DNA from: a virus
IMG/VR virus record: IMGVR_UViG_3300032245_001746
Coordinates: 62,001 to 126,000 of that record
Length of the DNA: 64,000 nt
Direction: 5' to 3' (one strand)
Below the pieces are notes generated by a model, which did no database searches, was not told where the DNA came from, and was given only the letters and a program-made list of their open reading frames with translations. The position numbers and the translations under genes are program-made. Shown piece after piece: positions 1 to 64,000 of the stretch (the stretch's first letter is position 1; each line of letters starts with the position of its first letter).

Positions 1-415
1 AACCATATACAACTTGTTTTTGATCTTCAGATAAGTAATAAGGTTGTGAAACAAGAATATTATCACCAATGTTCAAATCTCTAGCACTTACTTCTTTAGA
101 AGAAATATTATCCCAAGAATAACCCTTATATTCATCAAAGTTTTTTAAATGTGGAATAAAAATTTGATGATTTGGCGTACAAGCAAATTGTGTTCTACCA
201 TTTCCTCCACGTTTTCTAACAATAAATTGCAAAAATTTTTCACTTTCTTGTAAATTACCATTATTGTGACATTCAATAATTTTCTTAGGTTCAATATTAC
301 CATTTTCTGGATTAAAAGACAGAACTTCTAATCCAATCATATTTTGATTAACTATTTTACCAATTTTCATTGTTGAACCATCAGCTAATACAACACGAGA
401 ATCATATTGAAAACA
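1..415 (-). other. Intein (N-terminal splicing block plus start of a likely homing endonuclease domain)
   Basis: The in-frame insertion begins at Cys1 (codon 413-415) directly after the extein sequence KIGVLYG. The intein block A reads CFQYDSRVVLADGSTMKIG. Block B is a T-x-N-H-type motif, CTPNHQIFIPH. The sequence SEDQKQVVYG, just before the window ends, looks like the opening of a LAGLIDADG homing endonuclease domain. Splicing would restore an uninterrupted recombinase. Seen directly: the block A and B motifs and the break in RecA homology. Inferred: the endonuclease class, because only its first residues are visible. Confidence 0.88.
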
Positions 416-1108
416 ACCATACAAAACTCCAATTTTACTTCTAATTTGATTAATAATATATAAAGTAGCATTATTTTCATTTATAAATGGATTAATTTTT
501 CTTAAAAGATCTCCTGCCGCTCTTGCTCTTTCGCCAGGTCTTTCAGACCCAACAGCTTTTAATTGTGCAGCCGTTGGATTTTCAGGCAATCCGATTTCTG
601 ACCATTCTCTTTCTGTTGGAGAAACCCCAATAGAGTCCCAAACAAAAAGTATTGGTATATCTTTACCATAATGCTTTCTAATAGCATTAGTAGCTGATAT
701 TATTTTCTTTTCAACTTCTTCTATTGAAATTGGTTCATAAGTAATAAGTCTTGAAGTATTTAAATGTGCAGCTTTTTCTGCAAATTCAGCATTTCCTGCT
801 CTTTCGCAATCAAGTAATACAGCTATTCCATTTAATCGTTGACAAGACGCTAAACAACAATAACCCAATAAAGACTTACTTGTTGCTGGTGGACCAAAAA
901 CCTCAGTTATTCTTCCACCCGGAATACCACCAGTCGCAAACCTACCAGAACACATGTAATTTAAAGCTAAATTACCAGTATCAATAAAATAAGGACATTT
1001 TCCAGCAGTATCTAATGTATTAGCCTTAGCAGTTTTAAGTAATTCTGAAAACAGATCATCACTTTTTGAGTCATTTACTTCTTCTTTTTCTTGTTTTCTT
1101 TTAGCCAT
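1..1108 (-). CDS. uvsX: UvsX/RecA-like recombinase, interrupted by an intein (3' part outside window)
   Basis: Strand-exchange recombinase that pairs single-stranded DNA with duplex DNA in phage recombination-dependent replication. Reading the minus strand from the ATG at 1108, the N-extein is 231 residues. It contains a Walker A-like FGPPATSKS, an acidic LLDCERAG segment, the Walker B-like LFVWDSIG and the RecA-type NQIRSKIGVLYG. At that point the RecA sequence stops and an intein begins with Cys232. The frame stays open to the window edge, so the intein's end and the C-extein lie outside. The start is supported by an AGAGG Shine-Dalgarno about six bases upstream. The gene follows gp32 across a terminator-like hairpin. 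The extein resembles bacterial RecA around NQIRSKIG more than T4 UvsX does; the assignment to the RecA/UvsX family is firm. Confidence 0.93.
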   Translation of the reverse strand, partial: MAKRKQEKEEVNDSKSDDLFSELLKTAKANTLDTAGKCPYFIDTGNLALNYMCSGRFATGGIPGGRITEVFGPPATSKSLLGYCCLASCQRLNGIAVLLDCERAGNAEFAEKAAHLNTSRLITYEPISIEEVEKKIISATNAIRKHYGKDIPILFVWDSIGVSPTEREWSEIGLPENPTAAQLKAVGSERPGERARAAGDLLRKINPFINENNATLYIINQIRSKIGVLYGCFQYDSRVVLADGSTMKIGKIVNQNMIGLEVLSFNPENGNIEPKKIIECHNNGNLQESEKFLQFIVRKRGGNGRTQFACTPNHQIFIPHLKNFDEYKGYSWDNISSKEVSARDLNIGDNILVSQPYYLSEDQKQVVYG

Positions 1109-1132
1109 TTTTTACCTCTTTTTTTAAAAATT

Positions 1133-1170
1133 TCAAAAAAAATGCTGCACGTACATTTAAACGTGCAGCA
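1133..1170 (-). terminator. Rho-independent terminator after gp32
   Basis: On the minus strand a 10-bp stem (TGCTGCACGT with ACGTGCAGCA, 1143-1152 and 1161-1170) is followed by a run of eight T residues. It lies between the gp32 stop and the uvsX start, so it should reduce read-through from the highly expressed gp32 gene into uvsX. Confidence 0.8.
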
Positions 1171-1193
1171 CTTGAATAAAATATACTACATCA

Positions 1194-2162
1194 TTATGTT
1201 AAATTCTTTAATTGTTCAAAGAATTCATCGCTATCACTAGATTCCACAGCAGAATCAGAAACAGCACTAGAAACAGAATTAACTATAGATTCTGTAGATA
1301 CTGGAGTGGATGAAACATTTGTCTTCGAAACAGAAGATTGCTTGCTTTGGTATTCACTTGGATCAAATGAATTTCCAACATTATCATTAGGAATGACTCC
1401 CAAGTGTTTTTTAAGCTCTGTTTTTAATTCATCTACAGTATGACTCTTTCTTTCAGCTACCAAATCATGAAGAGAAGACATCCAAGTTCTAATTTGTTCT
1501 GGTGTGCCTAATGGTGTTTGGTCTAAAAACTTAGATGAATCATAGTTAGGATATTCATTGTCACCAGACTTCTTAATTGTTTTTATAATCTTAAAATCAC
1601 GTCCAGTTGTAGGATGTGTTACATCTCCATAACCTTTTTCTTGTATTGTTTCATCACCAACAATACCAGTAATAATCATTTTGTATAATGTTTTACCTAC
1701 AGACAAAATCTTAGGTCCAACATTTTCAAGAACAGATCCATCTTCTTGTTTTTCTTGTCTTACTATACAATTGAAATAATATCTTTCAACTGGCTTGATA
1801 TCTCTTGCTTGCTTTTGAAGTTTATCTCTTTCTTCTTTGCTATTTTGTTGTTCAGATGTATTCCATAGCCAATTGTAATATTCACAGATTGGACAAGTTC
1901 CAACATACTTCTTAGCTTTTTTATCAAATTCTTTCAAGCAATGTTTGCTTTTATTATTTACTCTGTGCAATCTTGTTTGCATGAAAAATGGAGATTTTTC
2001 ACGATCAAACATTCCAGCTTCTGCTGGACCTAACAACCTAACAGTAACTGACCCAGCGCCTTCTGGGAATTTTACGTACTTAGATAAGTAGTCCATGTCT
2101 GTTTGATTATCTTCAGATAATCTGTTTGCTTCTTCTTTCAATCCCAATAAATCTAAACTCAT
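1194..2162 (-). CDS. 32: gp32-like single-stranded DNA-binding protein
   Basis: Coats single-stranded DNA during replication and recombination and contacts the replication machinery through its acidic tail. The 322-residue protein has a zinc-binding cluster typical of T4 gp32 (KHCLKE, then GTCPICEYY at about residues 75-95) inside the OB-fold core. A charged linker follows, then a Ser/Thr-rich, acidic C-terminus ending SDSDEFFEQLKNLT. It sits upstream of uvsX in the same orientation, as expected for replication-recombination partners, with its own terminator between them. Start ATG at 2162 is preceded by an AGGAG-type site. Confidence 0.92.
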   Translation of the reverse strand: MSLDLLGLKEEANRLSEDNQTDMDYLSKYVKFPEGAGSVTVRLLGPAEAGMFDREKSPFFMQTRLHRVNNKSKHCLKEFDKKAKKYVGTCPICEYYNWLWNTSEQQNSKEERDKLQKQARDIKPVERYYFNCIVRQEKQEDGSVLENVGPKILSVGKTLYKMIITGIVGDETIQEKGYGDVTHPTTGRDFKIIKTIKKSGDNEYPNYDSSKFLDQTPLGTPEQIRTWMSSLHDLVAERKSHTVDELKTELKKHLGVIPNDNVGNSFDPSEYQSKQSSVSKTNVSSTPVSTESIVNSVSSAVSDSAVESSDSDEFFEQLKNLT

Positions 2163-2246
2163 GTTATTCTCCTGTATAAAGTCTTTTAAAGTTTTAACAC
2201 ATGTTACACAAACATGTATAAGTATTTTTTGTTATATTTAAGTTCT

Positions 2247-2266
2247 ACTTATATATCGATATAAGT
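2247..2266. terminator. Hairpin between two minus-strand genes
   Basis: ACTTATAT and ATATAAGT form an 8-bp perfect stem with a four-base loop just after the stop of the lysine-rich gene ending at 2278. There is no clear T-run, so this may be an mRNA 3'-end structure rather than a terminator. Confidence 0.35.
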
Positions 2267-2277
2267 ATCGTTAAACT

Positions 2278-2619
2278 TTAATCAAAATTTAATTTTTTAT
2301 TAGCAAAGTTAATGCTTTGTTCTTTAATTGCGTTTAACTTGTCTTCTAAAGAATGATAACCTTGTGACTCTAATTCTTCAGTAAGATTTTTTCTTTTTTC
2401 CATAGTTTTTCGATAATCATCTTCCAATGCTTTAAGTATTTTTAAATTATTATCTAATGCCGCATCGCTCTTTTTATTTGAATCTAAATATTTTTTCACT
2501 TGATTTTCAATCAAATTTTGTTTAAGCTTATTTTTCAACTCTTGTTTGTGTATATTTTTATTTTTTATTTTTTCTTTTCTTATCTTAATTTTTTTATCAT
2601 TTTTTTTCTGTTTTGACAT
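2278..2619 (-). CDS. Small lysine-rich, coiled-coil-like protein of unknown function
   Basis: I do not recognise this 113-residue protein. The first 40 residues are dominated by Lys and Asn, with a very basic N-terminus (KKNDKKIKIRKEKIKNK). The rest is predicted to be helical, with Glu/Lys/Leu heptad-like spacing around LEDDYRKTMEKRKNLTEELE. A basic tail plus a coiled coil suggests nucleic-acid or protein binding, but no motif decides the role. It is 10 bases downstream of the next gene in the same direction and probably co-transcribed with it. Confidence 0.7.
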   Translation of the reverse strand: MSKQKKNDKKIKIRKEKIKNKNIHKQELKNKLKQNLIENQVKKYLDSNKKSDAALDNNLKILKALEDDYRKTMEKRKNLTEELESQGYHSLEDKLNAIKEQSINFANKKLNFD

Positions 2620-2629
2620 AATTAATCTT

Positions 2630-3334
2630 TCATCTTATAACTAAATCACTTGAATCTTCACCTGTTTTAAAACCTATTACATCTATTCCAACAGTTTTTG
2701 GAATAAAAAATCTATCATTTATTTTAATGAAATTACCCTCATCATCTTTAATTAAATAATTCATGCCATCATAAAAATTAGCTCCAGGTGTCTCTTCATA
2801 AATTGCATATTCTTTATTTAAAGTCAACTTTTTATTTTTAACTTGTTCTAATAGAAATTTTTCTGGTGGGTAAAATATTTCATATCTAATTGGTTTTTTA
2901 ACAATGTTAACACTATTAGGATTTTTAACAATTTTGGCAACAATAGCAGGATTTTCTTCAACAAATTTATTACCAGCTTTAACAACCTCTTCTTCTGAAA
3001 AGAATGAAGATTCATTTTCAATATTTGATGTAGTATTTAATAATACGTTCGTAATTAAATTGTCATCATCAAAGTTAAATTTTCTATTTTTAATAAGTAT
3101 TCCATCATTAGTTTCTTTAAAAGAAATTTTCTTTTTTTCAAATTCAAAAATCTCAACATTAACAATTAATATATTACGTCGAGCAAATTGAGACATTATT
3201 TTTCCTGCCAATTGCTCTAGAGAGATATTTTCATAAGGTGTGCCAACTTTTATAGATTTAGTTTTTAAATTTTCTTTATCATATACACCTTTATCTAACT
3301 CTTCATGATAATGTAGTATACATTCATATCCCAT
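2630..3334 (-). CDS. Hypothetical protein in the replication block
   Basis: A 234-residue protein with no family I can name. It begins MGYECILHYHEELDKG and shows a mixed alpha/beta composition with no signal peptide or membrane segment. The middle has an acidic patch (FNFDDDNLI), followed by a segment rich in Val, Lys and Pro. The C-terminal third (about 165-215) has short beta-strand-like stretches such as NYLIKDDEGNFIKINDRF. It is tightly packed between two genes of the same orientation (10-base gaps), so an early or middle operon is likely. Confidence 0.7.
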   Translation of the reverse strand: MGYECILHYHEELDKGVYDKENLKTKSIKVGTPYENISLEQLAGKIMSQFARRNILIVNVEIFEFEKKKISFKETNDGILIKNRKFNFDDDNLITNVLLNTTSNIENESSFFSEEEVVKAGNKFVEENPAIVAKIVKNPNSVNIVKKPIRYEIFYPPEKFLLEQVKNKKLTLNKEYAIYEETPGANFYDGMNYLIKDDEGNFIKINDRFFIPKTVGIDVIGFKTGEDSSDLVIR

Positions 3335-3344
3335 AATAATCTTT

Positions 3345-3959
3345 CTATTTTAGAATTAAACCAACGCCATACCTAGTATTTAAAATTTCTCCACCAACAT
3401 TGTTAATTTTCAAAAAATTAACAAAAACTTTATTAATAATATCACTAGACTTAACTTGATTTATCACTAATAATGCATTGTAATTTAAATTTTTCCAAAC
3501 TTCAGTTAATTTAAATAATGTTTTATCATACGATTCTTCAATATCAAATATTGCTAAATTCCACTTATTTTTAATGAGTTTTTCATTAAACTCTTTATCA
3601 TTTATATTTCCATGATAAATTTCTAAACTTTTAACATTTTTTTTAATGTTTTTTTCAGCAAATCTTTTTGTATAAAACTCACTTGTTTTTTGTTGAAATC
3701 CTAAGTAATTGTCAATTAATTTAACGGATTTTAAATAACAAGCACTATTCAAACCTGCCCCAACTCCTATTTCTAATAAATTATTAGAAATGAAATGTTT
3801 ACCCAAATAATAATAAAAAGGTATGTTTTTTGGATCTACGTAAGATGATGATTTTCTAGAATCTTCATTCATAATAGATAAATTATCTAATAAACATGAA
3901 GATGAAATTAATGATTTATTTAAATCATTTTCTAATTTTATTTTTAATTCTTTAAGCAT
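3345..3959 (-). CDS. Class I SAM-dependent methyltransferase-like protein
   Basis: A 204-residue protein whose centre looks like a Rossmann-type methyltransferase. LLEIGVGAGLNSACYL (about residue 60) fits motif I (E-x-G-x-G-x-G), and LAIFDIEESYDKTLF fits the motif IV region. The substrate cannot be inferred. The N-terminal 45 residues are helical and Ser-rich. The C-terminal half includes predicted strands ending GEILNTRYGVGLILK. Glycine spacing in motif I is good, but no DPPY/NPPY catalytic motif is visible, so it is more likely a small-molecule, protein or sugar methyltransferase than a DNA N-methyltransferase. An inactive relative is possible. Confidence 0.55.
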   Translation of the reverse strand: MLKELKIKLENDLNKSLISSSCLLDNLSIMNEDSRKSSSYVDPKNIPFYYYLGKHFISNNLLEIGVGAGLNSACYLKSVKLIDNYLGFQQKTSEFYTKRFAEKNIKKNVKSLEIYHGNINDKEFNEKLIKNKWNLAIFDIEESYDKTLFKLTEVWKNLNYNALLVINQVKSSDIINKVFVNFLKINNVGGEILNTRYGVGLILK

Positions 3960-3967
3960 TTTTGATA

Positions 3968-4260
3968 TATAAATAAAAAACGAATCACTCCTATCGCCTG
4001 TCGCGCAACAAACTTGAAGTGATTCGTTTTGTGAATTGATAAATTAATAAGAACAACTTATTAATTTATCAGCTTGTTTGCTTACAATTAAAGCGACTGA
4101 ACTTAGTTTAAGTCATTACATTTCTATAATCTGACTTTCGTATTAACTAGTTCACTATATTAGCTCTGATATCGATATTAATACGCAAATCAATAACAGA
4201 TATATTCTAATATAGTAGATTAAGGTTAAATACAAGCAAACTATATATTATTAATCTCTT
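3968..4260 (+). ncRNA. Candidate structured non-coding RNA region with several hairpins
   Basis: This 311-base gap has no credible ORF. It starts with TATAAATA (3968-3975), the T4 late-promoter consensus. A 13-bp stem follows (AAAACGAATCACT / AGTGATTCGTTTT, 3977-3989 with 4018-4030), then a perfect 14-bp stem with a five-base loop (GATAAATTAATAAG, 4038-4051 with 4057-4070). Further paired segments are CGTATTAA / TTAATACG (4139-4146, 4178-4185) and CTATATTAG / CTAATATAG (4155-4163, 4207-4215). The first stem could also end minus-strand transcription from the gene at 4271-4816. Either a small RNA or a set of terminators and operators would explain it. Confidence 0.4.
3977..4030. terminator. Long stem-loop with flanking A and T runs
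   Basis: Inverted repeat of 13 bases separated by a 28-base loop that is GC-richer than its surroundings. The A-run before and T-run after make it usable as a terminator in both directions. The next element, 4038-4070, is a second perfect hairpin. Confidence 0.5.
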
Positions 4261-4270
4261 AAAAAATATA

Positions 4271-4816
4271 TTATATAATATATTTTTTAAGAGGACAATC
4301 TTGACATTTCCAATTAGAATCAATCAATTCATTATCATCATAAACAACACATTCTCTTATTGTTCCTAAATATTTAAAATATGGTGTTAATAAATTTAAA
4401 ATTTCATTATGCTTTTTTTCATCTCTAGTTGAGAAAAATCTGAAATTATTTCCTTTAATTTTATTAACAGAAATATGTCCGCCATTTTCTAAAATAATAT
4501 TTTTAAAAAGATCATGATTAGTCACTTCAAATTTAGAATGAAATTCTTTATATTTAAAATCAAAATCTATTATTGTATTTTTAGAAATAATTTTTTCTAA
4601 CTTTTTCCTTATAACCTTTTTAAATAAATTTGCAATATTATTCATTTCTAAATAAGCTGTTTCATAATCACAATTATGAAATTTTGAAGTCATTTTTTGT
4701 TCTAACATTAAAGATCCTGTATCGCCAGTTATAACTACAGGTTTTAATTTATTTAAAGTACAAATTTCAATGAATTCATCATAATCAGACTCTACAGTAA
4801 CATGTGATTCATACAT
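4271..4816 (-). CDS. Hypothetical protein with a C-terminal Cys-x-x-Cys
   Basis: I do not recognise this 181-residue protein. It opens MYESHVTVESDYDEFIEIC, and a similar segment (KEFHSKFEVTNHDLFKNII) recurs after residue 105, which suggests two copies of a small alpha/beta fold. It ends in NWKCQDCPLKKYII, with a C-x-x-C pair that could bind metal. It abuts the UvsY-like gene with no gap (start codon against the neighbour's stop), so the two are probably translated from one message in the replication block. No catalytic motif is clear. Confidence 0.65.
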   Translation of the reverse strand: MYESHVTVESDYDEFIEICTLNKLKPVVITGDTGSLMLEQKMTSKFHNCDYETAYLEMNNIANLFKKVIRKKLEKIISKNTIIDFDFKYKEFHSKFEVTNHDLFKNIILENGGHISVNKIKGNNFRFFSTRDEKKHNEILNLLTPYFKYLGTIRECVVYDDNELIDSNWKCQDCPLKKYII

Positions 4817-5317
4817 TTATCCACCAATAATATCTTCAAGAGATTTTTGAAAATTTGAATTAGAAGAATTTGAAGATTGATAAATATCAGAATTCAATTT
4901 ATCCATTTCTTTTCTAATCATATAACCTCTATTTTGAGCCATAGAATGAGCCTTATCTAAAGATTTAGTAAATTCTTTCAACTGTTTTAAAGCAGAACTT
5001 AATTTGTTTTCGTTAGCTTGTAGTTGCTTTACTTCCTGTTGTGTACGTGCATAAGCTTCTGCAGCTTTATCTGGAAGACCGTCAGTTTTCGCCTTTAAAA
5101 AATGTTCATAATATTTCATTTCTTTTTCAGACTCTATATTAACATATAACTCTTCAGCTTTAGCTGTTTTAGAAGAAAAATAGTCATACCAAATACTTAA
5201 TTCTTCCATAAATAAACTTAAAGTTGAATCATTAAAAGAAAGTCTAGCTGGGTCTAAAACAACAACTTCATCAACCAAATCTATTGTTCTTATGTTTTTT
5301 ATAACTTCATCTTGCAT
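4817..5317 (-). CDS. UvsY-like recombination mediator (tentative)
   Basis: In T4, UvsY helps UvsX displace gp32 from single-stranded DNA. This 166-residue protein is acidic and helical, with a long central helix rich in Lys/Glu/Ala (about 45-130). Near the C-terminus, MAQNRGYMIRKEMDKL resembles the AIKSRGFAIKHIQDMR region that I recall from T4 UvsY, and the N-terminal DPARLSFNDSTLS segment also fits. Position supports the call: it is 11 bases downstream of the gp41-like helicase and in the same block as uvsX and gp32. The match rests on short similarity plus context, so another helical accessory protein remains possible. Confidence 0.5.
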   Translation of the reverse strand: MQDEVIKNIRTIDLVDEVVVLDPARLSFNDSTLSLFMEELSIWYDYFSSKTAKAEELYVNIESEKEMKYYEHFLKAKTDGLPDKAAEAYARTQQEVKQLQANENKLSSALKQLKEFTKSLDKAHSMAQNRGYMIRKEMDKLNSDIYQSSNSSNSNFQKSLEDIIGG

Positions 5318-5328
5318 ATAATTTCTTT

Positions 5329-6963
5329 CTAACTTTCAATTGGAGCATCTTCAACATCATTATATCCGACATCGTCTACAAAAGCAGCAACAGCCGCTTG
5401 TGTTTTTTCTTTATTTTTATTACCACCAACAATACGATCAACTTCATCTAATTTAGACTGATGTTCAGCAACAGTAATTTGTTTTTCATTTTTATATCTA
5501 TTAAAAATAGTTGTATATTTATTTTGAGATATTTCTCTCATCTTTAATGTATTATAATCAAATTCTATGTGACATATAAATCTTGCTTTCCCATCACGAT
5601 GTTTAATAACAAAAACTCTAGCTAAAGAACATTCTCTTTCTTCTTGTAATTGATTGATAGACCACAAAGCATCTAAAGGTCTGTTTTGACCTTTTGCTTC
5701 TGCTAAGTTATCATCATCAATAATTCCGCCCATTCTAATAGATTCTCTAGATTTTCCATCCACTTGCATAGCTGTCATAACACATATATTATTTTCAACA
5801 GCAAAGCCTCTTAAATCTCTAACCATTTTAGGTCTAGATTCATGAATAGGCATTCCTGGATAATCCTTCATTTCTCCTAAATAATCAACTAAAACAATAT
5901 CAGGCTGATAACCTGATATTATCAATTGAGCATAATATGCTCTTAATTCAGCCATTCCCATTTGACCACTAGGAAATTGTTTAATTATTAAACAATTTTT
6001 TTGATCTTTGTCAGCAACATAATCTTCAAGAGATTTAAAAACATATTCTTTATTTTCATAAAGGTTTTTAGTACTAATTCCTGTAGAATTGTCACCATAT
6101 GGATTTGGATTTGCTAATTGTGCATCAAATCTTTCTGCACACTTGTCATCATTTAATTCTAAAGAAATATATAATATTTTTTTGCCACGATGCATATTTG
6201 CAATTGCGGCATTAACCAAAAAAATAGATTTTCCAGTACCAGGAAGACCAATTACTGAACCAATTTCGCCTCTTGCTAAACCACCACCGGCTAATGATTC
6301 ATCGATACTTCTAAATCCAGTAATGAAAAAATCACCACTTTCTTTCTTTAATTTCATTCTTTCATAACGTTCTTCATATGTTTGAAAATAATCAAGACCA
6401 GTGTCAAAATTTCTATTTACACTTAATGCTTTTTTAATTATATTTTCTATATTTACCCAAGTTTCTTCACTTTCAGGAGCTTTAGAAAATTCTTCCAAAC
6501 ATTTAGAAAAAGCGTTTTTTACAGCCATACCTTTAGCAAAATTTGTAATTTTATCTAAATAGTATTCTCTAGATTCTAAACCCGGCAAATAATATTTATA
6601 TACTGTGTTAAACTCACCAATATAAAAAGCTTTAATTGCATCTTCTTTATCTTTAATTGATTGATTTAATTCATTTAAAACTATTGTTTTACTTGGTATT
6701 TGTTTATATGTTTCAAAATACTTATAAAGTATTTTACTTACTAATTGATGACATTGATTTGTAAAATAACTTGGTTTTATTAAACCAAAACTTTGAGTTA
6801 GAAAATATTTATCATTAGTTATTAATGATAAAATTTCTCTTTGAATTTCTTCATCAAAAGAATAATGATTATTATTTGATTTAGGATCAATATAATCTGG
6901 ATCTTTTAAGTCATTTAACAAATTTGTTTCTTCTTGTGTTAAATCTAAAAGATTGTTTGTCAT
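5329..6963 (-). CDS. 41: DnaB-family replicative helicase (gp41-like)
   Basis: Hexameric 5'-3' helicase that unwinds the replication fork and recruits primase. The 544-residue protein has an N-terminal helical domain like DnaB/gp41 (REILSLITNDKYFLTQSFGL, about 43-62). Its RecA-type motor contains Walker A GLPGTGKS (about residue 240), the DnaB H1a-like ISLELNDDKCAERF, Walker B DIVLVDYLGEM and a C-terminal KHRDGKARF. All expected core motifs are present and no intein interrupts them, unlike uvsX and nrdA here. The C-terminal 70 residues are acidic and probably flexible. It lies directly upstream of the UvsY-like gene. Confidence 0.93.
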   Translation of the reverse strand: MTNNLLDLTQEETNLLNDLKDPDYIDPKSNNNHYSFDEEIQREILSLITNDKYFLTQSFGLIKPSYFTNQCHQLVSKILYKYFETYKQIPSKTIVLNELNQSIKDKEDAIKAFYIGEFNTVYKYYLPGLESREYYLDKITNFAKGMAVKNAFSKCLEEFSKAPESEETWVNIENIIKKALSVNRNFDTGLDYFQTYEERYERMKLKKESGDFFITGFRSIDESLAGGGLARGEIGSVIGLPGTGKSIFLVNAAIANMHRGKKILYISLELNDDKCAERFDAQLANPNPYGDNSTGISTKNLYENKEYVFKSLEDYVADKDQKNCLIIKQFPSGQMGMAELRAYYAQLIISGYQPDIVLVDYLGEMKDYPGMPIHESRPKMVRDLRGFAVENNICVMTAMQVDGKSRESIRMGGIIDDDNLAEAKGQNRPLDALWSINQLQEERECSLARVFVIKHRDGKARFICHIEFDYNTLKMREISQNKYTTIFNRYKNEKQITVAEHQSKLDEVDRIVGGNKNKEKTQAAVAAFVDDVGYNDVEDAPIES

Positions 6964-6973
6964 TTAAAATACC

Positions 6974-7534
6974 TTACATTGATGCCATATAGTCGAAATC
7001 AGATAAACTTACAGAATTTTCTCTGATGGATTTTTCACGTGTTATTTTTTTTCCCATTGTTTTTTGTTCATTCCAAGTAATTGATTTACAATAAATTATA
7101 AATTTGGAATCAATTTTCAATGATGCTGCTTTATCAGGATAATAGGATTTAGGAACAACTTTATTAAGTAAAAGTTCCAATTTTTTTTCTTCAATTGGAC
7201 CAAATTTTTGTTTATTTGCCCCATGTCTAGTTTTATTGTTCCACAAATCTTTCAATAACAAAATTTTCTTTTTACTATTTAAATCTTTAGAATATTTTTC
7301 ACATAAAAATAAACATTTTTCAATATAAACTTGTCTCTTATAATAAGAACCAGCTTTCATTAAAGCGATTCTTAAATTTTGAGCAATGTCAACCTGTTCA
7401 TCAGTAAAATTAGTTCTATTATTTCTTCTAATTAAATCCCAAGATTGATGTTCAATTAATTTGCCAAATTTAATATCTAATTTTTCATATTCTTCTGAAG
7501 AAATCTTCCATTCTTTACAAATATCTTCTTTCAT
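6974..7534 (-). CDS. Hypothetical helical protein in the replication operon
   Basis: A 186-residue, mostly helical protein that I cannot assign. It begins MKEDICKEWKISSEEYEKLD and contains HQSWDLIRRNNRTNFTDEQ, a basic RIALMKAGSYYKRQVYIEKC segment, and a C-terminus ending VSLSDFDYMASM. There is no signal peptide, membrane span or nuclease motif. It sits between helicase and polymerase genes with gaps of 10-12 bases, so a role at the replication fork (for example helicase loading) is a fair guess from position only. Sequence alone does not show homology to T4 gp59 or gp61. Confidence 0.65.
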   Translation of the reverse strand: MKEDICKEWKISSEEYEKLDIKFGKLIEHQSWDLIRRNNRTNFTDEQVDIAQNLRIALMKAGSYYKRQVYIEKCLFLCEKYSKDLNSKKKILLLKDLWNNKTRHGANKQKFGPIEEKKLELLLNKVVPKSYYPDKAASLKIDSKFIIYCKSITWNEQKTMGKKITREKSIRENSVSLSDFDYMASM

Positions 7535-7546
7535 AATGCCTCAAAA

Positions 7547-8836
7547 TTAAAGTTGTTTATTCATATTCAAAAGCGAATCACCAACAGAACATACTGTCTT
7601 TAAATTCAAACCTTTGTACATATCACTATCTTGTTCTAAAATATTTTTAGAAATTTGGATGGTTTTTTCAATCTTATTCTTATCAGAAATTATAATGTAT
7701 CCATCATGGATGTGCATACATATTTTAGAAATATCACTAAGATTTACATATAATTTATTCAATTTATCCATACAAACTAAAGAGGCGGGCGATTGTACGA
7801 TAAAATTTCTTATAAGGTAGGAGTTATCAAAATTTCTTCTTCTTCCAAAATAATCAACAGCAGTTGTTAATTTATTTTGTTGATTATTCATCCATGAAAT
7901 AGAAACATGAAACAATCTATTTATGTCCTCTACTATTTTTTTTGCATGATTAATTGGCCAATTAATTTTTTTTGATAATGCTTCAGCACCTAAACCATAA
8001 AAAACAGGAAGAAAAAATTCTTTACAAGTTTTACGATGATTCGAGTTACAAGGAACTTTTGGTATTAAAATATTCCAAACACTTTCATAAAAATCATTTG
8101 AATTATTTAACAATTCATCCATAAATGGATCTTTTGATAACCATTGAAGCATAAAAACTTCCATGTTTCTATAATCAAAAGAAACAAATTTTCCATCAAA
8201 AAATGGTACTTTTAAATTTTCTTTATCTTCTGTTGTAAGACAATGGGGATTAATACTTTTTTTATAACCCTTTGAACAAATTGATCTTCCATTTACTTGA
8301 CCATCTATTTCATAGTTAGAATAAACTAATTCTTTTTTATTTTTATAAATTAAACCACATGATTCTATAGAAGAAATAACATTTACTGAATTTAAATAAA
8401 TTTGATTATGTATCAAAATAGCATTTTTGAATAATTCATCATTAGAAATTTCTTTAAGCCTACTTTTAAATTCTAATAGACTTTTTGGTTTATTTTTATG
8501 TTTAAAACCCAAATAAGATTCTAAAAAATATAAATCAATTATTATTCCGTTTAATGAAAAATCAAATTTAGATTTACCTTTAAAATAACTTACAATTGAT
8601 TTGTAATTCCATGTAAAAATAAAAGTTTTGTCACCACCTAAAAAAGATTGTAAATAGCCAGCTTGCTCTCTAAACTTAGAATAATCTGCACTAAGTTCGA
8701 CTTGAATATTATAATCAACTGAACATATATTTATATTATAGTTTTTATCAATTGTAAAATCCATAATATCAAAGTCTGAATATAAATAAATTTCTTTATT
8801 TTTTAAATTATATATTGTAGTGTTAAAATCAGACAT
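7547..8836 (-). CDS. Short family A DNA polymerase with altered motifs
   Basis: Template-directed DNA polymerase of the Pol I/T7 type, unlike T4, whose gp43 is family B. Motif A is SFDYRNMEVFMLQ (canonical DYSQIELR). Motif B is RKTCKEFFLPVFYGLG, with the R-x3-K-x7-Y-G spacing. Motif C is MHIHDGYII. At the position matching E. coli Phe762 there is Leu, and the usual HDE of motif C reads HDG; the catalytic aspartates of A and C are kept. At 429 residues it is short: the first 150 residues look like a reduced 3'-5' exonuclease region and I see no full exonuclease motif set. It is tightly packed with its neighbours (10-base and 1-base gaps). Confidence 0.87.
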   Translation of the reverse strand: MSDFNTTIYNLKNKEIYLYSDFDIMDFTIDKNYNINICSVDYNIQVELSADYSKFREQAGYLQSFLGGDKTFIFTWNYKSIVSYFKGKSKFDFSLNGIIIDLYFLESYLGFKHKNKPKSLLEFKSRLKEISNDELFKNAILIHNQIYLNSVNVISSIESCGLIYKNKKELVYSNYEIDGQVNGRSICSKGYKKSINPHCLTTEDKENLKVPFFDGKFVSFDYRNMEVFMLQWLSKDPFMDELLNNSNDFYESVWNILIPKVPCNSNHRKTCKEFFLPVFYGLGAEALSKKINWPINHAKKIVEDINRLFHVSISWMNNQQNKLTTAVDYFGRRRNFDNSYLIRNFIVQSPASLVCMDKLNKLYVNLSDISKICMHIHDGYIIISDKNKIEKTIQISKNILEQDSDMYKGLNLKTVCSVGDSLLNMNKQL

Positions 8837-8837
8837 A

Positions 8838-9014
8838 TTATTTATAATTGTATTTTTCTATTGAAACATTTAAATTTAATTTTTTTAAAAATTTTAAAAG
8901 TCCATCAGGATCTCTATTGAAATCCCAATAATTACCTTCAAATAATACTTTTTCATCTAAAACAATTTTCATCATTTCGACAGATTCATCTTTTAAAATT
9001 TTTACTTTAGACAT
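8838..9014 (-). CDS. Small hypothetical protein upstream of the polymerase
   Basis: A 58-residue ORF beginning MSKVKILKDESVEM and ending NVSIEKYNYK. Its stop lies one base before the polymerase start, so it is probably the first gene of the polymerase transcript and translationally coupled to it. The sequence is acidic/basic mixed with a GNYWDFNRDPDGL centre; no known motif. Codon use matches the neighbours and the tight packing supports a real gene. Confidence 0.65.
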   Translation of the reverse strand: MSKVKILKDESVEMMKIVLDEKVLFEGNYWDFNRDPDGLLKFLKKLNLNVSIEKYNYK

Positions 9015-9674
9015 TCAGATATCTTTCTTAAAAGGATACGTAAAAAAAACTTGTTTGAAACTTATTTTATAATTTAAAAATTTCCTTTTATTAATTAGTC
9101 CTATATTTTTTTATAGACTTTGCCCCCTTTCCTACCCTAGAGATATTAGAAATAATTAATAAATAATTCATATAAAGAAAAATTTAGTTTTATTTCTAAT
9201 ATCCATGTAGAATTAGAAGCTAGTTCTGGATTAACCAAGAATATTTCAACATTAGAAGTTCAGTCAGTGTTTCAGCATGAATCATATTTTTTGTTATTAT
9301 TTTCAAGTATCTCTACATGCGAGTCAAACCAGGGCGTAATAACACTTTTGGCGAACCAAAGTATTCCTTCGGGGGCAACAAACTAATATATTACTATTAA
9401 TTATTTAGATCCATAGTTGGGCAATCCCAAATCACTAAATCCGGTGCCTGGTAAAAAAACTAATTTGCATTAGTCCAAAAAATAATTCACTGTTCCAGGT
9501 TAATTTTTCACCTTTAAACCTGGTGTTCACGGTAGTTAAAAAGTTTTTTTGTTAATAAAAGTAAATATTTTGTTTACATTGAAGTACAAGACTTTACTCG
9601 AAAAAAGAGTAACTTAAAAGTTTTTTTTCAAAAAAACATTCATATGATTGACTAGATCACAGGAGATTTCAAAC
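9015..9674. other. Long structured intergenic region between divergent gene blocks
   Basis: There is no convincing ORF in about 660 bases. It separates the leftward replication block from the rightward gene at 9675. It holds an unusual density of inverted repeats: a 14-bp perfect pair around 9142-9203, TTGGG-CAAT-CCCAA near 9418, CCAGGTT / AACCTGG near 9495-9525, a CC-TTCG-GG tetraloop stem near 9367, TTACTC / GAGTAA near 9595-9614 and AACTT / AAGTT followed by eight T near 9611-9628. Base composition is locally less AT-rich than its surroundings. Promoters, a replication origin or a small structured RNA are all possible. Confidence 0.5.
9142..9203. repeat. 14-bp perfect inverted repeat
   Basis: GATATTAGAAATAA (9142-9155) and its exact reverse complement (9190-9203) are separated by 34 bases, inside the long gene-free region. 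It could be a transcript hairpin or a protein-binding pair. Confidence 0.75.
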
Positions 9675-10379
9675 ATGGCTTTAATTGATATTTTAGATTA
9701 TAATATGAATGAACAAGAAGCTTTTGCTTATAAATTATGCATGATTTGGGAAGATATTGTTAATAAACAATTGAAAAATTATGATAAAAAAGGATTATTA
9801 ATACCAAAAACTGGTGATCCAAGAAAATCTATATTATTTAAATATTGTTACAAATTAGCAAGAGAAACTAAAGGTTTAATAAAACCTGAAGAATACAAGT
9901 TTTATATTTTTTCACAAATTGATAATTTAAAAAACTTTAGTGATGGAAAAGTTCATTCTTTAATTACACCAGCTTGTCTATGTGGAGAAAAAGCTTGGAT
10001 GCGATGGACTATATGGAAAAATAAATTTGAAAAAAAATTACAAGAGCATTCTTCTTTAGGTGAAAAAGAAACAACAAGTATTAAAGTATCTATCACAGAT
10101 ATAGAAATAGAACTTCATAGAACTAAAAAATATTTAAATTCTATTTTAGGAGACAATTATTCTTTATCTAAACTTCATGAATATATCAAAAGTAAAAAAA
10201 TAATAAGAGATTATTCTTTTAATAAAATTAGTTCATTTTACATCGTACTTTCACCAATAGTAAAAATGTATTTTGAAGATATAGATGAAGCATTTTCTTT
10301 TAATTCTAGCTTAATGAAAAATTCAATCAACAAACAAATATTAAACTTTTTTGAAAAAACTTTCAGTAACGAATTTTAA
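9675..10379 (+). CDS. Hypothetical protein (234 aa)
   Basis: I do not recognise the family. The ATG at 9675 is chosen because AGGAG lies nine bases upstream; a TTG 27 bases earlier extends the frame but has no ribosome-binding site. The protein starts MALIDILDYNMNEQEAFAY and is mostly helical. It has basic stretches (NYDKKGLLIPKTGDPRKS), aromatic residues around EKAWMRWTIWKNKFEKKL and a Ser/Phe-rich end. There is no membrane segment. It overlaps the tail of the convergent downstream gene by four bases. The large structured region upstream probably carries its promoter. Confidence 0.7.
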   Translation: MALIDILDYNMNEQEAFAYKLCMIWEDIVNKQLKNYDKKGLLIPKTGDPRKSILFKYCYKLARETKGLIKPEEYKFYIFSQIDNLKNFSDGKVHSLITPACLCGEKAWMRWTIWKNKFEKKLQEHSSLGEKETTSIKVSITDIEIELHRTKKYLNSILGDNYSLSKLHEYIKSKKIIRDYSFNKISSFYIVLSPIVKMYFEDIDEAFSFNSSLMKNSINKQILNFFEKTFSNEF

Positions 10380-11167
10380 AAAGTTTTTAACGAATTAAAA
10401 ACAACAGAAATTATTTCCTTAATGTTTTGTTTTGGAGCAAAATATTCTTCAAAATCTGATACTCCTGGTATCCATCTGCTAGAATTTTTTGGAGATTCTA
10501 TCGATGCCCCAAAACATTTTATTAAACCAGTTTCTTCACTATAAATAAAGTTTATATGATATTGTTCTATTTTATTATTAGCACCACTACCTGAAGAAGA
10601 TTCTAAACCACTGCCAGTTAACTCTAACATTATTAAATAATGATTTTCATTAATTTGTTTGATTTTATTAAACATCATCCATTTACATGGTCTTTTGAAT
10701 TTTATTTGTTCTGATGTTTTAATTACTATTTTTTTTAAATCAATTTTTTCTTTAACACTTTCTGATTGTTCCTTATTCATTATATGAAGAGTTTTTAATA
10801 TTTCATCAGCTAAATTTTCTTCCGATACATTTTTATCACTATCTGGTAATGGATAGACATGTTTGGTTATCCAAACATTTTCTCCTATTTTACTTTTAAT
10901 TTGCTTTTTTAGTATGGTCCTTAAAGATCCGTATGGACTAAATGTGACTTTTAACTTTTCATCTGTTTGATTTGACCATATAATGTCATTACCAAAAACA
11001 TTTGGGTATTTATTTCCAATGTTTTTGGTAACAAATTTTTTGATTTTATCAATTTTAATTACATATTTTTCTTCAATATCTTTAACTTCTTTATTTTCTT
11101 TTTCAAAGCCAAAAATATCTTTTTTAGATTCTTCTAAAATCCAAAATTTAAAATTTAAATTATTCAT
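10376..11167 (-). CDS. Hypothetical protein with a capsid-targeting-like N-terminus
   Basis: Unknown 263-residue protein; a start seven codons upstream (11188) is also open. The chosen start gives MNNLNFKFWILEES, which matches the F-x-x-W/F-I/L-x-E pattern seen at the N-termini of several other proteins here and resembles the T4 internal-protein capsid-targeting sequence. The rest has a charged helix (residues 20-40), a core with FKRPCKWMMFNKIKQ, and a Ser/Gly stretch (TGSGLESSSGSGANN) that may be a linker. Its start codon lies within a 17-bp inverted repeat shared with the divergent gene at 11200, and no Shine-Dalgarno is visible. Confidence 0.65.
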   Translation of the reverse strand: MNNLNFKFWILEESKKDIFGFEKENKEVKDIEEKYVIKIDKIKKFVTKNIGNKYPNVFGNDIIWSNQTDEKLKVTFSPYGSLRTILKKQIKSKIGENVWITKHVYPLPDSDKNVSEENLADEILKTLHIMNKEQSESVKEKIDLKKIVIKTSEQIKFKRPCKWMMFNKIKQINENHYLIMLELTGSGLESSSGSGANNKIEQYHINFIYSEETGLIKCFGASIESPKNSSRWIPGVSDFEEYFAPKQNIKEIISVVFNSLKTF

Positions 11168-11205
11168 ATAATATTTATTAAAAAACATATAAATATTATA
11201 TGAAT
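11162..11205. repeat. 17-bp perfect inverted repeat spanning two divergent start codons
   Basis: ATTCATATAATATTTAT (11162-11178) and its exact complement (11189-11205) are separated by ten bases. The two arms contain the start codons of the divergent genes at 11167 (minus) and 11200 (plus). The right arm overlaps TATAAATA at 11188-11195, the T4 late-promoter consensus; the mirrored site differs by one base. This suggests a symmetric divergent promoter producing nearly leaderless messages. Confidence 0.75.
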
Positions 11206-11469
11206 TTAGAATTTAAAAAATTTATTGAAAATGCAGAAATAGAAAAAATCGCAACTAAAAGTTTAGTTTTAGATTTTTTAAAAAATCGACTAAACATTAC
11301 AGATGAAGATATTATATTGAATATGAATATATCAAATTTTGATTCAAAAGTAATAGAAGATCTTTTAAATCGAGGTATGTTCGCTGAATTAATACCTTCA
11401 ATTAAAGATGATATTAAAAATAAAAACATGTCTGTTGAAGAATTTATAGATATTTTATCCTCTAAATAG
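11200..11469 (+). CDS. Small protein with a capsid-targeting-like N-terminus
   Basis: An 89-residue protein of unknown function, starting MNLEFKKFIENAEIEK; this again fits the F-x-x-F-I-x-N/E motif at the N-terminus. It is helical and charged, with IEDLLNRGMFAELIPSIKDD and a Ser-Val-Glu-Glu-Phe-rich end. No Shine-Dalgarno is visible, and the start codon sits in the palindrome shared with the divergent gene, so expression from a late-type promoter with a very short leader is likely. A packaged (internal head) protein is a possible role, inferred only from the N-terminus. Confidence 0.65.
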   Translation: MNLEFKKFIENAEIEKIATKSLVLDFLKNRLNITDEDIILNMNISNFDSKVIEDLLNRGMFAELIPSIKDDIKNKNMSVEEFIDILSSK

Positions 11470-11480
11470 AAAATTATTTT

Positions 11481-12203
11481 ATGCTGAAAATGTATTTAAT
11501 GCGAGGTTTACCAGGATCTGGTAAAAGCACTTTAGTAAAAGAATTATTGAAAAAATTCAACAAAGATGATGATTGTGTCTTTTCAACTGATAATTTTTAT
11601 ATTCCTGTAACTAAAAAAATACAAAATTTATTAAAAACAGATAATTCTTCTCTTGAAGAGGTAATAAAACTATCTCAAGAAATTTTTGATATTTGGAACT
11701 CTTCAAATAAATATGAAGAAAAAAATTTAAATTTAGATTTGTATTTAAAATTTAACAAATTGTTCAATGATGGAAAATATGAAGAGTCAATCTTATTTGT
11801 TAAAAACAATTCTTTTTTTGAATACTTAGAATATTGTAATAACTTTTCTGTAACTAAATGCGGAATGTTTCATAAACAAAATTTTAATAATTTTAAAAAA
11901 GCTATTGATGATAAAAAAGAATTAGTAATTGTTGATAATACTAATGTTTCTTTAAAAGAAGGCTCTAAATATATTAAATATGCTCATGAAAACAAATACG
12001 ATATTGAAATCAAAGAACCAGAATCTCCACATTGGAAAAAACATGTTCATATTTTAAAACATAAAGATGGATCTGAATTAAAAGAATTTATAAATATTCT
12101 TTTTGAAAAGAATAAACATGGTGTGCCTAAAGATGTTATTTTAAATATGGCAAATAAATGGTTTTATAAACCTACAATTAAAGATTTTTTAAAACATGAT
12201 TGA
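11481..12203 (+). CDS. P-loop kinase/ATPase of the NEDD4BP2-like AAA type
   Basis: A 240-residue P-loop protein. Walker A is GLPGSGKST at residues 9-17. FSTDNFYI follows, and VIVDNTNV (about 155) is the Walker B/base-binding pattern of polynucleotide-kinase-like P-loop enzymes. The C-terminus KHGVPKDVILNMANKWF matches the HGVP-x-x-x-I-x-x-M signature of NEDD4-binding-protein-2-like proteins. Its substrate may be RNA/DNA ends or a small molecule. It overlaps the macro-domain gene by eight bases, so the two are translationally coupled. That pairing suggests RNA end repair or ADP-ribose phosphate metabolism, which is inference. Confidence 0.75.
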   Translation: MLKMYLMRGLPGSGKSTLVKELLKKFNKDDDCVFSTDNFYIPVTKKIQNLLKTDNSSLEEVIKLSQEIFDIWNSSNKYEEKNLNLDLYLKFNKLFNDGKYEESILFVKNNSFFEYLEYCNNFSVTKCGMFHKQNFNNFKKAIDDKKELVIVDNTNVSLKEGSKYIKYAHENKYDIEIKEPESPHWKKHVHILKHKDGSELKEFINILFEKNKHGVPKDVILNMANKWFYKPTIKDFLKHD

Positions 12204-12621
12204 GTCAAATATAAATATTTGGAAAAGTCAAAGTGATTTTAAATGCGTAACTACAAATTCTGTTCTTAAAAAAGATGGTTCTTTAGTTATGGGTAAAGGT
12301 ATTGCTCTTGAAGCATCACTTAAATATAAAAATTTACCTAAAGAATTAGGATTTTTAGTTCAAAAATATGGTAACAATCCTTTTATATTTTTTAATTACG
12401 GAATAATATCTTTTCCAACAAAACATCATTGGAAAGACAATTCTGATATTAATTTGATTGAAAGAAGTGCAAAAATAATATCTGCTTTTGCTAAAATATA
12501 TGATATTAAAACTATTTCATTAACAAGACCAGGATGTGGTAACGGACATCTAAAGTGGCTTGATGTTGCTCCAATTTTAGAAAAATATTTTGATAATAGA
12601 TTTATAATTCATAATTCATAA
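12196..12621 (+). CDS. Macro-domain protein (ADP-ribose binding or processing)
   Basis: A 141-residue single macro domain. The phosphate-binding loop reads VTTNSVLKKDGSLVMGKGIA, and the second conserved loop is SLTRPGCGNGHLKW near residue 105; both are typical of the phage/Poa1-like subgroup. Such domains bind ADP-ribose and can remove ADP-ribose or its 1''-phosphate. Its coupling to the preceding P-loop kinase suggests a shared pathway, such as reversal of an ADP-ribosylating host defence or clean-up of tRNA repair products. Which reaction it performs cannot be read from the sequence. Confidence 0.82.
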   Translation: MIESNINIWKSQSDFKCVTTNSVLKKDGSLVMGKGIALEASLKYKNLPKELGFLVQKYGNNPFIFFNYGIISFPTKHHWKDNSDINLIERSAKIISAFAKIYDIKTISLTRPGCGNGHLKWLDVAPILEKYFDNRFIIHNS

Positions 12622-13040
12622 TACAATGGAGAAATTTGTTTAAATCCAAATTTTTGATACCAACTTTTTAATTGTTTATCATTTAAATTTTGTTTGTGTT
12701 TTTCTGTTCTTTTTGGATATAATCTTAAAATAATTCCATTTTTCTTTGCAATTTCTATTAATATTTTCAAGGCATTATTAGCGTTTCCTTGTCCTTTATT
12801 AATTGATTGAATGTTTTCAATATACCATATATTCGGCGTAGATTCATGATAATTAACAATATCATTTTCAATATTTCTACTTTCGTTAGATAATGATATG
12901 TAAACACCATTACCGAAATCCCATGTTGGATAGCCTTTCCAACTCGGAGCACGATTTATATTATTTAAATCTTTAATCATACCTAAAGACGCTTGATGCT
13001 CTTTAGATGTTTCGTTTTCAAAAAATTGTTTAAAATCCAT
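12609..13040 (-). CDS. GNAT-type acetyltransferase with a capsid-targeting-like N-terminus
   Basis: Residues 70-143 carry a GNAT-like acetyl-CoA fold: IENIQSINKGQGNANNALK contains the motif A R/Q-x-x-G-x-G/A pattern, and SWYQKFGFKQISP matches the typical end of the domain. The N-terminus MDFKQFFENETSKEHQ has the F-x-x-F-F-x-N/E motif shared by several proteins here and looks like a T4 capsid-targeting peptide. The enzyme may therefore be packaged and injected to modify a host target early (inference). It converges with the macro-domain gene, overlapping it by 13 bases. Upstream is TATATAAAT with no clear ribosome-binding site. Confidence 0.68.
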   Translation of the reverse strand: MDFKQFFENETSKEHQASLGMIKDLNNINRAPSWKGYPTWDFGNGVYISLSNESRNIENDIVNYHESTPNIWYIENIQSINKGQGNANNALKILIEIAKKNGIILRLYPKRTEKHKQNLNDKQLKSWYQKFGFKQISPLYYEL

Positions 13041-13059
13041 GATTTATATATTAAAAGTG

Positions 13060-13584
13060 TTATGTTTTTTGACTGCATCTAAAAACGATAGAATATCTTT
13101 TATTTTCTACTGGAATAATAGAATGCATCCATTTATATCGTATTTCATTTCTCATTACTACTAAACTTCTAGCTTTTAATTCAACAATAAAAGATTCATT
13201 CTTCTTGTTGAATTTCATCATAGCATTACTTAAAAGGCTTAATACTATAATTACTTCTCCACTATTCATACTATCAATATGAGGTTTTATTTCTTGACCT
13301 TTTAAGTATTCATTAATTGATATTGAATCTGGTTTTTGTTTAATAAAACCAGATTCAAATATTTTTAAATTAATATTTTCAAGATAATCAGGAATGGTTT
13401 TAGATATCATATTCCCAGGATATGGAATATTACTGCCATATCGTTTTATGCTATTTCTTTCTTTTTGTTTAGCAACTCTATCTTTTTTATCGTCGATTAT
13501 ATTTAATATTAATGATTCTTCTTCTATAGAAATAAAATCATCAATAACAAATAATCCTAATTGTTGATAATCAATCCCAAACAT
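13060..13584 (-). CDS. AlkB-like 2-oxoglutarate/Fe(II) dioxygenase
   Basis: A 174-residue oxygenase. The iron ligands are visible as HID (PHIDSMNSG, about residue 110) and a distal His in KWMHSI (about 151). The 2-oxoglutarate-binding Arg is in RYSIVFR at the end; INEYLKGQEIKPHID is the AlkB-type lead-in. Known relatives demethylate alkylated nucleic acid or modify proteins. Its start overlaps the end of the large adhesin gene by 14 bases, so they are co-translated. That makes the adhesin, or another structural protein, a plausible substrate. A different 2-oxoglutarate oxygenase accompanies the adhesin paralogue at 24628. Confidence 0.82.
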   Translation of the reverse strand: MFGIDYQQLGLFVIDDFISIEEESLILNIIDDKKDRVAKQKERNSIKRYGSNIPYPGNMISKTIPDYLENINLKIFESGFIKQKPDSISINEYLKGQEIKPHIDSMNSGEVIIVLSLLSNAMMKFNKKNESFIVELKARSLVVMRNEIRYKWMHSIIPVENKRYSIVFRCSQKT

Positions 13585-16500
13585 AATAAGTCCATTTACT
13601 AATGGGATTTTTATATCTCATTCTTACTTTAAAATTATTTACAGGCTTGTCAATAACAACAGTGAAATTTCCACCTTCGTTAAGTTGTACAACTTCTTGT
13701 ACAACAATATCATTCCAATCAGTATATCTTTCATTTGCCATGTAATCTTCGTGCCACTGAACTTCAATTTGATCAGCAGTTAATGTAATTTCTTCTTCGT
13801 TGTAATTTGAAGGAACGAGAATACCAGTGTGTTCTTCATTATAACCTATAAAATAATTACCTGGAATTGGGTTTTTACCAAATTTTTGTAATGTAAGTCC
13901 ACCACTTGCTCTAAATTGCCCTATGCTTGTAGCATATAAAAGACTATCCCCATCAGGTTCTAAATTATCTAAATAAGCCAATGTGTAAGTATGATCATTA
14001 TCATAAGACATAAGAATTAAAGCATTACCAGTGGATGCTAAAGCACGAATTGCAAAATTATAAATTTGATTGTTATCTACAAAAACAGTTGGTCCTTTTT
14101 TATTTTCTAATTGATTTATTATTTCTCCAGTACTAGGATTAATTTCAGCTAATTCTGGAATTTGTGAAAATGTGGCAAATAATCTATCGCCAACAAATGC
14201 TAATCCTCTACATTCTGCCCAATGAAATTGATCAGAAATTGAAGTAGCTACACCATCATTTGTTATTGAATGTAAACCTTCATTGGATGCAACTAAAAAT
14301 TTATTATTTTTATAATATGTCATACAATGAGGTTGATTTAATCCAGGTTTGTAATTAATAAATTCAGATGCCATTCCATCGAAATAGTCAGTAAAAGCAA
14401 ACATATTAGGAATGTTTTCTGTTATGTTTGTCACTGAACTATTTAAATTTGATAATATATTTTCAATGGTCATACTTGGACCAGTTATAGTATTTAAAAA
14501 ACTATTTCCAATTGTACGTGCCTGTTCAGATGTAATTTCGTTATTTATATTATCTCCGTTATCTATACTTGAAAATAATAAATAATAAATATAATCAACA
14601 CCTGAAAGATTGCTTATCTTATGAAAATCTTGGTAAGTACTGTAACTTATTTCTTGCATTACTCCTGATTTAGTTGGAATAATAATCAAATGATTAACAG
14701 AAGGATCGCCGCTATTATAAATTTTTTTGAAATAACCTGTGTGTCCATTATTTAATGTTATAACATCTTCAGCGGCAAGTCCACTTCCATCTGCGCCTAT
14801 TTGACCATATATCGAAAAAGAAGTTATATCAATATCTTTTGCAACCATTACAAATAAGCCTGAATACATGTTTGTGAAGTACCGACTACCAGGACCAAAA
14901 TAATCATATTCATCTTCATAAGAATGACCATCAGTTATTACACCATCAGCTATTTGATTGAAAGCTTCCCAATCGTACTCAGTTTGTTGAGTATGTGTGT
15001 ATTCAATAAAACCATTATTTGATCTGTTTGTTCCAAGGAAATTTCCTCGGTCATACATGTCATCTCCACCATCATCAATATATGATTCTGTCTGAAATTC
15101 AGTTCCATTGACTTTAATTGATCCTGATAAATCTATTGGTGTAACTTCAAGTGTGTCTAAATTCAATTTTTCAAACACTAAATTAGTTTCATCATAATCT
15201 GAAGTATCTACCGCACGCATACAAAGATGGTAAATATGTCTATCTATTGGATTAAATGCGACAGATTGATATTCTTCAATATTACAGCAAACTTTAGTGT
15301 CAACAATTAAATCCCCTACAATTCCTTCGTCGCTTAAATAATTCAAAGCACTTAAATCATTGTTTGATTGTTGTATTATTAATTGATTTTCTTCATTAAT
15401 ATTGATAGAAGTCAATGCTCTGTAATTTATTGAAAGTTGTGAAATAAACGAGTATTGATTAGTTTGTGTTATTACATTTGTTACCGAAATTGTAGTAATT
15501 GCAAATATTCCTTCTGTATCCACACCTTGTAGTTCAAGTGTAATTAAATGCTCGCCAGTAGTTAAGTTAACAGAAACATCTCCAGAACCAGTTCCATAAC
15601 AATTAACTGTTTCTAATGTTGTTCCGTTTGATTTTACAAATAAATCACCATATACATTTGAAGAAAAATTATAAGAAAAAGATAAAACGCTATTTTCACC
15701 AACATTAAAATTTTGTGTCAAAATATTAGTTTGACCAGAAATGAAATTTGTTCTTATATCTGAAGCATCTCGTGACCATTGTGTGCCAACCCAACCATGA
15801 TTATCATCATCAAAACCACTAGTATATGTGTTAGATTCTGATGTGCTTTCTATTTTAGCCAAAATCATACCACTATAACCTTGTTCATTTGTCGCATAAA
15901 GAATTGCATGTAAATTACCATTGTGTTCGGTTAAACTATGTCCTTCTAATAAATTATAACCATCAATTGTCATTTCAAACAATGGTGATTCATTTAGTAA
16001 TAGACCATTTGTTGGATCAAGTACATATATTTGAATTGGTCCTTGATAATTATTATCAAATAATCCAACTAAGACATTATTATAGTAATACATTCCTCTA
16101 ATGCTATTATTAGCACCACTTAATTGTGTTACAGTTCCATTTGTTTCTATTTGATAGAAAGAACAATCAGTAGCTAATAAAAATACACCTGTAGGTGGAT
16201 AATAACACATAGTTTTTACAGAACAATTAAAGTCATTAGAAGTTAAAGGTATGTTGATTATTTCTAAAGTTTCTGTATTAATATATTCAAATTCATACCC
16301 TTGATAAGAATCTCTATTTTTTCTTATCATTCTATAAATTAATCCATTGTGAAAAGCAATTGCATGATTTGTTTCATAAACATTTTCATTTGTAAAAGTT
16401 TTTAATTTGTTTGTATAAAACTCATCTCCATAATTTATTGCATAAAGAGTATTTGCTTCTGATAAATTATCATTTACATTTTCTGTAAGACCATATAATT

Positions 16501-16909
16501 GAAAGTCTGCAAGTTGCCATATTGACATACTTGCTTCTGAATAATTATTTGAATAATTTGAATTTTTAAAATGTCTAACTTTTATTTCAATTGTATCATT
16601 AGGTGATACATCAATAATTGTTTCATTATTGTTGTTTTCAACAATAATGGTTTCCCAATAAGTATTATTTATGTTATATTGTAGTTCAGTGCCCAAATTA
16701 GATTGATTAGTCCAATTAACAATAATGCCTAAGTTTTCTAAACTTAAATTTAAATTTTTCACATCAGGAATGTCATTATTTAAGTTTGTTGTTTGATATG
16801 GGTATAATTGATATCTACAAACTGTTATTACAGAAACCCAAGCGTTTTTTAAATATACCCATTTAATTTCTCTTATAACATTGTTTTTATCCAAACATCT
16901 ATATGTCAT
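13571..16909 (-). CDS. Large fibre/adhesin-like protein, copy 1 (FN3 plus propeller-like repeats)
   Basis: An 1112-residue Asn/Ser/Thr/Tyr-rich protein, likely a tail- or head-fibre adhesin. Residues 45-130 look like a fibronectin type III domain (LGIIVNWTNQ, DTIEIKVRHF). The central part has repeated beta-strand units of the kind found in propellers. Shared landmarks with the paralogue at 24628-27558 include a Cys-Cys pair and AFNPIDRHIYH. The C-terminus is ISKWTYYVWD, almost identical to the paralogue. Residues about 354-484 form a separate jelly-roll-like insert that the paralogue lacks. A 90-residue partner gene lies upstream and an AlkB-like oxygenase overlaps its 3' end. The host-binding role is inferred from size, composition and duplication. 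Confidence 0.72.
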   Translation of the reverse strand: MTYRCLDKNNVIREIKWVYLKNAWVSVITVCRYQLYPYQTTNLNNDIPDVKNLNLSLENLGIIVNWTNQSNLGTELQYNINNTYWETIIVENNNNETIIDVSPNDTIEIKVRHFKNSNYSNNYSEASMSIWQLADFQLYGLTENVNDNLSEANTLYAINYGDEFYTNKLKTFTNENVYETNHAIAFHNGLIYRMIRKNRDSYQGYEFEYINTETLEIINIPLTSNDFNCSVKTMCYYPPTGVFLLATDCSFYQIETNGTVTQLSGANNSIRGMYYYNNVLVGLFDNNYQGPIQIYVLDPTNGLLLNESPLFEMTIDGYNLLEGHSLTEHNGNLHAILYATNEQGYSGMILAKIESTSESNTYTSGFDDDNHGWVGTQWSRDASDIRTNFISGQTNILTQNFNVGENSVLSFSYNFSSNVYGDLFVKSNGTTLETVNCYGTGSGDVSVNLTTGEHLITLELQGVDTEGIFAITTISVTNVITQTNQYSFISQLSINYRALTSININEENQLIIQQSNNDLSALNYLSDEGIVGDLIVDTKVCCNIEEYQSVAFNPIDRHIYHLCMRAVDTSDYDETNLVFEKLNLDTLEVTPIDLSGSIKVNGTEFQTESYIDDGGDDMYDRGNFLGTNRSNNGFIEYTHTQQTEYDWEAFNQIADGVITDGHSYEDEYDYFGPGSRYFTNMYSGLFVMVAKDIDITSFSIYGQIGADGSGLAAEDVITLNNGHTGYFKKIYNSGDPSVNHLIIIPTKSGVMQEISYSTYQDFHKISNLSGVDYIYYLLFSSIDNGDNINNEITSEQARTIGNSFLNTITGPSMTIENILSNLNSSVTNITENIPNMFAFTDYFDGMASEFINYKPGLNQPHCMTYYKNNKFLVASNEGLHSITNDGVATSISDQFHWAECRGLAFVGDRLFATFSQIPELAEINPSTGEIINQLENKKGPTVFVDNNQIYNFAIRALASTGNALILMSYDNDHTYTLAYLDNLEPDGDSLLYATSIGQFRASGGLTLQKFGKNPIPGNYFIGYNEEHTGILVPSNYNEEEITLTADQIEVQWHEDYMANERYTDWNDIVVQEVVQLNEGGNFTVVIDKPVNNFKVRMRYKNPISKWTYYVWD

Positions 16910-16962
16910 TATAATAACTCCATTATTTTATTTTATTTTATTTTATTTTAAATTGGATATTT

Positions 16963-17235
16963 TTAATCTTTAATAGTTTTTAATTTATGTTCTTTTAAAA
17001 AACCTCTAGGACCTGTTACTTCAATTTCAGTTAATTCTTGAATTAATTTCAATTTATCGATCATTTCTTGACTTGCATCAAATGTGCAAAACCAGTGAGT
17101 CTCTGGTTTTTCGCCTGTTTCTGACAATCCAATTCCTAATATTCTTGGATGATTAGCAAAAGCTTCAATTTCCAATCTAGCTTTATTTCTAGCTAATTCA
17201 ACATCTTCATTTTTTGCTAAAATACATATTTGCAT
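16963..17235 (-). CDS. 90-residue partner protein of the adhesin, copy 1
   Basis: A 90-residue protein beginning MQICILAKNEDVELARNKA, with the core sequence LGIGLSETGEKPETHWFCT. It is about two-thirds identical to the protein at 24343-24615. Family unknown; it looks like a small alpha/beta fold. Both copies sit beside a large adhesin and a 2-oxoglutarate oxygenase, here upstream of the adhesin and in the other cassette downstream. A chaperone, assembly factor or adhesin-bound subunit is the natural guess. An ATTTT pentanucleotide is repeated four times in the gap to the adhesin gene. Confidence 0.72.
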   Translation of the reverse strand: MQICILAKNEDVELARNKARLEIEAFANHPRILGIGLSETGEKPETHWFCTFDASQEMIDKLKLIQELTEIEVTGPRGFLKEHKLKTIKD

Positions 17236-17283
17236 ATAATAAATATCTCTTGTAAATAATTTTATTATATATGTTTAAATAAA

Positions 17284-18711
17284 TTAAAAATCTATTTCTT
17301 TTTTAATTGTTATTTTATGACCTTCATTTTTTAATATTTTTACTCTTTGATTAGAATGTCTAAGTAAATAAGGATTTATATTGAATATAAAATCATAATA
17401 TTTTAATTCTTCTTTATCATCAGATGGTCTTAAACCTCTTCCCATACGTTGTATAATCGTATGATCTGCCTTACCACCCGCACAGTTTATTAAGTTATGC
17501 AAATGACAATTTATTCCAGAATTTAATATTTTTTGTGTTGCTATAGCTACAACATCTTCTTTAGATGATTTATGTAATCTTTGAATTACTTCTTTTCTCG
17601 TTTTTAATGTATCTTTACCTTTAATCCAAATTGAATCTGTAATTATATCATTTAATATATTTCCATGTTCTATTCTTTCAACAAGAATTAAAGTTCTTCC
17701 TTTGCATAATGTTGTTAATCTTTTAACTATTTCATGTAAATAATAATTATTAGCAATACCTGCTGTTACAGCATCTCTGTATATTTCATAAGGCAACTCT
17801 GGTTCATTAATATGATAAAAATAACAATCACTTTTTGCTAATGTACCTCTTTCTTGTAACAATTTAGTTTTAACGACACCTTTTTCTGCAACATCTGAAT
17901 TTGTTTTTAAAACAGGACCAAAATATCCTTTAACATAATATCTTTGAGATTTATCTTTACCTCCAAATTTTTCCCAAGTTGCAGATATGGCAAGTCTCAT
18001 AGAAGCATTTGTTAATTTTTCATATGCTTTTTTACATGTTTTACCCATCATTTCATGGATTTCATCCACAATAACACATTTTATGTGTGGCAATAAAGAT
18101 TCAATTTTATGAATAGATTGAATTGTTGAGCATGTAATTACATTTGGCTCAAAATAATTTCCATATACTCTTCCAACCTTTTCGAATTTCCATTCTTTTA
18201 ACTTTTCATAATTTTGATCAACTAAGCTAGTTTGTCCAGCTAAAATTAAACAAGGTGTTTTAGGACTTAAACACCTTAATGATCCTACTAAAATTTCAGA
18301 CTTTCCAGCACCTGTTGCGGCTGAAACTATTCCTCTTTTATATTCCATAAATTGATTAATTAAATCAACTTGATAATCATATAATTCAAAATTAGGATTC
18401 CATTGTTTTAAAAAATCTTTATCTATTTTTGAATTAATTATATTCACTTCAGTTCTTTTATCAATTGTTTCATATTGAATGTTCCAATATTTTAATGCAG
18501 CCGTTACTTCTGGTAATAAACCAGTTAAAAATCTTCCTGTTTTTTCTTTAAAAAAATCTGTAAAACCATCCCAGACTTTTTGTTTAAAAAGTCTGGAATG
18601 CATATAATTAAGTTCTCTTACTTTAAATAACTTAGTTAAGTCATTCATTACTTTCAAATTTTCACTTTGAAGCCAAGAGTAATTATTTTGTATTTTTATT
18701 ACAGTTTTCAT
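17284..18711 (-). CDS. uvsW: UvsW-like SF2 helicase
   Basis: DNA/RNA helicase that in T4 unwinds R-loops and branched recombination intermediates and helps switch from origin- to recombination-dependent replication. The 475-residue protein has the UvsW-type N-terminal region (about 1-100). SF2 motifs follow: the YDYQVDLI Q-motif-like region, Walker A SAATGAGKSE, the DEIH box in VIVDEIHEM, SATWEKF as motif III, and motif VI QRMGRGLRPSDDKEE. Length and order match T4 UvsW. Start ATG at 18711 gives MKTVIKIQNNYSWL. Confidence 0.92.
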   Translation of the reverse strand: MKTVIKIQNNYSWLQSENLKVMNDLTKLFKVRELNYMHSRLFKQKVWDGFTDFFKEKTGRFLTGLLPEVTAALKYWNIQYETIDKRTEVNIINSKIDKDFLKQWNPNFELYDYQVDLINQFMEYKRGIVSAATGAGKSEILVGSLRCLSPKTPCLILAGQTSLVDQNYEKLKEWKFEKVGRVYGNYFEPNVITCSTIQSIHKIESLLPHIKCVIVDEIHEMMGKTCKKAYEKLTNASMRLAISATWEKFGGKDKSQRYYVKGYFGPVLKTNSDVAEKGVVKTKLLQERGTLAKSDCYFYHINEPELPYEIYRDAVTAGIANNYYLHEIVKRLTTLCKGRTLILVERIEHGNILNDIITDSIWIKGKDTLKTRKEVIQRLHKSSKEDVVAIATQKILNSGINCHLHNLINCAGGKADHTIIQRMGRGLRPSDDKEELKYYDFIFNINPYLLRHSNQRVKILKNEGHKITIKKEIDF

Positions 18712-18741
18712 TCAATATGATACGTTATTAACTTTTTGAAA

Positions 18742-19215
18742 TCACATTTTTTCCAATCTTTTGATTACTTTTTCTATATTTTTTTCTAATTCTGTTTCAA
18801 TTCTAGATCTTGAAGCAAATACGCTATCTAATGCTGCTTTCATTTCAATTGTAATTTCTGCTTTTCCTTTTATGTTCTTTACAACAATTGTTGTAGATTG
18901 ATCTTTTAAATTACCAGTTAATGGTCTAATCATTTCGACTTGGAATATTCCTTCTTCTTCATTTATTTTTCTTGTTTCTTTTGCAACAAATGTTGATGTA
19001 CCAATTGCATTTTTATTTTGAATTTGAAGCAAATCTTTTTCTCTTTTTAAAACTACCGTACCAATTTCTTTATAAAGTATATCTTGTTTAAAATATATTT
19101 TATTAATACATTCTTCATAATCCATATCTGTCATTCTTGTTATTTTTGTTTCACCCTCACCAGCAATACAAATATTTGGTAACAACAATATTGAAAAAAA
19201 TAAATATTTAAACAT
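18742..19215 (-). CDS. Secreted protein with a signal peptide
   Basis: A 157-residue protein when started at the ATG preceded by AAAGGAG; an upstream ATG at 19248 lacks a ribosome-binding site. It begins MFKYLFFSILLLPNICIAG, a clear signal peptide with likely cleavage after ...CIA. The mature part is charged, with KITRMTDMDYEECINKIYF, and ends in a Lys/Glu-rich helix (EKNIEKVIKRLEKM). Export to the periplasm of a Gram-negative host is expected. Function unknown; superinfection exclusion or envelope modification would fit, without direct evidence. Confidence 0.72.
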   Translation of the reverse strand: MFKYLFFSILLLPNICIAGEGETKITRMTDMDYEECINKIYFKQDILYKEIGTVVLKREKDLLQIQNKNAIGTSTFVAKETRKINEEEGIFQVEMIRPLTGNLKDQSTTIVVKNIKGKAEITIEMKAALDSVFASRSRIETELEKNIEKVIKRLEKM

Positions 19216-19280
19216 AAAAACTCCTTTTTTATTATTTATCCAATACATAAATAATAAAATATAAAAGTTTTGAGGTTTAT

Positions 19281-19958
19281 ATGAATTTTAAAAAATATTA
19301 TGAAAACTCTTCAGTTGCAGTTAAAGTATTGAGAGATCAAGATTCAATTGATGCAAAATTCATACAAGAAATTGATAAATTAAAAAAATCAATAATGGAA
19401 TATGTTGGAAATAGATTTGCAAATATTTTAAATATAAGTGGTAAAAATCATTTTTCAACAATTGCTACAATGGCAAATACAAATAATGAAGTTATCAATC
19501 ATTTAATGAAATTATCAGAAATTGATGTTCAAATATTAGATTTTTTATATTCTGCACAAATTGTTCATTTTAATCAGATATTAAGATCAATACCAGAAAC
19601 TTTTGCTGAATTAGCAGATATTATGGAAAGAATTAGTCAAAATGATTTAGTACCAGATTTAACACATACTAAAAACGCAATTGATTATTCTTTAGCTAAA
19701 ATTAAAAAAAATGCTTCTAGTATGTTGAAAACAATTCAAATGAATGAAGAATTATTAAAAATTTCTTTAGCAAATGAAAAATTATTTCAATACATGTATA
19801 AATTTAAAAATAATCAACAAAAAGAAGCAGAAAGTTGGATAATAAATGTGGCTACATGGTATAATATTTATGTTCCAAACTTTATCGATGTTTGTTCAAA
19901 TTATGCTAACATAACAATTCAAAATTTGAACCATTATGTTTTAAATCAAGAAAATTAA
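19281..19958 (+). CDS. Helical protein with a capsid-targeting-like N-terminus
   Basis: A 225-residue, almost wholly helical protein of unknown function. Its first residues, MNFKKYYENSSVAVKV, carry the F-x-x-Y-Y-x-N motif found on several unrelated proteins in this genome. The rest is rich in Asn, Ile and Leu, with no enzyme motif, and ends IQNLNHYVLNQEN. It shares its direction with the next gene (12-base gap). Being divergent from the signal-peptide gene, it probably has its own promoter in the AT-rich gap. A packaged head protein is a reasonable hypothesis. Confidence 0.65.
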   Translation: MNFKKYYENSSVAVKVLRDQDSIDAKFIQEIDKLKKSIMEYVGNRFANILNISGKNHFSTIATMANTNNEVINHLMKLSEIDVQILDFLYSAQIVHFNQILRSIPETFAELADIMERISQNDLVPDLTHTKNAIDYSLAKIKKNASSMLKTIQMNEELLKISLANEKLFQYMYKFKNNQQKEAESWIINVATWYNIYVPNFIDVCSNYANITIQNLNHYVLNQEN

Positions 19959-19970
19959 AGAAAGGTTTTT

Positions 19971-20273
19971 ATGGCTCTTACTCAAAAATTATTATTTACT
20001 CAAGATTATTCTGAATATCCAATTACTTTTAATTATTTAAGTAACGAAATTGCAAGAATAGACAGAGAAGGTATCTTTCACTTCTGCGTAGAACCTTCTG
20101 ATGAAAACACAAAGAAGTTTGTAGACTTATTGCAGAATTTGTTCAATCGAAAAATTACTGGTTTGAACGTTGTAGAAAAAAAATCCAAAAACTTGTTTAC
20201 AAACACTGACAACAACACGTATAGTTCTGATGACAATTCTGATGTTGTAGAAGAATTTGATCTTCTAAAATAA
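19971..20273 (+). CDS. Small acidic hypothetical protein
   Basis: A 100-residue protein starting MALTQKLLFTQDYSEYPITF. It is acidic at the C-terminus (SSDDNSDVVEEFDLLK) and follows the helical protein closely with an AAAGG ribosome-binding site. Base use is slightly less AT-rich than its neighbour. No motif identifies it. It lies immediately upstream of the promoter for the tRNA array leader. Confidence 0.65.
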   Translation: MALTQKLLFTQDYSEYPITFNYLSNEIARIDREGIFHFCVEPSDENTKKFVDLLQNLFNRKITGLNVVEKKSKNLFTNTDNNTYSSDDNSDVVEEFDLLK

Positions 20274-20287
20274 TTTTCAAAATTTTT

Positions 20288-20317
20288 TTGAAAAAAAACA
20301 ATCAACTACCATATAAT
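20288..20317 (+). promoter_or_regulatory. Sigma-70-type promoter for the tRNA leader
   Basis: TTGAAA (20288-20293) and a perfect TATAAT (20312-20317) with 18-base spacing lie just after the preceding gene's stop. Transcription would begin near 20324, about 20 bases before the leader start codon. Confidence 0.7.
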
Positions 20318-20342
20318 AATTAAACTTAAAAGGAAATTTAAA

Positions 20343-20423
20343 ATGTCATATTTATTTAGTTCATATTTGTATAGTTCATCCTCGCTCTTTATGAGCGGAA
20401 GGACTAGTCTTGCTGTATGCTAA
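20343..20423 (+). CDS. 26-codon leader peptide rich in Ser/Tyr/Leu/Phe (candidate attenuator)
   Basis: A complete mini-ORF with an AAGGA ribosome-binding site eight bases upstream. The peptide starts MSYLFSSYLYSSSSLF: every residue 2-16 is Ser, Tyr, Leu or Phe, and 18 of 26 overall are. The tRNA genes immediately downstream carry exactly those amino acids. The codons cover the array's anticodons: TCA, TCC, TCG, AGT, AGC (Ser), TAT (Tyr), TTT (Phe), TTA, TTG, CTC and CTT (Leu). A terminator begins about 22 bases after the stop. This is the architecture of amino-acid-operon attenuation leaders, in which ribosome stalling at key codons prevents terminator formation. The layout is direct observation; the mechanism is inference. 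Confidence 0.72.
   Translation: MSYLFSSYLYSSSSLFMSGRTSLAVC
20379..20403 (+). promoter_or_regulatory. Hairpin inside the leader ORF
   Basis: TCCT-CGCTC and GAGCG-AGGA pair around a TTTAT loop (a two-base GA bulge in the right arm), covering codons 13-20 of the leader. A translating ribosome would melt it; a ribosome stalled upstream would let it form. It is one of the alternative structures expected in an attenuator. Confidence 0.5.
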
Positions 20424-20457
20424 GTAAATGAGGAAATAGGAATAAAAACCTCGGCAT
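20417..20457 (+). promoter_or_regulatory. Candidate antiterminator pairing
   Basis: ATGC (20417-20420) can pair with GCAT (20454-20457), and GAGG (20430-20433) with CCTC (20449-20452). Both use the left arm of the terminator. A ribosome at the leader stop codon (20421-20423) would cover the upstream segments and favour termination. The pairing is short and weak, so this is only a model. Confidence 0.35.
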
Positions 20458-20479
20458 CGCAAGATGCCGAGGTTTTTTT
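20445..20479 (+). terminator. Strong Rho-independent terminator between the leader and the tRNA array
   Basis: AACCTCGGCATC (20447-20458) pairs perfectly with GATGCCGAGGTT (20463-20474) around a GCAA tetraloop and runs into a T-run. It is one of the most GC-rich stems in the window. It lies between the leader ORF and the first tRNA-like gene, where an attenuator terminator would be. Confidence 0.92.
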
Positions 20480-20485
20480 GTTTTA

Positions 20486-20569
20486 TAGGTTAAAGAGAAT
20501 CTGGGAATTCTGACGGAAAATAAACCGTTGTCTTTTGACTGTTGTGGTTCGAATCCACATGCCTATATT
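20486..20569 (+). tRNA. tRNA-like gene with a long variable arm, anticodon loop abnormal
   Basis: The acceptor pairs ATAGGTT with TGCCTAT (one mismatch, one wobble). The T arm TGTGG-TTCGAAT-CCACA is perfect, and the variable arm GTC-TTTT-GAC marks a class II tRNA. The anticodon stem GACGG/CCGTT encloses an eight-base loop, AAAATAAA, with no U33, so the anticodon is unclear (TAA, Leu, is the closest reading). It may be a decayed or unusual tRNA. Confidence 0.5.
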
Positions 20570-20600
20570 TGTTCTTTTAAAATTTAAAATATATTTATTA

Positions 20601-20683
20601 TGCGTTGATATGGCAAGTGGATAAAGCCGGGTGACTGTAAATCACTTCTTAATTGTTCGGGGGTTCGAATCCCTCTCAACGCA
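20601..20683 (+). tRNA. tRNA-Tyr (GTA)
   Basis: Acceptor TGCGTTG/CAACGCA is perfect. The anticodon arm has stem GTGA/TCAC and loop CTGTAAA, giving anticodon GTA. The variable region is long, as in bacterial Tyr tRNA, and the T loop is TTCGAAT. No CCA is encoded. Confidence 0.88.
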
Positions 20684-20689
20684 CTTTAT

Positions 20690-20776
20690 AGATGGTTTTA
20701 CTATTGGCTAGGTTAACTTAGTTGGAAACTAAGAAGGCGTTAATTCGCTTTACAAGTTCGATTCTTGTACCATCTG
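20690..20776 (+). tRNA. tRNA-Ser (GGA)
   Basis: Acceptor AGATGGT/ACCATCT. Anticodon arm CTTAG-TTGGAAA-CTAAG gives GGA. A long variable arm is typical of Ser, and the T arm ACAAG-TTCGATT-CTTGT is perfect. Reads UCC/UCU. Confidence 0.9.
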
Positions 20777-20784
20777 TTTTATTT

Positions 20785-20866
20785 AGAGTCGCTTCAATGT
20801 GGGTATTGGAGAAGTCTGTAAAACTTCTGCCCTATGGGCAAAACAGTTCGATTCTGTACGACTCTA
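20785..20866 (+). tRNA. tRNA-Tyr (GTA), second copy
   Basis: Acceptor AGAGTCG/CGACTCT. Anticodon arm GAAGT-CTGTAAA-ACTTC gives GTA. The variable arm GCCC-TAT-GGGC is long. The sequence is quite different from the Tyr gene at 20601, so it is not a recent duplicate. Confidence 0.88.
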
Positions 20867-20880
20867 CTTGTTGTTATTTT

Positions 20881-20970
20881 AGATGGGTAGACCTATTGGT
20901 AGGTCAGATTATTTGCTAAATAATTAGGGCGGGTCAAACCGTCTTGCAAGTTCGATTCTTGTCCCATCTG
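20881..20970 (+). tRNA. tRNA-Ser (GCT)
   Basis: Acceptor AGATGGG/CCCATCT. Anticodon arm ATTAT-TTGCTAA-ATAAT gives GCT. The long variable arm is GC-rich, and the T arm is GCAAG-TTCGATT-CTTGT. Reads AGU/AGC. Confidence 0.9.
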
Positions 20971-20990
20971 CTTGGTTTTTTATTTTATAT

Positions 20991-21081
20991 AGATTGGTAA
21001 CTGGACAGGCGTGCCAGCATTGTTTTGAAAACAATTGGAGCCATTGAGAAATGGCTTGGGATTCGATTTCTCACCTCTCTG
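20991..21081 (+). tRNA. tRNA-Ser (TGA), imperfect acceptor stem
   Basis: Anticodon arm ATTGT-TTTGAAA-ACAAT gives TGA. The variable arm is long (GCCATTGAGAAATGGC) and the T arm is TGGGA-TTCGATT-TCTCA. The acceptor AGATTGG/CCTCTCT has two central mismatches, so editing, weak function or decay is possible. Confidence 0.75.
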
Positions 21082-21100
21082 CTTTGTTTATTTTATAATA

Positions 21101-21178
21101 TGGACGGTGAGCTAGTGTGGTCATTTAAGCGGAAATTTGAAAGATTTCAGAACTCAGTTCGATTCTGAGACCGTCCAC
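21101..21178 (+). tRNA. tRNA-Phe (GAA)
   Basis: Acceptor TGGACGG/CCGTCCA. Anticodon arm GAAAT-TTGAAAG-ATTTC gives GAA. The variable loop is short and the T arm is CTCAG-TTCGATT-CTGAG. Last tRNA before the HNH endonuclease gene. Confidence 0.88.
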
Positions 21179-21226
21179 TTTTAAAGAATTTATAAAATTC
21201 GAACATTATTTTTCTTAAAATTAAAT

Positions 21227-21250
21227 ACGCTATTACTGTAATAGTGTATG
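21227..21250 (+). promoter_or_regulatory. Hairpin abutting the HNH endonuclease start codon
   Basis: TAC-CTATTA and TAATAG-GTA flank a CTG loop and end at the start codon; no Shine-Dalgarno is visible. Hairpins that block translation starts are known for homing endonuclease genes of T4-like phages. Confidence 0.5.
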
Positions 21251-21964
21251 AGCAAAATAATTTATACAAAAGAAGTGTTAGAAAAAGCAGTAAAAGAAGC
21301 AAGTTACTTAACTGAAGTATTTAAAATACTTAATGCAAGACAAGGAGGAAATACTTATCAAAGAATAAAAATATTAATTAAAGAGTATAAAATAGACACA
21401 TCTCATTTTTTGAATGGAAAATATAAAGGATTTTTAAAATCTGGAATTGCTAATAAAAAATGTCATTTAAAAATCCTTGTAAATGATAAATCTAGAAATA
21501 GAAGAGAAAGTAGTTATTTATTAAAACGTGCATTAATAGAAAGTGGTCGAATTCATGTTTGTGAATGCTGTGGTTTGAAACCTGAATGGAATGGTAAAGA
21601 ATTAACACTTCAAGTTGATCATATAGATGGAAATTGGTTAGATAATAGAAAAGAAAATTTAAGATTTTTATGTCCTAATTGTCATACTCAAACAAAAACA
21701 TTTGGAAATCAAAAGGAACAAAAAAAATGTGAAAATTGTAACATGAAAATAGGAAGAAAATCTCGATGGTGTAAGCGTTGTTTTCCATTATTTGTTTTTA
21801 TAAATAAAAGAAAAGTAAAAGACAGACCAGAATTACATGTATTAAACCAAGAAGTAAAAGAACTTGGGTATGTAGGAACTGGTAGAAAATATGGCGTAAG
21901 TGATAATGCTATTAAAAAATGGATTAAAACAGAAACTAAAAAATTAAATATTACAAATAAATAG
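21248..21964 (+). CDS. HNH homing endonuclease inside the tRNA array
   Basis: A 238-residue HNH nuclease. VCECCGLKPEWNGKELTLQV is followed by the catalytic DHIDG (residues about 124-128), and LRFLCPNCHTQTK completes the beta-beta-alpha metal finger with two C-x-x-C pairs. A second zinc pair (KCENCN ... WCKRC) follows. The C-terminus NQEVKELGYVGTGRKYGVSD, then NAIKKWIK, resembles a helix-turn-helix DNA-binding end. The N-terminus TKEVLEKAVKEASYLTEVFK is also a helix-turn-helix-like repeat. Free-standing endonucleases often invade phage tRNA clusters. It splits the array into six or seven upstream and nine downstream tRNAs. Confidence 0.88.
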   Translation: MSKIIYTKEVLEKAVKEASYLTEVFKILNARQGGNTYQRIKILIKEYKIDTSHFLNGKYKGFLKSGIANKKCHLKILVNDKSRNRRESSYLLKRALIESGRIHVCECCGLKPEWNGKELTLQVDHIDGNWLDNRKENLRFLCPNCHTQTKTFGNQKEQKKCENCNMKIGRKSRWCKRCFPLFVFINKRKVKDRPELHVLNQEVKELGYVGTGRKYGVSDNAIKKWIKTETKKLNITNK

Positions 21965-21982
21965 TAAATATAGTGTTTATAT

Positions 21983-22065
21983 GTTCGCGTGATGAAATTT
22001 GGGATACATGATGGTCTAAGAAGCCATTGCCGTAAGGCTTGCAGGTTTGATTTTTGTCGCGAACA
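21983..22065 (+). tRNA. tRNA-Leu (AAG)
   Basis: Acceptor GTTCGCG/CGCGAAC with discriminator A. Anticodon arm ATGGT-CTAAGAA-GCCAT gives AAG, which is unusual in bacteria because A34 normally needs deamination to inosine. The variable arm GCCGTAAGGC is long. The T arm (GCAGG-TTTGATT-TTTGT) relies on several G-T pairs. Confidence 0.78.
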
Positions 22066-22079
22066 CTTGTTGTTTTTAT

Positions 22080-22153
22080 GCTGTAGTACGCAAATAGGCA
22101 AAGCGGCAATACTTAAAATATTGTGATTCTGTCGTTCGACTCCGATCTACAGT
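22080..22153 (+). tRNA. tRNA-Leu-like (TAA), degenerate T arm
   Basis: Acceptor CTGTAG/CTACAG and anticodon arm CAATA-CTTAAAA-TATTG (anticodon TAA) are good. The expected T stem around TTCGACT does not pair; GTCG-TT-CGAC folds on itself instead. The variable region is short. Possibly a pseudogene or an odd structure. Confidence 0.55.
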
Positions 22154-22168
22154 ACTTGTTATTTTTAT

Positions 22169-22242
22169 GCTCATGTGATGCAATTGGCAGACATTTCTCG
22201 TTTAAACCGAGGATCTTACAAGTTCAAGTCTTGTCATGAGCA
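22169..22242 (+). tRNA. tRNA-Leu (TAA), short variable loop
   Basis: Acceptor GCTCATG/CATGAGC with discriminator A. D arm ATG...CAT. Anticodon arm TCTCG-TTTAAAC-CGAGG gives TAA. The variable loop is only five bases (ATCTT) where Leu tRNAs normally have a long arm. T arm ACAAG-TTCAAGT-CTTGT. Confidence 0.82.
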
Positions 22243-22251
22243 CTTTTATAT

Positions 22252-22329
22252 GCTTACGTGATGCAATTTGGTAGACATCTTTCGCTTAAAACGAAAGTTT
22301 TTTTGTAGGTTCGAGTCCTATCGTAAGCA
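22252..22329 (+). tRNA. tRNA-Leu (TAA), short T-rich variable loop
   Basis: Acceptor GCTTACG/CGTAAGC with discriminator A. Anticodon arm TTTCG-CTTAAAA-CGAAA gives TAA. The variable loop is GTTTTTTT, without a stem. T arm GTAGG-TTCGAGT-CCTAT. Similar D arm to the Leu gene at 22169. Confidence 0.82.
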
Positions 22330-22333
22330 CTAT

Positions 22334-22406
22334 CGGTCAATAACAATGATGGTTCATGTAGTCGTCTGAAGAACGACAAATCCCAGATCGTAACTGGGTT
22401 GACCGG
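22334..22406 (+). tRNA. tRNA-Phe-like (GAA) with atypical T loop
   Basis: Acceptor CGGTCAA/TTGACCG is perfect. D stem ACA/TGT, and anticodon arm GTCGT-CTGAAGA-ACGAC gives GAA. T stem CCCAG/CTGGG is perfect but the loop reads ATCGTAA instead of TTCGAAT-like. It begins four bases after the previous tRNA. Confidence 0.68.
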
Positions 22407-22415
22407 CTTTTATAT

Positions 22416-22499
22416 GTCCATGTGGTGAAATTTGGCAGCCACGCCAGCCTAAGAAACTGGTTCCTTAATGGAGTGTAGGTTCAAATCCTATCATGGACA
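22416..22499 (+). tRNA. tRNA-Leu (AAG), second copy
   Basis: Acceptor GTCCATG/CATGGAC with discriminator A. Loop CTAAGAA gives anticodon AAG; the closing pair of the stem is mismatched. The variable arm TCC-TTAAT-GGA is long, and the T arm is GTAGG-TTCAAAT-CCTAT. Confidence 0.78.
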
Positions 22500-22513
22500 C
22501 TTGTTATTTTTAT

Positions 22514-22596
22514 GCCCATGTGATTGAAATTGGTAAACTTGGAAGTTTTAGAAACTTTCGCCTTCGGGCTTGCAGGTTCAACCCCTGTCGTGGGCA
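22514..22596 (+). tRNA. tRNA-Leu (TAG)
   Basis: Acceptor GCCCATG/CGTGGGC with one G-T pair and discriminator A. Anticodon arm GAAGT-TTTAGAA-ACTTT gives TAG. The variable arm GCC-TTC-GGGC is long, and the T arm is GCAGG-TTCAACC-CCTGT. Confidence 0.87.
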
Positions 22597-22616
22597 CTTA
22601 TTATATTATTAAAAAT

Positions 22617-22690
22617 GGCTCAGTAGGCAACGGAAGACCACTTTTACTCAAAATAAAAGATGATTGTGAGTTCGACTCTCACCTGAGTTA
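22617..22690 (+). tRNA. tRNA-Leu (CAA), short variable loop
   Basis: Acceptor GGCTCAG/CTGAGTT with two G-T pairs. Anticodon stem TTTTA/TAAAA with loop CTCAAAA gives CAA. The variable loop is about seven bases without a stem. T arm GTGAG-TTCGACT-CTCAC. Confidence 0.78.
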
Positions 22691-22693
22691 CTT

Positions 22694-22789
22694 ATATACA
22701 ATTATACTGTGAACAAATAGCAAATCTTACTAGGTTATTCTAGTGCTCATCAAACGTTGAAATAAATAATCTAAGTTATAATTGTATAT
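22694..22789 (+). ncRNA. Cloverleaf-like small RNA candidate between tRNA genes
   Basis: A 13-bp perfect closing stem (ATATACAATTATA, 22694-22706, with 22777-22789) encloses ACTAG-GTTATT-CTAGT and TCAA-ACG-TTGA hairpins. That makes a three-branched structure of tRNA-like size sitting exactly where another tRNA would fit. There is no recognisable T loop or anticodon arm, so it is not called a tRNA. Confidence 0.45.
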
Positions 22790-22794
22790 TTTTT

Positions 22795-22879
22795 GGATTA
22801 GATTGAAAGCGGCTATTCTACTAAATTTCGAAAATTTAGAACTATTTTTAGTTTGCGAGTTCGACTCTTGCCTAATCCG
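22795..22879 (+). tRNA. tRNA-Ser (CGA)
   Basis: Acceptor GGATTAG/CTAATCC with discriminator G. Anticodon arm TAAAT-TTCGAAA-ATTTA gives CGA. The variable arm ACTATTTTTAGT is long, and the T arm is GCGAG-TTCGACT-CTTGC. Last tRNA of the array. Confidence 0.88.
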
Positions 22880-22913
22880 TTTTTAAAATTTAAGTTATTA
22901 TAATAAATATATT

Positions 22914-23078
22914 ATGAAAAATTTTAAACAATGGTTACAAGAAAACAATAGATGTTGGACTGGATACGAGCCAGTTCCAGGCAAAAAAGCTTTTTCAAAA
23001 GGATCATGTAGAAAAAAGAAGATCCAAAAAGAGAACTCATTTAATGAATGGTTAAAAAATAAATCATCACTTTTCTAA
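22914..23078 (+). CDS. Small conserved-type protein (CW-GYEPVPG...KGSC) with two F-x-x-W-L motifs
   Basis: A 54-residue protein. It starts MKNFKQWLQENNRCW, has the central RCWTGYEPVPGKKAFSKGSC motif that I associate with a small protein family widespread in T4-like phages, and ends FNEWLKNKSSLF. The F-x-x-W-L-x-E/K pattern thus occurs at both ends; the N-terminal copy resembles the T4 capsid-targeting sequence. No Shine-Dalgarno is present; the start follows AATAAATATATT. The function of the family is unknown to me. Confidence 0.75.
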   Translation: MKNFKQWLQENNRCWTGYEPVPGKKAFSKGSCRKKKIQKENSFNEWLKNKSSLF

Positions 23079-23160
23079 AGTGAAAGTTTTTCTAACTTTT
23101 CAATTCAACTTTCTTTGAAGTTACTTATAATCATTTAAATCAAACTAAAGAAAGGCTTAT

Positions 23161-23733
23161 ATGAAAAATTTAAAAGATAAATTTTTAGATTTAAAAGAAA
23201 ATATTAAAAATACTTTAACAATTAAAGAAAAAGAAAAAGAATTAAAATCATTAAATGATAAAAAAAGAGCTGCAAATTTGCTTTATTTGCATGAAGAGTT
23301 GATTAAGTCTTTTAATGAAAAAAAACATTTATATGAAAATATTTTAATTTTAAATTCTTATGTTAAGAATAACCCTTTGGGTTATATTGAACCTAAATTT
23401 ATTTTTACACAAATAGACACAAATTTGAAAGCAGAAGTTGATGTTTTAGTAAATCTTAATTTTAATGACATTCAAATATTTGTGGAAGATATTATATTCT
23501 ATCTTATTGATGATAATAATCAATACAAATATGCAAAAGTTAGATATGATGATACAAGAATGAATTTCTCTGGTCAGTTAGGATGGGGAAAAAACTATTC
23601 TTCTAGTCAACCTATAGCTTTTAATAAAATTGAATCTGATAAAATAACTTGGATCAATTCAACAGATGAATTAACAGATAATTTACTTGATGAAGTCTTA
23701 AATAAAATTAAAAAAGATGCTAATTTAATTTAA
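23161..23733 (+). CDS. Hypothetical protein with N-terminal coiled coil
   Basis: A 190-residue protein of unknown function. Residues 1-60 are a Lys/Glu/Leu-rich helix (KFLDLKENIKNTLTIKEKEK) likely to form a coiled coil. The second half has beta-type segments with IIFYLIDDNNQYKYAKV and an aromatic/Gly stretch (FSGQLGWGKNYSSSQP). It is preceded by an AAAGG ribosome-binding site. It converges with, and overlaps by 14 bases, the oxygenase gene at 23720. Confidence 0.65.
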   Translation: MKNLKDKFLDLKENIKNTLTIKEKEKELKSLNDKKRAANLLYLHEELIKSFNEKKHLYENILILNSYVKNNPLGYIEPKFIFTQIDTNLKAEVDVLVNLNFNDIQIFVEDIIFYLIDDNNQYKYAKVRYDDTRMNFSGQLGWGKNYSSSQPIAFNKIESDKITWINSTDELTDNLLDEVLNKIKKDANLI

Positions 23734-24340
23734 TATATTTTTCCCAAATTTTATTACTTAATCTTACTCTAGAGTCATTTTCGTTCCATCCTAAATCAGC
23801 ATAAGGTATAACAAATCCATAACTTAAATGAATTTTACTTTTATCAGATTTATCCATCCAGTGTTGATAAAAATTAGCTTCAAAACAATATAAATCAAAC
23901 TTTTCAATAAGTAATTTTTCTTTATCTATGTAAATGTAATCTAAATCTGGACCATCAACAGATATGTTACATTTATAAGTAATATATCCTGGCAATCCCA
24001 CATCATAATGTTTTTTAACTTCGCCACCACTTCCTAGATAAATATATTGAAAAAACATATTTTCTTTATTAAGATTGATTTTTTTAGCTATTCTGTCAGC
24101 TATATTTATAAAAATTTCAGAAACATAATCTATTTGTGTAGTATCACCTTGATGTTTAGATATTTCTTTAGAAATATTTGATTTTGTAATATCATAAAGA
24201 AAAGTCCATCCGTTTGATGCTTCATTTAAAGCTTTAACATTTTTATTTTCAATTTCTGTTTTTGTTTTAATAAAAGATTTGGAAAAATCTATAATTTCTT
24301 TTGCTTCATCTGTGGTAATAAAATTATTTATTGTCTTCAT
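23720..24340 (-). CDS. 2-oxoglutarate/Fe(II) oxygenase (prolyl-hydroxylase-like fold)
   Basis: A 206-residue oxygenase of a different subtype from the AlkB-like one at 13060. HYD in EVKKHYDVGLPGY (about residue 110) supplies the first two iron ligands. FYQHWMDKSDKSKIHLSYGF supplies the distal His and a basic 2-oxoglutarate-binding region. The N-terminus INNFITTDEAKEIIDF is typical of prolyl-4-hydroxylase-like enzymes. It starts two bases after the stop of the 90-residue partner gene and is the last gene of adhesin cassette 2. A role in hydroxylating the adhesin or another virion protein is plausible from context only. Confidence 0.75.
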   Translation of the reverse strand: MKTINNFITTDEAKEIIDFSKSFIKTKTEIENKNVKALNEASNGWTFLYDITKSNISKEISKHQGDTTQIDYVSEIFINIADRIAKKINLNKENMFFQYIYLGSGGEVKKHYDVGLPGYITYKCNISVDGPDLDYIYIDKEKLLIEKFDLYCFEANFYQHWMDKSDKSKIHLSYGFVIPYADLGWNENDSRVRLSNKIWEKYIKLN

Positions 24341-24342
24341 GT

Positions 24343-24615
24343 TTAACCTTTAATTAATGATAATTTAAATTTTTTTAAAAAACTTCTAGGATTTGTAACT
24401 TCTATTTCTGTAAATTCTTGAATAGATTTCAACTTATCTATCATTTCTTGGCTTGCATCAAACGTACAAAACCAATGAGTAATAGGCTTCTCGCCAGTTT
24501 CAGACAATCCTATTCCTAAAATTTGATAATGATTTGCAAATTTTTCAATTTTTTGTCTTGCTTTTTCTCTTACAACTTCAATGTTTTCATTTTTTGCTAA
24601 TATACAAACTTGCAT
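24343..24615 (-). CDS. 90-residue partner protein of the adhesin, copy 2
   Basis: Paralogue of the protein at 16963-17235, with the same length and the shared core LGIGLSETGEKP then THWFCTFDASQEMIDKLK. Here it lies between the adhesin and the oxygenase, with gaps of 12 and 2 bases, so it is surely co-expressed with both. An AAAGGAG site precedes the start. Unknown family; the co-duplication with the adhesin indicates a linked function. Confidence 0.74.
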   Translation of the reverse strand: MQVCILAKNENIEVVREKARQKIEKFANHYQILGIGLSETGEKPITHWFCTFDASQEMIDKLKSIQEFTEIEVTNPRSFLKKFKLSLIKG

Positions 24616-24627
24616 TATTTCTCCTTT

Positions 24628-27558
24628 TTAATCCCAAGTATAATAAGTCCATTTACTAATTGGATTTTTATAACGCATTCTTAATTTAAAGTTAGATGTT
24701 GGTTTATCTACAATAACCCACCACCATTCTGTATCTTGTTGTATTACTTCTAATACATTAACGTTTTCCCAACCTATATAACTTTGATCAGCGTTTCCAT
24801 CAGAATTCCATTGAACTTCTAAATTTTCTTTATTTGGCTCTTCACTTGTTGGTCCAACTTCTATAAGAGTTGTTGTTTCATCATAACTCCAATACCATGC
24901 ACCTTCAGGACGTTCTTTTCCAAATAGTTCAGCAACAAGTCCACCAACAATTTTAAACGTTCTAATACTAGTTGCGTAAATTATATTAAATTCGTCAGGT
25001 TGTAAATTATCAATAACTGCTAGTGTATAATTTTGATTTCCATCATAAGAAATAATATACAAATCATTTCCTACTGCTGCCATACTTTTTGTTGAATAAT
25101 GATTTATTGAATTATTATCAACCCAAACTATTGGTCCCTTTTTATCTTGTACTTCATTTATAATTTCTCCAGTATTTGGGTCTAATTCTGCTATATTTGC
25201 AACACTATCATAACCTGCATACAATCTGTTTTCAATGAAAGCTAGTGATGAGCAATCATAAAAATGCCATGCATTATTTAAGTAATTTATTACACCATTT
25301 TTATTAATAGAATAAAATCCTCCATTATTTCCAACAATTAAAAAAGAATTGTTATTTTTATAAACCATACATCTAGGATTTTGTAATCCTGGTCTATTTC
25401 CAACAGGAAAATTTTGTTCTCCATTATTTTGATCAACAAATAGATAAATATTTTCTATATTTGATGTTATTTGATTTACATTCGCATTTAATGCCGATAA
25501 AGCATCAGATGCAGTATTAGAATTAAATATAACCGACAAGAAACTATTTCCAATTATTTGTGCCAAATTTTCTGAAACTTCAGATCCATCATAAGGAGAA
25601 AAAGTTGAAAACAATAAATAATAGATATGATTAGTATTTTCTAAGCCTGATATTTCATGAAAATCTTGATTTGTATCTGCAACTATATTTGATAATATAC
25701 CTGTTCTGGTTGGAACAATAATAAGATGGTTTACTGATGAACTATTTGTTCCATATGTTTTTTTAAAATAACCAGTATATCCACCATTTAGTGAAATTGA
25801 ATGTTGATTCACAATTCCATTACCATCTGCTCCCAAATCACCAGATATGGTAAAACTATTAATATTAATATTTTTAGCCACCATAACAAATAAACCTGAA
25901 TACATATTTGTAAAATATTCTGAATTTTCTCCAAAATATAAAGTTCCATCTGCTACAACTCCATCAGCAATCTCTGTAAATTCACTACTTTCTTGTTGAG
26001 TATGAGTATATTGTATAAATCCATTTTCGATAATGTTGGTATTTAAAAAATTACCAGTATCAAACATATTATTTCCACCATCACTTATATAAGAAGTAGT
26101 AGAATGTAAAACTCCTTTTATATACACATCACCCGAAATGTTTATTTGTGTTATTTCTAATGTATTTGGGTTGAATTTTTCAAAATTCAATTCCATTTGA
26201 TCTTCTATATCTAATTCTTGGTCATAACCTTCTACTCTCATTGAAGCATGATAAATATTTCTATCAATAGGATTAAATGCAATACATGGATATCTTTCTC
26301 TATTACAACACATACTTGTATTTATTATTTCATTTCCCACTTGACCAGAGTCACTTAAAAAGTATAAAGTGTTATTTTGAATATTTTGAACAATTAATTT
26401 TGATTCTCCATTTACTATTGCTGATGAAATTAGATTATATCCATCAGATAATGTTGAAATAAATGAAACATTTTCTTGAACAAGATCTATAGTAATTAAA
26501 ATAAGACCATCATATTCTTCTGGCTCAACGGCACTTAAAATCGCATAAAATAAGCCATTATAATATTCTAAGCTATGTATATCGGTTAGAGTATATTGAT
26601 TTATAGTAGAGTTAGCCCAATGAAGAGTTGTACGATCTCCGTTTGATGTATCAACTTCATATAAACCAATAGTTCCATTATCATTATAAAGAGTGAAATA
26701 AGCTTCGTTGTTGCTAGTAAAACCTTTATTTGAAGTATTATTATTTGAACTAAGTCTTGTAACTGTTCCATTTGTTTCTAATTGAAAAAACCCACAATTA
26801 GAACTTACAAAAAAATTATTATTTTGTAAGTTAAAACACATTGAGGCACCGTTACATAAAGTATATTCACCAGAATAGTTTAATGGAATTGGATTTACTT
26901 GATTTGTTATTAAATTAATATGTTCAAATTCAATTCCAGAATAATCATCTCTCGTACGATAAACAAGTCTATAAATTGAGCTAATATTAGCTGGGACAGA
27001 GCCTAAAGCATATTCATCTTCAAATACATTTTCTTCTAAAAATGTTATTATTTTATTAGGTGTAAAATCTTGGTTTTCTGAATTAAAATTATATAATGTA
27101 TTACCTTTTAAATCAGGTAATCCAGTGCCAGATAATCCATATAAAGTAAAATCAATTAATTCCCAAGTAGTTATTGATGCTGTTGTATAATTTTTTGAAA
27201 ATCTATCATTATTATCTATAAATCTGACTTTAACTTCTATTGTAGAATTAGGTTGTAAATCATAAATAATAGTATTTTGATTTTTTTCAATTATACTTAC
27301 ATTCCATTCGCCTTCTGATAATTTAATAGATATTTCAGTAAAATATGATAAATTATTTATCCAAGAAATAATTAAACCTAAATTTTCAAATTCTAAATTT
27401 AATCCTGTAACATCTGGAATATCATCAACTAATTTGATTACATTTGTTATTGGGTATAATTTATAAGTACAAACAGTTATAACTGGTATCCATGCATCTT
27501 TACGATAAATCCAAGTTATATTTCTAACTATTTTATTATCTTTGCACTTAAAAGTCAT
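24628..27558 (-). CDS. Large fibre/adhesin-like protein, copy 2
   Basis: A 976-residue paralogue of the protein at 13571-16909. The N-termini align (ITWIYRKDAWIPVITVC against IKWVYLKNAWVSVITVC). Both have an FN3-like segment, the Cys-Cys and AFNPIDRNIYH landmarks, YFTNMYSGLFVMVAKNI, and the end ISKWTYYTWD. It lacks the roughly 130-residue insert of copy 1. There is no signal peptide; composition is Asn/Ser/Tyr-rich with repeated beta units. A virion adhesin is likely, with the two copies perhaps recognising different receptors. An AAAGGA site precedes the ATG. Confidence 0.72.
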   Translation of the reverse strand: MTFKCKDNKIVRNITWIYRKDAWIPVITVCTYKLYPITNVIKLVDDIPDVTGLNLEFENLGLIISWINNLSYFTEISIKLSEGEWNVSIIEKNQNTIIYDLQPNSTIEVKVRFIDNNDRFSKNYTTASITTWELIDFTLYGLSGTGLPDLKGNTLYNFNSENQDFTPNKIITFLEENVFEDEYALGSVPANISSIYRLVYRTRDDYSGIEFEHINLITNQVNPIPLNYSGEYTLCNGASMCFNLQNNNFFVSSNCGFFQLETNGTVTRLSSNNNTSNKGFTSNNEAYFTLYNDNGTIGLYEVDTSNGDRTTLHWANSTINQYTLTDIHSLEYYNGLFYAILSAVEPEEYDGLILITIDLVQENVSFISTLSDGYNLISSAIVNGESKLIVQNIQNNTLYFLSDSGQVGNEIINTSMCCNRERYPCIAFNPIDRNIYHASMRVEGYDQELDIEDQMELNFEKFNPNTLEITQINISGDVYIKGVLHSTTSYISDGGNNMFDTGNFLNTNIIENGFIQYTHTQQESSEFTEIADGVVADGTLYFGENSEYFTNMYSGLFVMVAKNININSFTISGDLGADGNGIVNQHSISLNGGYTGYFKKTYGTNSSSVNHLIIVPTRTGILSNIVADTNQDFHEISGLENTNHIYYLLFSTFSPYDGSEVSENLAQIIGNSFLSVIFNSNTASDALSALNANVNQITSNIENIYLFVDQNNGEQNFPVGNRPGLQNPRCMVYKNNNSFLIVGNNGGFYSINKNGVINYLNNAWHFYDCSSLAFIENRLYAGYDSVANIAELDPNTGEIINEVQDKKGPIVWVDNNSINHYSTKSMAAVGNDLYIISYDGNQNYTLAVIDNLQPDEFNIIYATSIRTFKIVGGLVAELFGKERPEGAWYWSYDETTTLIEVGPTSEEPNKENLEVQWNSDGNADQSYIGWENVNVLEVIQQDTEWWWVIVDKPTSNFKLRMRYKNPISKWTYYTWD

Positions 27559-27688
27559 TAATTAATCCTTTTATTAGATTTGTATGTTTTAATTATATAT
27601 TAAAAACAAATAATTTTAAAAAACATCTTTATCATAATAATTAATAAACTTATACTATTTTTAAAGCAGTTTAAACAGGTAATTTATA

Positions 27689-28111
27689 ATGAAAAAAATT
27701 TCTTTTGATTTTGATGACACACTCGCTAATAGTATTAGTGTCCCATATTTTGGATTGGATGGCGAAATATATTATTCTGAATTACATTTTCCTATTGAAA
27801 AAATATTTAAATTTCTTAAAAAATGTCATGACAAGAATCATGATTGTATCATATTAACAGCTAGAGAAGAAAATGATAAAAATATTAATATAATTAATAA
27901 ATTTTTAAAAGATTATGGTGCATTTGATATGATTAGTAAGGTTTATTTTACTAATCATAAATATAAAGGTGATTTTATTAAAAAACATAATATTAATATA
28001 GATCTTCATATTGATGATGATAATGATCATTTAGAATCACTAAGAGAGCATAAAATAAATGGGATTTCATCATTATATGAATCTTGTATTTATGAAAATC
28101 TTGATATATGA
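27689..28111 (+). CDS. HAD-superfamily phosphatase-like protein
   Basis: A 140-residue HAD fold. FDFDDTLANS (residues 6-15) carries the nucleophile/acid DxD, ILTAREEND (about 58) is motif II, and LHIDDDNDHLESL (about 115) is the acidic motif IV. It is small, without a large cap domain, similar to phage-encoded 5'-nucleotidase- or PNKP-phosphatase-like proteins. An AACAGG-type site precedes the start. Its stop overlaps the start of the interrupted DUF4326 gene as ATGA, so the two were originally co-translated. Confidence 0.8.
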   Translation: MKKISFDFDDTLANSISVPYFGLDGEIYYSELHFPIEKIFKFLKKCHDKNHDCIILTAREENDKNINIINKFLKDYGAFDMISKVYFTNHKYKGDFIKKHNINIDLHIDDDNDHLESLREHKINGISSLYESCIYENLDI

Positions 28112-28199
28112 TAATTAAAGTTTACAACAAGCATTATATTTATTTTAATAAAATTTGTAAAAATTTATAAAAATATGTAAAAACATACTATATAAAGTA

Positions 28200-28781
28200 A
28201 TGAATAAAATTAAATTGTCAACCTATGCTAAAAGAAATAATCTGTGCTATCGCACTGCATATAATTACTTTCACTCCGGAACACTTAAAGGCGAACAACT
28301 TGAATCTGGTACTATCCTAGTTTATGATGATCAAAAAGATAAATCAAAAATTGAAAAAGTTGCAATTTATTGCAGAGAATCAACCTCTGAAAATTCTAGC
28401 TCTTTAAATAACCAAATTCAAAGAGTATCTGATTTTTGTACTGCAAAAGGTTGGATTATACACAAAATTATAAAAGAAATCGGAAGCGGACTAAATGATA
28501 AAAGACCAAAATTTTTATCATTATTAGAAGATACTTCAATAACAAAAATTGTTGTAGAACACAATGATAGATTTTGTAGATTTGGAATAGAACCAATAAA
28601 AATATTACTCAAATCACAAGGAAGAGAATTAATTATAATTAATGAAGTAACTAATGATAAAGAAGATTTAATTCAAGATTTTGTTTCAATAATAACATCT
28701 TTTTGTGCAAGAATTTATGAACAAAGAAGAACCAAAAAAGCAACTGAAAAACTAATCAAGGAATTAAATGAAATTAGTTGA
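28200..28781 (+). CDS. tnpA: IS607-type serine recombinase (TnpA)
   Basis: A 193-residue transposase. The N-terminal 50 residues form a MerR-like helix-turn-helix (LSTYAKRNNLCYRTAYNYF). The resolvase domain starts with VAIYCRESTSENSSSLNNQ, in which Ser of RES matches the catalytic serine of YARVSS. VVEHNDRFCRFGIE matches the conserved D-R-x-x-R-x-G segment. Length and domain order are as in IS607 TnpA. The last 14 bases overlap tnpB, which suggests coupled translation. No frameshift or stop is present, so it may be active. Confidence 0.9.
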   Translation: MNKIKLSTYAKRNNLCYRTAYNYFHSGTLKGEQLESGTILVYDDQKDKSKIEKVAIYCRESTSENSSSLNNQIQRVSDFCTAKGWIIHKIIKEIGSGLNDKRPKFLSLLEDTSITKIVVEHNDRFCRFGIEPIKILLKSQGRELIIINEVTNDKEDLIQDFVSIITSFCARIYEQRRTKKATEKLIKELNEIS

Positions 28782-29970
28782 AATTCATAATTTTAAAAAG
28801 AACTCTAAACAATATAAAGAACTTGATGAAATATTATTTAAATCAAAAAATGTTTATAATTCTGCATTATATGTTTGGAGACAATATTACATCAAAGAAA
28901 ATAAATTTATTTCTTTGAATGAAACTTATCATATAATAAAAAATTATGAATGTTACAAACAACTTCCTCAAAATGTATCAACTCAAACTTTGAAATTAAC
29001 ATTTCAAAACATTAATTCTTATTTCAAAGCAATTAAATCATATAATAAAAACCCAAATAAATTTTTAGGAAAACCTAAATTACCAAAATATAAAGACTCA
29101 ATAAAAGGTAGAATTATTGCTGTTTATACTTCAAGAGTAATAAGAAAAAAAGATTTTAATAAAGGAAAAATTCAATTAACAGGATTATCTTTTTCCATTC
29201 CAACAAAAATTGAAAATTATAATGATATAAAACAAGTAAGAATAATTCCTTCAATTAATTCTATTAAAATTGAAATTGTCTATAATAAACAAGAAAAGAA
29301 AATTAAGAAGAATAAAAAATTAGCTGCAATTGATTTAGGTTTAAATAATTTATCAACACTTTGTTTTAATGAAGTAAAAAATAAACCAATAATTATAAAT
29401 GGGAAGCCATTAAAATCAATTAATCAATATTACAATAAAAAGAAATCAAAATTACAATCAAAATTACATAACAATAAAAGAACAAGTAAAAACATATTAA
29501 AATTAACAGAAAAAAGAAACAATAAAATTAAAGATTATCTTCACAAATCATCAAGATGTTTAGTGAATCAATTAGTTTCTAAAAATATATCCAAGCTCAT
29601 TATAGGATATAATAAAGGATGGAAACAAGACATTAATATTGGTAAAAAGAACAATCAAAATTTTGTAAATATTCCATTTTTACATTATATTAATCAATTA
29701 AAATATAAATGTGAATTAGAAGGGATAGAAGTAATTTTAAACGAAGAGAGTTATACGTCTAAATGTTCTTTTATTGATATGGAAGATGTTAAAAAGCATG
29801 ATTCATATGTAGGTAAAAGAATAAAAAGAGGTTTATTTAAATCTAAAGGTGGAATATTAATTAATGCAGATTTAAATGGATCGTATAATATAATGAGAAA
29901 AGTAGTTCCTAATGTTTTTAACAAGGGAATAGAGGGTTTTGTGGTAAGTCCAAAAGTGATATCGCTTTAA
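28768..29970 (+). CDS. tnpB: TnpB (RuvC-like RNA-guided nuclease of the IS607-like element)
   Basis: A 400-residue TnpB. RuvC-I is AAIDLGLNNLSTLCF (Asp about 189). A GYNKGWKQ segment stands where RuvC-II would lie. NEESYTSKCSF (Glu about 326-327) and the RuvC-III Asp in INADLNGSYNIMRK (about 368) complete the nuclease. Only one Cys remains in the region that usually forms the C-x-x-C zinc finger. TnpB proteins use a guide RNA from the element's right end to cut target DNA. The final codons (VVPNVFNKGIEGFVV) recur in the decayed copy at 60841-60904. Confidence 0.9.
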   Translation: MKLVEIHNFKKNSKQYKELDEILFKSKNVYNSALYVWRQYYIKENKFISLNETYHIIKNYECYKQLPQNVSTQTLKLTFQNINSYFKAIKSYNKNPNKFLGKPKLPKYKDSIKGRIIAVYTSRVIRKKDFNKGKIQLTGLSFSIPTKIENYNDIKQVRIIPSINSIKIEIVYNKQEKKIKKNKKLAAIDLGLNNLSTLCFNEVKNKPIIINGKPLKSINQYYNKKKSKLQSKLHNNKRTSKNILKLTEKRNNKIKDYLHKSSRCLVNQLVSKNISKLIIGYNKGWKQDINIGKKNNQNFVNIPFLHYINQLKYKCELEGIEVILNEESYTSKCSFIDMEDVKKHDSYVGKRIKRGLFKSKGGILINADLNGSYNIMRKVVPNVFNKGIEGFVVSPKVISL

Positions 29971-30253
29971 AAGAAGATATTTACATGTTTTCTATAACCA
30001 TCATGGTAATTATCCAAAAGATTCTGTTTATATTGGTAGAGGATCTTGTTATGGTAATCCGTTCATAATAGGAAAAGATGGTACAAGAGAAGAAGTTATA
30101 AAAAAATATATTGATTTGATAGAATCTGATGAAAAGCTTAAAAAGTTAATAATACAAAGATTAAAAGGTAAAAATTTACTTTGTTTTTGTTCGCCAAAAC
30201 CTTGTCATGGTGATTATTTATTAAAAATTTGCAATGAATAAAATATATAAAAT

Positions 30254-31030
30254 ATGAGACTCGGAATATGCTATATGGTTTTTGATGGCGATGAATTATT
30301 AGAATTTGCCATTAAAAGTATAAGAAATGTTGTTGATTTTGTATCTGTTACATATCAAAAAGTATCCTATTTTGGAAATCCAGCAGATCCTAATTTGCTT
30401 CCTTTGTTAGAAAATCTAAAAAAACAAGGATTAATTGATGAAATTCTTCATTATGAAACAAATTTAGGTATACATCATAAACAAAATGAACTAAATTTAA
30501 GAAATTTAGGACTTGAAGCTTCTAAAAAAGCTGGCTGTACACACCATATATCCGCAGATGTTGATGAATTTTATAAACCAGATGAATTAACTTTTGCTAA
30601 AAATTATATGGCAGAAAATGATCACGATTTTTCTGCTGCATATTTGTATACTTATTATAAAGAACCAACTTACTTAGTTTATCCTGTTCAAAAATTATTG
30701 GTTTCTTTTATACATCCTGTACATAACGAATATAGAATGGATGTTCCATATCCTACTTTTCCTTTACATATGGAAACCACTCGTAGATTTGGAAAATGTA
30801 AAAATTATCATATTTTTGATCAAAATAATTTTATGATTCATCATATGAGCTATATTAGAAAAGATATAAGGAAAAAATTTCAAAACTCCGATAATGCTCA
30901 ATTTTATAAAATAGAAAAATTTATCAATAACTTTGATAAATACAAATTAGGAGAACGTGTGTGCTTACTCCCTGATTTTATGAATCGAAAAACAATAGAA
31001 GTTGATAATTATTTTAACATAAAAATATAA
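30254..31030 (+). CDS. Glycosyltransferase-like protein
   Basis: A 258-residue protein with a GT-A-like N-terminal half: MRLGICYMVFDGDELLEFAI, then THHISADVDEFYKPDEL, in which DVDEF fits a DxD metal/nucleotide-sugar motif. The C-terminal half has many His and Tyr residues (NFMIHHMSYIRKDIRKKF), as in family 2-like transferases. There is no membrane segment. Acceptor unknown: DNA, virion protein or host surface sugar. It lies downstream of the IS element and close to another glycosyltransferase gene on the opposite strand. Confidence 0.6.
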   Translation: MRLGICYMVFDGDELLEFAIKSIRNVVDFVSVTYQKVSYFGNPADPNLLPLLENLKKQGLIDEILHYETNLGIHHKQNELNLRNLGLEASKKAGCTHHISADVDEFYKPDELTFAKNYMAENDHDFSAAYLYTYYKEPTYLVYPVQKLLVSFIHPVHNEYRMDVPYPTFPLHMETTRRFGKCKNYHIFDQNNFMIHHMSYIRKDIRKKFQNSDNAQFYKIEKFINNFDKYKLGERVCLLPDFMNRKTIEVDNYFNIKI

Positions 31031-31038
31031 GGAATATT

Positions 31039-31407
31039 ATGGGTGCAGCATCAGTAACAGGTAAAGGAATAGGATCTTCAAATAAATTAACCGTTAAAGA
31101 ATTAGCTATTGCAGCAAACGGTCCACAAATTTATTTTTCAGGAATAATAACCTCTGCTGGATCGACTTTAAGTCCTCCTTCAAGTCCTCCTGCTACTTTA
31201 AGTAGATTAATATTTCCTTACCCATTACCAGGAAGTTCTAGTAATTATGCAGTAATGTTAACTACATTAAATGGTGGATATGCTTACATTTCTGATTTAG
31301 ATGAAAATACTAATGGTGATTTTACTGGTTTCTCATTTGTAACAGAAGCAGAATGTGATTTAATGTATTTAGTTGTTAGTTGCGGTATGAAGCCATTAAC
31401 TATATAA
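31039..31407 (+). CDS. Small virion-type protein, function unknown
   Basis: A 122-residue protein starting MGAASVTGKGIGSSNKLTV. It is rich in Gly, Ser, Pro and Thr, with a Pro-rich loop (TLSPPSSPPATLSRL) and beta-type segments ending VVSCGMKPLTI. Such composition is common in phage decoration or fibre-tip proteins. An AAGGA site lies upstream, eight bases after the glycosyltransferase gene. The 3' end overlaps the convergent glycosyltransferase by eight bases. No homology recognised. Confidence 0.6.
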   Translation: MGAASVTGKGIGSSNKLTVKELAIAANGPQIYFSGIITSAGSTLSPPSSPPATLSRLIFPYPLPGSSSNYAVMLTTLNGGYAYISDLDENTNGDFTGFSFVTEAECDLMYLVVSCGMKPLTI

Positions 31408-32029
31408 TATTTTGAGTTTCACTATAAGTATTATTTGTTTTTATTATTGTATTTGTTAATGTAAACCTTTTAATATCAATATTCATTAAAAATATATCTA
31501 CCGCCTTGTGTATTGGAAAAAAACAATCCATTATTTTTTTAATGGATTGTTTTTTTATTAAATAACCATGTGTCCCAGCCAACACATGTTTTGGATAATA
31601 AATTCCATGAATTTTATTCCCAACATATTCTCCTTCTTTACAACAATTAGTATAACAATTAATTCCTAAATAAAATATGTCCCAATTTATATTCTTAATT
31701 CTATTCATTAGAATATTATATTTAATATTAAATCCATCAACGAAAAATACATCATCTTCTAACACTAAACTTATTTCGGCATCATTCTTAATTATTTCTT
31801 CATAGATTTTATAATGACTAAGAGAGCAACCTATTTCTCCTCTTGTTAATTTGCAGTTATTTGAAATAATGTTTTTATTTTTTAATTCTTCTGAATTTAA
31901 ATCATTACCATTAATTGCTTCAATAAAATTATAATTTTCTATCTTGTGTTTTTTAAATTCTTCAATTAAATACTTTTTTCTTTCTGTATTTTTCTTTAGA
32001 TTTATTACATAAATTGGTAATTCTTGCAT
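31400..32029 (-). CDS. Glycosyltransferase family 25-like protein
   Basis: A 209-residue protein with the GT25 (LPS biosynthesis/collagen glucosyltransferase-like) signature. PIYVINLKKNTERKKYL opens the domain, TRGEIGCSLSHYKIYEEI is the conserved G-x-x-G-C-x-x-S-H segment, and LVLEDDVFF holds the acidic catalytic motif. It covers the whole family domain. A likely role is transfer of galactose or glucose to a surface glycan or protein. A start at ATG 32029 gives MQELPIYVINLKK. Confidence 0.85.
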   Translation of the reverse strand: MQELPIYVINLKKNTERKKYLIEEFKKHKIENYNFIEAINGNDLNSEELKNKNIISNNCKLTRGEIGCSLSHYKIYEEIIKNDAEISLVLEDDVFFVDGFNIKYNILMNRIKNINWDIFYLGINCYTNCCKEGEYVGNKIHGIYYPKHVLAGTHGYLIKKQSIKKIMDCFFPIHKAVDIFLMNIDIKRFTLTNTIIKTNNTYSETQNII

Positions 32030-32111
32030 AAACTATTTATCACTTTTCAGTTCACTTTCAAAAAGTTTCATTGTACAATTAGTTGTTAAAAAATTTTTTT
32101 GAGAATTTACT

Positions 32112-32286
32112 ATGTTTATTTATTTGTTGCGGTTTCATGGAGAAGATGGTCCTGAAGATTTAAAAGCTACTCTTGACCGTGAGCGTCTTATTACTATTTT
32201 TAAAATCAGACGAAGATCTTTTGTCGGAAACAACAGATGGAATACATAGTCTTATGGATGGGGCGGATTACATTTGCAAGTTGTAA
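32112..32286 (+). pseudogene. Small ORF with an apparent frameshift
   Basis: From ATG 32112 the frame encodes MFIYLLRFHGEDGPEDLKAT, then LDRERLITIF, and then turns into an unlikely Arg-rich tail with a stop. At the homopolymers TTTTTAAAA (about 32200) a one-base change of frame gives KSDEDLLSETTDGIHSLMDG and ends DYICKL at 32286. The acidic, soluble composition of the joined protein suggests a real 58-residue gene broken by a one-base indel, a sequencing error, or programmed frameshifting. The family resembles small phage proteins with a GEDGPE-x-L-x-ATLDR motif (from memory). Confidence 0.45.
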
Positions 32287-32318
32287 AATCTTTATGAATT
32301 TTATTAAGGAAAATTAAA

Positions 32319-32732
32319 TTGTTTCAAACTATATTGAATATGCCTCAAACATTAAAAGCTCAGGTTTATGAACATAGAGCACCTACCGACGATTCAATTC
32401 GTTTGTATGAAGAATATCGCGAAAAAGCAATTAAATCAATTATTGATATAAATACGGAACATTTAAGTGTAGATAAAATTCAATGGATAATTAGAGACGC
32501 TCCTGAAATTTATGGTATTTATATTGATCTTGTCTTTTTTATAGATGGTAGAAAGTGTAAAGAAACTATTAAAATATCTAAAACAGAAATTTATGGAGAC
32601 ATAGAAAAACAATGTGAAATTATTACTAACCATATTTATAATTGTGTTATTGCTTCTGTTTCAAAAGAAATAACTTTTAGATTATTTAAATCTATTGGAG
32701 CAAAAATTTCAAATGCAATCATAAAAAAATAA
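32319..32732 (+). CDS. Hypothetical protein
   Basis: A 137-residue protein starting at TTG, because AAGGA lies eight bases upstream of it; the next ATG (32340) has no such site. Sequence features: KAQVYEHRAPTDDSIRLYEE near the start, a strand-rich middle (GIYIDLVFFIDGRKCKETI) and an amphipathic C-terminal helix. No membrane segment or known motif. It lies alone between the frameshifted ORF and the lipoprotein gene. Confidence 0.6.
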   Translation: MFQTILNMPQTLKAQVYEHRAPTDDSIRLYEEYREKAIKSIIDINTEHLSVDKIQWIIRDAPEIYGIYIDLVFFIDGRKCKETIKISKTEIYGDIEKQCEIITNHIYNCVIASVSKEITFRLFKSIGAKISNAIIKK

Positions 32733-32811
32733 AAAAAATATTAAAAATAAGACTAAATTTATATGGTTATTGAAAACGTAATTAGTACATTAATAAAAGA
32801 AATTTAACAAA

Positions 32812-33060
32812 ATGATGAAAAAATATTTTATAATTGTTTTATTTGTTCTCTTTTTTGTTGGATGTGCAAAAACAAATTTTATAATATTAGAAGTTCATCC
32901 AACATCTATTTATTTAGAAAATGAAGATGTAATAATTATAGAATCTTACATAATAATAGAACGTGATGGAGTTAAATACAAACATATTTGCAATACACAA
33001 GGATTATCTTCTGGAATGGATATCAAATTAAATATCAATAACTTGGAAGAAATTAAATGA
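32812..33060 (+). CDS. Small lipoprotein
   Basis: An 82-residue protein whose N-terminus, MMKKYFIIVLFVLFFVGC, is a lipoprotein signal peptide with a lipobox ending at Cys18. The mature part is about 65 residues with beta-type content (ESYIIIERDGVKYKHIC). Lipid anchoring to a bacterial membrane is expected. It overlaps the DUF1501 gene by four bases (ATGA), so both are produced together. That the two act together at the cell envelope is an inference. Confidence 0.75.
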   Translation: MMKKYFIIVLFVLFFVGCAKTNFIILEVHPTSIYLENEDVIIIESYIIIERDGVKYKHICNTQGLSSGMDIKLNINNLEEIK

Positions 33061-34265
33061 TTAGAAGAAATTTTTTAAAAAGTAGTTTATTGTCTGTTCC
33101 TTTTTTGAATTTTTTAAATTCATTAAAAGAAAATGAATCTAATTTAAAGAAAAATAATAAATCGTGTGTTTTAATTTGGCTGGGTGGTGGTCCTTCAACT
33201 ATAGATATGTTTGATCTTAAACCTCATTCTAAAAATGCAGGTGAATTTAAACCTATTCAAACGAATGTTAATGGAATTGAAATATGTGAACATTTGCCAA
33301 AATTAGCTACTACATTTAATGATCTATCAATTATTCGTTCAATGAGTACTAGAGAAGCTGATCATATGAGGGGCAGTTATTATCTGCATACTGGTTTTAT
33401 TCCAACACCATCAGTTGTTCATCCTACTGCTGGGTCTGTTTTTAGCTTTGAATCTAAAACAGAATTAGATATTCCTTCTTTTATATCAATTAATCCAACA
33501 TCATTTAAATCTGGATATCTTGGTGTTAAATATGATCCATTTGTAGTATTAGAAGATGGAAGTATACCCAATTTAAACAAAAATTCTAACTTAAATAAAA
33601 AACTCTCTTTCTTAAATGAAATTGAAAATAATTTTATAAATTCTAACCGTGGCGATATGCCAAATTCTCACAAAGAAATATATTCTAATACTATTAATTT
33701 GATTAATTCAAATCAATCAAAAGTTTTTAATACTTTTGAAGAAAATGAAGATACAAAAATTAAATATGGTAATTCTTCAATTGGAAAAAGTCTTTTATTA
33801 ACTAGAAGATTAATAATGGCTGGTGTTCCATTTGTTGAAGTTAATTATAATGGCTGGGATATGCATTCTGATATTTTTAATTCATTGAAATTTAAATTAT
33901 CAGAATTTGATCAATCTTTACATACATTTATTCAAGATTTAAAATCTTTGAATATGTATAAAAATACAACTATTGTTTGCATGGGTGAATTTGGAAGAAC
34001 TCCAAAAATCAATCAAGATTCAGGAAGAGATCATTGGGCTAATGCATGGTCTATTTTGCTTGGTGGCGGTTCATTAAAAAATGGACAAGTTTTAGGAAAA
34101 ACATCAAAAGATGGTACACTAGTTGAAGAAAGTCCATATAATGCTGGCAATGTTTGGTCTACTGTTTCTAAATCGATGGGAATTGAGATTAATACTCATA
34201 CATCAAAAAATGGTCGTCCAATGAAAATGTTTAATGGTGACAATTTTATTGAATCATTATTTTAA
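33057..34265 (+). CDS. DUF1501-family protein with a Tat signal
   Basis: A 402-residue protein of the DUF1501 family (alkaline phosphatase/sulfatase-like fold). The N-terminus IRRNFLKSSLLSVPFLNFL is a Tat signal. CVLIWLGGGPSTIDMFDLKP is the typical opening, STREADHMRGSYYLHTGF and GWDMHSDIFNSL are family signatures, and VCMGEFGRTPKINQDSGRDH matches the conserved metal-site region. The family is abundant in Planctomycetota, Verrucomicrobiota and related bacteria and is not a usual phage gene. It is coupled to the preceding lipoprotein. Substrate unknown. It appears intact, with AT-rich codon use like its neighbours, so it has been in this genome for some time. Confidence 0.88.
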   Translation: MIRRNFLKSSLLSVPFLNFLNSLKENESNLKKNNKSCVLIWLGGGPSTIDMFDLKPHSKNAGEFKPIQTNVNGIEICEHLPKLATTFNDLSIIRSMSTREADHMRGSYYLHTGFIPTPSVVHPTAGSVFSFESKTELDIPSFISINPTSFKSGYLGVKYDPFVVLEDGSIPNLNKNSNLNKKLSFLNEIENNFINSNRGDMPNSHKEIYSNTINLINSNQSKVFNTFEENEDTKIKYGNSSIGKSLLLTRRLIMAGVPFVEVNYNGWDMHSDIFNSLKFKLSEFDQSLHTFIQDLKSLNMYKNTTIVCMGEFGRTPKINQDSGRDHWANAWSILLGGGSLKNGQVLGKTSKDGTLVEESPYNAGNVWSTVSKSMGIEINTHTSKNGRPMKMFNGDNFIESLF

Positions 34266-34278
34266 TAAGGAATTTTAA

Positions 34279-34431
34279 ATGTCAGGACAAAATGGTAAAG
34301 GTGATTCTCCAAGACCAAAGTCTATTTCAAATGAACAATTCCAAAATAATTGGAATAATATTTTTAAAAAAAACAAAAAAATAAATAAAACAAAACATGA
34401 TAGAATCATAAAAAATAATAAAGAAATTTAA
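34279..34431 (+). CDS. Small GKGDxPRP protein
   Basis: A 50-residue protein with the motif MSGQNGKGDSPRPKSIS followed by FQNNWNNIFKK. This pattern (GKGD-x-PRP and N-x-W-x-x-IF) is found in many phages as a small conserved gene of unknown function. It has an AAGGA ribosome-binding site and sits two bases before smpB in the same direction. Confidence 0.8.
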   Translation: MSGQNGKGDSPRPKSISNEQFQNNWNNIFKKNKKINKTKHDRIIKNNKEI

Positions 34432-34433
34432 TT

Positions 34434-34847
34434 ATGAATATTTTATATTGTAAAAATAGAAAAGCTTTTCATGATTATGAAATTATAGAAACCTATGAGG
34501 CTGGTATTGTTTTGTTTGGATCTGAAGTTAAAGAAATAAAAAATAACAAAAGTTCTTTAGATGGATCTTTTGCTATTATTAACGATAATGTTGTAAAACT
34601 TTTAAATTTCAAAATGGGCAATTTAGAAAATAGAGAGATAATTTTACTTTTAAATAAAAAAGAAATTTATAATATACAAAAAGAATTAGTTAAAGGTTAT
34701 TCGTTAATACCACTTGTTGTATATTATACAAATAATTATATTAAATTAGAAATTGCTCTTTGTAAAGGTTTAAAGAAATTTGATAAAAGACAAGTTTTAA
34801 AAGATAAAGATTTAATTAAATCGGAATCATCTAAAATTAAACTTTAA
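34434..34847 (+). CDS. smpB: SmpB (tmRNA-binding protein), phage-encoded
   Basis: SmpB partners with tmRNA to rescue stalled ribosomes by trans-translation. This 137-residue protein has the family signature at its start (NRKAFHDYEIIETYEAGIVL, then FGSEVKEIKNNKSSLDGSFA), a shortened central loop, EIILLLNKKEI, GYSLIPLVVYYTNNYIKLE, and the C-terminal KGLKKFDKRQVLKDKD that contacts the ribosome. It is 10-20 residues shorter than usual; the missing part is the loop normally containing the H-x-P-x-R-x-R-K-L-L-L region. No tmRNA gene was seen in this window. It probably works with host tmRNA, or interferes with it. Confidence 0.92.
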   Translation: MNILYCKNRKAFHDYEIIETYEAGIVLFGSEVKEIKNNKSSLDGSFAIINDNVVKLLNFKMGNLENREIILLLNKKEIYNIQKELVKGYSLIPLVVYYTNNYIKLEIALCKGLKKFDKRQVLKDKDLIKSESSKIKL

Positions 34848-34851
34848 TAAG

Positions 34852-34859
34852 TATAAATA
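34852..34859 (+). promoter_or_regulatory. TATAAATA late-promoter-like site
   Basis: The T4 late-promoter consensus, located 28 bases before the start of the small membrane ORF at 34887 with a good ribosome-binding site between. Such octamers arise by chance in AT-rich DNA, so support is modest. Confidence 0.35.
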
Positions 34860-34886
34860 TATTTAAACTTAATTAAAGGATTAATT

Positions 34887-35009
34887 ATGAGTAATTATAA
34901 AAAATTTGAATCAATTATTAAAGGATTAAAGTTGGGAGTCATAGGAATTATTTTAATTAAAGTAATTAAAGTAATAATATGTGCTTTATTTGGTTTTTGT
35001 GTAATTTAA
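34887..35009 (+). CDS. Small single-span membrane protein
   Basis: A 40-residue ORF starting MSNYKKFESIIKGLKLGVIG, with one hydrophobic segment to the end (VIKVIICALFGFCVI). AAGGA lies eight bases upstream and a late-promoter-like octamer precedes it. It overlaps the convergent gene's 3' end by four bases. A holin-like or envelope-active miniprotein is possible, without proof. Confidence 0.55.
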   Translation: MSNYKKFESIIKGLKLGVIGIILIKVIKVIICALFGFCVI

Positions 35010-35197
35010 GACTTCTTCTTTTTTCGTTTCTTGCGTTTTTTTGCAATTTTCCTAGAATAAGCCAAGTAAGGATTTGATTGTCCACCATAAAGTGGCGGAT
35101 AATTTCCTATACCTCCATATCCAATAGGATATACGCCTGTTATATCTTCTAAACCTTCACCTATTTTATCTTTTAACCATTCTTGAAAACTTTTCAT
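35006..35197 (-). CDS. Small basic protein with a capsid-targeting-like N-terminus
   Basis: A 63-residue protein. MKSFQEWLKDKIGEG is the best match in the window to the T4 internal-protein capsid-targeting sequence (MKTYQEFIAEA). The middle is Gly/Pro/Tyr-rich (GVYPIGYGGIGNYPP) and the end is extremely basic (RKIAKKRKKRKKKKS), well suited to neutralising packaged DNA. This strongly suggests an internal head protein, by analogy with T4 IPI-IPIII. Confidence 0.7.
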   Translation of the reverse strand: MKSFQEWLKDKIGEGLEDITGVYPIGYGGIGNYPPLYGGQSNPYLAYSRKIAKKRKKRKKKKS

Positions 35198-35228
35198 TAC
35201 TTATTTACTTTTTTAAGGACTTTTTTTA

Positions 35229-35960
35229 ATGTTTAATTCTGAATTAATTTTGAATGCTTTTTCTAAATTTGCTTTTTTAGAAATGTATAGCTTTTTTTGG
35301 TTTGTTTATATAGTAGGATTTGTTTGGTTGTTAGCCAAACTTGTAGATGAAGCATATTACACAAGTTCGTTTTTTACTTTACTTTTTGGGGTTTTAGCTT
35401 TAGACTTTTTAGGCAACACTCCAATATTATATTTTATACTTCAGTATAAATATTTTCTGTTTTTATTGGTTCCAATTTATTTAATTGCTGGATCTGTTTG
35501 GGGCTTATTAAAATGGCGATTTTATATCTCTGATTGTTTTAATAAATTTATAGCCTCTAAAGAAGAATATTGTGAAAAAAATGGTATTAATGAAATTTCT
35601 AATTCTGAATTTTTATCTAAATCATATGATTACGTCTCTTACCAGAAAGAAATACCTAGTTATATAAATAGAATTGCTGGGACAGCGTCCAGAGGAAAAA
35701 CAGAATACACATATGTTGTCAGACCTTATGCTTATAAACACAAATCTTTAATTTTGTCTTGGATGATTTATTGGCCATTTTCTCTCGTTTCGACTTTGTT
35801 GTACGACTCAGTTGCTGCTACATTTAACTATATGAAAGTAAAATTTATATCAATTAGAAATAGTTTAATGCAAAGAATGGAAATTGTTTCTATCAATAAA
35901 TTCAAGTCAATTCAAGATGAAATTGATAATGCTAAACAAGAATCCAAAAAATTTGAATAA
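35229..35960 (+). CDS. Multi-span membrane protein
   Basis: A 243-residue membrane protein with two or three hydrophobic segments in the first 110 residues (FFWFVYIVGFVWLLAKLV; FFTLLFGVLALDFLG; YFLFLLVPIYLIAGSVWGLL) and another weak one near 180 (LILSWMIYWPFSLVSTLLY). It ends in a charged helix. It has no family I can name; structural or envelope-remodelling phage membrane proteins can look like this. A strong terminator follows. Confidence 0.68.
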   Translation: MFNSELILNAFSKFAFLEMYSFFWFVYIVGFVWLLAKLVDEAYYTSSFFTLLFGVLALDFLGNTPILYFILQYKYFLFLLVPIYLIAGSVWGLLKWRFYISDCFNKFIASKEEYCEKNGINEISNSEFLSKSYDYVSYQKEIPSYINRIAGTASRGKTEYTYVVRPYAYKHKSLILSWMIYWPFSLVSTLLYDSVAATFNYMKVKFISIRNSLMQRMEIVSINKFKSIQDEIDNAKQESKKFE

Positions 35961-35965
35961 TTTTT

Positions 35966-36004
35966 ATAATAGTACGCAAAAAAATGTTTTTTGCGTACTA
36001 TTAT
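35966..36004 (+). terminator. Terminator after the membrane protein gene
   Basis: An 18-bp perfect inverted repeat (ATAATAGTACGCAAAAAA with its complement) around a three-base loop. The A/T run within the stem allows termination in either direction. Confidence 0.8.
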
Positions 36005-36066
36005 AAAGTGCGAAATTAGTCGCGTAGTTTTTTATTGCACAAATAGGTGCGAAGAAGGAGAAATTT

Positions 36067-36969
36067 ATGGAAAAAATTAATACTGTAGTTGCATTAATTG
36101 AAGAGCATAATAAATTAATGCAAGATGATTTGAAAATTAATGTAGAGTTATTTAAAAGAAAACTCTCGCTTATTGGTGGGACATCTGATGAACGATGTAA
36201 AGGCTTATCCCACGAAGAAATAACAGAATGCTTTGTCCCAATTGATGGGATTTATCCTAAACTTCTAATAAAAGAAATAGCAAAAATATTTAGAGGTAAA
36301 GAAGATTCAGGTTACGCTACATCAAATTCTTCTTTAAAAGAAAAAAAATATTTATCTAGCAAAGATGTTTCTAAAATGTCAACTAGAGAATTGGTGGAAA
36401 ACTATTCTGTTGATGAACCTGAAAGTAATGTAACTAAAAGATTAAAAGAGATTTCAAAAGGAATGAAATGTGTAGTATTTAAAAACAAACTACCTGATGT
36501 TGAAAAAACATTTCTTCTTATTCAAGAGATAATTAAAAATTATCCAGAAAGAAAATTCTTTGTTGAAGGCAATGAAGTTTATGAAACCTATAAAATTGGT
36601 GATAATCCATATGATTTAGTTGATGAAAATCCAATTTATGTTAATAGACCTCTAAGACTTGATGAATCTTGTGATCAAACTGGTCGTTCTTGGAATGGTG
36701 TTTCAACAGAAATAAGACAATTTGTAAGATTAATTAGTGTTACTATTGGAAATGTTAATCTTGAAACGGCTCATAAATTAATTGATTATGCTATATCTGC
36801 TGATCCTATAAAAACATTATCAATGTATTACCCTGCTGCTAAATTAGAGTTTAATAGACTTAAAGATAGTGGTGATTTACCGAAATTAAAAATTTCATTA
36901 TCTAATAAAGTTCCATCTTTATATAAAAATATAAATAATGGTACTAAAGTAGAATTAAAAAAAAATTAA
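36067..36969 (+). CDS. Hypothetical protein (300 aa)
   Basis: Unknown protein with a strong AAGGAG site. It is acidic and helical at the N-terminus (MEKINTVVALIEEHNKLMQ), with a region rich in Ser/Lys (SSLKEKKYLSSKDVSKMS) and conserved-looking Tyr/Pro stretches (VYETYKIGDNPYDLVDENPI). It is not membrane-bound. It stands after a terminator with its own leader and before a vWA gene, so it may form a two-gene unit with it. No motif recognised. Confidence 0.65.
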   Translation: MEKINTVVALIEEHNKLMQDDLKINVELFKRKLSLIGGTSDERCKGLSHEEITECFVPIDGIYPKLLIKEIAKIFRGKEDSGYATSNSSLKEKKYLSSKDVSKMSTRELVENYSVDEPESNVTKRLKEISKGMKCVVFKNKLPDVEKTFLLIQEIIKNYPERKFFVEGNEVYETYKIGDNPYDLVDENPIYVNRPLRLDESCDQTGRSWNGVSTEIRQFVRLISVTIGNVNLETAHKLIDYAISADPIKTLSMYYPAAKLEFNRLKDSGDLPKLKISLSNKVPSLYKNINNGTKVELKKN

Positions 36970-37050
36970 CAAACAAACCTAGTTTAAATAAGCCAAATTA
37001 CAATTTTTTAAAAAATTTATTTCTAAAAGGAAATAGAAGGGAATTAATAT

Positions 37051-37893
37051 ATGAGCGATAAAACAACATATGTGTCTATAATTTTAGATAAAAGTGGATC
37101 TATGTCTGCTGCTGCCAACGGAGCAGTAGCTAATTTTAATGAACAAATTCAACAAATGAAACAAAACTCTGATACTCAAAAGATTTTTTGTTCATTAATT
37201 ACATTTAATGGAAATGTTTATGAAAACTGTTGGAATGAAACAGCTTCCTCAATTGAGGAAGCTGAATTAAATACATTTCATCCTTGTGGATCAACTGCTT
37301 TATTTGATGCAATTGGTTATACAATTTCAAAAATGAAAAAGAGCACAAAGGACGACACATCAGATAAAGCTTATTTGGTAATAATTATATCTGATGGTGA
37401 AGAAAATGCCTCTTCTCATTATGATCAAACTTCAATTGGACAGCTTATTTCTTCTTGTAAAGAAGAAGGTAATTGGACATTTACTTATTTAGGATGTGAC
37501 GAACGTTATATTAAAAATATAGCAAAATCGTTGAACATAGCAGCGGCAGACTGTGCAGTATGGAGTAATCAGACTGATGAATCTGCTTATACATCATTAA
37601 GATGTTCTTCTGATGCAATTGGTTCATATTACACAGAAAGAGCAAGGGGTGTCAAATCACTCACAGGTTTGCATTCTAATGATGGTGATATTGCTAATTA
37701 TGCAGAATCTGTTTTAAAATATGATCCTCAAAATTCAACAAGTTCTGTTGCATCTTTCAATAATCAAGTTTCAATTTGTTCTGTTAGTAATCCTACTTAC
37801 ACAAATAAATCTGTTACAAGATCTATTAATAAAACTAAATCAACTTCATCTAAAAAATCAATATTCGAAACGTCGACGGCTGTTAAATTTTAA
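37051..37893 (+). CDS. von Willebrand factor A (vWA) domain protein
   Basis: A 280-residue protein with a vWA fold in the first 190 residues. SIILDKSGSMSAAANG contains the MIDAS D-x-S-x-S motif, STALFDAIGYTISKM supplies the conserved Thr, and VIIISDGEENASSHYDQ the conserved Asp. The C-terminal 70 residues are Ser/Thr-rich and probably disordered. vWA proteins mediate metal-dependent protein contacts. Similar genes occur in phages beside structural or host-takeover genes. Its partner is unknown. A bidirectional terminator follows. Confidence 0.85.
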   Translation: MSDKTTYVSIILDKSGSMSAAANGAVANFNEQIQQMKQNSDTQKIFCSLITFNGNVYENCWNETASSIEEAELNTFHPCGSTALFDAIGYTISKMKKSTKDDTSDKAYLVIIISDGEENASSHYDQTSIGQLISSCKEEGNWTFTYLGCDERYIKNIAKSLNIAAADCAVWSNQTDESAYTSLRCSSDAIGSYYTERARGVKSLTGLHSNDGDIANYAESVLKYDPQNSTSSVASFNNQVSICSVSNPTYTNKSVTRSINKTKSTSSKKSIFETSTAVKF

Positions 37894-37914
37894 ATAAAAT
37901 TTAATAATTTTTAT

Positions 37915-37952
37915 AAAAAACCCACTTAAAATTAATTTTAAGTGGGTTTTTT
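37915..37952. terminator. Bidirectional terminator between convergent genes
   Basis: A near-perfect palindrome with CCCACTTAAAATT arms, flanked by A-runs on the left and T-runs on the right. It separates the vWA gene from the convergent proline-rich protein gene. Confidence 0.88.
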
Positions 37953-38314
37953 TATTTAATATTGATATTGAATTTAAAATTAGGTTCACATCTTCTTCTT
38001 CCTTCTCTATATCCTGCTTCATAATGTGGAGAATTTAAAAAATTTACATTTTTTTCTCTTCCTCTTACGCCATCTTCATAACCTAATTGATATAATCTTC
38101 TTTCTTCTATTGAATAATTTGGAACATTTTGTACTGGTGGATTTACAATAACTGGGGGCTGCACTGGTGGATTTATAATAACTGGTGGTTGAATTGGGTT
38201 TGGACTTACAATCACTGGTGGTTGAGTGTTTTTATTTTCATTTGATTGTAAAAAAAACATCATACCACAAAAAATTATTAAACACACTGCAAGTAATCCT
38301 GATGAATTATTCAT
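37952..38314 (-). CDS. Membrane-anchored proline-rich protein
   Basis: A 120-residue protein with an N-terminal hydrophobic segment (SGLLAVCLIIFCGMMFFLQ) acting as signal anchor. A Pro-rich repeat region of PPVIVxP/NPP units (about residues 33-65) follows, then a basic/Tyr C-terminal domain (YQLGYEDGVRGREKNVNF, then HYEAGYREGRRRCEPN). The periplasm-spanning Pro-rich stalk resembles phage lysis spanins or TonB-like linkers, but the order of elements does not prove either. It is divergent from the Gly-rich protein gene. Confidence 0.65.
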   Translation of the reverse strand: MNNSSGLLAVCLIIFCGMMFFLQSNENKNTQPPVIVSPNPIQPPVIINPPVQPPVIVNPPVQNVPNYSIEERRLYQLGYEDGVRGREKNVNFLNSPHYEAGYREGRRRCEPNFKFNINIK

Positions 38315-38355
38315 TTTTTTATTCCTTTTTTATATATCTTAAATATATAGTAAGT

Positions 38356-38844
38356 ATGAAAAAAACATTTTGGCAATTTACACAACAATTAAAAGAAAAT
38401 AGTCCTCCTTCTGGACCTGATGGTGGCGGGGGTGCTCCACCAATCGGCGGCGGAATGGGAGATATGGGTGGTGGAATGCCTGGTGTGGGCGGAAGTTCAC
38501 CAATGCCTCCAATGGGTGGTGGAATGGGAGATATGGGCGGCGGTCTCGGAGGAATGGGTGGTGGAATGATGGGAGGTCCACCACCAAATGCTGGACCTAG
38601 TGGTCAAAAAACATCACCAATACAATTAAAACCTATTGATGTGTGGTCGGTTATAAATAGAATTTTAGACGGCAAATCTATTAAAGTTGAAAAAGAAAAA
38701 AACTCTGTACAATCTGCTCCTGATTCATTACAATCAAATAATGATTTGTCTCAAAATCAAAATAATTCTCAACCAAACGATATGTCACAACAAATGAATC
38801 AACCTATGCCACAAATGAATAATCAAAATGTTATGGGACAATAA
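38356..38844 (+). CDS. Gly/Met/Pro-rich protein with a capsid-targeting-like N-terminus
   Basis: A 162-residue low-complexity protein. The start at ATG 38356 gives MKKTFWQFTQQLKENS, another F-x-x-F-x-x-x-L-x-E type N-terminus. Residues 20-85 consist of Gly-Gly-Met/Pro repeats (GGGMGDMGGGMPG-like units). A short ordered part (IQLKPIDVWSVINRILDGKS) follows, then a Gln/Asn-rich tail. It may be a packaged or structural protein. The frame is open upstream, but the overlapping upstream region is antisense to the proline-rich gene and unlikely to be coding. Confidence 0.6.
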   Translation: MKKTFWQFTQQLKENSPPSGPDGGGGAPPIGGGMGDMGGGMPGVGGSSPMPPMGGGMGDMGGGLGGMGGGMMGGPPPNAGPSGQKTSPIQLKPIDVWSVINRILDGKSIKVEKEKNSVQSAPDSLQSNNDLSQNQNNSQPNDMSQQMNQPMPQMNNQNVMGQ

Positions 38845-38871
38845 TCATTTGTTGTTTTAGAAAGTTTAAAA

Positions 38872-39969
38872 TTGAAAGCTTTAATATTTAGTGATTTGCA
38901 TTGTCATCAACACAAAAATTCTCAATCAAGACTGGAAGATTGCATTGAAGCTCTTGAATGGGTTTTTAAAACGGCACAATCTAAAAGTATTGATTTAATC
39001 ATTTTTTGTGGTGATTTATTTCATGATAGAGCAAAAATTGATATATTAACTTATCAAAGAGTTTTTGAAACTTTTCAAAAATATCTTTCGGACACTACTG
39101 GTCCTGAAGTTTATTTACTACTTGGAAATCATGATTTATTTTACTTTGAAAGTAAAGAAGTTTCAAGCGTGTATCCTTTATCTTCTTTAAAGAAGATAAA
39201 TATAATAAGCAAACCATCTGTTGTTAATATTAGAGAATATAATGTTGGTTTTATGCCATACACTCATGATCCAATCTCAGATCTAAAATTAGTTCCTATA
39301 AGAGAAATGAAAAAAGGTAAAAACAAATATAATGTTTTATTTGGGCATTTGGCTGTTCATGGAGCATTATTTAATCTTGTATATGGAACTAAGGCAGATG
39401 TTCAAATAGAAGGTGATGCAGGAATGACTGTTGTTACGCCTGATATATTTGATTCATTTGACCGAGTATTTTTAGGTCATTATCATGCTGCTCAAGAATT
39501 AACTTCTAAAGTTGAATACGTTGGTTCTCCATTACAATTGAGTTTTGGTGAAATGGAACAAAAGAAACATATTGTTATATATGATTTTGAAAGTGATACA
39601 AAAGAATATATAGAAAACACGTTTTCTCATAAACATTTAAGATTTAATTCAATTAAAGAAGCTGCAAAAGCAGCAGAAAAAGGTGGTTTAAAAGGTGAAT
39701 TTGTTGAAATTTTTGATGAAAACACTAATTCATCAGATGCTTTAGAACTCAAGCAAACATTGATTGAAAATAAGGTTGGAACTTTTTCTATAAGACAACT
39801 GCCAAAATCCAAAGTGAATGAAGCAATAGATGTTCAAAATGCTAAATCGATTTTATCATCAACAGATCAAATGTTAACTAACTATATTGGTTCAATAAAA
39901 GATTTGAAATTAGATAAAAATGTTTTATTAACAATTGGTAAAAAAATATGTGAAAAGAAAGTGGACTAA
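38872..39969 (+). CDS. 47: gp47-like (SbcD/Mre11) nuclease subunit
   Basis: Phosphoesterase subunit of the gp46/gp47 complex, which resects DNA ends for recombination-dependent replication and degrades host DNA in T4. Metal-binding motifs in order: FSDLHCHQH, FCGDLFHDRAK, LLGNHDLF, FGHLAVHG and LGHYHAAQ. Length (365) is typical. The start is TTG, since no upstream ATG fits. It overlaps by one base (TAATG) the methyltransferase-glycosyltransferase gene that separates it from gp46, whereas in T4 the two subunit genes are separated only by small genes. Confidence 0.93.
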   Translation: MKALIFSDLHCHQHKNSQSRLEDCIEALEWVFKTAQSKSIDLIIFCGDLFHDRAKIDILTYQRVFETFQKYLSDTTGPEVYLLLGNHDLFYFESKEVSSVYPLSSLKKINIISKPSVVNIREYNVGFMPYTHDPISDLKLVPIREMKKGKNKYNVLFGHLAVHGALFNLVYGTKADVQIEGDAGMTVVTPDIFDSFDRVFLGHYHAAQELTSKVEYVGSPLQLSFGEMEQKKHIVIYDFESDTKEYIENTFSHKHLRFNSIKEAAKAAEKGGLKGEFVEIFDENTNSSDALELKQTLIENKVGTFSIRQLPKSKVNEAIDVQNAKSILSSTDQMLTNYIGSIKDLKLDKNVLLTIGKKICEKKVD

Positions 39970-41360
39970 TGGAACAATATAAAGATGGTCATTTAGGTGG
40001 TGCTGTAGTAGGTGGCGATCCAGCAACTTACTATCCTAATGTTTGGGATTGTTTAATTGAATCATTAAATGTAAAATCAATGATTGATGTTGGTTGTGGT
40101 GAAGGTCAAACAATGCATTACTTTCAAGATAAAGGAGTTGAAGTATTTGGAATTGATGGTTGCAAAGAAGCAATTGATAATAGTTTAGTTAAAGACAAAA
40201 TATCATTACATGATTTTACTAAAGGAAAATTTCAACTTAATAAAAGTTATGATCTTATTTGGTGTTGTGAATTTGTTGAACATGTATTTGAAGAATTTTC
40301 AGAAAATTATTTAAATTTATTTTCAAATAGTTCTGCAAAATATATAGTTATGACACATGCTTTGCCAAATCAAGGGGGTCATCATCATGTTAATTTGCAA
40401 AAACCTTCTTATTGGATAGAGAAAATTTCTAATTTGGGTTACACTTTAGATCCAACATTATCCAGACAGCTTAGAATAGTAGCTAGACTTGAAAGCATAC
40501 AAGTTGTGTATAATCATTTTTATAATACTGGATTAGTTTTTGTAAGAAATGATTTAATAAATAAAGAAAAAAAGAATCGGTTAAACACAGCCATATTAAC
40601 TTGGATGTCTGGAGATTTGTTTTGTAAAAATGATGGCATAAAAGTTTTTGTAAATTCTTTGAATGATATTCAGTATAATGGAAATAAAATAGTTTTCACA
40701 CATGATATGAATTTAGAAACAAGAGAATATTTATATAAACATGAATTTGAAATTATTGATGTTAATCCAAATCAAGTTAGACATGTTGTTATAGATAGAT
40801 TCTTGCATTATTTTAAATACTTAAACAATAAAAATTACTATTATATAGGGCTTTTTGATTGTAAAGATGTTTTATTTCAATCAGATCCTTTAATTTCGCT
40901 TCCTCCTTTATTGTTTGTATCAGAAGGTAAAAAACATAAAGATTGTGAATGGAATATGAAAGATCAAACAAATTGTCAGAATGAAACAGCTTTATTTGAT
41001 AATGATTTCCAAAATTGGGAAGTTATTTGTGGTGGGACTATTTTGGGTCAAACAAAAGAAATACAAACATTATGTATATCTATATGGTCTTTGTGCAACA
41101 ATAAATTTACTCGTTTTACTGATCAAGCTGCTTTAAATTATTTGTACAACAATATTTATAATAAATATTGTTGTACAAATCCATATAAAGACAATTTTGT
41201 ATGCACTGCCAATCTACCAGTAGATCAACAGCCAATTTTGATTGATGGATTATATTGTAACGCAAAAACTAAAGAACCTTATATGGTATATCATCAATAT
41301 GATAGAGTTGAATCTTCTAAAAAATATATTTATGAAAGTTATTTAAATGAATCAATTTAA
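39969..41360 (+). CDS. Methyltransferase-glycosyltransferase fusion between gp47 and gp46
   Basis: A 463-residue two-domain protein. Residues 1-190 are a SAM methyltransferase: MIDVGCGEGQTMHYF is motif I, LIWCCEFVEHVFEEF the motif IV region, and the rest is the ubiE/class I type. Residues 200-463 look like a GT-A glycosyltransferase, with YIGLFDCKDVLFQSDP providing a D-x-x-D/DxD-like metal motif and FTDQAALNYLYNN a conserved acceptor-side motif. The gene overlaps gp47 by one base and gp46 by 14 bases, so it is translated with the nuclease. A DNA or surface-sugar modifying role is possible; the substrate is unknown. Confidence 0.72.
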   Translation: MEQYKDGHLGGAVVGGDPATYYPNVWDCLIESLNVKSMIDVGCGEGQTMHYFQDKGVEVFGIDGCKEAIDNSLVKDKISLHDFTKGKFQLNKSYDLIWCCEFVEHVFEEFSENYLNLFSNSSAKYIVMTHALPNQGGHHHVNLQKPSYWIEKISNLGYTLDPTLSRQLRIVARLESIQVVYNHFYNTGLVFVRNDLINKEKKNRLNTAILTWMSGDLFCKNDGIKVFVNSLNDIQYNGNKIVFTHDMNLETREYLYKHEFEIIDVNPNQVRHVVIDRFLHYFKYLNNKNYYYIGLFDCKDVLFQSDPLISLPPLLFVSEGKKHKDCEWNMKDQTNCQNETALFDNDFQNWEVICGGTILGQTKEIQTLCISIWSLCNNKFTRFTDQAALNYLYNNIYNKYCCTNPYKDNFVCTANLPVDQQPILIDGLYCNAKTKEPYMVYHQYDRVESSKKYIYESYLNESI

Positions 41361-43323
41361 AATTAAAAAAGTAAAAGCTAGTAATTTTTTGTGTTTTGGA
41401 GAAGATGGTTTTGAAGTTGATTTTGAATCATTCGGAAACATTATTTTACTTCAAGGTAGAAACTTAGATAATGTTTCTGAAAAAGAAGAAGATCAATTGT
41501 GTTCTAATGGAGTTGGTAAATCCAGTATAGGAGAATCTATAGTTTATGGAATTACTGGTAAAACTGTTAGAAAATTTAAAAAAAATGAACAAATGATTAA
41601 CAACAAATCAGGTAAAAAATTATGTGTTGAAATATGGGTTGATGATTTAAAGATAGTAAGAAAAATATCACCTACTAGTTTAAAAGTTTATGATGTATCT
41701 GGTGAAGATCCTGTTGATTTAACCAAAGGAACAATGTCAGAAACTCAAGCTTTAATTGAATCTAAATTAGGATTTAATTCTTCACATCAATCTTTAATTA
41801 ATTTGCTTATTTTAACAGATAATAATAGTGGTTCATTTTTAGAATCAGATGGACCATCTAAAAGAAAAATGGTTGAAAGTTATTTAGAACTTGAACAGTA
41901 TGCTGAATACAGTAAATCTGCGTCTGATGCTTTAAAAGAACAAAAAAATAGAATTAAAGAAATTCAAAAAGAGTATGACGTAATTGAAATATATTTGGAA
42001 GATTCTAAATCCAGATATGAATCGGATAAAGAATTAGATTCTAAGTGGGAAAATGACAAAAAATTAGAACTTGAATCTTTAATTTCAAAGTTTAAAAATA
42101 AACAAAATGAATTAGCAAATACAGATAATGGAAAGGCTTTAATTGAATATGAAAATGCTCAAATTCAAATTAAAGAGTTGAATCAAAATCTTTCTTTAAA
42201 AGACTCATTAATTAAAAATTTGTATAATGAATTACAAAGTCTTAAATTAAATTTAACAAGCTTAAATGATAAGAAAAGTTCTATAAATAACAATTTACAA
42301 ATAATTAAGAACAAGTCAATTAATTCTAAAAATCAAATTGAAATGAATAAATCTATAATAGACAATTTGGATTTGCAAAAATGTAAAAAATGCGGAAATT
42401 TTGATGAAGAAACATCAAAAAAATGTCAATCAATTATTGATACAGAAAAATCTAACATTGTTTGTTTTGAGCAAGAGTTCAAAACTATTTTACCTGAATT
42501 AACAACAATTAATTCTGATATATCAGAATTAAATAAAAATATAGAAATAAAAGAAAAAGAATATAAAAATTTTCAATCTGAATTTGATTTAATGAGAAAT
42601 AAAGTTTCTAATTTATTAAAAATAAATAAACCTGTAAACTCAGTAAATGAAAAAATTATTGAAGAACAAATTTTAGAATTGAAAAATCAAATATTAGCTA
42701 AAAAATCTGAATCTGATGGTGATTCTCCTTATATCACTATTTTAGATAAAGATTTGAAAGATATTGAAAAAAACAAACAATCATTAGAAGAAAAAAAGAA
42801 AGAATTAGATGAAGTTAGTTCTCAATTATCTTATTATGAATTTTGGGTTAAAGCATTTGGAGAACAAGGAATCAGAAAGTTTGTTATAGATGGAATTATT
42901 CCATCTTTAAATGATAGAATTCATTATTGGCTAAATTATTTAATAGATAATAAAATTACTTTAAAATTTGATAATGAATTAAATGAAAAAATAGAAAGAA
43001 ATCCTTCTGATGGAGAAGAATTTGTTTATGACGCTATGAGTGGTGGAGAAAGAAGAAGATTAAACCTTGCTGTTTCGCAAGCTTTTTCGTATATTACTAC
43101 CCTAGCCACTGGATCTTGTCCAAGTTTAAGTTTTTTAGATGAAGTCGCTACTAATATAGATCAAGTGGGTGTTAATAACGTTTATCAAATGATAAAAGAA
43201 TTGAGTAAGGAACGACAAATTCTTGTTACTACTCATGATAAAAATTTGTTAGATTTATTAAATGCTGATAATTGTGATGTTATTAACTTGATAAAACAAA
43301 ATGGTGTAACGAAAATAAATTAA
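41347..43323 (+). CDS. 46: gp46-like (SbcC/Rad50) ATPase subunit
   Basis: ABC-type ATPase that partners with gp47. Walker A is in SNGVGKSSIGESI (about residue 57). Long coiled coils (about 170-500) flank a zinc-hook-like LQKCKKCGNFDEETSKKC. The ABC signature is MSGGERRRLNLAVS, and Walker B is SLSFLDEVATNID, followed by a His switch in LVTTHDKN. The length of 658 residues is a bit longer than T4 gp46. Its start lies inside the end of the fusion gene. All motifs are intact. Confidence 0.94.
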   Translation: MNQFKIKKVKASNFLCFGEDGFEVDFESFGNIILLQGRNLDNVSEKEEDQLCSNGVGKSSIGESIVYGITGKTVRKFKKNEQMINNKSGKKLCVEIWVDDLKIVRKISPTSLKVYDVSGEDPVDLTKGTMSETQALIESKLGFNSSHQSLINLLILTDNNSGSFLESDGPSKRKMVESYLELEQYAEYSKSASDALKEQKNRIKEIQKEYDVIEIYLEDSKSRYESDKELDSKWENDKKLELESLISKFKNKQNELANTDNGKALIEYENAQIQIKELNQNLSLKDSLIKNLYNELQSLKLNLTSLNDKKSSINNNLQIIKNKSINSKNQIEMNKSIIDNLDLQKCKKCGNFDEETSKKCQSIIDTEKSNIVCFEQEFKTILPELTTINSDISELNKNIEIKEKEYKNFQSEFDLMRNKVSNLLKINKPVNSVNEKIIEEQILELKNQILAKKSESDGDSPYITILDKDLKDIEKNKQSLEEKKKELDEVSSQLSYYEFWVKAFGEQGIRKFVIDGIIPSLNDRIHYWLNYLIDNKITLKFDNELNEKIERNPSDGEEFVYDAMSGGERRRLNLAVSQAFSYITTLATGSCPSLSFLDEVATNIDQVGVNNVYQMIKELSKERQILVTTHDKNLLDLLNADNCDVINLIKQNGVTKIN

Positions 43324-43399
43324 TAACAATTTTTTTTAAAAAAAATTGATTGATAACCTTTACATATGGTTTAATTAATCAATAAGAGGAATGTAAAAA

Positions 43400-45019
43400 A
43401 TGAGTTCAATTAGTGTAATAAAGAAAAATGGTTCAAAAGAAGTTTTTGATATAGAAAAAATTCACAAAGTAGTATCATGGTCAGTAAATGGATTGTCAAA
43501 TGTAAGCCAATCAGATATAGAAATTAATGCAAAATTAAACATAATTGATGGAATTAAAACAGAACAAATTCATTCTGTTTTAATTGACTCTGCAGCTAAT
43601 TTAATTAATGAAGAAAATCCTGATTATCAATATGTTGCTGGACGATTGTTGAATTATCAAATAAGAAAAAATGTTTGGGGTGGGAAAAATGCTCCAAAAT
43701 TGATTGATTTAATTAAAAAAAATATTGATTTAAAATTTTATGAACCAAAACTTTTAGAGTGGTATTCTGCTGAAGAAATCAATAAAATTGATGAGTTCAT
43801 CAATCATGATCAAGACTTGCACTATACTTACTGTTCTGTAAAACAATTATGTGATAAATATCTTGTTAAAAATCAACACACAAATGAATTATTTGAAACT
43901 CCGCAATTCAGATACATCGTTGCAGCAATGACTTTGTTTAGAAATTATAGTAAAAAAACAAGATTAAGTATCATAAAAAGATCTTATAACTATTTTAGTA
44001 AATTTAAGATCAATTTAGCAACGCCTCAATTAGCTGGACTAGGAACGAATAATAATTCGTATGCTTCGTGTTGTTTAATTGAAATGCTTGATGATAGAAA
44101 AAGTATTAATGCAACTAATCATGCTGTTGCAAATGCAACATGTGCTGGTTATGGCATTGGCGTAAATTATGGTAGAATGAGAGGCATTGGATCTTCTATT
44201 AAAAATGGATTAATCATTCATCCTGGAGTTGTTCCATTTCTTAAAATAACAGAAGCTGAAACTAAAGCTTGGCAAAAAAATGGTTTGCGTGGCGGCAGCG
44301 CTACTGTAAATTTTCCAATTTGGCATTCTGAAATTGAAACTATTGTTCAGTTGAAAAATGCAACTACTGGAACTAATGATAGTAGAGTTTTTAATTTAGA
44401 TTATGCTATTGGTTTGTCTAAATTGTTTTATGAAAGATTTTTGAAAAATGAAGATATCACATTATTCTCGCCAGATGAATGTGGTGATTTATATGATGCT
44501 TTTGGATTAGATTCTTTTGATGAATTATATGTGAAATACGAAAACAACAAAAAGATAAAAAATAAGAAAAAAGTAAATGCAAGAGAATTGTTTTCATTAT
44601 TAGTAAAAGAAAGACTTGAATCTGGGCGTATTTATATTTTAAATGTTGATAATGCCAACAAGTATTCTTCTTGGATTGGTAAAGTTAATATGTCTAATCT
44701 TTGCTTATCTGGAGACACTGAGGTTCACATATCTATTAATAATAATTTAATGACTATTTCTTTGAAAGAATGTATTGATTTACTTAAAGATGGTAAAAAT
44801 ATTGATATTTTATCAAAAAATATAAAAACAGATAATATAGAATTTAAAAAAATATTAGCTGGAGAATTAACAAGATTTAATTCTGAAGTCATTAAGGTAG
44901 AAGATGTTGAAACTGGTAAATACATAATATGCACACCAGATCATAAAATATATACAAAAAATAGAGGATATGTAGAAGCGGAAAAACTGAATCAAGATGA
45001 TATCTTAGATTTTTGTTGA
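43400..45019 (+). CDS. nrdA: Ribonucleotide reductase large subunit, N-terminal part fused to an N-intein
   Basis: Class Ia ribonucleotide reductase alpha subunit makes deoxyribonucleotides. Residues 1-90 are an ATP-cone (ISVIKKNGSKEVFDIEKI). The catalytic barrel follows, with ASCCLIEMLDD and GIGVNYGRMRGIG. The extein ends at KVNMSNL (residue 434), immediately before the radical cysteine. From Cys435 the protein is an N-terminal split intein and stops at 45019. The remaining catalytic residues are encoded separately at 46036-46983, so the enzyme can only form by trans-splicing of two proteins. A long T-rich leader and an AGAGG site precede the ATG. Confidence 0.93.
   Translation: MSSISVIKKNGSKEVFDIEKIHKVVSWSVNGLSNVSQSDIEINAKLNIIDGIKTEQIHSVLIDSAANLINEENPDYQYVAGRLLNYQIRKNVWGGKNAPKLIDLIKKNIDLKFYEPKLLEWYSAEEINKIDEFINHDQDLHYTYCSVKQLCDKYLVKNQHTNELFETPQFRYIVAAMTLFRNYSKKTRLSIIKRSYNYFSKFKINLATPQLAGLGTNNNSYASCCLIEMLDDRKSINATNHAVANATCAGYGIGVNYGRMRGIGSSIKNGLIIHPGVVPFLKITEAETKAWQKNGLRGGSATVNFPIWHSEIETIVQLKNATTGTNDSRVFNLDYAIGLSKLFYERFLKNEDITLFSPDECGDLYDAFGLDSFDELYVKYENNKKIKNKKKVNARELFSLLVKERLESGRIYILNVDNANKYSSWIGKVNMSNLCLSGDTEVHISINNNLMTISLKECIDLLKDGKNIDILSKNIKTDNIEFKKILAGELTRFNSEVIKVEDVETGKYIICTPDHKIYTKNRGYVEAEKLNQDDILDFC
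44702..45016 (+). other. Split intein, N-terminal half (in NrdA)
   Basis: 105 residues starting CLSGDTEVHISINNN, with block B CTPDHKIYTKNRGYVEAEKL and a stop soon after LNQDDILDF. The pattern (Cys1, T-x-D-H, KNRGYV) closely resembles the naturally split NrdJ/gp41-type inteins described from metagenomic phage sequences. The partner half is at 45940-46035. Confidence 0.92.
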
Positions 45020-45035
45020 TAAAATGTAATACTTC

Positions 45036-45075
45036 GCTCATATATAATGTATGAAAAATTACATTATATATGAGC
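45036..45075 (+). promoter_or_regulatory. 16-bp hairpin enclosing the GIY-YIG gene's start codon
   Basis: GCTCATATATAATGTA (45036-45051) pairs perfectly with 45060-45075 around an eight-base loop. The start codon's A closes the stem and the rest of AUG is in the loop. This structure should block translation from long read-through messages, a control known for homing endonuclease genes in T4-like phages. Confidence 0.8.
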
Positions 45076-45965
45076 ACAAATTTAAAACATCAAAAAAAAG
45101 TTACATAGGGTATACTTCATTATCTATTTTTGAAAGATTACATAAACATTATATAAATGCCATGAGTGGATTAAATACTAAATTTTATAGAGCTATTAGA
45201 AAATGCGGCATCTCTGATATTGAGTCTAATATTTTATTTTTAACAAATGATATAAATATTGCAAAAGAAAAGGAAAAGGAATTTATTCAAATTAAAGATA
45301 CGTTTAAAAATGGATATAACATGACTTTAGGAGGTGATGGCGGGGATTGTACGTTGTATATGACAAAAAAACAAAAGAAAGCATATTTTGAAAAAAAGAG
45401 AATAAGTGCTACTGGAATTAATAATCCTAAATATTCTGGGTATACAGATGAAGAAATTATTTTAAAAGCAGTGGATTATTTTTTAGAAAATAAAAAATTA
45501 ACAAGATTAGCTTGGTTTAAATTTTGCAAAAAAGAAGGATATCCAGTTAATTATTCAAAATTCAGATTTAATGGAAAAAAATATGAAGGATTTGTTGAAA
45601 ATTTAAAAATTAAATTAAAAGAATTAAATATAAATTTTAAAGAAGATCAATTTTTTATATCTAAAAAAGAAAGATATAGCGGAAAGGTTTTTTCTAAAAT
45701 TAGTGATGATGAAATTTTAAAACATGCAATTAAATATTATAAAGAAAATTTAATTTTTGTAAAATCTAGATGGTTTCAATACTGTAAATTAAATGGTTTG
45801 CCTCAAATTTATTCTAAAAATAGATTTGGAGGATTAAAGTATGATGGTTTAATTAATTGTTTAAAAGAAGAATTTAGAAAAACAAATACAGATTTTGTTT
45901 ATAAGAAATTAGTAAATCAATTTGATAAGGAAAAAATAAATGTTAAAAATAACAAAAATGAATAA
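45051..45965 (+). CDS. GIY-YIG homing endonuclease between the split nrdA halves
   Basis: A 304-residue endonuclease. The GIY-YIG domain is at the N-terminus: NYIIYEHKFKTSKKSYIGYT stands for the GIY...YIG pair, SIFERLHKHY supplies the conserved Arg/His region and LGGDGGDC the end. Two tandem DNA-binding repeats follow (residues about 125-185 and 215-275), each with D-D/E-E-I-L-K-A/H-x-x-Y and a W-F-x-F/Y-C-K motif. It is a free-standing gene, not fused to the intein, and overlaps the start of the nrdA C-half by 26 bases. It probably cuts intein-less nrdA alleles to spread the arrangement. Confidence 0.9.
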   Translation: MKNYIIYEHKFKTSKKSYIGYTSLSIFERLHKHYINAMSGLNTKFYRAIRKCGISDIESNILFLTNDINIAKEKEKEFIQIKDTFKNGYNMTLGGDGGDCTLYMTKKQKKAYFEKKRISATGINNPKYSGYTDEEIILKAVDYFLENKKLTRLAWFKFCKKEGYPVNYSKFRFNGKKYEGFVENLKIKLKELNINFKEDQFFISKKERYSGKVFSKISDDEILKHAIKYYKENLIFVKSRWFQYCKLNGLPQIYSKNRFGGLKYDGLINCLKEEFRKTNTDFVYKKLVNQFDKEKINVKNNKNE

Positions 45966-46035
45966 AGAAAATGTTTATGATATTACTGTAGAAGATAATC
46001 ATAATTTTTATGCAAACGATATTTTGGTTTCAAAT
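45940..46035 (+). other. Split intein, C-terminal half
   Basis: 32 residues ending NVYDITVEDNHNFYANDILV then SN, before the +1 Cys. Block F (YDITVEDNHNFYAN) and block G (ILVSN) are complete, with the terminal Asn required for cyclisation. No endonuclease domain is fused to it. Confidence 0.93.
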
Positions 46036-46983
46036 TGCATGGAAATTTTACAAAATATAGAATCGTTGAAAGATATAGATGATCCAAATTCTGAAATTGG
46101 TGTTTGTGTTCTTTCTGCAATTAACTGGCTTGAAATTTCTTCTGAAGAAGAAATGGAAAAAGTATGTGATGTTGTTGTAAGAATGCTTGATGAAATTATT
46201 GATATACAAGATTATTTTGATTTAGCTGCTAAAAATTTCTGTCAAAATAAAAGAAGTTTGGGTATTGGCGTTACTAATTTGGCTGCATTTCTTGCTAAAA
46301 ATAAACTTAAATACACAGATGAAGAAGCTATTGAATTAGTTGATGAATGGATGGAAAAACAACAATATTATCTTATTAAATCATCTATTAATTTAGCTAA
46401 AGAAAAAGGAAAATGTTCCAAATTCAACACATCAAAATATTCAAACGGATGGTTGCCAATAGATAAAGACATTAATGTTGCTAAAAGAAAATATTCAATG
46501 GATTGGGAACAATTAAGGGCAGATATTAAAGAATTTGGTTTAAGACATACAACATTTACAGCAGAAATGCCAGTTGAAAGTTCTTCGCTTTGTCAGAACA
46601 CAACAAACGGGGTGGAACCAGCACGAGCACTTTTAACATTTAAGAGTTCTAAAAAATCAAGTATTCCTTTTTTGGTTCCAAATGTAAAATCTTGTGGAGA
46701 TCACTATCAGTTGGCATATGATATGGAAAACAACATTGGCTATTTGAATGTGTGTAATGCAATTCAAAAATGGATGGATATGGGAATGTCTGTTAATCAA
46801 TATTTTAATCCATCAAATTATGAAGATAATAAAATACCATATTCACAAATAATTAAAGAATTAATTCATTTTTGGAAAAATGGTGGTAAAAGTTTTTATT
46901 ATTTAAATTCTGAAGACGGCAATTCTCATTTCAAAAAAGAAGAAAAATCAAGTGGTTGTGAATCTGGAGCATGTTCATTGTAA
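45940..46983 (+). CDS. nrdA: C-intein fused to ribonucleotide reductase large subunit, C-terminal part
   Basis: Residues 1-32 are the C-terminal split intein; the extein begins at Cys33 (CMEILQNIESLKDID). In E. coli numbering the N437-x-C439-x-E441 triad is divided: Asn is in the N-half, while Cys439 and Glu441 are the first and third residues here. The rest is the barrel and C-terminal tail, including AEMPVESSSLCQNTTNGVEP and the redox-active Cys pair in GCESGACSL. ATG 45940 is chosen because AAGGA lies eight bases upstream. Intact throughout. Confidence 0.92.
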   Translation: MLKITKMNKENVYDITVEDNHNFYANDILVSNCMEILQNIESLKDIDDPNSEIGVCVLSAINWLEISSEEEMEKVCDVVVRMLDEIIDIQDYFDLAAKNFCQNKRSLGIGVTNLAAFLAKNKLKYTDEEAIELVDEWMEKQQYYLIKSSINLAKEKGKCSKFNTSKYSNGWLPIDKDINVAKRKYSMDWEQLRADIKEFGLRHTTFTAEMPVESSSLCQNTTNGVEPARALLTFKSSKKSSIPFLVPNVKSCGDHYQLAYDMENNIGYLNVCNAIQKWMDMGMSVNQYFNPSNYEDNKIPYSQIIKELIHFWKNGGKSFYYLNSEDGNSHFKKEEKSSGCESGACSL

Positions 46984-46992
46984 AGGAAAATT

Positions 46993-48051
46993 ATGCAAAC
47001 TGTATTAAATAAAAAAAATGTGTCTGTAGAAGATAGAATAATGTTTCTAGGACCAGATTTATCTCTTCAAAGATATGATCAATTCAAATACCCAAAGTTT
47101 TTTGAGCTTTGGGAAATGCAAGAAAATTATAGATGGAGACCTCAAAGAATAGATCTTTCTAAAGATAGAACAGATTATGAAAAATTAACTGATACTGAAC
47201 GATTTATATTTGAATCTAATATTAAATGGCAAACTATGACTGATAGTATGTTAAGTCGTTCTATTCATGAATTATCACAATATGTAACAAATCCTGAATT
47301 AGAATTATGCATGGGTACTTGGGCTTCAATGGAACAAATGCATTCTTTTAGTTATACTCATATTTTTAAAAATGTGACTAAAAATGCTACTTTGTTTTTT
47401 GATTCTATCTTAGAAGATGAAGAAATTGTAAAAAGAGCTTATGAAATTTCATCATCTTATGATGCTTTATTAGGAAATCCAGAAGATATAAAACAAAATA
47501 TATTTGATGTTGTTCTTTGTACTAACACGACAGAAGGTATTTCTTTTTACTCTTCATTCATTTGTTCATTCTTTTTTGGTAAAAAAGGATTAATGGAAGG
47601 ATCTGCTAAGATTATTGGCGAAATAGCAAGAGATGAAAATCTTCATGTTGCAATTACTCAAAATATAATTAAAAATTGGAAAAACAAACCAGAAGAAGGC
47701 TTTCAAGATATTTTGAATAAAAATGAAGATAAAGTATATGAAATATATAGATTAGCTGCAGAAAATGAGAAAAAATGGGCAACTTATTTGTTTTCAAAAG
47801 GTTCATTATTAGGATTGAATGAAGAAATACTTCATCAATATATAGAATGGTTAACCAACACAAGACTAGCAGGAATTGGTTATAAAAAAATATTTGAACA
47901 AAAGAAGAATCCGGTTTCTGGATGGTCTGATCGTTATTTTGATAGCTCGAAAGTGCAAGTTGCTCCTCAAGAAACAGAAGTAGAATCATATTTAACTGGC
48001 AGTGCAAACACATCATTAAAAGATGAAGATTTTGCTTCAATTGAATTGTAG
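46993..48051 (+). CDS. nrdB: Ribonucleotide reductase small subunit
   Basis: Beta subunit that generates the tyrosyl radical. WASMEQMHSFSYTHIF holds the Glu, His and radical Tyr with the E-x2-H-x3-Y spacing of E. coli E115-H118-Y122. ARDENLHVAI carries the second Glu/His pair, and the C-terminal tail ends LKDEDFASIEL for docking on NrdA. The 352 residues are full-length with no intein or intron. It starts nine bases after nrdA's C-half with an AAGGA site. The contiguous order (nrdA halves, nrdB, CTP synthase) forms a nucleotide-supply operon. Confidence 0.95.
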   Translation: MQTVLNKKNVSVEDRIMFLGPDLSLQRYDQFKYPKFFELWEMQENYRWRPQRIDLSKDRTDYEKLTDTERFIFESNIKWQTMTDSMLSRSIHELSQYVTNPELELCMGTWASMEQMHSFSYTHIFKNVTKNATLFFDSILEDEEIVKRAYEISSSYDALLGNPEDIKQNIFDVVLCTNTTEGISFYSSFICSFFFGKKGLMEGSAKIIGEIARDENLHVAITQNIIKNWKNKPEEGFQDILNKNEDKVYEIYRLAAENEKKWATYLFSKGSLLGLNEEILHQYIEWLTNTRLAGIGYKKIFEQKKNPVSGWSDRYFDSSKVQVAPQETEVESYLTGSANTSLKDEDFASIEL

Positions 48052-48062
48052 AAAGAATATTT

Positions 48063-49646
48063 ATGGCTAAGTTTATTTTTGTTGTTGGTGGTGTTTATTC
48101 CGGTACAGGCAAAGGCGTTGCTTCTGCATCTATTGGGTTTTTATTAAAAGAACGTAATTTAAAAGTTCAGATGTTGAAATTAGATCCTTATCTTAATGTA
48201 AATGCTGGAATTATACGCCCATCAGATCATGGAGAAGTTTATGTTTGTGACGATGGGTCAGAAATTGATTTAGATGCAGGTACTTATTATAGAATCGCAA
48301 ATGAAGAAACATCAAAAGATAGCATCTGTACATCTGGAACACTTTATAAAGAATTAATTTTCGATCAAGAAAATGGAAAATATCTTGGTCAAACATTACA
48401 AATAACTCCACACATGACAGAAAAAATAACTTCAAAACTTTTAAATGTAGAAAAAGATAATGATGTTGTAATTGTAGAAATTGGTGGCACAGTAGGCGAT
48501 AGTGAATCATTTGCTTTTTTTGAAACTATAAGACAATTTAAACAAAATAAAGATTGTATGATAATAATGGTAGCACCCATTATATGGGCAGACACTATTA
48601 AAGAATTTAAAACAAAACCATTACAAAATTCCGTTAAAGAATTACAAAAATGTGGTCTTTTTCCAGACATTCTCTTGTGTAGAAGTAATTTTAAACTTCC
48701 TAATTCTATTTTGGAAAAAACATCATCTATGACTGGCATACCTCTTGAAATGGTATTTAGTTGTCCTGATGTTTCTTCTTTATATGATGTTCCAATAGAA
48801 TTTTATAATTTACATATTGATGATATTATTGTAGATAGATTTCGACTTAAAAGGAATGTTTGTAAAATACATTCTTATAAAGAATTAATTGATAAAAGCA
48901 AGAAATTTGAAAAATATACAAATATTGCAGTGGTTTGTAAGTATGATAATTCTGAAGCTTATTTATCTTTAAAAGAAGCTATTCATCATGCTGCCATTCA
49001 TAATGATTGTAAAGCAAATATTTATTTTATAAATTCTGATTTTTTTGAAAATAAGAATCAATTACAAGAATTAAATAAATATAATGCTGTAATTGTACCT
49101 GGAGGTTTTGATTATCGTGGAGTAGAAGGTAAAATTAATGCAATTAAGCATTGTAGAGAAAATAAAATTCCTTTTTTAGGAATATGTTTAGGTTTACAAT
49201 GTGCTGTAATAGAATTTGCGAGAAACATTTGTGGTATTAAAGATGCTAATAGTTTAGAATTTGAAAAAGATTGTAAAAATCCTGTTATTAATTATGTTCT
49301 TGGACAAAAAGATATTCAACAAATGTCAGGAACAATGAGATTGGGAGCTTATAATTGTAAATTACAGACAAACTCTTTAGCTAATATTTCTTATAATAAT
49401 ACTCTAATTAGTGAAAGACACAGACATAGATATGAGGTAAATTCTGAATACAAACCTATTTTAGAAAAAAATGGATTTATAGTTTCTGGAGTCAATCCAG
49501 AAACTGGATTAATTGAAATAATGGAATTGGATACAAAAATACATCCATTTTTTATAGGAATTCAAGCACATCCAGAATTTAAGTCTAGATTATTAAATCC
49601 ATCTCCTTTATTTGTTTCTTTAATAAAAGAAAGTTTGAAAAAATGA
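48063..49646 (+). CDS. pyrG: CTP synthase
   Basis: Converts UTP to CTP using glutamine. The synthase domain (1-265) opens FIFVVGGVYSGTGKGVASAS, a variant of the usual GG-x-x-SS-x-GKG loop. GEVYVCDDGSEIDLDAGTYY and VEIGGTVGDSES are family signatures. The glutamine amidotransferase domain (about 290-527) has the catalytic Cys in FLGICLGLQCAV and the His/Glu in QAHPEF. At 527 residues it is full-length and appears active. Rare in phages; here it follows nrdB by 11 bases, so it raises the CTP/dCTP supply together with ribonucleotide reductase. Confidence 0.95.
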   Translation: MAKFIFVVGGVYSGTGKGVASASIGFLLKERNLKVQMLKLDPYLNVNAGIIRPSDHGEVYVCDDGSEIDLDAGTYYRIANEETSKDSICTSGTLYKELIFDQENGKYLGQTLQITPHMTEKITSKLLNVEKDNDVVIVEIGGTVGDSESFAFFETIRQFKQNKDCMIIMVAPIIWADTIKEFKTKPLQNSVKELQKCGLFPDILLCRSNFKLPNSILEKTSSMTGIPLEMVFSCPDVSSLYDVPIEFYNLHIDDIIVDRFRLKRNVCKIHSYKELIDKSKKFEKYTNIAVVCKYDNSEAYLSLKEAIHHAAIHNDCKANIYFINSDFFENKNQLQELNKYNAVIVPGGFDYRGVEGKINAIKHCRENKIPFLGICLGLQCAVIEFARNICGIKDANSLEFEKDCKNPVINYVLGQKDIQQMSGTMRLGAYNCKLQTNSLANISYNNTLISERHRHRYEVNSEYKPILEKNGFIVSGVNPETGLIEIMELDTKIHPFFIGIQAHPEFKSRLLNPSPLFVSLIKESLKK

Positions 49647-49927
49647 AAGAAAATTATTGGGTAAAGAAAATTAATATCGAAGAGCTTATTAAGAAATATA
49701 GTTATAATTTTGATGCTATTTTTCCTAAAAATATTAGATGGAATAAAGAACAAGATTTAGAAGATGATATTATAAATTTTGATGTTGATTTTTTCGACAT
49801 GTATCCAGAATATATAAAATATTCTAAATATATTAAAATTGATATTAAAACCGACATTAAAGTAAATAATCATAATGGGTGTAATCAAATTTATATATCT
49901 AAATATACAATAACAGAAAAGGAATGA
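49643..49927 (+). CDS. Hypothetical protein after CTP synthase
   Basis: A 94-residue protein overlapping the CTP synthase stop by four bases (ATGA), so it is translationally coupled. It contains a hydrophobic/aromatic, acidic middle (FDVDFFDMYPEYIKY) and ends in beta-type repeats (IKIDIKTDIKVNNHNGCN). Unknown family; no catalytic motif. Confidence 0.65.
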   Translation: MKENYWVKKINIEELIKKYSYNFDAIFPKNIRWNKEQDLEDDIINFDVDFFDMYPEYIKYSKYIKIDIKTDIKVNNHNGCNQIYISKYTITEKE

Positions 49928-49928
49928 A

Positions 49929-50369
49929 ATGTCAATATCTAGAATTTATTTTAAAGATTTCATCTTAAATGAAAAAAAACATTATTTGTCTCAAAAAATA
50001 GGAATTTTACTATCAGATTTGCAAGATTTGCAACAAAATTATGAAGGAATGGGAAAAAGACAATTAATTTTTAATTCAGAATCTATTGTTTCCAAAATGC
50101 GGGCTATATTACAAGATGTATGGGATGAAAAAGAAGAAAAACATTTAAAAACTATACAAAAAATAGCATTATCTATATCTAAATGTATAGAAGAAAAAGG
50201 TGAATTAATTCAAACTTTAAATAATTCTATTAAGTATTTAGAAAAAATATCTTCTGAGTTAGGAACTCCAGTAAATGATATTGGATCTAATGAAGATCAA
50301 GATTCTGAAAATAATTCTAAAGAAAAAAACCAAGATAATTTAAATAATCAACAAAATATTTCACAATAA
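49929..50369 (+). CDS. Helical protein with a capsid-targeting-like N-terminus
   Basis: A 146-residue protein of unknown function. The N-terminus MSISRIYFKDFILNEKKHYL contains F-x-x-F-I-x-N-E, the motif shared by about nine proteins in the window. The middle is helical (KRQLIFNSESIVSKMRAILQ), and the last 40 residues are Asn/Glu/Gln-rich and probably disordered. It follows the previous gene directly. It may be a packaged protein or a scaffold-like factor. Confidence 0.6.
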   Translation: MSISRIYFKDFILNEKKHYLSQKIGILLSDLQDLQQNYEGMGKRQLIFNSESIVSKMRAILQDVWDEKEEKHLKTIQKIALSISKCIEEKGELIQTLNNSIKYLEKISSELGTPVNDIGSNEDQDSENNSKEKNQDNLNNQQNISQ

Positions 50370-50388
50370 TGTTAACTATAATATTATT

Positions 50389-50943
50389 ATGAATAAAAAT
50401 ACGATTGATAATGATGATTTAGAAATAGATGATGTAATAAAAAATCTTTCTGAAAAAAAGAAAAAAATAAATTGTAAAAAAAAAGGCAATAGAGTCGAAT
50501 TACAATTAACTAAACTTCTTACTGATAGATTTAAACTAAATTTTAGCAGAACAGTTTCATCTGGAGCGAGGTGGTCACAAGCAAAATTATCAGAAGAAGC
50601 AAAGAATATCTTTTCTGGTGATTTAGTTGTTTGTAAAGGATTTAAATTTGTTATTGAGTGCAAAGGCGGCTATGATTCAATTGATCTTAATACTCTTTTT
50701 ATAGATGGAAATAAAGATTTAGATAAATTTCTAGAACAAGTTACTAATGATAGCGATAGATGTAATAGAAAACCAATGGTTTGTTGGAAAAAAACTCGTA
50801 AACCTTGGTTAGCTTTTATCCACTCATCAGAATTAACAGAACATAAAAATATGTTTAACTATATATTATATTATAATAATTGGTCTATTGTTTCTTTGGA
50901 TATATTACTTCAATTAAATGATGACTTTTTTATAGAACAATGA
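50389..50943 (+). CDS. PD-(D/E)XK nuclease, Holliday-junction-resolvase-like
   Basis: A 184-residue nuclease. GNRVELQLTKLL supplies the first Glu, SGARWSQAKLSEEAK is the loop, and SGDLVVCKGFKFVIECKGG carries the Asp and E-x-K of the PD-(D/E)XK core. The layout fits archaeal-type Hjc or phage resolvases acting on branched DNA. The N-terminus (DNDDLEIDDVIKNLSEKKKK) is charged. It may serve in place of T4 endonuclease VII, which is not in this window. It precedes an HNH endonuclease gene. Confidence 0.72.
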   Translation: MNKNTIDNDDLEIDDVIKNLSEKKKKINCKKKGNRVELQLTKLLTDRFKLNFSRTVSSGARWSQAKLSEEAKNIFSGDLVVCKGFKFVIECKGGYDSIDLNTLFIDGNKDLDKFLEQVTNDSDRCNRKPMVCWKKTRKPWLAFIHSSELTEHKNMFNYILYYNNWSIVSLDILLQLNDDFFIEQ

Positions 50944-51012
50944 AATAATGTTAAAGTTTTTAAAAAATTAAAATTGAATCATATATACTATTGTTCTGCA
51001 AAAAGGGATATT

Positions 51013-51885
51013 ATGATTCTTGAAGAAAAATGTAAAAATAAGAAATGTAAATGTAAAAAATGCATTATTTATAGAAAAGAATGTAAGTTAAACAAATTAG
51101 AAGTTGTGAAGAAAGTTTTTTTAGAAGCTGAATGTGAATTAATAAGTGAACCAAGTCTTAGCGGTAAAATGAAATATAAATGTTCTTGTAGCAATATTAA
51201 TTATATAAAATGGTTTCATTTTAAAAATGGTGGAAGATGTCGAAAATGCGGAAATTTAAAAACTAAAAAAAACAATCCGAAAAGAATGTCAATTGAAAAT
51301 AAAATACATGATTATTTCAAAGAGCATAATTGTGTTTTGTTAGAAACAAGTTATGTCAATAGTAATTTTAAAATGAGATATATTTGTGAGTGTGGAAATG
51401 AGTCAAAAATAACTTGGGATTGTTTTAAAAAAGGGTGTCGTTGTGAAAATTGTGCTAAAATTAAAATAAAAAATAGATTTATACCTAAAGGCGAATCACA
51501 TTCTAAATGGAATCCAAATAGAGAAGAAGTTGATCTAAATAAAAAAATTAGAAATAAAGCAAAACATATCTTAAAAAGATCACTTTTAAATCAAATGAAA
51601 GATGATACAACTTTTAATTTATTAGGATACACAAAAGAAGAATTAATTAATCATATTAAAAATGATGACAATTGGGAAACATTAAAAAATGTTAAATGGG
51701 AGTTAGATCACATTTTTCCAATAAAAGCTTTTTTTGATTATAAAATATATGATGTTCAAAAAATAAATACATTAGAAAATTTAAGACCATTGTCTTCATT
51801 TGAAAATAAAACTAAAAATAGTTTTTATGACAAAGACGAATTTGAATCTTGGTTAAAATCAAAAAATTGGTTTAAAATTGATTAA
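51013..51885 (+). CDS. HNH endonuclease with zinc-finger repeats
   Basis: A 290-residue free-standing endonuclease. Starting at ATG 51013 (AAGGG seven bases upstream) is preferred over a TTG 39 bases earlier. Two Cys-rich repeats (YKCSCSNINYIKWFHFKNGG and YICECGNESKITWDCFKKGC) each carry four zinc ligands and probably bind DNA. The C-terminal HNH domain reads WELDHIFPIKAFFDY, then INTLENLRPLSSFENKTK. It ends FESWLKSKNWFKID. An inverted repeat (AGAACAAT/ATTGTTCT) lies upstream. Probably a homing-type selfish gene next to the resolvase gene. Confidence 0.85.
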   Translation: MILEEKCKNKKCKCKKCIIYRKECKLNKLEVVKKVFLEAECELISEPSLSGKMKYKCSCSNINYIKWFHFKNGGRCRKCGNLKTKKNNPKRMSIENKIHDYFKEHNCVLLETSYVNSNFKMRYICECGNESKITWDCFKKGCRCENCAKIKIKNRFIPKGESHSKWNPNREEVDLNKKIRNKAKHILKRSLLNQMKDDTTFNLLGYTKEELINHIKNDDNWETLKNVKWELDHIFPIKAFFDYKIYDVQKINTLENLRPLSSFENKTKNSFYDKDEFESWLKSKNWFKID

Positions 51886-51908
51886 TTTGAAAACGAATTT
51901 TTCTTTAA

Positions 51909-54470
51909 TTAAAAATCTTCATCTTTAGGAGGTTTATATCCTGGTTGTCCCTTTAATTTTATTATGTGCAATTCTTCTTTAGCTCTTGTTATAGCTACAT
52001 ATTTAGCATTTGCTTCTTGTGCTTTATCTTTTTCTCTTTTAGCTGTAGGATGAGGAAAATGATCATATCTAAGAATAAATACTCTTTCAAATTCTAATCC
52101 TTTAGATCTGTGTGCTGTAATTAAAACTATTGGTTTTTCTTTTTCCATGCGTTTTTTATATTCTGCATAATCTTTTTCGTTTTCTTCAATATCAAAACCG
52201 CCAAGTTTAACATTTATCCATTTTTTATATTTACCAATAGTTTTTTGTTCTTGACTTTCTTCGAATTGAGATATTGTTGCTAACATTGCATTAGTTACTT
52301 CTTCAAGTTCTTTTAGAAAATCTTTTCTAGCAGCAGATCCAGAATACTTTTCGTTATATCCTTCTACATATTTCATTATCATGTTTTTTAAACTAGAAAC
52401 TTCTGAATCATCATTTAATTTAAAATGATAAATAATGTTTTGTAGTTCTTTTTTAATATCATTTGCTATGTCTTTTCCAATTATAATGAAAGGTATGTTA
52501 TTTGATAATAATGTCAATGCAGCATGAATTAATGGATCGTTAGTTCTAGCAATAAAAGCTGTTTCTTTAACATGTCCATTTGCTTCTTTTTCATTAATTA
52601 ATTCTCTAAATGCATCTTGATAATCTTTTTCAAATTTACTAATTTTTCCGTTAGCTGATTCTTCACCGTCTGTAAGTCCAGATTTAAGATTTTTCACATG
52701 TGTTTCTTCATTTGCAAAATCAATTATATATTTTTTAGATCTAAAGTTTTTAGTTAATGTTTGTTCAATATCTTCACCATTTCCAGATACATTTTTAAGC
52801 ATACTAGATATGTTGCTGAAACTATTAGCATCTGCTCCTCTGAACCTGTAGAGCGATTGATTTGGGTCGCCTACCGCAACCACTATAGATCCTTGACTTG
52901 CCATTTTTTGCAACATTATTTTTTGATTTTCATTAAAATCTTGTATTTCATCTGCTAAAACAACATCGAATTTTGGCCAATTAATTTCATTAGAATGTAT
53001 AGCTGTGTACCATAAATCATCATCAAAATCTCTGTAATCTGATAAATCATGATTTTTATCTTTAGATTTATATTTAGCTTTTGTAAATCCTGGCATTGAT
53101 TCTTCTAATATCCAAATCGCTCCATGAATTATTTCAAGCTTATAATTAATTGAACCAAATTCAAATCCAAAATTATTTTTAATAATTTGATTCATTTCTT
53201 CAAAAAAACGTTCATTCCTGCTCCATCCTTCTAATTTTTCTTGAGCTTTTGAAAAATTTTCATCAAAATCATAATCATCAAATATTTCTGTAGCTTTACT
53301 TATTAAATTTTCAGATTTTCTTGGATCTAAAGCATTTGATTTTAGTAAACTAGCAAGTTTTACAACTTGTTCTTTATATGAAAATTTTACTATATTTAAA
53401 AATGATCTAAATGCATTTAATTGATATTCATTATCAATTCCTAAATTATTAGGAATTTTTGATGGAAGTTTATATTTTTCCATTATTTCTTCGAAAACTG
53501 GACTATCTGCTATAACTCTTATTTTTTGTAATTTTTTAACATCATCATTTTCAAGATTAACAATTCTATGAGTTTTTTTAATAGTTGTAGAGTTATTTTT
53601 GTTTGATAAAACTTCTCCCAAAAATCCATTAGTTGTACGAACAGTAACAAAACTTGGAAATTTCTCTGTAGCTTCTACTTTATTTTTATTGTTAAAAACA
53701 ATATAAAGCCAACTTTGACTAGAACTGCCATATTTCCACGCTAAATGTCTCAACATGGTGGTTTTACCTGTACCAGCTAAAGCATTTATCATAATGTGGT
53801 TTTTAGATTTTCCATTTATTATATTTTCAAACTTTTGTTCTATAGCTTTTTGTTCTTCACTCATCATAGAATCTTTAATCATACCTTTAGCCTTATCAGA
53901 AGCTGTTGTTGTTTGAAATTCAACAGCTAAATCTGGGTCTTGATTAATTAAATCTTTAAGCGATGGATTATCTGGAGTTTTTAATTTTGTTCCATTTTTT
54001 AGTATAGATTTAAACACATTTTGAAGATCATCGTTGTCAACATATCCAGTATTTCCATTGATAAGAGTTATGTATTGCCACTTGTAATTATCAAATTTTC
54101 TAAGTGCAACTTTTTCTTTAATTTTAAATCTAGGATCAGAATCTGTTATAACTTCCGCATAAAACCACCATTGTTTTTGTTGCACTTGACCAGCAGTTTG
54201 TGGTTGATTTTGTTGTTGGGCAATTACATTTTTAGCTTTATTTGGATTATAACCAGTTGTATATCTACAATTAGGATACCCTTTACATCCTAAAAATTGA
54301 TTTTGATTAGCTTTATTTATTCTCAATACTAAATCTTTTCCGCAAGTAGGACAAGATCCTTGAGATTCATTATTAACTGTTTCAAAAAGCCAATTATGAA
54401 TTGAAATCAATTTTTTATCAGCATTATTTTCAATAATGTTTGAATATTGTTTAAAATTTAGATCTAACAT
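51909..54470 (-). CDS. SF1A (UvrD/Rep-like) helicase with a topoisomerase-type zinc finger
   Basis: An 853-residue helicase. The N-terminus is MLDLNFKQYSNIIENN, another capsid-targeting-like peptide. A C4 zinc ribbon follows (CPTCGKDLVL ... GCKGYPNCRYTTGY, about 40-75), then an SH3-like linker region (KWQYITLINGNTGYVDNDDL). The motor starts near residue 200: Walker A ALAGTGKTTM, motif II LADEIQDFNENQ, VVAVGDPNQSLYRFRGAD, KNFRSKK, TAHRSKGLEFERVF and YVAITRAKEELH. All SF1A motifs are present. It may aid recombination or, if packaged, act early on injected DNA; the latter rests only on the N-terminus. Confidence 0.9.
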   Translation of the reverse strand: MLDLNFKQYSNIIENNADKKLISIHNWLFETVNNESQGSCPTCGKDLVLRINKANQNQFLGCKGYPNCRYTTGYNPNKAKNVIAQQQNQPQTAGQVQQKQWWFYAEVITDSDPRFKIKEKVALRKFDNYKWQYITLINGNTGYVDNDDLQNVFKSILKNGTKLKTPDNPSLKDLINQDPDLAVEFQTTTASDKAKGMIKDSMMSEEQKAIEQKFENIINGKSKNHIMINALAGTGKTTMLRHLAWKYGSSSQSWLYIVFNNKNKVEATEKFPSFVTVRTTNGFLGEVLSNKNNSTTIKKTHRIVNLENDDVKKLQKIRVIADSPVFEEIMEKYKLPSKIPNNLGIDNEYQLNAFRSFLNIVKFSYKEQVVKLASLLKSNALDPRKSENLISKATEIFDDYDFDENFSKAQEKLEGWSRNERFFEEMNQIIKNNFGFEFGSINYKLEIIHGAIWILEESMPGFTKAKYKSKDKNHDLSDYRDFDDDLWYTAIHSNEINWPKFDVVLADEIQDFNENQKIMLQKMASQGSIVVAVGDPNQSLYRFRGADANSFSNISSMLKNVSGNGEDIEQTLTKNFRSKKYIIDFANEETHVKNLKSGLTDGEESANGKISKFEKDYQDAFRELINEKEANGHVKETAFIARTNDPLIHAALTLLSNNIPFIIIGKDIANDIKKELQNIIYHFKLNDDSEVSSLKNMIMKYVEGYNEKYSGSAARKDFLKELEEVTNAMLATISQFEESQEQKTIGKYKKWINVKLGGFDIEENEKDYAEYKKRMEKEKPIVLITAHRSKGLEFERVFILRYDHFPHPTAKREKDKAQEANAKYVAITRAKEELHIIKLKGQPGYKPPKDEDF

Positions 54471-54564
54471 AGCATTTTTATATATGAAAAAAATAAAAAT
54501 TTAATTGAAAGAATAATATATAATTTTGGAGTACTTCTTATCATGGATGAATACGGGAAGTAAG

Positions 54565-54600
54565 AAAACCTGCCATCCTTTGTGCTCTGGCAGGTTTTTT
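54565..54600. terminator. Terminator between the tail protein and helicase genes
   Basis: AAAACCTGCCA (54565-54575) pairs with TGGCAGGTTTT (54588-54598) and runs into T's on the plus strand. Flanking A/T runs allow use on both strands; on the minus strand it ends the transcript of the gene at 54605. Positions 54471-54564 contain no credible gene. Confidence 0.85.
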
Positions 54601-54604
54601 ATTT

Positions 54605-55330
54605 TTAATCTATTTGTAGTTGTTGTTTTTCTGAAATATATACACAATCTCCAAAAGCTAATTCAAAATAAACATCATATATTCCAATATCTATATCCGT
54701 AGTATCTAGAAAATAATAAGCCATACATTTTTCTCTTAATTCTATTGGTTCATTTTCTACAATTTTTCTTAAATCGCACAATTCTGGCATACATGGACCA
54801 CACTTTTGTTCAATAGATATTTTGATATCTGCAACTATGGCTAGATTTTTATAATATTCTTCTAAAGAATTTGAATTTGGTACATTTGGTATTATTTCTA
54901 CAACTAACCATCGTTTTGACCCTTTTTTAATTCTGTTTGGTCTTAAAAAGAAATTAAAATCATAAATTATTGGCGTTGAAGTGGTAAACCATAAATTTGG
55001 ATATATTTCAAAATTGTTTTGAATTGTTGTTGATTCATTTTCAATATTAACATGCCATACATCAATATATTGTCCTATTACAAACAAATCCTGTTCTGCT
55101 TTAAAGCTTATTAAATAGCTTCCAACATCTGTTGTTGTAACGTCAGTTATGGTTTTAACTAATCTTGCTCCATTTTTATTTGATTCAGTAATTTCATTTG
55201 GATCTAAAAAATAAATTTCAACTTTATCTATAGAAGAAAAGTTTGCTTTTGCATTAGCATTATAAGCCATAAGTCTAAGTTTTAAATCATCATTAATTAC
55301 TGGATTTTGATAGCGTTCTCTAGTAGACAT
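54605..55330 (-). CDS. Virion structural protein, probably tail or neck
   Basis: A 241-residue protein starting MSTRERYQNPVINDDLKLRL. It is beta-rich, with SYLISFKAEQDLFVIGQYID, and has a Cys cluster KCGPCMPELCDLR. The composition and location beside baseplate and hub genes on the same strand suggest a virion component, but I cannot name it. The N-terminal NDDLKLRLMAYNANAKAN segment is typical of phage domains that describe a physical polymer (Ig-like). AAAGGG-type ribosome-binding sequence upstream. Confidence 0.6.
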   Translation of the reverse strand: MSTRERYQNPVINDDLKLRLMAYNANAKANFSSIDKVEIYFLDPNEITESNKNGARLVKTITDVTTTDVGSYLISFKAEQDLFVIGQYIDVWHVNIENESTTIQNNFEIYPNLWFTTSTPIIYDFNFFLRPNRIKKGSKRWLVVEIIPNVPNSNSLEEYYKNLAIVADIKISIEQKCGPCMPELCDLRKIVENEPIELREKCMAYYFLDTTDIDIGIYDVYFELAFGDCVYISEKQQLQID

Positions 55331-55338
55331 TTTTTCCC

Positions 55339-55677
55339 TTAATAGATTTTATCATATTTTATATAATATTTACAATAACCAGTTTGTAAAGATTCAAATG
55401 TTATTAAATTTAAATCTTCAAATCTGTTGAAATTATTTTCAGATATAACTGTTATTGAATTAACAGATGTTATAATTTTCTTACTTGTCTTAAACGTTAT
55501 ATTACTTATGTTTCCATATGAAATATTTACGTAAAGTAAATCTTTACTGTTTTCATCAAAATTATAACTTAAATTATTATTTTCATAAAAAATAATATTA
55601 AATTTATCTAATCTAAATAAATCTTTATTTAAAATTTTATTTTTATAATAATAATATTCTGTAGTCAGAAAGCACAT
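55339..55677 (-). CDS. Hypothetical protein in the tail cluster
   Basis: A 112-residue, Asn/Tyr/Ile-rich protein, MCFLTTEYYYYKNKILNKDL onward, with strand-like segments (DLLYVNISYGNISNITFKTS). It shares one base with the stop of the gp51-like gene (TAATG) and ends eight bases before the next gene, so it is in a tail/baseplate operon. Function unknown. Confidence 0.6.
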   Translation of the reverse strand: MCFLTTEYYYYKNKILNKDLFRLDKFNIIFYENNNLSYNFDENSKDLLYVNISYGNISNITFKTSKKIITSVNSITVISENNFNRFEDLNLITFESLQTGYCKYYIKYDKIY

Positions 55678-55832
55678 TATTTACCTTTTCCCGCATTATC
55701 TAATGCTTCTTTTTCTTTGTTTTTTTGTTGAATAAATCTTTCAATCATCCATTTTCTTTCATTGATTGGCATTCTCATAGTAGAATCAAAATCTTGATGC
55801 ATATGATATAAAAAGAAGAATTTTTCTTCCAT
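55677..55832 (-). CDS. gp51-like baseplate hub assembly protein (tentative)
   Basis: A 51-residue protein, MEEKFFFLYHMHQDFDSTMR then MPINERKWMIERFIQQKNKE. The pattern of an aromatic LYH, a MP-x-x-ER-x-W motif and a Lys/Gln-rich helical end resembles the small hub-assembly factors encoded next to gp26 in T4-like phages (gene order 26, 51 as in T4). The frame stays open upstream without an ATG. Assigned on position and motif; confidence is moderate because the protein is short. Confidence 0.55.
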   Translation of the reverse strand: MEEKFFFLYHMHQDFDSTMRMPINERKWMIERFIQQKNKEKEALDNAGKGK

Positions 55833-55849
55833 TAAACTTTCCCATAATC

Positions 55850-56935
55850 TTATGCATTCATCTCCGCTTTCTGACTTGGGAAGAAAAAATTTGCACCCAA
55901 TGGTAATTCAACTTCAAATTCTTCACCATTAAAAGGTGAAGTTACTTTAATTTTTGTTTGTACTCCAAAAGGTGGATTTGTTACTAAGTTTCTTAAATAA
56001 TTAACATCAATACTTTTTAATTCTTTCAACAAAACAAGTATTTCTCGCGTGTCTGTTAAACCTTCGATGTCATCAATTAATAAAGCTGTTCTGTACAATA
56101 AAGTATCATCTGTTTGTTGAGATGTTGTAAACTGAGACTTTCTTTCTTTATATTCAACTATTTTTTGTTCATCTTCGCCATTTTCAAGATGATATTTAAA
56201 ATGAAAACCACAAGATGGTAGTGTTCCATAAAGAGAACTTTCATCAAATTCATCTGGACACAAATCAATATCAAGATTCAAATCAATTGTGTAATTAAAT
56301 GTTTTTGATGTAAAAGGACATGTTAAAGTCACTTCATAATCTGGACCGTAAGAAATACCTCTTAAATAAATCAAAATAAAATTTCTATCTTCTAATAATA
56401 ATTTTTCTGAAGAAAATTGTTTACTTTCTTGTATACAATTATCAAAAATCATATTTAAAGCAGTTCCTTTTTTAACAAATCTTTGAGTTGCTAAAATATT
56501 TTGATCTTGACCAAGCATTGGTCTTATATGAATTTTTCCATCTCTTGGTCCGTTCGTTCCATCATAAAACTTACCTTTTGATGGCAACAATATTTCTTCA
56601 AAGATATGATTTTCTTTTTTCAACCCAGCAACAAGTTCTTGTAATTTGGAACTAGAGCTTACAGGTCCTGCAAATCTTTGATCTTTTTTATTTTTTGAAA
56701 TAGGCATGGTTTTTTTATTAGGCATAGGTATAGGTTGCTGAAATTGCACAGCATCTACATATTGATTAGATACATTTGTTCCTTCTTGATAAGATTCATT
56801 AATTGAATTTGCACTAAGTGAAGCTTTTTGTTGTATTTCTTGTAAAAGTTCAGGTGGTACTGCACCTGAAAATTCAACACCACCTATTTCTGATGGATTT
56901 ATTGGTGTTCGTTGTGGTCTATATGCTTCAGACAT
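55850..56935 (-). CDS. 26: gp26-like baseplate hub protein
   Basis: A 361-residue protein. Its first 100 residues are low-complexity and Gln/Asn/Pro-rich. The core starts with EEILLPSKGKFYDGTNG and IHIRPMLGQDQNILATQ, the LPS-x-G-x-x-Y ... I-x-I-R-P pattern of T4-like gp26 baseplate hub subunits. YEVTLTCPFTSKTFNYTIDL and VTSPFNGEEFEVELPLG follow as two similar strands. It is upstream of the gp51-like gene, as in T4. It acts in assembly of the central hub under the tail tube. Confidence 0.72.
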   Translation of the reverse strand: MSEAYRPQRTPINPSEIGGVEFSGAVPPELLQEIQQKASLSANSINESYQEGTNVSNQYVDAVQFQQPIPMPNKKTMPISKNKKDQRFAGPVSSSSKLQELVAGLKKENHIFEEILLPSKGKFYDGTNGPRDGKIHIRPMLGQDQNILATQRFVKKGTALNMIFDNCIQESKQFSSEKLLLEDRNFILIYLRGISYGPDYEVTLTCPFTSKTFNYTIDLNLDIDLCPDEFDESSLYGTLPSCGFHFKYHLENGEDEQKIVEYKERKSQFTTSQQTDDTLLYRTALLIDDIEGLTDTREILVLLKELKSIDVNYLRNLVTNPPFGVQTKIKVTSPFNGEEFEVELPLGANFFFPSQKAEMNA

Positions 56936-56999
56936 TTTTATTCTCCTAGAAAGATTTTGTTCAAAATATAAGAGTATTAACTATATTAAATTTGTCAAA

Positions 57000-57359
57000 A
57001 TGATAAAAATTAATTTTAAAAATGTCGAAGAATTGTTATTGACTAATAATAGTATTAAAAACTCTTTTCCAGAGTTCAAGCCTTATTTTGATCAAATCGA
57101 AAGGTCTAAACATTATTCGTTTATGAAACAATCTGCAATTCAAGCTAAAATAGATCTTGTTAATCATTTGAATGAAAGACATATTCAAATAATTGAAAAT
57201 CATTTAAACCAAAGTGTTGAAATTGTTAAATTTAATAACAATTTTACACAAAATTATTCTTGTAAAATTGATGAATTTGATTTGTCATTAAATTCTAATT
57301 TAGATTTATTCTGTATTTACAGAAATAAAGATGTTTTAAAAGTAACTTTTTTTAAGTGA
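57000..57359 (+). CDS. Hypothetical protein
   Basis: A 119-residue protein starting MIKINFKNVEELLLTNNSIK, with a helical middle (RHIQIIENHLNQSVEIVKF) and a beta-type end (DLSLNSNLDLFCIYRNKD). It is divergent from the baseplate gene cluster across 64 AT-rich bases. No known motif; intact. Confidence 0.6.
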   Translation: MIKINFKNVEELLLTNNSIKNSFPEFKPYFDQIERSKHYSFMKQSAIQAKIDLVNHLNERHIQIIENHLNQSVEIVKFNNNFTQNYSCKIDEFDLSLNSNLDLFCIYRNKDVLKVTFFK

Positions 57360-57368
57360 TATTATATT

Positions 57369-57668
57369 ATGAACATAATTCTTTTTATATTCGCCTGTGT
57401 TGGACTTACATCAATAATTATTGAATCAGTAATGTTATCTAAAGTAAGATTGTTTTTAAAAAATAAACTTTCTAAATTTTGGTATACACCTTTTGAATGC
57501 TATCAATGTATGGGTTTTTGGTCTGGCATAATATGTAGTTTTATATTAACTTTAAATCCATACATGATTTTGTGTTGTGGTTTTGCCGGAAGTTTTTTAT
57601 CTCCTTTGTTTGTAAATATATCTAATTATTTAGAAGCTCAAACATTAATTTCGCTTGAGGAAAAATGA
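57369..57668 (+). CDS. DUF1360-like small membrane protein
   Basis: A 99-residue membrane protein with three hydrophobic segments (IILFIFACVGLTSIIIESVM; FWSGIICSFILTLN; MILCCGFAGSFLSPLFVNI). The motif ECYQCMGFWSGI matches the C-x-x-C-x-G-F-W-x-G signature of DUF1360-type proteins seen in T4-like phages. Membrane location is clear; function unknown. It overlaps the next gene by four bases. Confidence 0.72.
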   Translation: MNIILFIFACVGLTSIIIESVMLSKVRLFLKNKLSKFWYTPFECYQCMGFWSGIICSFILTLNPYMILCCGFAGSFLSPLFVNISNYLEAQTLISLEEK

Positions 57669-57991
57669 TGGAAAAAAATATTGTTTTAGAATTGTTTTGT
57701 TCTAAATGTTTTTGGAAAAGGTATATTAGAGAAAAAAAAGATCTTGAAGATTTGATTGAATATAAACAATCTGAATTACAAAAATCTATAAAAAATAATA
57801 CTAATTTAAAATTAAATAAAAAATTTAAATGCAAAAATTGTGGATTTGTTGTTTCTTTAAAAAAAATACAAGATACACAAAAAGTGCTTTTAGATCAAAA
57901 AGAACTTGAAAAAAGAGTTGCCGAAATAGAAGAATTTAATATTTATATTAATAATTTTGATAAGAAAGATTCAAATGAAGATAGGACTTAA
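57665..57991 (+). CDS. Small protein with two zinc-binding C-x-x-C pairs
   Basis: A 108-residue protein. LFCSKCFWKRYIREKKDLED gives the first Cys pair, and KFKCKNCGFVVSLKKIQ the second about 45 residues later: a zinc ribbon separated by a Lys/Glu-rich helix. The C-terminus is a charged coiled-coil-like helix. It overlaps both neighbours (4 and 17 bases), so it is translated in a coupled series. Nucleic-acid or protein binding is plausible. Confidence 0.65.
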   Translation: MMEKNIVLELFCSKCFWKRYIREKKDLEDLIEYKQSELQKSIKNNTNLKLNKKFKCKNCGFVVSLKKIQDTQKVLLDQKELEKRVAEIEEFNIYINNFDKKDSNEDRT

Positions 57992-58361
57992 AGAAATTAA
58001 AGAAGCTGTTAAAGATGAAAGATTTTTAGAAAGTCTGCCATCTGAATTTAAAGAAGATATCATTAAATATAAAAATAATCCTTCTTGTAATTGCAATACA
58101 GATTTTTATAAAAAAATCTTTTCTAATTGTAAAAAACAATTGAAACAATATTTTCCTCATTTAGAAGTTTCTGAAGATTTAAACATAAATTCTAGAATAG
58201 AACAGTTGAATGATTGGAGTGTGATTAATTGTCATATTAACGATTTAAACAAAGAATTAAAAAAAATTAGACATGGAAAAAAACAAATTGCAATAGCAAG
58301 ATATGAAGATCAAGTTACTGTTGTAATTAATGAAGTAAAATTAAATATTAATAGAATTTAA
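57975..58361 (+). CDS. Conserved-type phage protein
   Basis: A 128-residue protein with MKIGLKEIKEAVKDERFLES at the chosen start; six extra codons upstream are possible. CNCNTDFYKKIFSNCKKQLK provides several Cys residues, and KKIRHGKKQIAIARYEDQVT forms a basic C-terminal part. I recall similar short genes in T4-like phages but not their function. The 3' end overlaps the convergent glycosyltransferase. Confidence 0.6.
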   Translation: MKIGLKEIKEAVKDERFLESLPSEFKEDIIKYKNNPSCNCNTDFYKKIFSNCKKQLKQYFPHLEVSEDLNINSRIEQLNDWSVINCHINDLNKELKKIRHGKKQIAIARYEDQVTVVINEVKLNINRI

Positions 58362-59255
58362 TTTGTTAATCATTTTTTCTGGATATTCTTTGTATTTTGA
58401 TATATCAAGAGGTAAATCATCATTTTTTCTTTTACTTCCGAGCAATATTGCGTTTTCATAAAACGATATTGCTCTAATTTTATCTTTAAGATAATAAAAT
58501 ATATCACCTAATAAACACCAAAATTCTGCCATTAATGGCTTTTTGGATATACATTTCATTATGTTGTTATTTGAAGAATTTACATTTTTAAAATAAAATA
58601 GTTCTATCATTGCAACATAATATCTCATCATTAATGATGAATTTGTTTCTTTTTTAGAAACAAACAAATAATGATTAGCTAATTCATAAAATTTTTTATA
58701 ATTTTTATTTTTTAATTCATTAAATGCTTCATAATATAATGGTTCAACATTAAAAGGTTCTTTATTTTTCCATATATTTAATATTTCTTTAATGTTGTTT
58801 ATTTTTTTAATACCTTTTGATACAATTATACTTTCACAATTTATAGCATTTAAATCCTCAATATATTCAAATATTAAATTTTTAAATTTAATATTTTTAT
58901 TACACCACAACCTTGTTTCGTTCATTATTGTGTTGTTTTGTATTATCTTAAATTTATAAGAACTATCTTTTAAAAATAATTTTTCAATATTATTTTTGAA
59001 TAAATATTCATCTGGCTCTAATGTCATTTTCCATTTTGTGGTATAAGATTTTAATCTTTCATTTCTTAAATCAGAATAATCTGAAATAAATTTAAATTCG
59101 TTAACTTTTAAATTAAAATTTTTACATATTTCAATAGTTTTATCAACACTTCCTGTATCTATTATATCAATAGTAGGATTTAGTGGCAATATTGAATTTA
59201 TACACTTTTCAATTGTATCTTCATTATTGTAAGTTATTATTTGAATCGTTAACAT
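58341..59255 (-). CDS. Family 2 glycosyltransferase with a helical repeat domain
   Basis: A 304-residue protein. The GT2 domain starts MLTIQIITYNNEDTIEKCI, followed by IIDTGSVDKTIEICKNF and ISDYSDLRNERL, the SPBc2-like beta-glycosyltransferase pattern; WKMTLEPDEYLF carries the acidic metal motif. The C-terminal half (about 190-290) is helical and TPR-like (FWCLLGDIFYYLKDKIRAIS, then FYENAILLG). The ATG at 59255 is preferred; a TTG 18 bases upstream lacks support. Its start overlaps the upstream 58-residue gene. Substrate unknown. Confidence 0.8.
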   Translation of the reverse strand: MLTIQIITYNNEDTIEKCINSILPLNPTIDIIDTGSVDKTIEICKNFNLKVNEFKFISDYSDLRNERLKSYTTKWKMTLEPDEYLFKNNIEKLFLKDSSYKFKIIQNNTIMNETRLWCNKNIKFKNLIFEYIEDLNAINCESIIVSKGIKKINNIKEILNIWKNKEPFNVEPLYYEAFNELKNKNYKKFYELANHYLFVSKKETNSSLMMRYYVAMIELFYFKNVNSSNNNIMKCISKKPLMAEFWCLLGDIFYYLKDKIRAISFYENAILLGSKRKNDDLPLDISKYKEYPEKMINKLNSINI

Positions 59256-59400
59256 TTTTAAATTTTGTTTCAATTAAATATTCAAAACCTATAGCATCAT
59301 CTATTCTATTTGTTTTTTTTAAATATTTTAAGTATTCTTCATATCCTTTTTTAATATGAGGTTTCTCTAATATAGTTAGTAATAATTCAGTTTCACTCAT
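59224..59400 (-). CDS. Small hypothetical protein overlapping the glycosyltransferase start
   Basis: A 58-residue protein, MSETELLLTILEKPHIKKGY then EEYLKYLKKTNRIDDAIGFE, ending VNDSNNNLQ. The helical, charged sequence and the 32-base overlap with the downstream glycosyltransferase suggest a coupled pair. It is divergent from the gp55 gene. Family unknown, but composition is protein-like. Confidence 0.6.
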   Translation of the reverse strand: MSETELLLTILEKPHIKKGYEEYLKYLKKTNRIDDAIGFEYLIETKFKNVNDSNNNLQ

Positions 59401-59427
59401 ACACTATCTTAGTAACAAGGAAATTAA

Positions 59428-59952
59428 ATGTCAACAGAGTATCTAAATAATAAATTGTTAGAAACAGCTATTTGTAATTATTTAAAAACAAGACAACAAA
59501 AAATTAAAATGGAACTTATAATGGAAGATCTTGAAGTTTCATTTAAAAAACGAGAAAAAAATAAATTAAAACAAAATTATAATTTAGAAGAATATAGAAA
59601 AATATTTCTTGAATCAAAAATAAATTACGAAATTCAACAATCAAATTTGGCAAACGCCTTTTACACACTTGCAGAACATTTAGCTAGATATGCTAAAGAT
59701 ATTATTACTGATTCTGATGATGCTATTCAAGAAAGTGTACTAACCTGCTTTGAAAAAATCGATAAATTTCATCCAAATAAAGGAAAAGCTTTTTCTTATT
59801 TTACAAGTGTAATGCTTAATAGTTCTAGACAAATGTACAGATCTTATAAAGGTTATAAATTATTGAAAGAAAGATATAAAGACTTTTTAAATTGCAAAAT
59901 AGGAGAAACTATAATTAAAAATGGAAAAGAAATAAATATTTCTGAAGATTAA
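59428..59952 (+). CDS. 55: gp55-like late sigma factor
   Basis: A 174-residue sigma-70-family protein that should direct host RNA polymerase to late promoters (TATAAATA in T4). Region 2-like sequence is clear: LAEHLARYAKDIITDSDDAI, then QESVLTCFEKIDKFHPNKGK and AFSYFTSVMLNSSRQMYR. The AFSYF-x-x-x-x-x-N-x-x-R segment is the hallmark of gp55. The N-terminus is charged and helical. The AAGGA ribosome-binding site is good. Its presence supports late-promoter octamers found elsewhere in the window. Confidence 0.88.
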   Translation: MSTEYLNNKLLETAICNYLKTRQQKIKMELIMEDLEVSFKKREKNKLKQNYNLEEYRKIFLESKINYEIQQSNLANAFYTLAEHLARYAKDIITDSDDAIQESVLTCFEKIDKFHPNKGKAFSYFTSVMLNSSRQMYRSYKGYKLLKERYKDFLNCKIGETIIKNGKEINISED

Positions 59953-59983
59953 TTGCATATAATTAATTATTTAAAGGAGATAC

Positions 59984-60214
59984 ATGTCAAAAAGTCTTAT
60001 AGATGCTATCGATCGACAGGAATTATTGGATAAATTAAATGAAGCTGGATATGGAGATTTAATCGATACTTTGCTTTCAAATGAAAAAAAAGTATATACC
60101 AAAAAAGGTAGATTAAACAAGTCAGGAGCATGCAGATTATTAAAATGTAAAACTAAAGATTTAGAAGAAAAATTAGAAGCATGCAAAGATATACTTAGAC
60201 AGTCACTTGAATAA
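59984..60214 (+). CDS. Small conserved-type protein downstream of gp55
   Basis: A 76-residue protein: MSKSLIDAIDRQELLDKLNE, then AGYGDLIDTLLSNEKKVYTK and KGRLNKSGACRLLKCKTKDL. The VYTK-x-GRLNKSGACR motif is one I associate with a small gene near gp55 in T4-like cyanophages. The Cys-Arg-Leu-Leu segment looks like a helix-turn-helix. It may assist late transcription because it is co-transcribed with gp55 (AAAGGAG site), but this is inference. Confidence 0.65.
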   Translation: MSKSLIDAIDRQELLDKLNEAGYGDLIDTLLSNEKKVYTKKGRLNKSGACRLLKCKTKDLEEKLEACKDILRQSLE

Positions 60215-60215
60215 A

Positions 60216-60725
60216 TTAACATTCATCAGAAAGATATGCTCTGGCATATCTTAATGTAACATCACAACTAACAACTTCACTATTTTCCATATCTAAATCA
60301 CCAAAATCTATTTCTAATGGCCAAACGTTTTCAAATATCCAACGTTCAAGTACAGAACCAATACCATCATATAACTCTAAATAAGCGGTTTTAAAAAAAT
60401 TATTATCAACTGGATATATTGAATTTCCACTACATGGATTATAAAGTTTTTTAAACCATTCTAAAACAGGATGTTTGTTTTTTTTCAAATCATATAAAGT
60501 TAAATTAATTGGTTTCATTTCAACTTTACCTGGTATATAAATAGTTTCATTTAAATGTTCTAAAGATATTTCTTTATATGACATTTTAGGTCTTGATGCC
60601 TTGCTAGGTGGCAACGAATCAACACCAGAAGCACTTATGTTTGGAATCATAAATAACCATCTGTGTTTTTGCTTAATACAAATATCACTTTTTTCTAAAC
60701 CATAACCTAAACCCATATTTGGCAT
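60216..60725 (-). CDS. Tail tube protein paralogue (gp19-like), copy 2
   Basis: A 169-residue gp19-type tail tube protein. Shared with the copy at 61023: the N-terminal MGxG, IPGKVEMKPINLTLYD (copy 1: IPGKTTLDTLTVTYYD), LELYDGIGSVLERWIFENVW and the end VTLRYARAYL. The start at ATG 60725 (MPNMGLGYGLEKSD) is chosen because the longer frame begins with TTG and lacks a ribosome-binding site. Residues SWLASVYN in copy 1 correspond to EWFKKLYN here. It may form a minor or tail-terminator variant of the tube. An IS remnant separates the two copies. Confidence 0.82.
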   Translation of the reverse strand: MPNMGLGYGLEKSDICIKQKHRWLFMIPNISASGVDSLPPSKASRPKMSYKEISLEHLNETIYIPGKVEMKPINLTLYDLKKNKHPVLEWFKKLYNPCSGNSIYPVDNNFFKTAYLELYDGIGSVLERWIFENVWPLEIDFGDLDMENSEVVSCDVTLRYARAYLSDEC

Positions 60726-60782
60726 AATATTATTTCCATAAAATCTAGAAAAATACATAAAAATCAACTATAATAAAGCATT

Positions 60783-60940
60783 AATGAATCAATTAGTTTC
60801 ATAAGAAACAAGACATTAATAATTAATTGTGTTAAAAAAAGTAGTTCCTAATGTTTTTAACAAAGGAATAGAGGGCTTTGTGGTAAATCCAAAAGTAATT
60901 TAAATTTAAATATAATATATTTACATATTTTCTAAAACCA
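60783..60940 (+). mobile_element. Decayed remnant of the IS607-like element
   Basis: 60783-60800 (AATGAATCAATTAGTTTC) matches tnpB at about 29568-29585. 60841-60904 encodes VVPNVFNKGIEGFVVNPKVI, matching the tnpB C-terminus at 29899-29967. 60920-60940 resembles the element's right end (TTTACAT.TTTTCTA.AACCA). The middle of tnpB and all of tnpA are gone. The retained part is where the guide (omega) RNA of TnpB would be encoded. Confidence 0.85.
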
Positions 60941-60967
60941 TAAATTCCTCACTATTTACTTATAATA

Positions 60968-61000
60968 GAAAAAGCCAACAAATTATTTGTTGGCTTTTTC
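60968..61000. terminator. Terminator downstream of the tail tube gene
   Basis: GAAAAAGCCAACAAAT pairs with ATTTGTTGGCTTTTTC; flanking A and T runs make it bidirectional. It ends minus-strand transcription of the tail tube gene and lies next to the IS remnant. Confidence 0.88.
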
Positions 61001-61022
61001 TTTAAATTAATTAATTTAAACT

Positions 61023-61652
61023 TTATGCACCAAAATTGTTACCTACGATACCAGTAGGTAACCCACCACCAGTACCACCAGAAGATGTATCTCCGCAAGA
61101 AGAATAACATCCAAATGGAGTATATTCTGGACATAATGATTTATACTGTAAACCTGTATATCTCAAAGTCAATTCAATAGTAGCTGGATCATTAGAATCA
61201 TTAGCTAATTCTCCAAATTTTACAGATTTTGGCCAACAATTTAATAAAATCCATTGTTCTAAAGGTGTACCTGCCGTGTCATACATAACAATAATACCAG
61301 TACCAGAATAATCACTTGCTTTTGAAGCTATAGGCATTCTAACTGGATCATTAAAGTTGTAAACTGATGCTAACCAAGACCATAATGGTCTTTGATCAAT
61401 ACTAGCAACATCATAGTAAGTTACAGTTAATGTGTCTAAAGTTGTTTTTCCTGGAATAAATGTTTTAGCATTCAAGAAATCAATTTGAGTTTCTTCTGTA
61501 TCCCATGATGGTCTGCTTGCCATCTTAACAAAACTTTCACCTATCTTTGTAGTCCCGTTACCAGAACACAAATTTATCACAGAAAAGGTGTAAGCATATT
61601 GTCTTTTATAAATTAGGTTACCAGAACCTAGTTTTCCTATTCCCATATTCAT
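61023..61652 (-). CDS. 19: Tail tube protein (gp19-like), copy 1
   Basis: A 209-residue tube protein. NLIYKRQYAYTFSVINLCSG, then FIPGKTTLDTLTVTYYDVAS and LEQWILLNCWPKSVKFGELA define the T4 gp19-type fold. The end VELTLRYTG-like segment (TIELTLRYTGLQYKSLCPEY) is also typical. A Cys/Ser/Gly-rich tail (CYSSCGDTSSGGTGGGL) extends beyond the usual end. It directly follows the sheath gene by 19 bases, as in T4 (18 then 19). The start has an AAAGGA site. Confidence 0.9.
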   Translation of the reverse strand: MNMGIGKLGSGNLIYKRQYAYTFSVINLCSGNGTTKIGESFVKMASRPSWDTEETQIDFLNAKTFIPGKTTLDTLTVTYYDVASIDQRPLWSWLASVYNFNDPVRMPIASKASDYSGTGIIVMYDTAGTPLEQWILLNCWPKSVKFGELANDSNDPATIELTLRYTGLQYKSLCPEYTPFGCYSSCGDTSSGGTGGGLPTGIVGNNFGA

Positions 61653-61671
61653 AATTTTATTTTCCTTTTAA

Positions 61672-64000
61672 TTAAAATGCTGTTGTATCTTCAGTGAAAG
61701 ATCCTGTTCTATGAACACTAAATTCTATATACATAAATTCAACAGAACGTGTTGGTTGTATTCCGATTCTTGCTCTGAATTCATTTCTGTCTATAACATC
61801 TGGTGTATTTAAAGAAGTGTCAGCTTGTATTTGGAAATCATAAAGACCACGTCCAATTTGTACCTCTCTCAAAATACCAGAAGCAATTTCTTCAAATCCT
61901 CTTCTGAAGTCGTCATCATTTGGTTCAAATAACAAAGATCTGCTTGCAACTCTTATTCTTTTCTCAATTGAGAATAATAATCTTCTAACATTGATTCTAT
62001 CAAGAGCAGTAGGTTTTCTTTGCAATGTCTTTTGACCAAACGCTATAAATCCTGTGTCTACGAATTGAATAATTGGATTGATAGCATTTCTGTTTCCATA
62101 CATTGAATCTCTTTCTTCTAATGTAGGTCTGCTATAAACACCTGTTACTCCTGGCAATTGTCCTCTTGACATACCTGCTGGGGCAAACCAAGGTTCAGAT
62201 AAAGCATCACTTCTTGCAATCATAGCCATTACAGATCCTGATGGTGGAACCCACACATCAATTCTGTTGAAATTATCACGAATCTTGACCCAGGGCCAAT
62301 ACAATGCAGCAAAGTCACTATCAATCTTAGTCGAATTTAAAGGATGTGCTCCATTTTGCCATTTAATTATTTCATTTACGCCTAATCCAAATGGAGGATC
62401 AATAATTGCCAAACAATCCATTCTATAGTTTTGACAAACATCAATTAATCCCAAAACAACACCTGTGCTAGAACGACCAGGAGCAGCAAGTAAGTCGATA
62501 TCAATTTGTTCTGGATCGCTTAATGCGAACAAACCAGTTGAACCAACCACACTTCCGATAACTAAACTATCTTGAAGATCAGGATCAGATGGAATACCAT
62601 CTGTTCCACCACTTAAAGAATAAGTTCCGTTTTTAGGTGGTGCAACTGCTAATGTATTATCAATTGCTGTTATGAAATCTGAATTTCTTATCAAATAAGT
62701 TTCTACATAATATGTACTTGTTTGATCTTTAGTTAAATTACCATGACTTTCAACTTGAATACCATTGTTGTAGACTTCAATTTGAAAAGTTCCTTCTCTA
62801 ACATCATTTTTTACTACAACTTGAGTTGTATTACCATCAATACCAGGACTATCAGCAGTAATTGTTAAACTATTGCTATCTGACACAGCAGAACCAGTTA
62901 CAATTCCTAATTCTTGAATGTTTACATCACCAGTCACGCCTGAAGTTGTAGCTCCAGTAGATGTAGTTCCGTCAAAATCAAATATTTCAAATGCTGTAGA
63001 TTCTGATTTAACCAATATTTTAGCATCTTTTCCACTATGTAATGTGACTAAAGTTACATTATTTGCAGCATAAAGAGCGTGTGTTGTAAGGTTTACTGTT
63101 ACACCATTAATTACAGGTCCATTTGCAACTGATCCACCAACTGCGTAAAATCCGCCCATTATGGTTCCATCAGTGATTTGACTGTTAATTTCATTAACTA
63201 TGTCTGCAGTTGAGTTACTTAATCCTTCTAATGCTTCTAAATCAATTACTTGAACAGTATTATCAATTGCTGCATTTTCGCTACCATCTACTACAACTAA
63301 AAGTTGTAAATTTGAAGCACCAGTAAAATCCCAAGTTCCATCTACAGCATAACCAGTGCTGTATCCAGCAGCACCACTTGTTGTTTCTGCTTGAGTCATT
63401 TCTGTTCCTAAACTTATCATTCCAGAAAGTTTAGAATCTTTTTTAACTACGTGTGAATTACTCCAAGTTCTAGCTGCACCTAAAGTAATCGTATTTGTTG
63501 TGTAATTTACTGAAGTAATACTTGATGAAACGTTGTTTACAGTGATAGAATCGCCAGCGTAAAACATTGAAGCATCTGTAACTATCAAAGTTGTAGAGCT
63601 TGATCCTGAACCAACTGCAGTTGTACTAACTGTACCAGGAACTGCTTTTCCATATAATGAATTTTGAACACTGACTAATTCCAAAGAACTATCTGGTCCA
63701 TAAGAAAAAGTTGTTGAAACTTTTAATTTATTATCAGTTGAGCATGAAAATTCAATTCCGTCTACAGAAGATGATAATTGATCATTTAATTCTTCTACAA
63801 GTTCTGAACAAGTATATTTTCCAGCAGGAACTAACAATGTTTTAACAGATTCAATTCCGTTAAGTTTCCATTTAAAAAATGCATCAACATCAAAAACATA
63901 ACTTCCAGCAACGTTTGATTGTAAAACAATCGAAGCTCCAGCAACTGGAACATTCACAGATGCTGTTTTTGCAGCTTCATCATTTACAGAATTTGTTTCT
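61672..64000 (-). CDS. 18: Tail sheath protein (gp18-like), N-terminus beyond the window
   Basis: Contractile tail sheath subunit. The visible part is at least 775 residues and continues past the window edge. The C-terminal third carries the conserved sheath core: RINVRRLLFSIEKRIRVASR, then SLLFEPNDDDFRRGFEEIAS and FRARIGIQPTRSVEFMYIEF. Earlier, AIIDPPFGLGVNEI and WPWVKIRDNFNRIDVWVPPS match gp18. The N-terminal visible 350 residues hold Ser/Thr/Gly-rich beta domains (for example VGSGSSSTTLIVTDASMF). The tube gene follows. No intein or stop is seen. Confidence 0.92.
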   Translation of the reverse strand, partial: ETNSVNDEAAKTASVNVPVAGASIVLQSNVAGSYVFDVDAFFKWKLNGIESVKTLLVPAGKYTCSELVEELNDQLSSSVDGIEFSCSTDNKLKVSTTFSYGPDSSLELVSVQNSLYGKAVPGTVSTTAVGSGSSSTTLIVTDASMFYAGDSITVNNVSSSITSVNYTTNTITLGAARTWSNSHVVKKDSKLSGMISLGTEMTQAETTSGAAGYSTGYAVDGTWDFTGASNLQLLVVVDGSENAAIDNTVQVIDLEALEGLSNSTADIVNEINSQITDGTIMGGFYAVGGSVANGPVINGVTVNLTTHALYAANNVTLVTLHSGKDAKILVKSESTAFEIFDFDGTTSTGATTSGVTGDVNIQELGIVTGSAVSDSNSLTITADSPGIDGNTTQVVVKNDVREGTFQIEVYNNGIQVESHGNLTKDQTSTYYVETYLIRNSDFITAIDNTLAVAPPKNGTYSLSGGTDGIPSDPDLQDSLVIGSVVGSTGLFALSDPEQIDIDLLAAPGRSSTGVVLGLIDVCQNYRMDCLAIIDPPFGLGVNEIIKWQNGAHPLNSTKIDSDFAALYWPWVKIRDNFNRIDVWVPPSGSVMAMIARSDALSEPWFAPAGMSRGQLPGVTGVYSRPTLEERDSMYGNRNAINPIIQFVDTGFIAFGQKTLQRKPTALDRINVRRLLFSIEKRIRVASRSLLFEPNDDDFRRGFEEIASGILREVQIGRGLYDFQIQADTSLNTPDVIDRNEFRARIGIQPTRSVEFMYIEFSVHRTGSFTEDTTAF

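Follow-up and report, generated by a model that had tools for sequence, protein, structure and literature searches.

A phage tRNA operon for serine, tyrosine, leucine and phenylalanine is very probably preceded by a trp-type ribosome-mediated transcription attenuator, a reading for which there is no experiment so far. The operon lies in a stretch of 64,000 nucleotides, here called the window, which belongs to a 319,857-bp IMG/VR virus. An attenuator had been suggested in an earlier note made from the window alone, and it is now supported by related phages, the composition of the leader peptides, a match across 48 leader-array pairs and RNA folding. Beyond what the note could see, the window is one instance of an arrangement that recurs across large phages. 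Among the explanations considered, attenuation alone accounts for where the RNA switch lies as well as for what the peptides are made of.

Leader, terminator and tRNA array of the window

The anatomy of the region at 20288-20480, like the conservation, the leader-array match and the switch position described below, was derived from sequence and comprises the following elements.

20288..20317, + strand: sigma-70-like promoter TTGAAA-18-TATAAT, 11/12 consensus positions, top match within 20200-22950
20330..20334, + strand: ribosome-binding site AAGGA, 8 nt 5' of the start codon, from sequence
20343..20423, + strand: leader ORF of 26 codons, MSYLFSSYLYSSSSLFMSGRTSLAVC and then a stop; residues 2-16 are Ser, Tyr, Leu or Phe only
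20346..20390, + strand: control codons (codons 2-16), which are region 1, the 5' side of the long 1:2 hairpin in the fold
20411..20433, + strand: region 2, with TGC, ATGC and GAGG; its partner is region 3 (antiterminator) or region 1
20444..20458, + strand: region 3, the terminator 5' arm AAAAACCTCGGCATC in the fold
20463..20481, + strand: region 4, the terminator 3' arm and T tail in the fold

The promoter, ribosome-binding site, 26-codon leader of Ser, Tyr, Leu and Phe residues and stable terminator of the earlier note were thus all borne out. The terminator has a 15-bp stem (20444-20477) and a T tail at -25 kcal/mol, and the leader fold of the window scored z = -2.78 in comparison with shuffles. 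We rejected a chance ORF, as no other start in the phage precedes 15/15 S/Y/L/F codons; the leader of the window is the single case among 33,640 ATG, GTG or TTG codons on both strands, and therefore its composition is not due to chance. In long ORFs of the window, TCC, TCG and AGC make up 1.8, 3.8 and 4.5% of Ser codons and CTC makes up 0.6% of Leu codons, so the earlier remark that TCC, TCG and CTC are rare holds. The hairpin stem containing these rare codons may account for part of their use, and a deliberate choice is only weakly supported. The CTA codon is absent from the leader, though the Leu(TAG) tRNA of the array reads CTA.

The array starts directly after the terminator and ends at 22880, and every identified tRNA is specific for Tyr, Ser, Phe or Leu.

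20485..20567, + strand: tRNA-like element whose anticodon arm is aberrant, no clear identity, 18.5-18.7 bits, below gathering score
20602..20684, + strand: tRNA-Tyr(GTA), ARAGORN
20689..20777, + strand: tRNA-Ser(GGA), ARAGORN
20785..20867, + strand: second tRNA-Tyr(GTA), body unlike the first, ARAGORN
20881..20971, + strand: tRNA-Ser(GCT), ARAGORN
20989..21081, + strand: probable tRNA-Ser(TGA) with an imperfect acceptor stem, by eye; not found by ARAGORN or Rfam
21102..21178, + strand: tRNA-Phe(GAA), ARAGORN
21248..21964, + strand: HNH endonuclease gene within the array, phrog_10822, E 1.5e-50
21983..22065, + strand: tRNA-Leu, anticodon AAG by manual reading, RF00005, 32.7 bits
22080..22155, + strand: tRNA-Leu(TAA), short variable arm, ARAGORN
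22169..22243, + strand: tRNA-Leu(TAA), short variable arm, ARAGORN
22252..22330, + strand: tRNA-Leu(TAA), short variable arm, ARAGORN
22334..22407, + strand: tRNA-Phe(GAA), second form, ARAGORN
22416..22500, + strand: tRNA-Leu(AAG), ARAGORN
22514..22597, + strand: tRNA-Leu(TAG), ARAGORN
22617..22691, + strand: tRNA-Leu(CAA), short variable arm, ARAGORN
22794..22880, + strand: tRNA-Ser(CGA), ARAGORN

ARAGORN identified 13 tRNAs, all for Tyr, Ser, Phe or Leu; together with the Leu(AAG) and the Ser(TGA)-like gene read by eye and the weak tRNA-like element, they agree with the earlier estimate of about 16 genes. When the array region was searched with BLAST, only the HNH gene was matched in other phages. 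The other tRNAs of this phage are few (three Lys, one Arg, one Met and two Leu calls) and all on the minus strand.

In the proposed attenuator, RNA polymerase would start just 3' of the 20288-20317 promoter, with a ribosome translating the leader. With charged Ser-, Tyr-, Leu- and Phe-tRNAs in ample supply, the ribosome would reach the stop codon and cover region 2, upon which region 3 would pair with region 4 and transcription would end before the tRNA genes. If any one of the four charged tRNAs were short, the ribosome is predicted to stall in codons 2-16; region 2 would then pair with region 3, the terminator could not form and the array would be transcribed. The operon would respond to any of the four amino acids, as an OR gate, and by negative feedback would provide more tRNA exactly when the codons cannot be read. 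The translation of the leader, the stalling, the termination and the read-through in the cell are inferred, as is the trigger.

Two features of the tRNA genes themselves were also observed. Many Leu tRNAs of 74-79 nt without a long variable arm occur in 7/9 S/L/Y/F arrays of the clade (window 22080-22330 and 22617-22691; L137, L138, L139, L143, L145, L151), often adjoining a normal Leu tRNA of 82-88 nt for the same codon, and these short-arm forms could escape an enzyme that recognizes the long variable arm. Arrays also contain at least two Tyr(GTA) genes and often at least two for Phe(GAA), whose bodies are quite unlike one another (window 20602-20867, 21102-21178 and 22334-22407; L136, L137, L138, L151).

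Matching leaders on tRNA arrays of other phages

The relatives of the window's phage were found with its SpoVR-like protein, which is 57% identical to that of LR756511 (595 kb) and linked 80 IMG/VR loci to the phage, whereas searches with the adjacent 225-aa protein, a topoisomerase and a 1112-aa protein did not find close relatives. The SpoVR-like gene (L006 16769-18367) marks the clade; the phage also carries a tmRNA with the tag GETVRLAA (L006 9678-10043) and a CTP synthase gene (window 48063-49646).

In nine phages of the clade, the window's and eight others, 9/9 S/L/Y/F arrays have a leader and a hairpin terminator. In LR756511, the Ser/Leu/Tyr tRNAs form a separate array after a promoter (TTGACA-TAAAGT), a ribosome-binding site, the GTG-started leader MHTFSASLRLSSYSLSSLLYSNVRRGT and a terminator, and seven further phages have the same order with the leaders MGIFSSSLSFLFLSLYLSDRWRCA, MHALLSYSLSSLSSLFSEPGETAAVA, MHTFSVNLLSSYYSLSLSLSSAGRWTE, MFNLSVSLLSSLSSLLYSNAGRGTE, MNVLSSVLFSLSYSSLSSGPEEGV, MNKFSYQLSSLSSSLLFSNDRGGCVR and MNVFLLSLSSLSGLFYSSGSGCIL. 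These S/L/Y/F leaders have purine-rich ribosome-binding sites, start with ATG or GTG and fold as a long hairpin. While GC ranges from 26 to 57% across the fetched stretches of the nine phages, the leader composition and the hairpin plan are nonetheless kept. The search of related phages that the earlier note had proposed thus found the order of leader, terminator and tRNA array preserved, and the homologous leaders do not have the random composition that would have refuted it, as Ser, Leu, Tyr and Phe make up 138/220 residues in the nine, though their sequences have diverged. Their Phe and Tyr counts are only loosely related to how many Phe and Tyr genes the arrays have.

Dedicated and main arrays differ in content. 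In LR756511, G004 and G007, Ser/Leu/Tyr/Phe tRNAs account for 12/12, 14/14 and 12/12 genes of the dedicated arrays and for 3/49, 1/42 and 0/46 of the main arrays, respectively, and therefore the tRNA repertoire is partitioned by amino acid in the phage genome. The main-array leaders have Ser, Leu or Tyr at only 12/251 residues and sample up to 16 amino acids. Within the clade of the window, MAVLIQRHGKQWCRCHKQWNNQITYLMS precedes Asn/Lys/Ile/His/Gln/Arg/Cys tRNAs, MLTCRFTFVERTAGTTEAVAPAAVRPEGMSAVDTTV precedes Pro/Gly/Asp/Thr/Glu/Val/Ala tRNAs and MTIIQAQERRAIAAVRRAMAVRAMQVAT precedes Arg/Val/Ala/Gln/Gly tRNAs.

The distant huge phages LR745206, LR756502 and LR756504 have up to seven separate arrays with a leader on each; their promoters are of the Bacteroidetes type (TAnnTTTG) and their leaders lack an SD sequence, as in Bacteroidetes. 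In this set, KKQQYKQYQPQYK precedes Tyr/Gln/Lys tRNAs, FWHFHF precedes His/Phe tRNAs, IAIVEIAVIGGAEEGV precedes Glu/Ala/Ile/Val/Gly tRNAs and SYESYYEE precedes Glu/Tyr tRNAs, with LSLCLSLSLSL before Leu/Ser/Cys tRNAs in LR756504 and QQQQQQQ before Gln tRNAs in LR756502. Matching leaders also occur in four phages that have been cultured, on hosts unrelated to each other. CSWFEFDTDFTDVFYCEYTFYSLYTF in Bacillus phage G, annotated as gp86 without function, precedes Cys/Asp/Phe/Tyr/Glu/Thr/Ser tRNAs; Salicola phage SCTP-2 has four leaders, among them QYQLQQLPLVLYPY before Leu/Pro/Tyr/Gln tRNAs; Agrobacterium phage Atu_ph07 has one; and RNNVRQIRVRQFN precedes Val/Ile/Gln/Asn/Arg tRNAs in Caulobacter phage CcrColossus, whose terminator is already in the annotation but whose leader is not. 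No such leader was found in the regions searched of T4, T5, 121Q, RaK2 and pEa_SNUABM_50, and therefore the arrangement is not universal.

Several other observations concern these arrays. Genes for Met(CAT) tRNAs are often located immediately 5' of the leader, outside the attenuator (L161 5135, L166 7905, L159 9953, L167 7111 and 7188, L184 5582 and 5659, L170 2371), which would make sense if sensing requires translation of the leader to start. Several of these phages have tRNAs with the anticodons CTA, TTA or TCA, which are possible stop-codon suppressors (L166 7265 and 7352, L160 5589, L162 12389, L218 5845). The LR756504 leaders L179 and L182, on different arrays, have the C-terminal MGVYxL in common; this stretch is the arm of the antiterminator, and it looks as though the control run could be swapped like a cassette.

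So that composition would not decide which ORF was taken, each leader region received the score of whichever candidate ORF fitted best, and we did this with permuted arrays just as with the array that belongs to the leader. The mean z was 3.74 over 36 pairs (0.33 +/- 0.29 permuted) and 3.72 over 48 pairs (0.36 +/- 0.24 permuted), with 48/48 pairs positive and 0/20,000 permutations as high in either set. Many leaders come from related phages and are not independent; a set of 25 representatives, which lessens this although some members are still related, gave a mean z of 3.73 vs 0.26 permuted (0/20,000). Nine S/L/Y/F leaders had originally been picked by their composition, and without them the match persists (mean z 3.63 vs 0.43). 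Leader composition thus follows array content over the 48 pairs at 0/20,000 permutations, as in the co-variation between leaders and arrays that the earlier note had asked about. In a blind prediction, a DNA pattern of the Gln leader led to three new contigs, and 3/3 have a terminator after the leader and 2-3 Gln tRNAs right behind it.

Some leaders of cultured phages are annotated as hypothetical genes (gp86 of phage G; 335 and others of SCTP-2), in line with a functional small protein or an arrest peptide. However, only composition is conserved and tracks the array, while sequence and length are not conserved; we rejected a functional peptide on this basis and consider it highly improbable.

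Folding and the position of the switch

In the fold of the window leader, region 1 pairs with region 2 around the stop codon and regions 3 and 4 form the terminator. A ribosome that sits on the stop codon hides region 2, whose pairings with region 3 are GAGG with CCTC, ATGC with GCAT and TGC with GCA. This antiterminator is weak, at -8.7 vs -25 kcal/mol for the terminator. Considering that region 3 was paired 82% of the time without any ribosome in an equilibrium model, the off state must depend on a ribosome occupying the stop codon.

When a ribosome was modelled as stalled at codon 9, upstream pairing of the terminator 5' arm extended over 9.4 nt vs 6.2 nt in shuffles (combined p 2e-6; the L136 terminator was misassigned in this test). 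We also placed the ribosome on every codon in turn and computed the probability that the terminator 5' arm was already paired upstream. The antiterminator probability was greater at the control codons than elsewhere in 29/29 leaders (Wilcoxon p 1.9e-9), and a circular-shift control of the 29 gave p 3.7e-6. The effect was small in several S/L/Y/F leaders, where differences were 0.02-0.12 and the automatic arm detection is imperfect. In 3/4 SCTP-2 leaders, the probability was 0.9-1.0 throughout the control run and about 0 a few codons later, because the next codons (e.g. GGA GGG AAG GGC) are the antiterminator arm, which is complementary to the terminator. The probability likewise falls as soon as the control run is past in CcrColossus, LR756504, LR756502 and others. 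In the clade of the window, main-array leaders appear to rely on a longer hairpin relay 3' of the stop codon, for example with the pairings TTTCCTGAACCG / CGGTTCAGGGAA, GGTTCAGG / CCTGAACC and CCTGAAC / GTTTAGG in G004. MAFFT and RNAalifold on seven S/L/Y/F leaders recovered the inner hairpin and the terminator only; this approach is limited because the arms shift, and therefore per-sequence folding and shuffles were used. Folding with a stalled ribosome, as had been proposed, yielded the expected antiterminator, weak in the window itself. Of what is expected from an attenuator, a leader ORF with start signals, matching control codons and an intrinsic terminator before the first gene are present, and an exclusive antiterminator is met in silico only, with 29/29 leaders in the right direction.

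The terminator might merely insulate the array from upstream transcription, with the ORF as a by-product of the hairpin sequence. The S/L/Y/F leaders do form their long hairpin, and hairpin stems constrain codons. Nevertheless, a hairpin can neither make a peptide list the amino acids of its array in 48 pairs with different sets nor put an antiterminator switch just where the control run ends, and the promoter is upstream of the leader. Based on the 48-pair match, the switch position and the promoter location, insulation alone was rejected and appears scarcely credible to us.

Known attenuators, the natural signal and phage tRNAs

The phage leaders resemble trpL, hisL, leuL and pheL in having a short ORF with codons of the regulated amino acid, exclusive 1:2, 2:3 and 3:4 hairpins and an intrinsic terminator before the genes. 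They differ in that they control tRNA genes and not enzymes, are carried by phages and cover at least four amino acids at once. In Rfam, the window leader stayed below the gathering score (His_leader 30.4 of 49 bits, Phe_leader 24.8 of 55). In the pheM-pheST attenuator, phenylalanyl-tRNA synthetase is controlled through a leader peptide that responds to charged tRNA; as in the phage leader, the controlled gene restores charged tRNA, while its product is a synthetase and that of the phage operon is the tRNAs themselves. The arrays of T4 and T5 are like that of the window in having homing endonuclease genes in between but unlike it in that no array-matching leader ORF and terminator were found.

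T-box riboswitches control tRNA-dependent termination by direct binding of uncharged tRNA, without a translated leader, and they likewise act on tRNA-related genes. A T-box or another RNA sensor of uncharged tRNA would share this control with the phage system. Yet the phage leader is inferred to be translated, Rfam gave no RF00230 match at E up to 1, and a T-box has one specifier codon vs the many in-frame codons after the start codon here. The lack of a match and the multi-codon leader led us to reject this possibility, which we regard as practically excluded.

An attenuator could also respond by nature to amino-acid shortage or generally slow translation instead of tRNA loss. Stalling reports an absent charged tRNA whatever the cause, and main-array leaders with up to 16 amino acids would react to any slowing. 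On the other hand, added tRNA does not cure a lack of amino acids, and the grouping of tRNAs by amino acid under leaders of their own, with Gln by itself as one such group, suggests specific rather than global sensing. We hold such a signal to be possible but rather unlikely. The inferred trigger of the attenuator is probably the loss of host tRNAs in infection, by host shut-off or a tRNA-cleaving defense, because extra tRNA helps against lost tRNAs and not against amino-acid lack. Host shut-off and tRNA-cleaving defense nucleases are both candidate causes, which the data do not tell apart.

While the class of mechanism is known, the tRNA-gene target, the phage carrier, the OR gate over many amino acids and the leader-array match appear to be new. 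An earlier description was not found in the open-access literature as far as it was available, including the huge-phage paper PMC7162821.

The findings bear on the old question of why phages carry tRNAs and when these are expressed, as the leaders show, group by group, which tRNAs would be sensed. Ideas of tRNA depletion, such as host shut-off, anticodon nucleases and codon-usage compensation, are turned into predictions of which operon responds to which depletion, and these are testable now since Bacillus phage G, CcrColossus, Atu_ph07 and SCTP-2 are in culture. A function is also offered for small hypothetical genes such as gp86 of phage G, and the leaders would constitute a family of natural multi-amino-acid sensors. 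Whether large phages of unrelated hosts keep their tRNAs in amino-acid groups, each under an attenuator with a peptide that matches the group, in order to sense which tRNAs are lost, for example after cleavage by a defense, and to replace those alone, seems to us an even call. If true, it would be an induced counter-defense circuit that needs no phage regulatory protein. Taken all together, unrelated giant phages carry their own matching leaders on dozens of tRNA clusters, which points to an undescribed way of sensing and replacing missing tRNAs.
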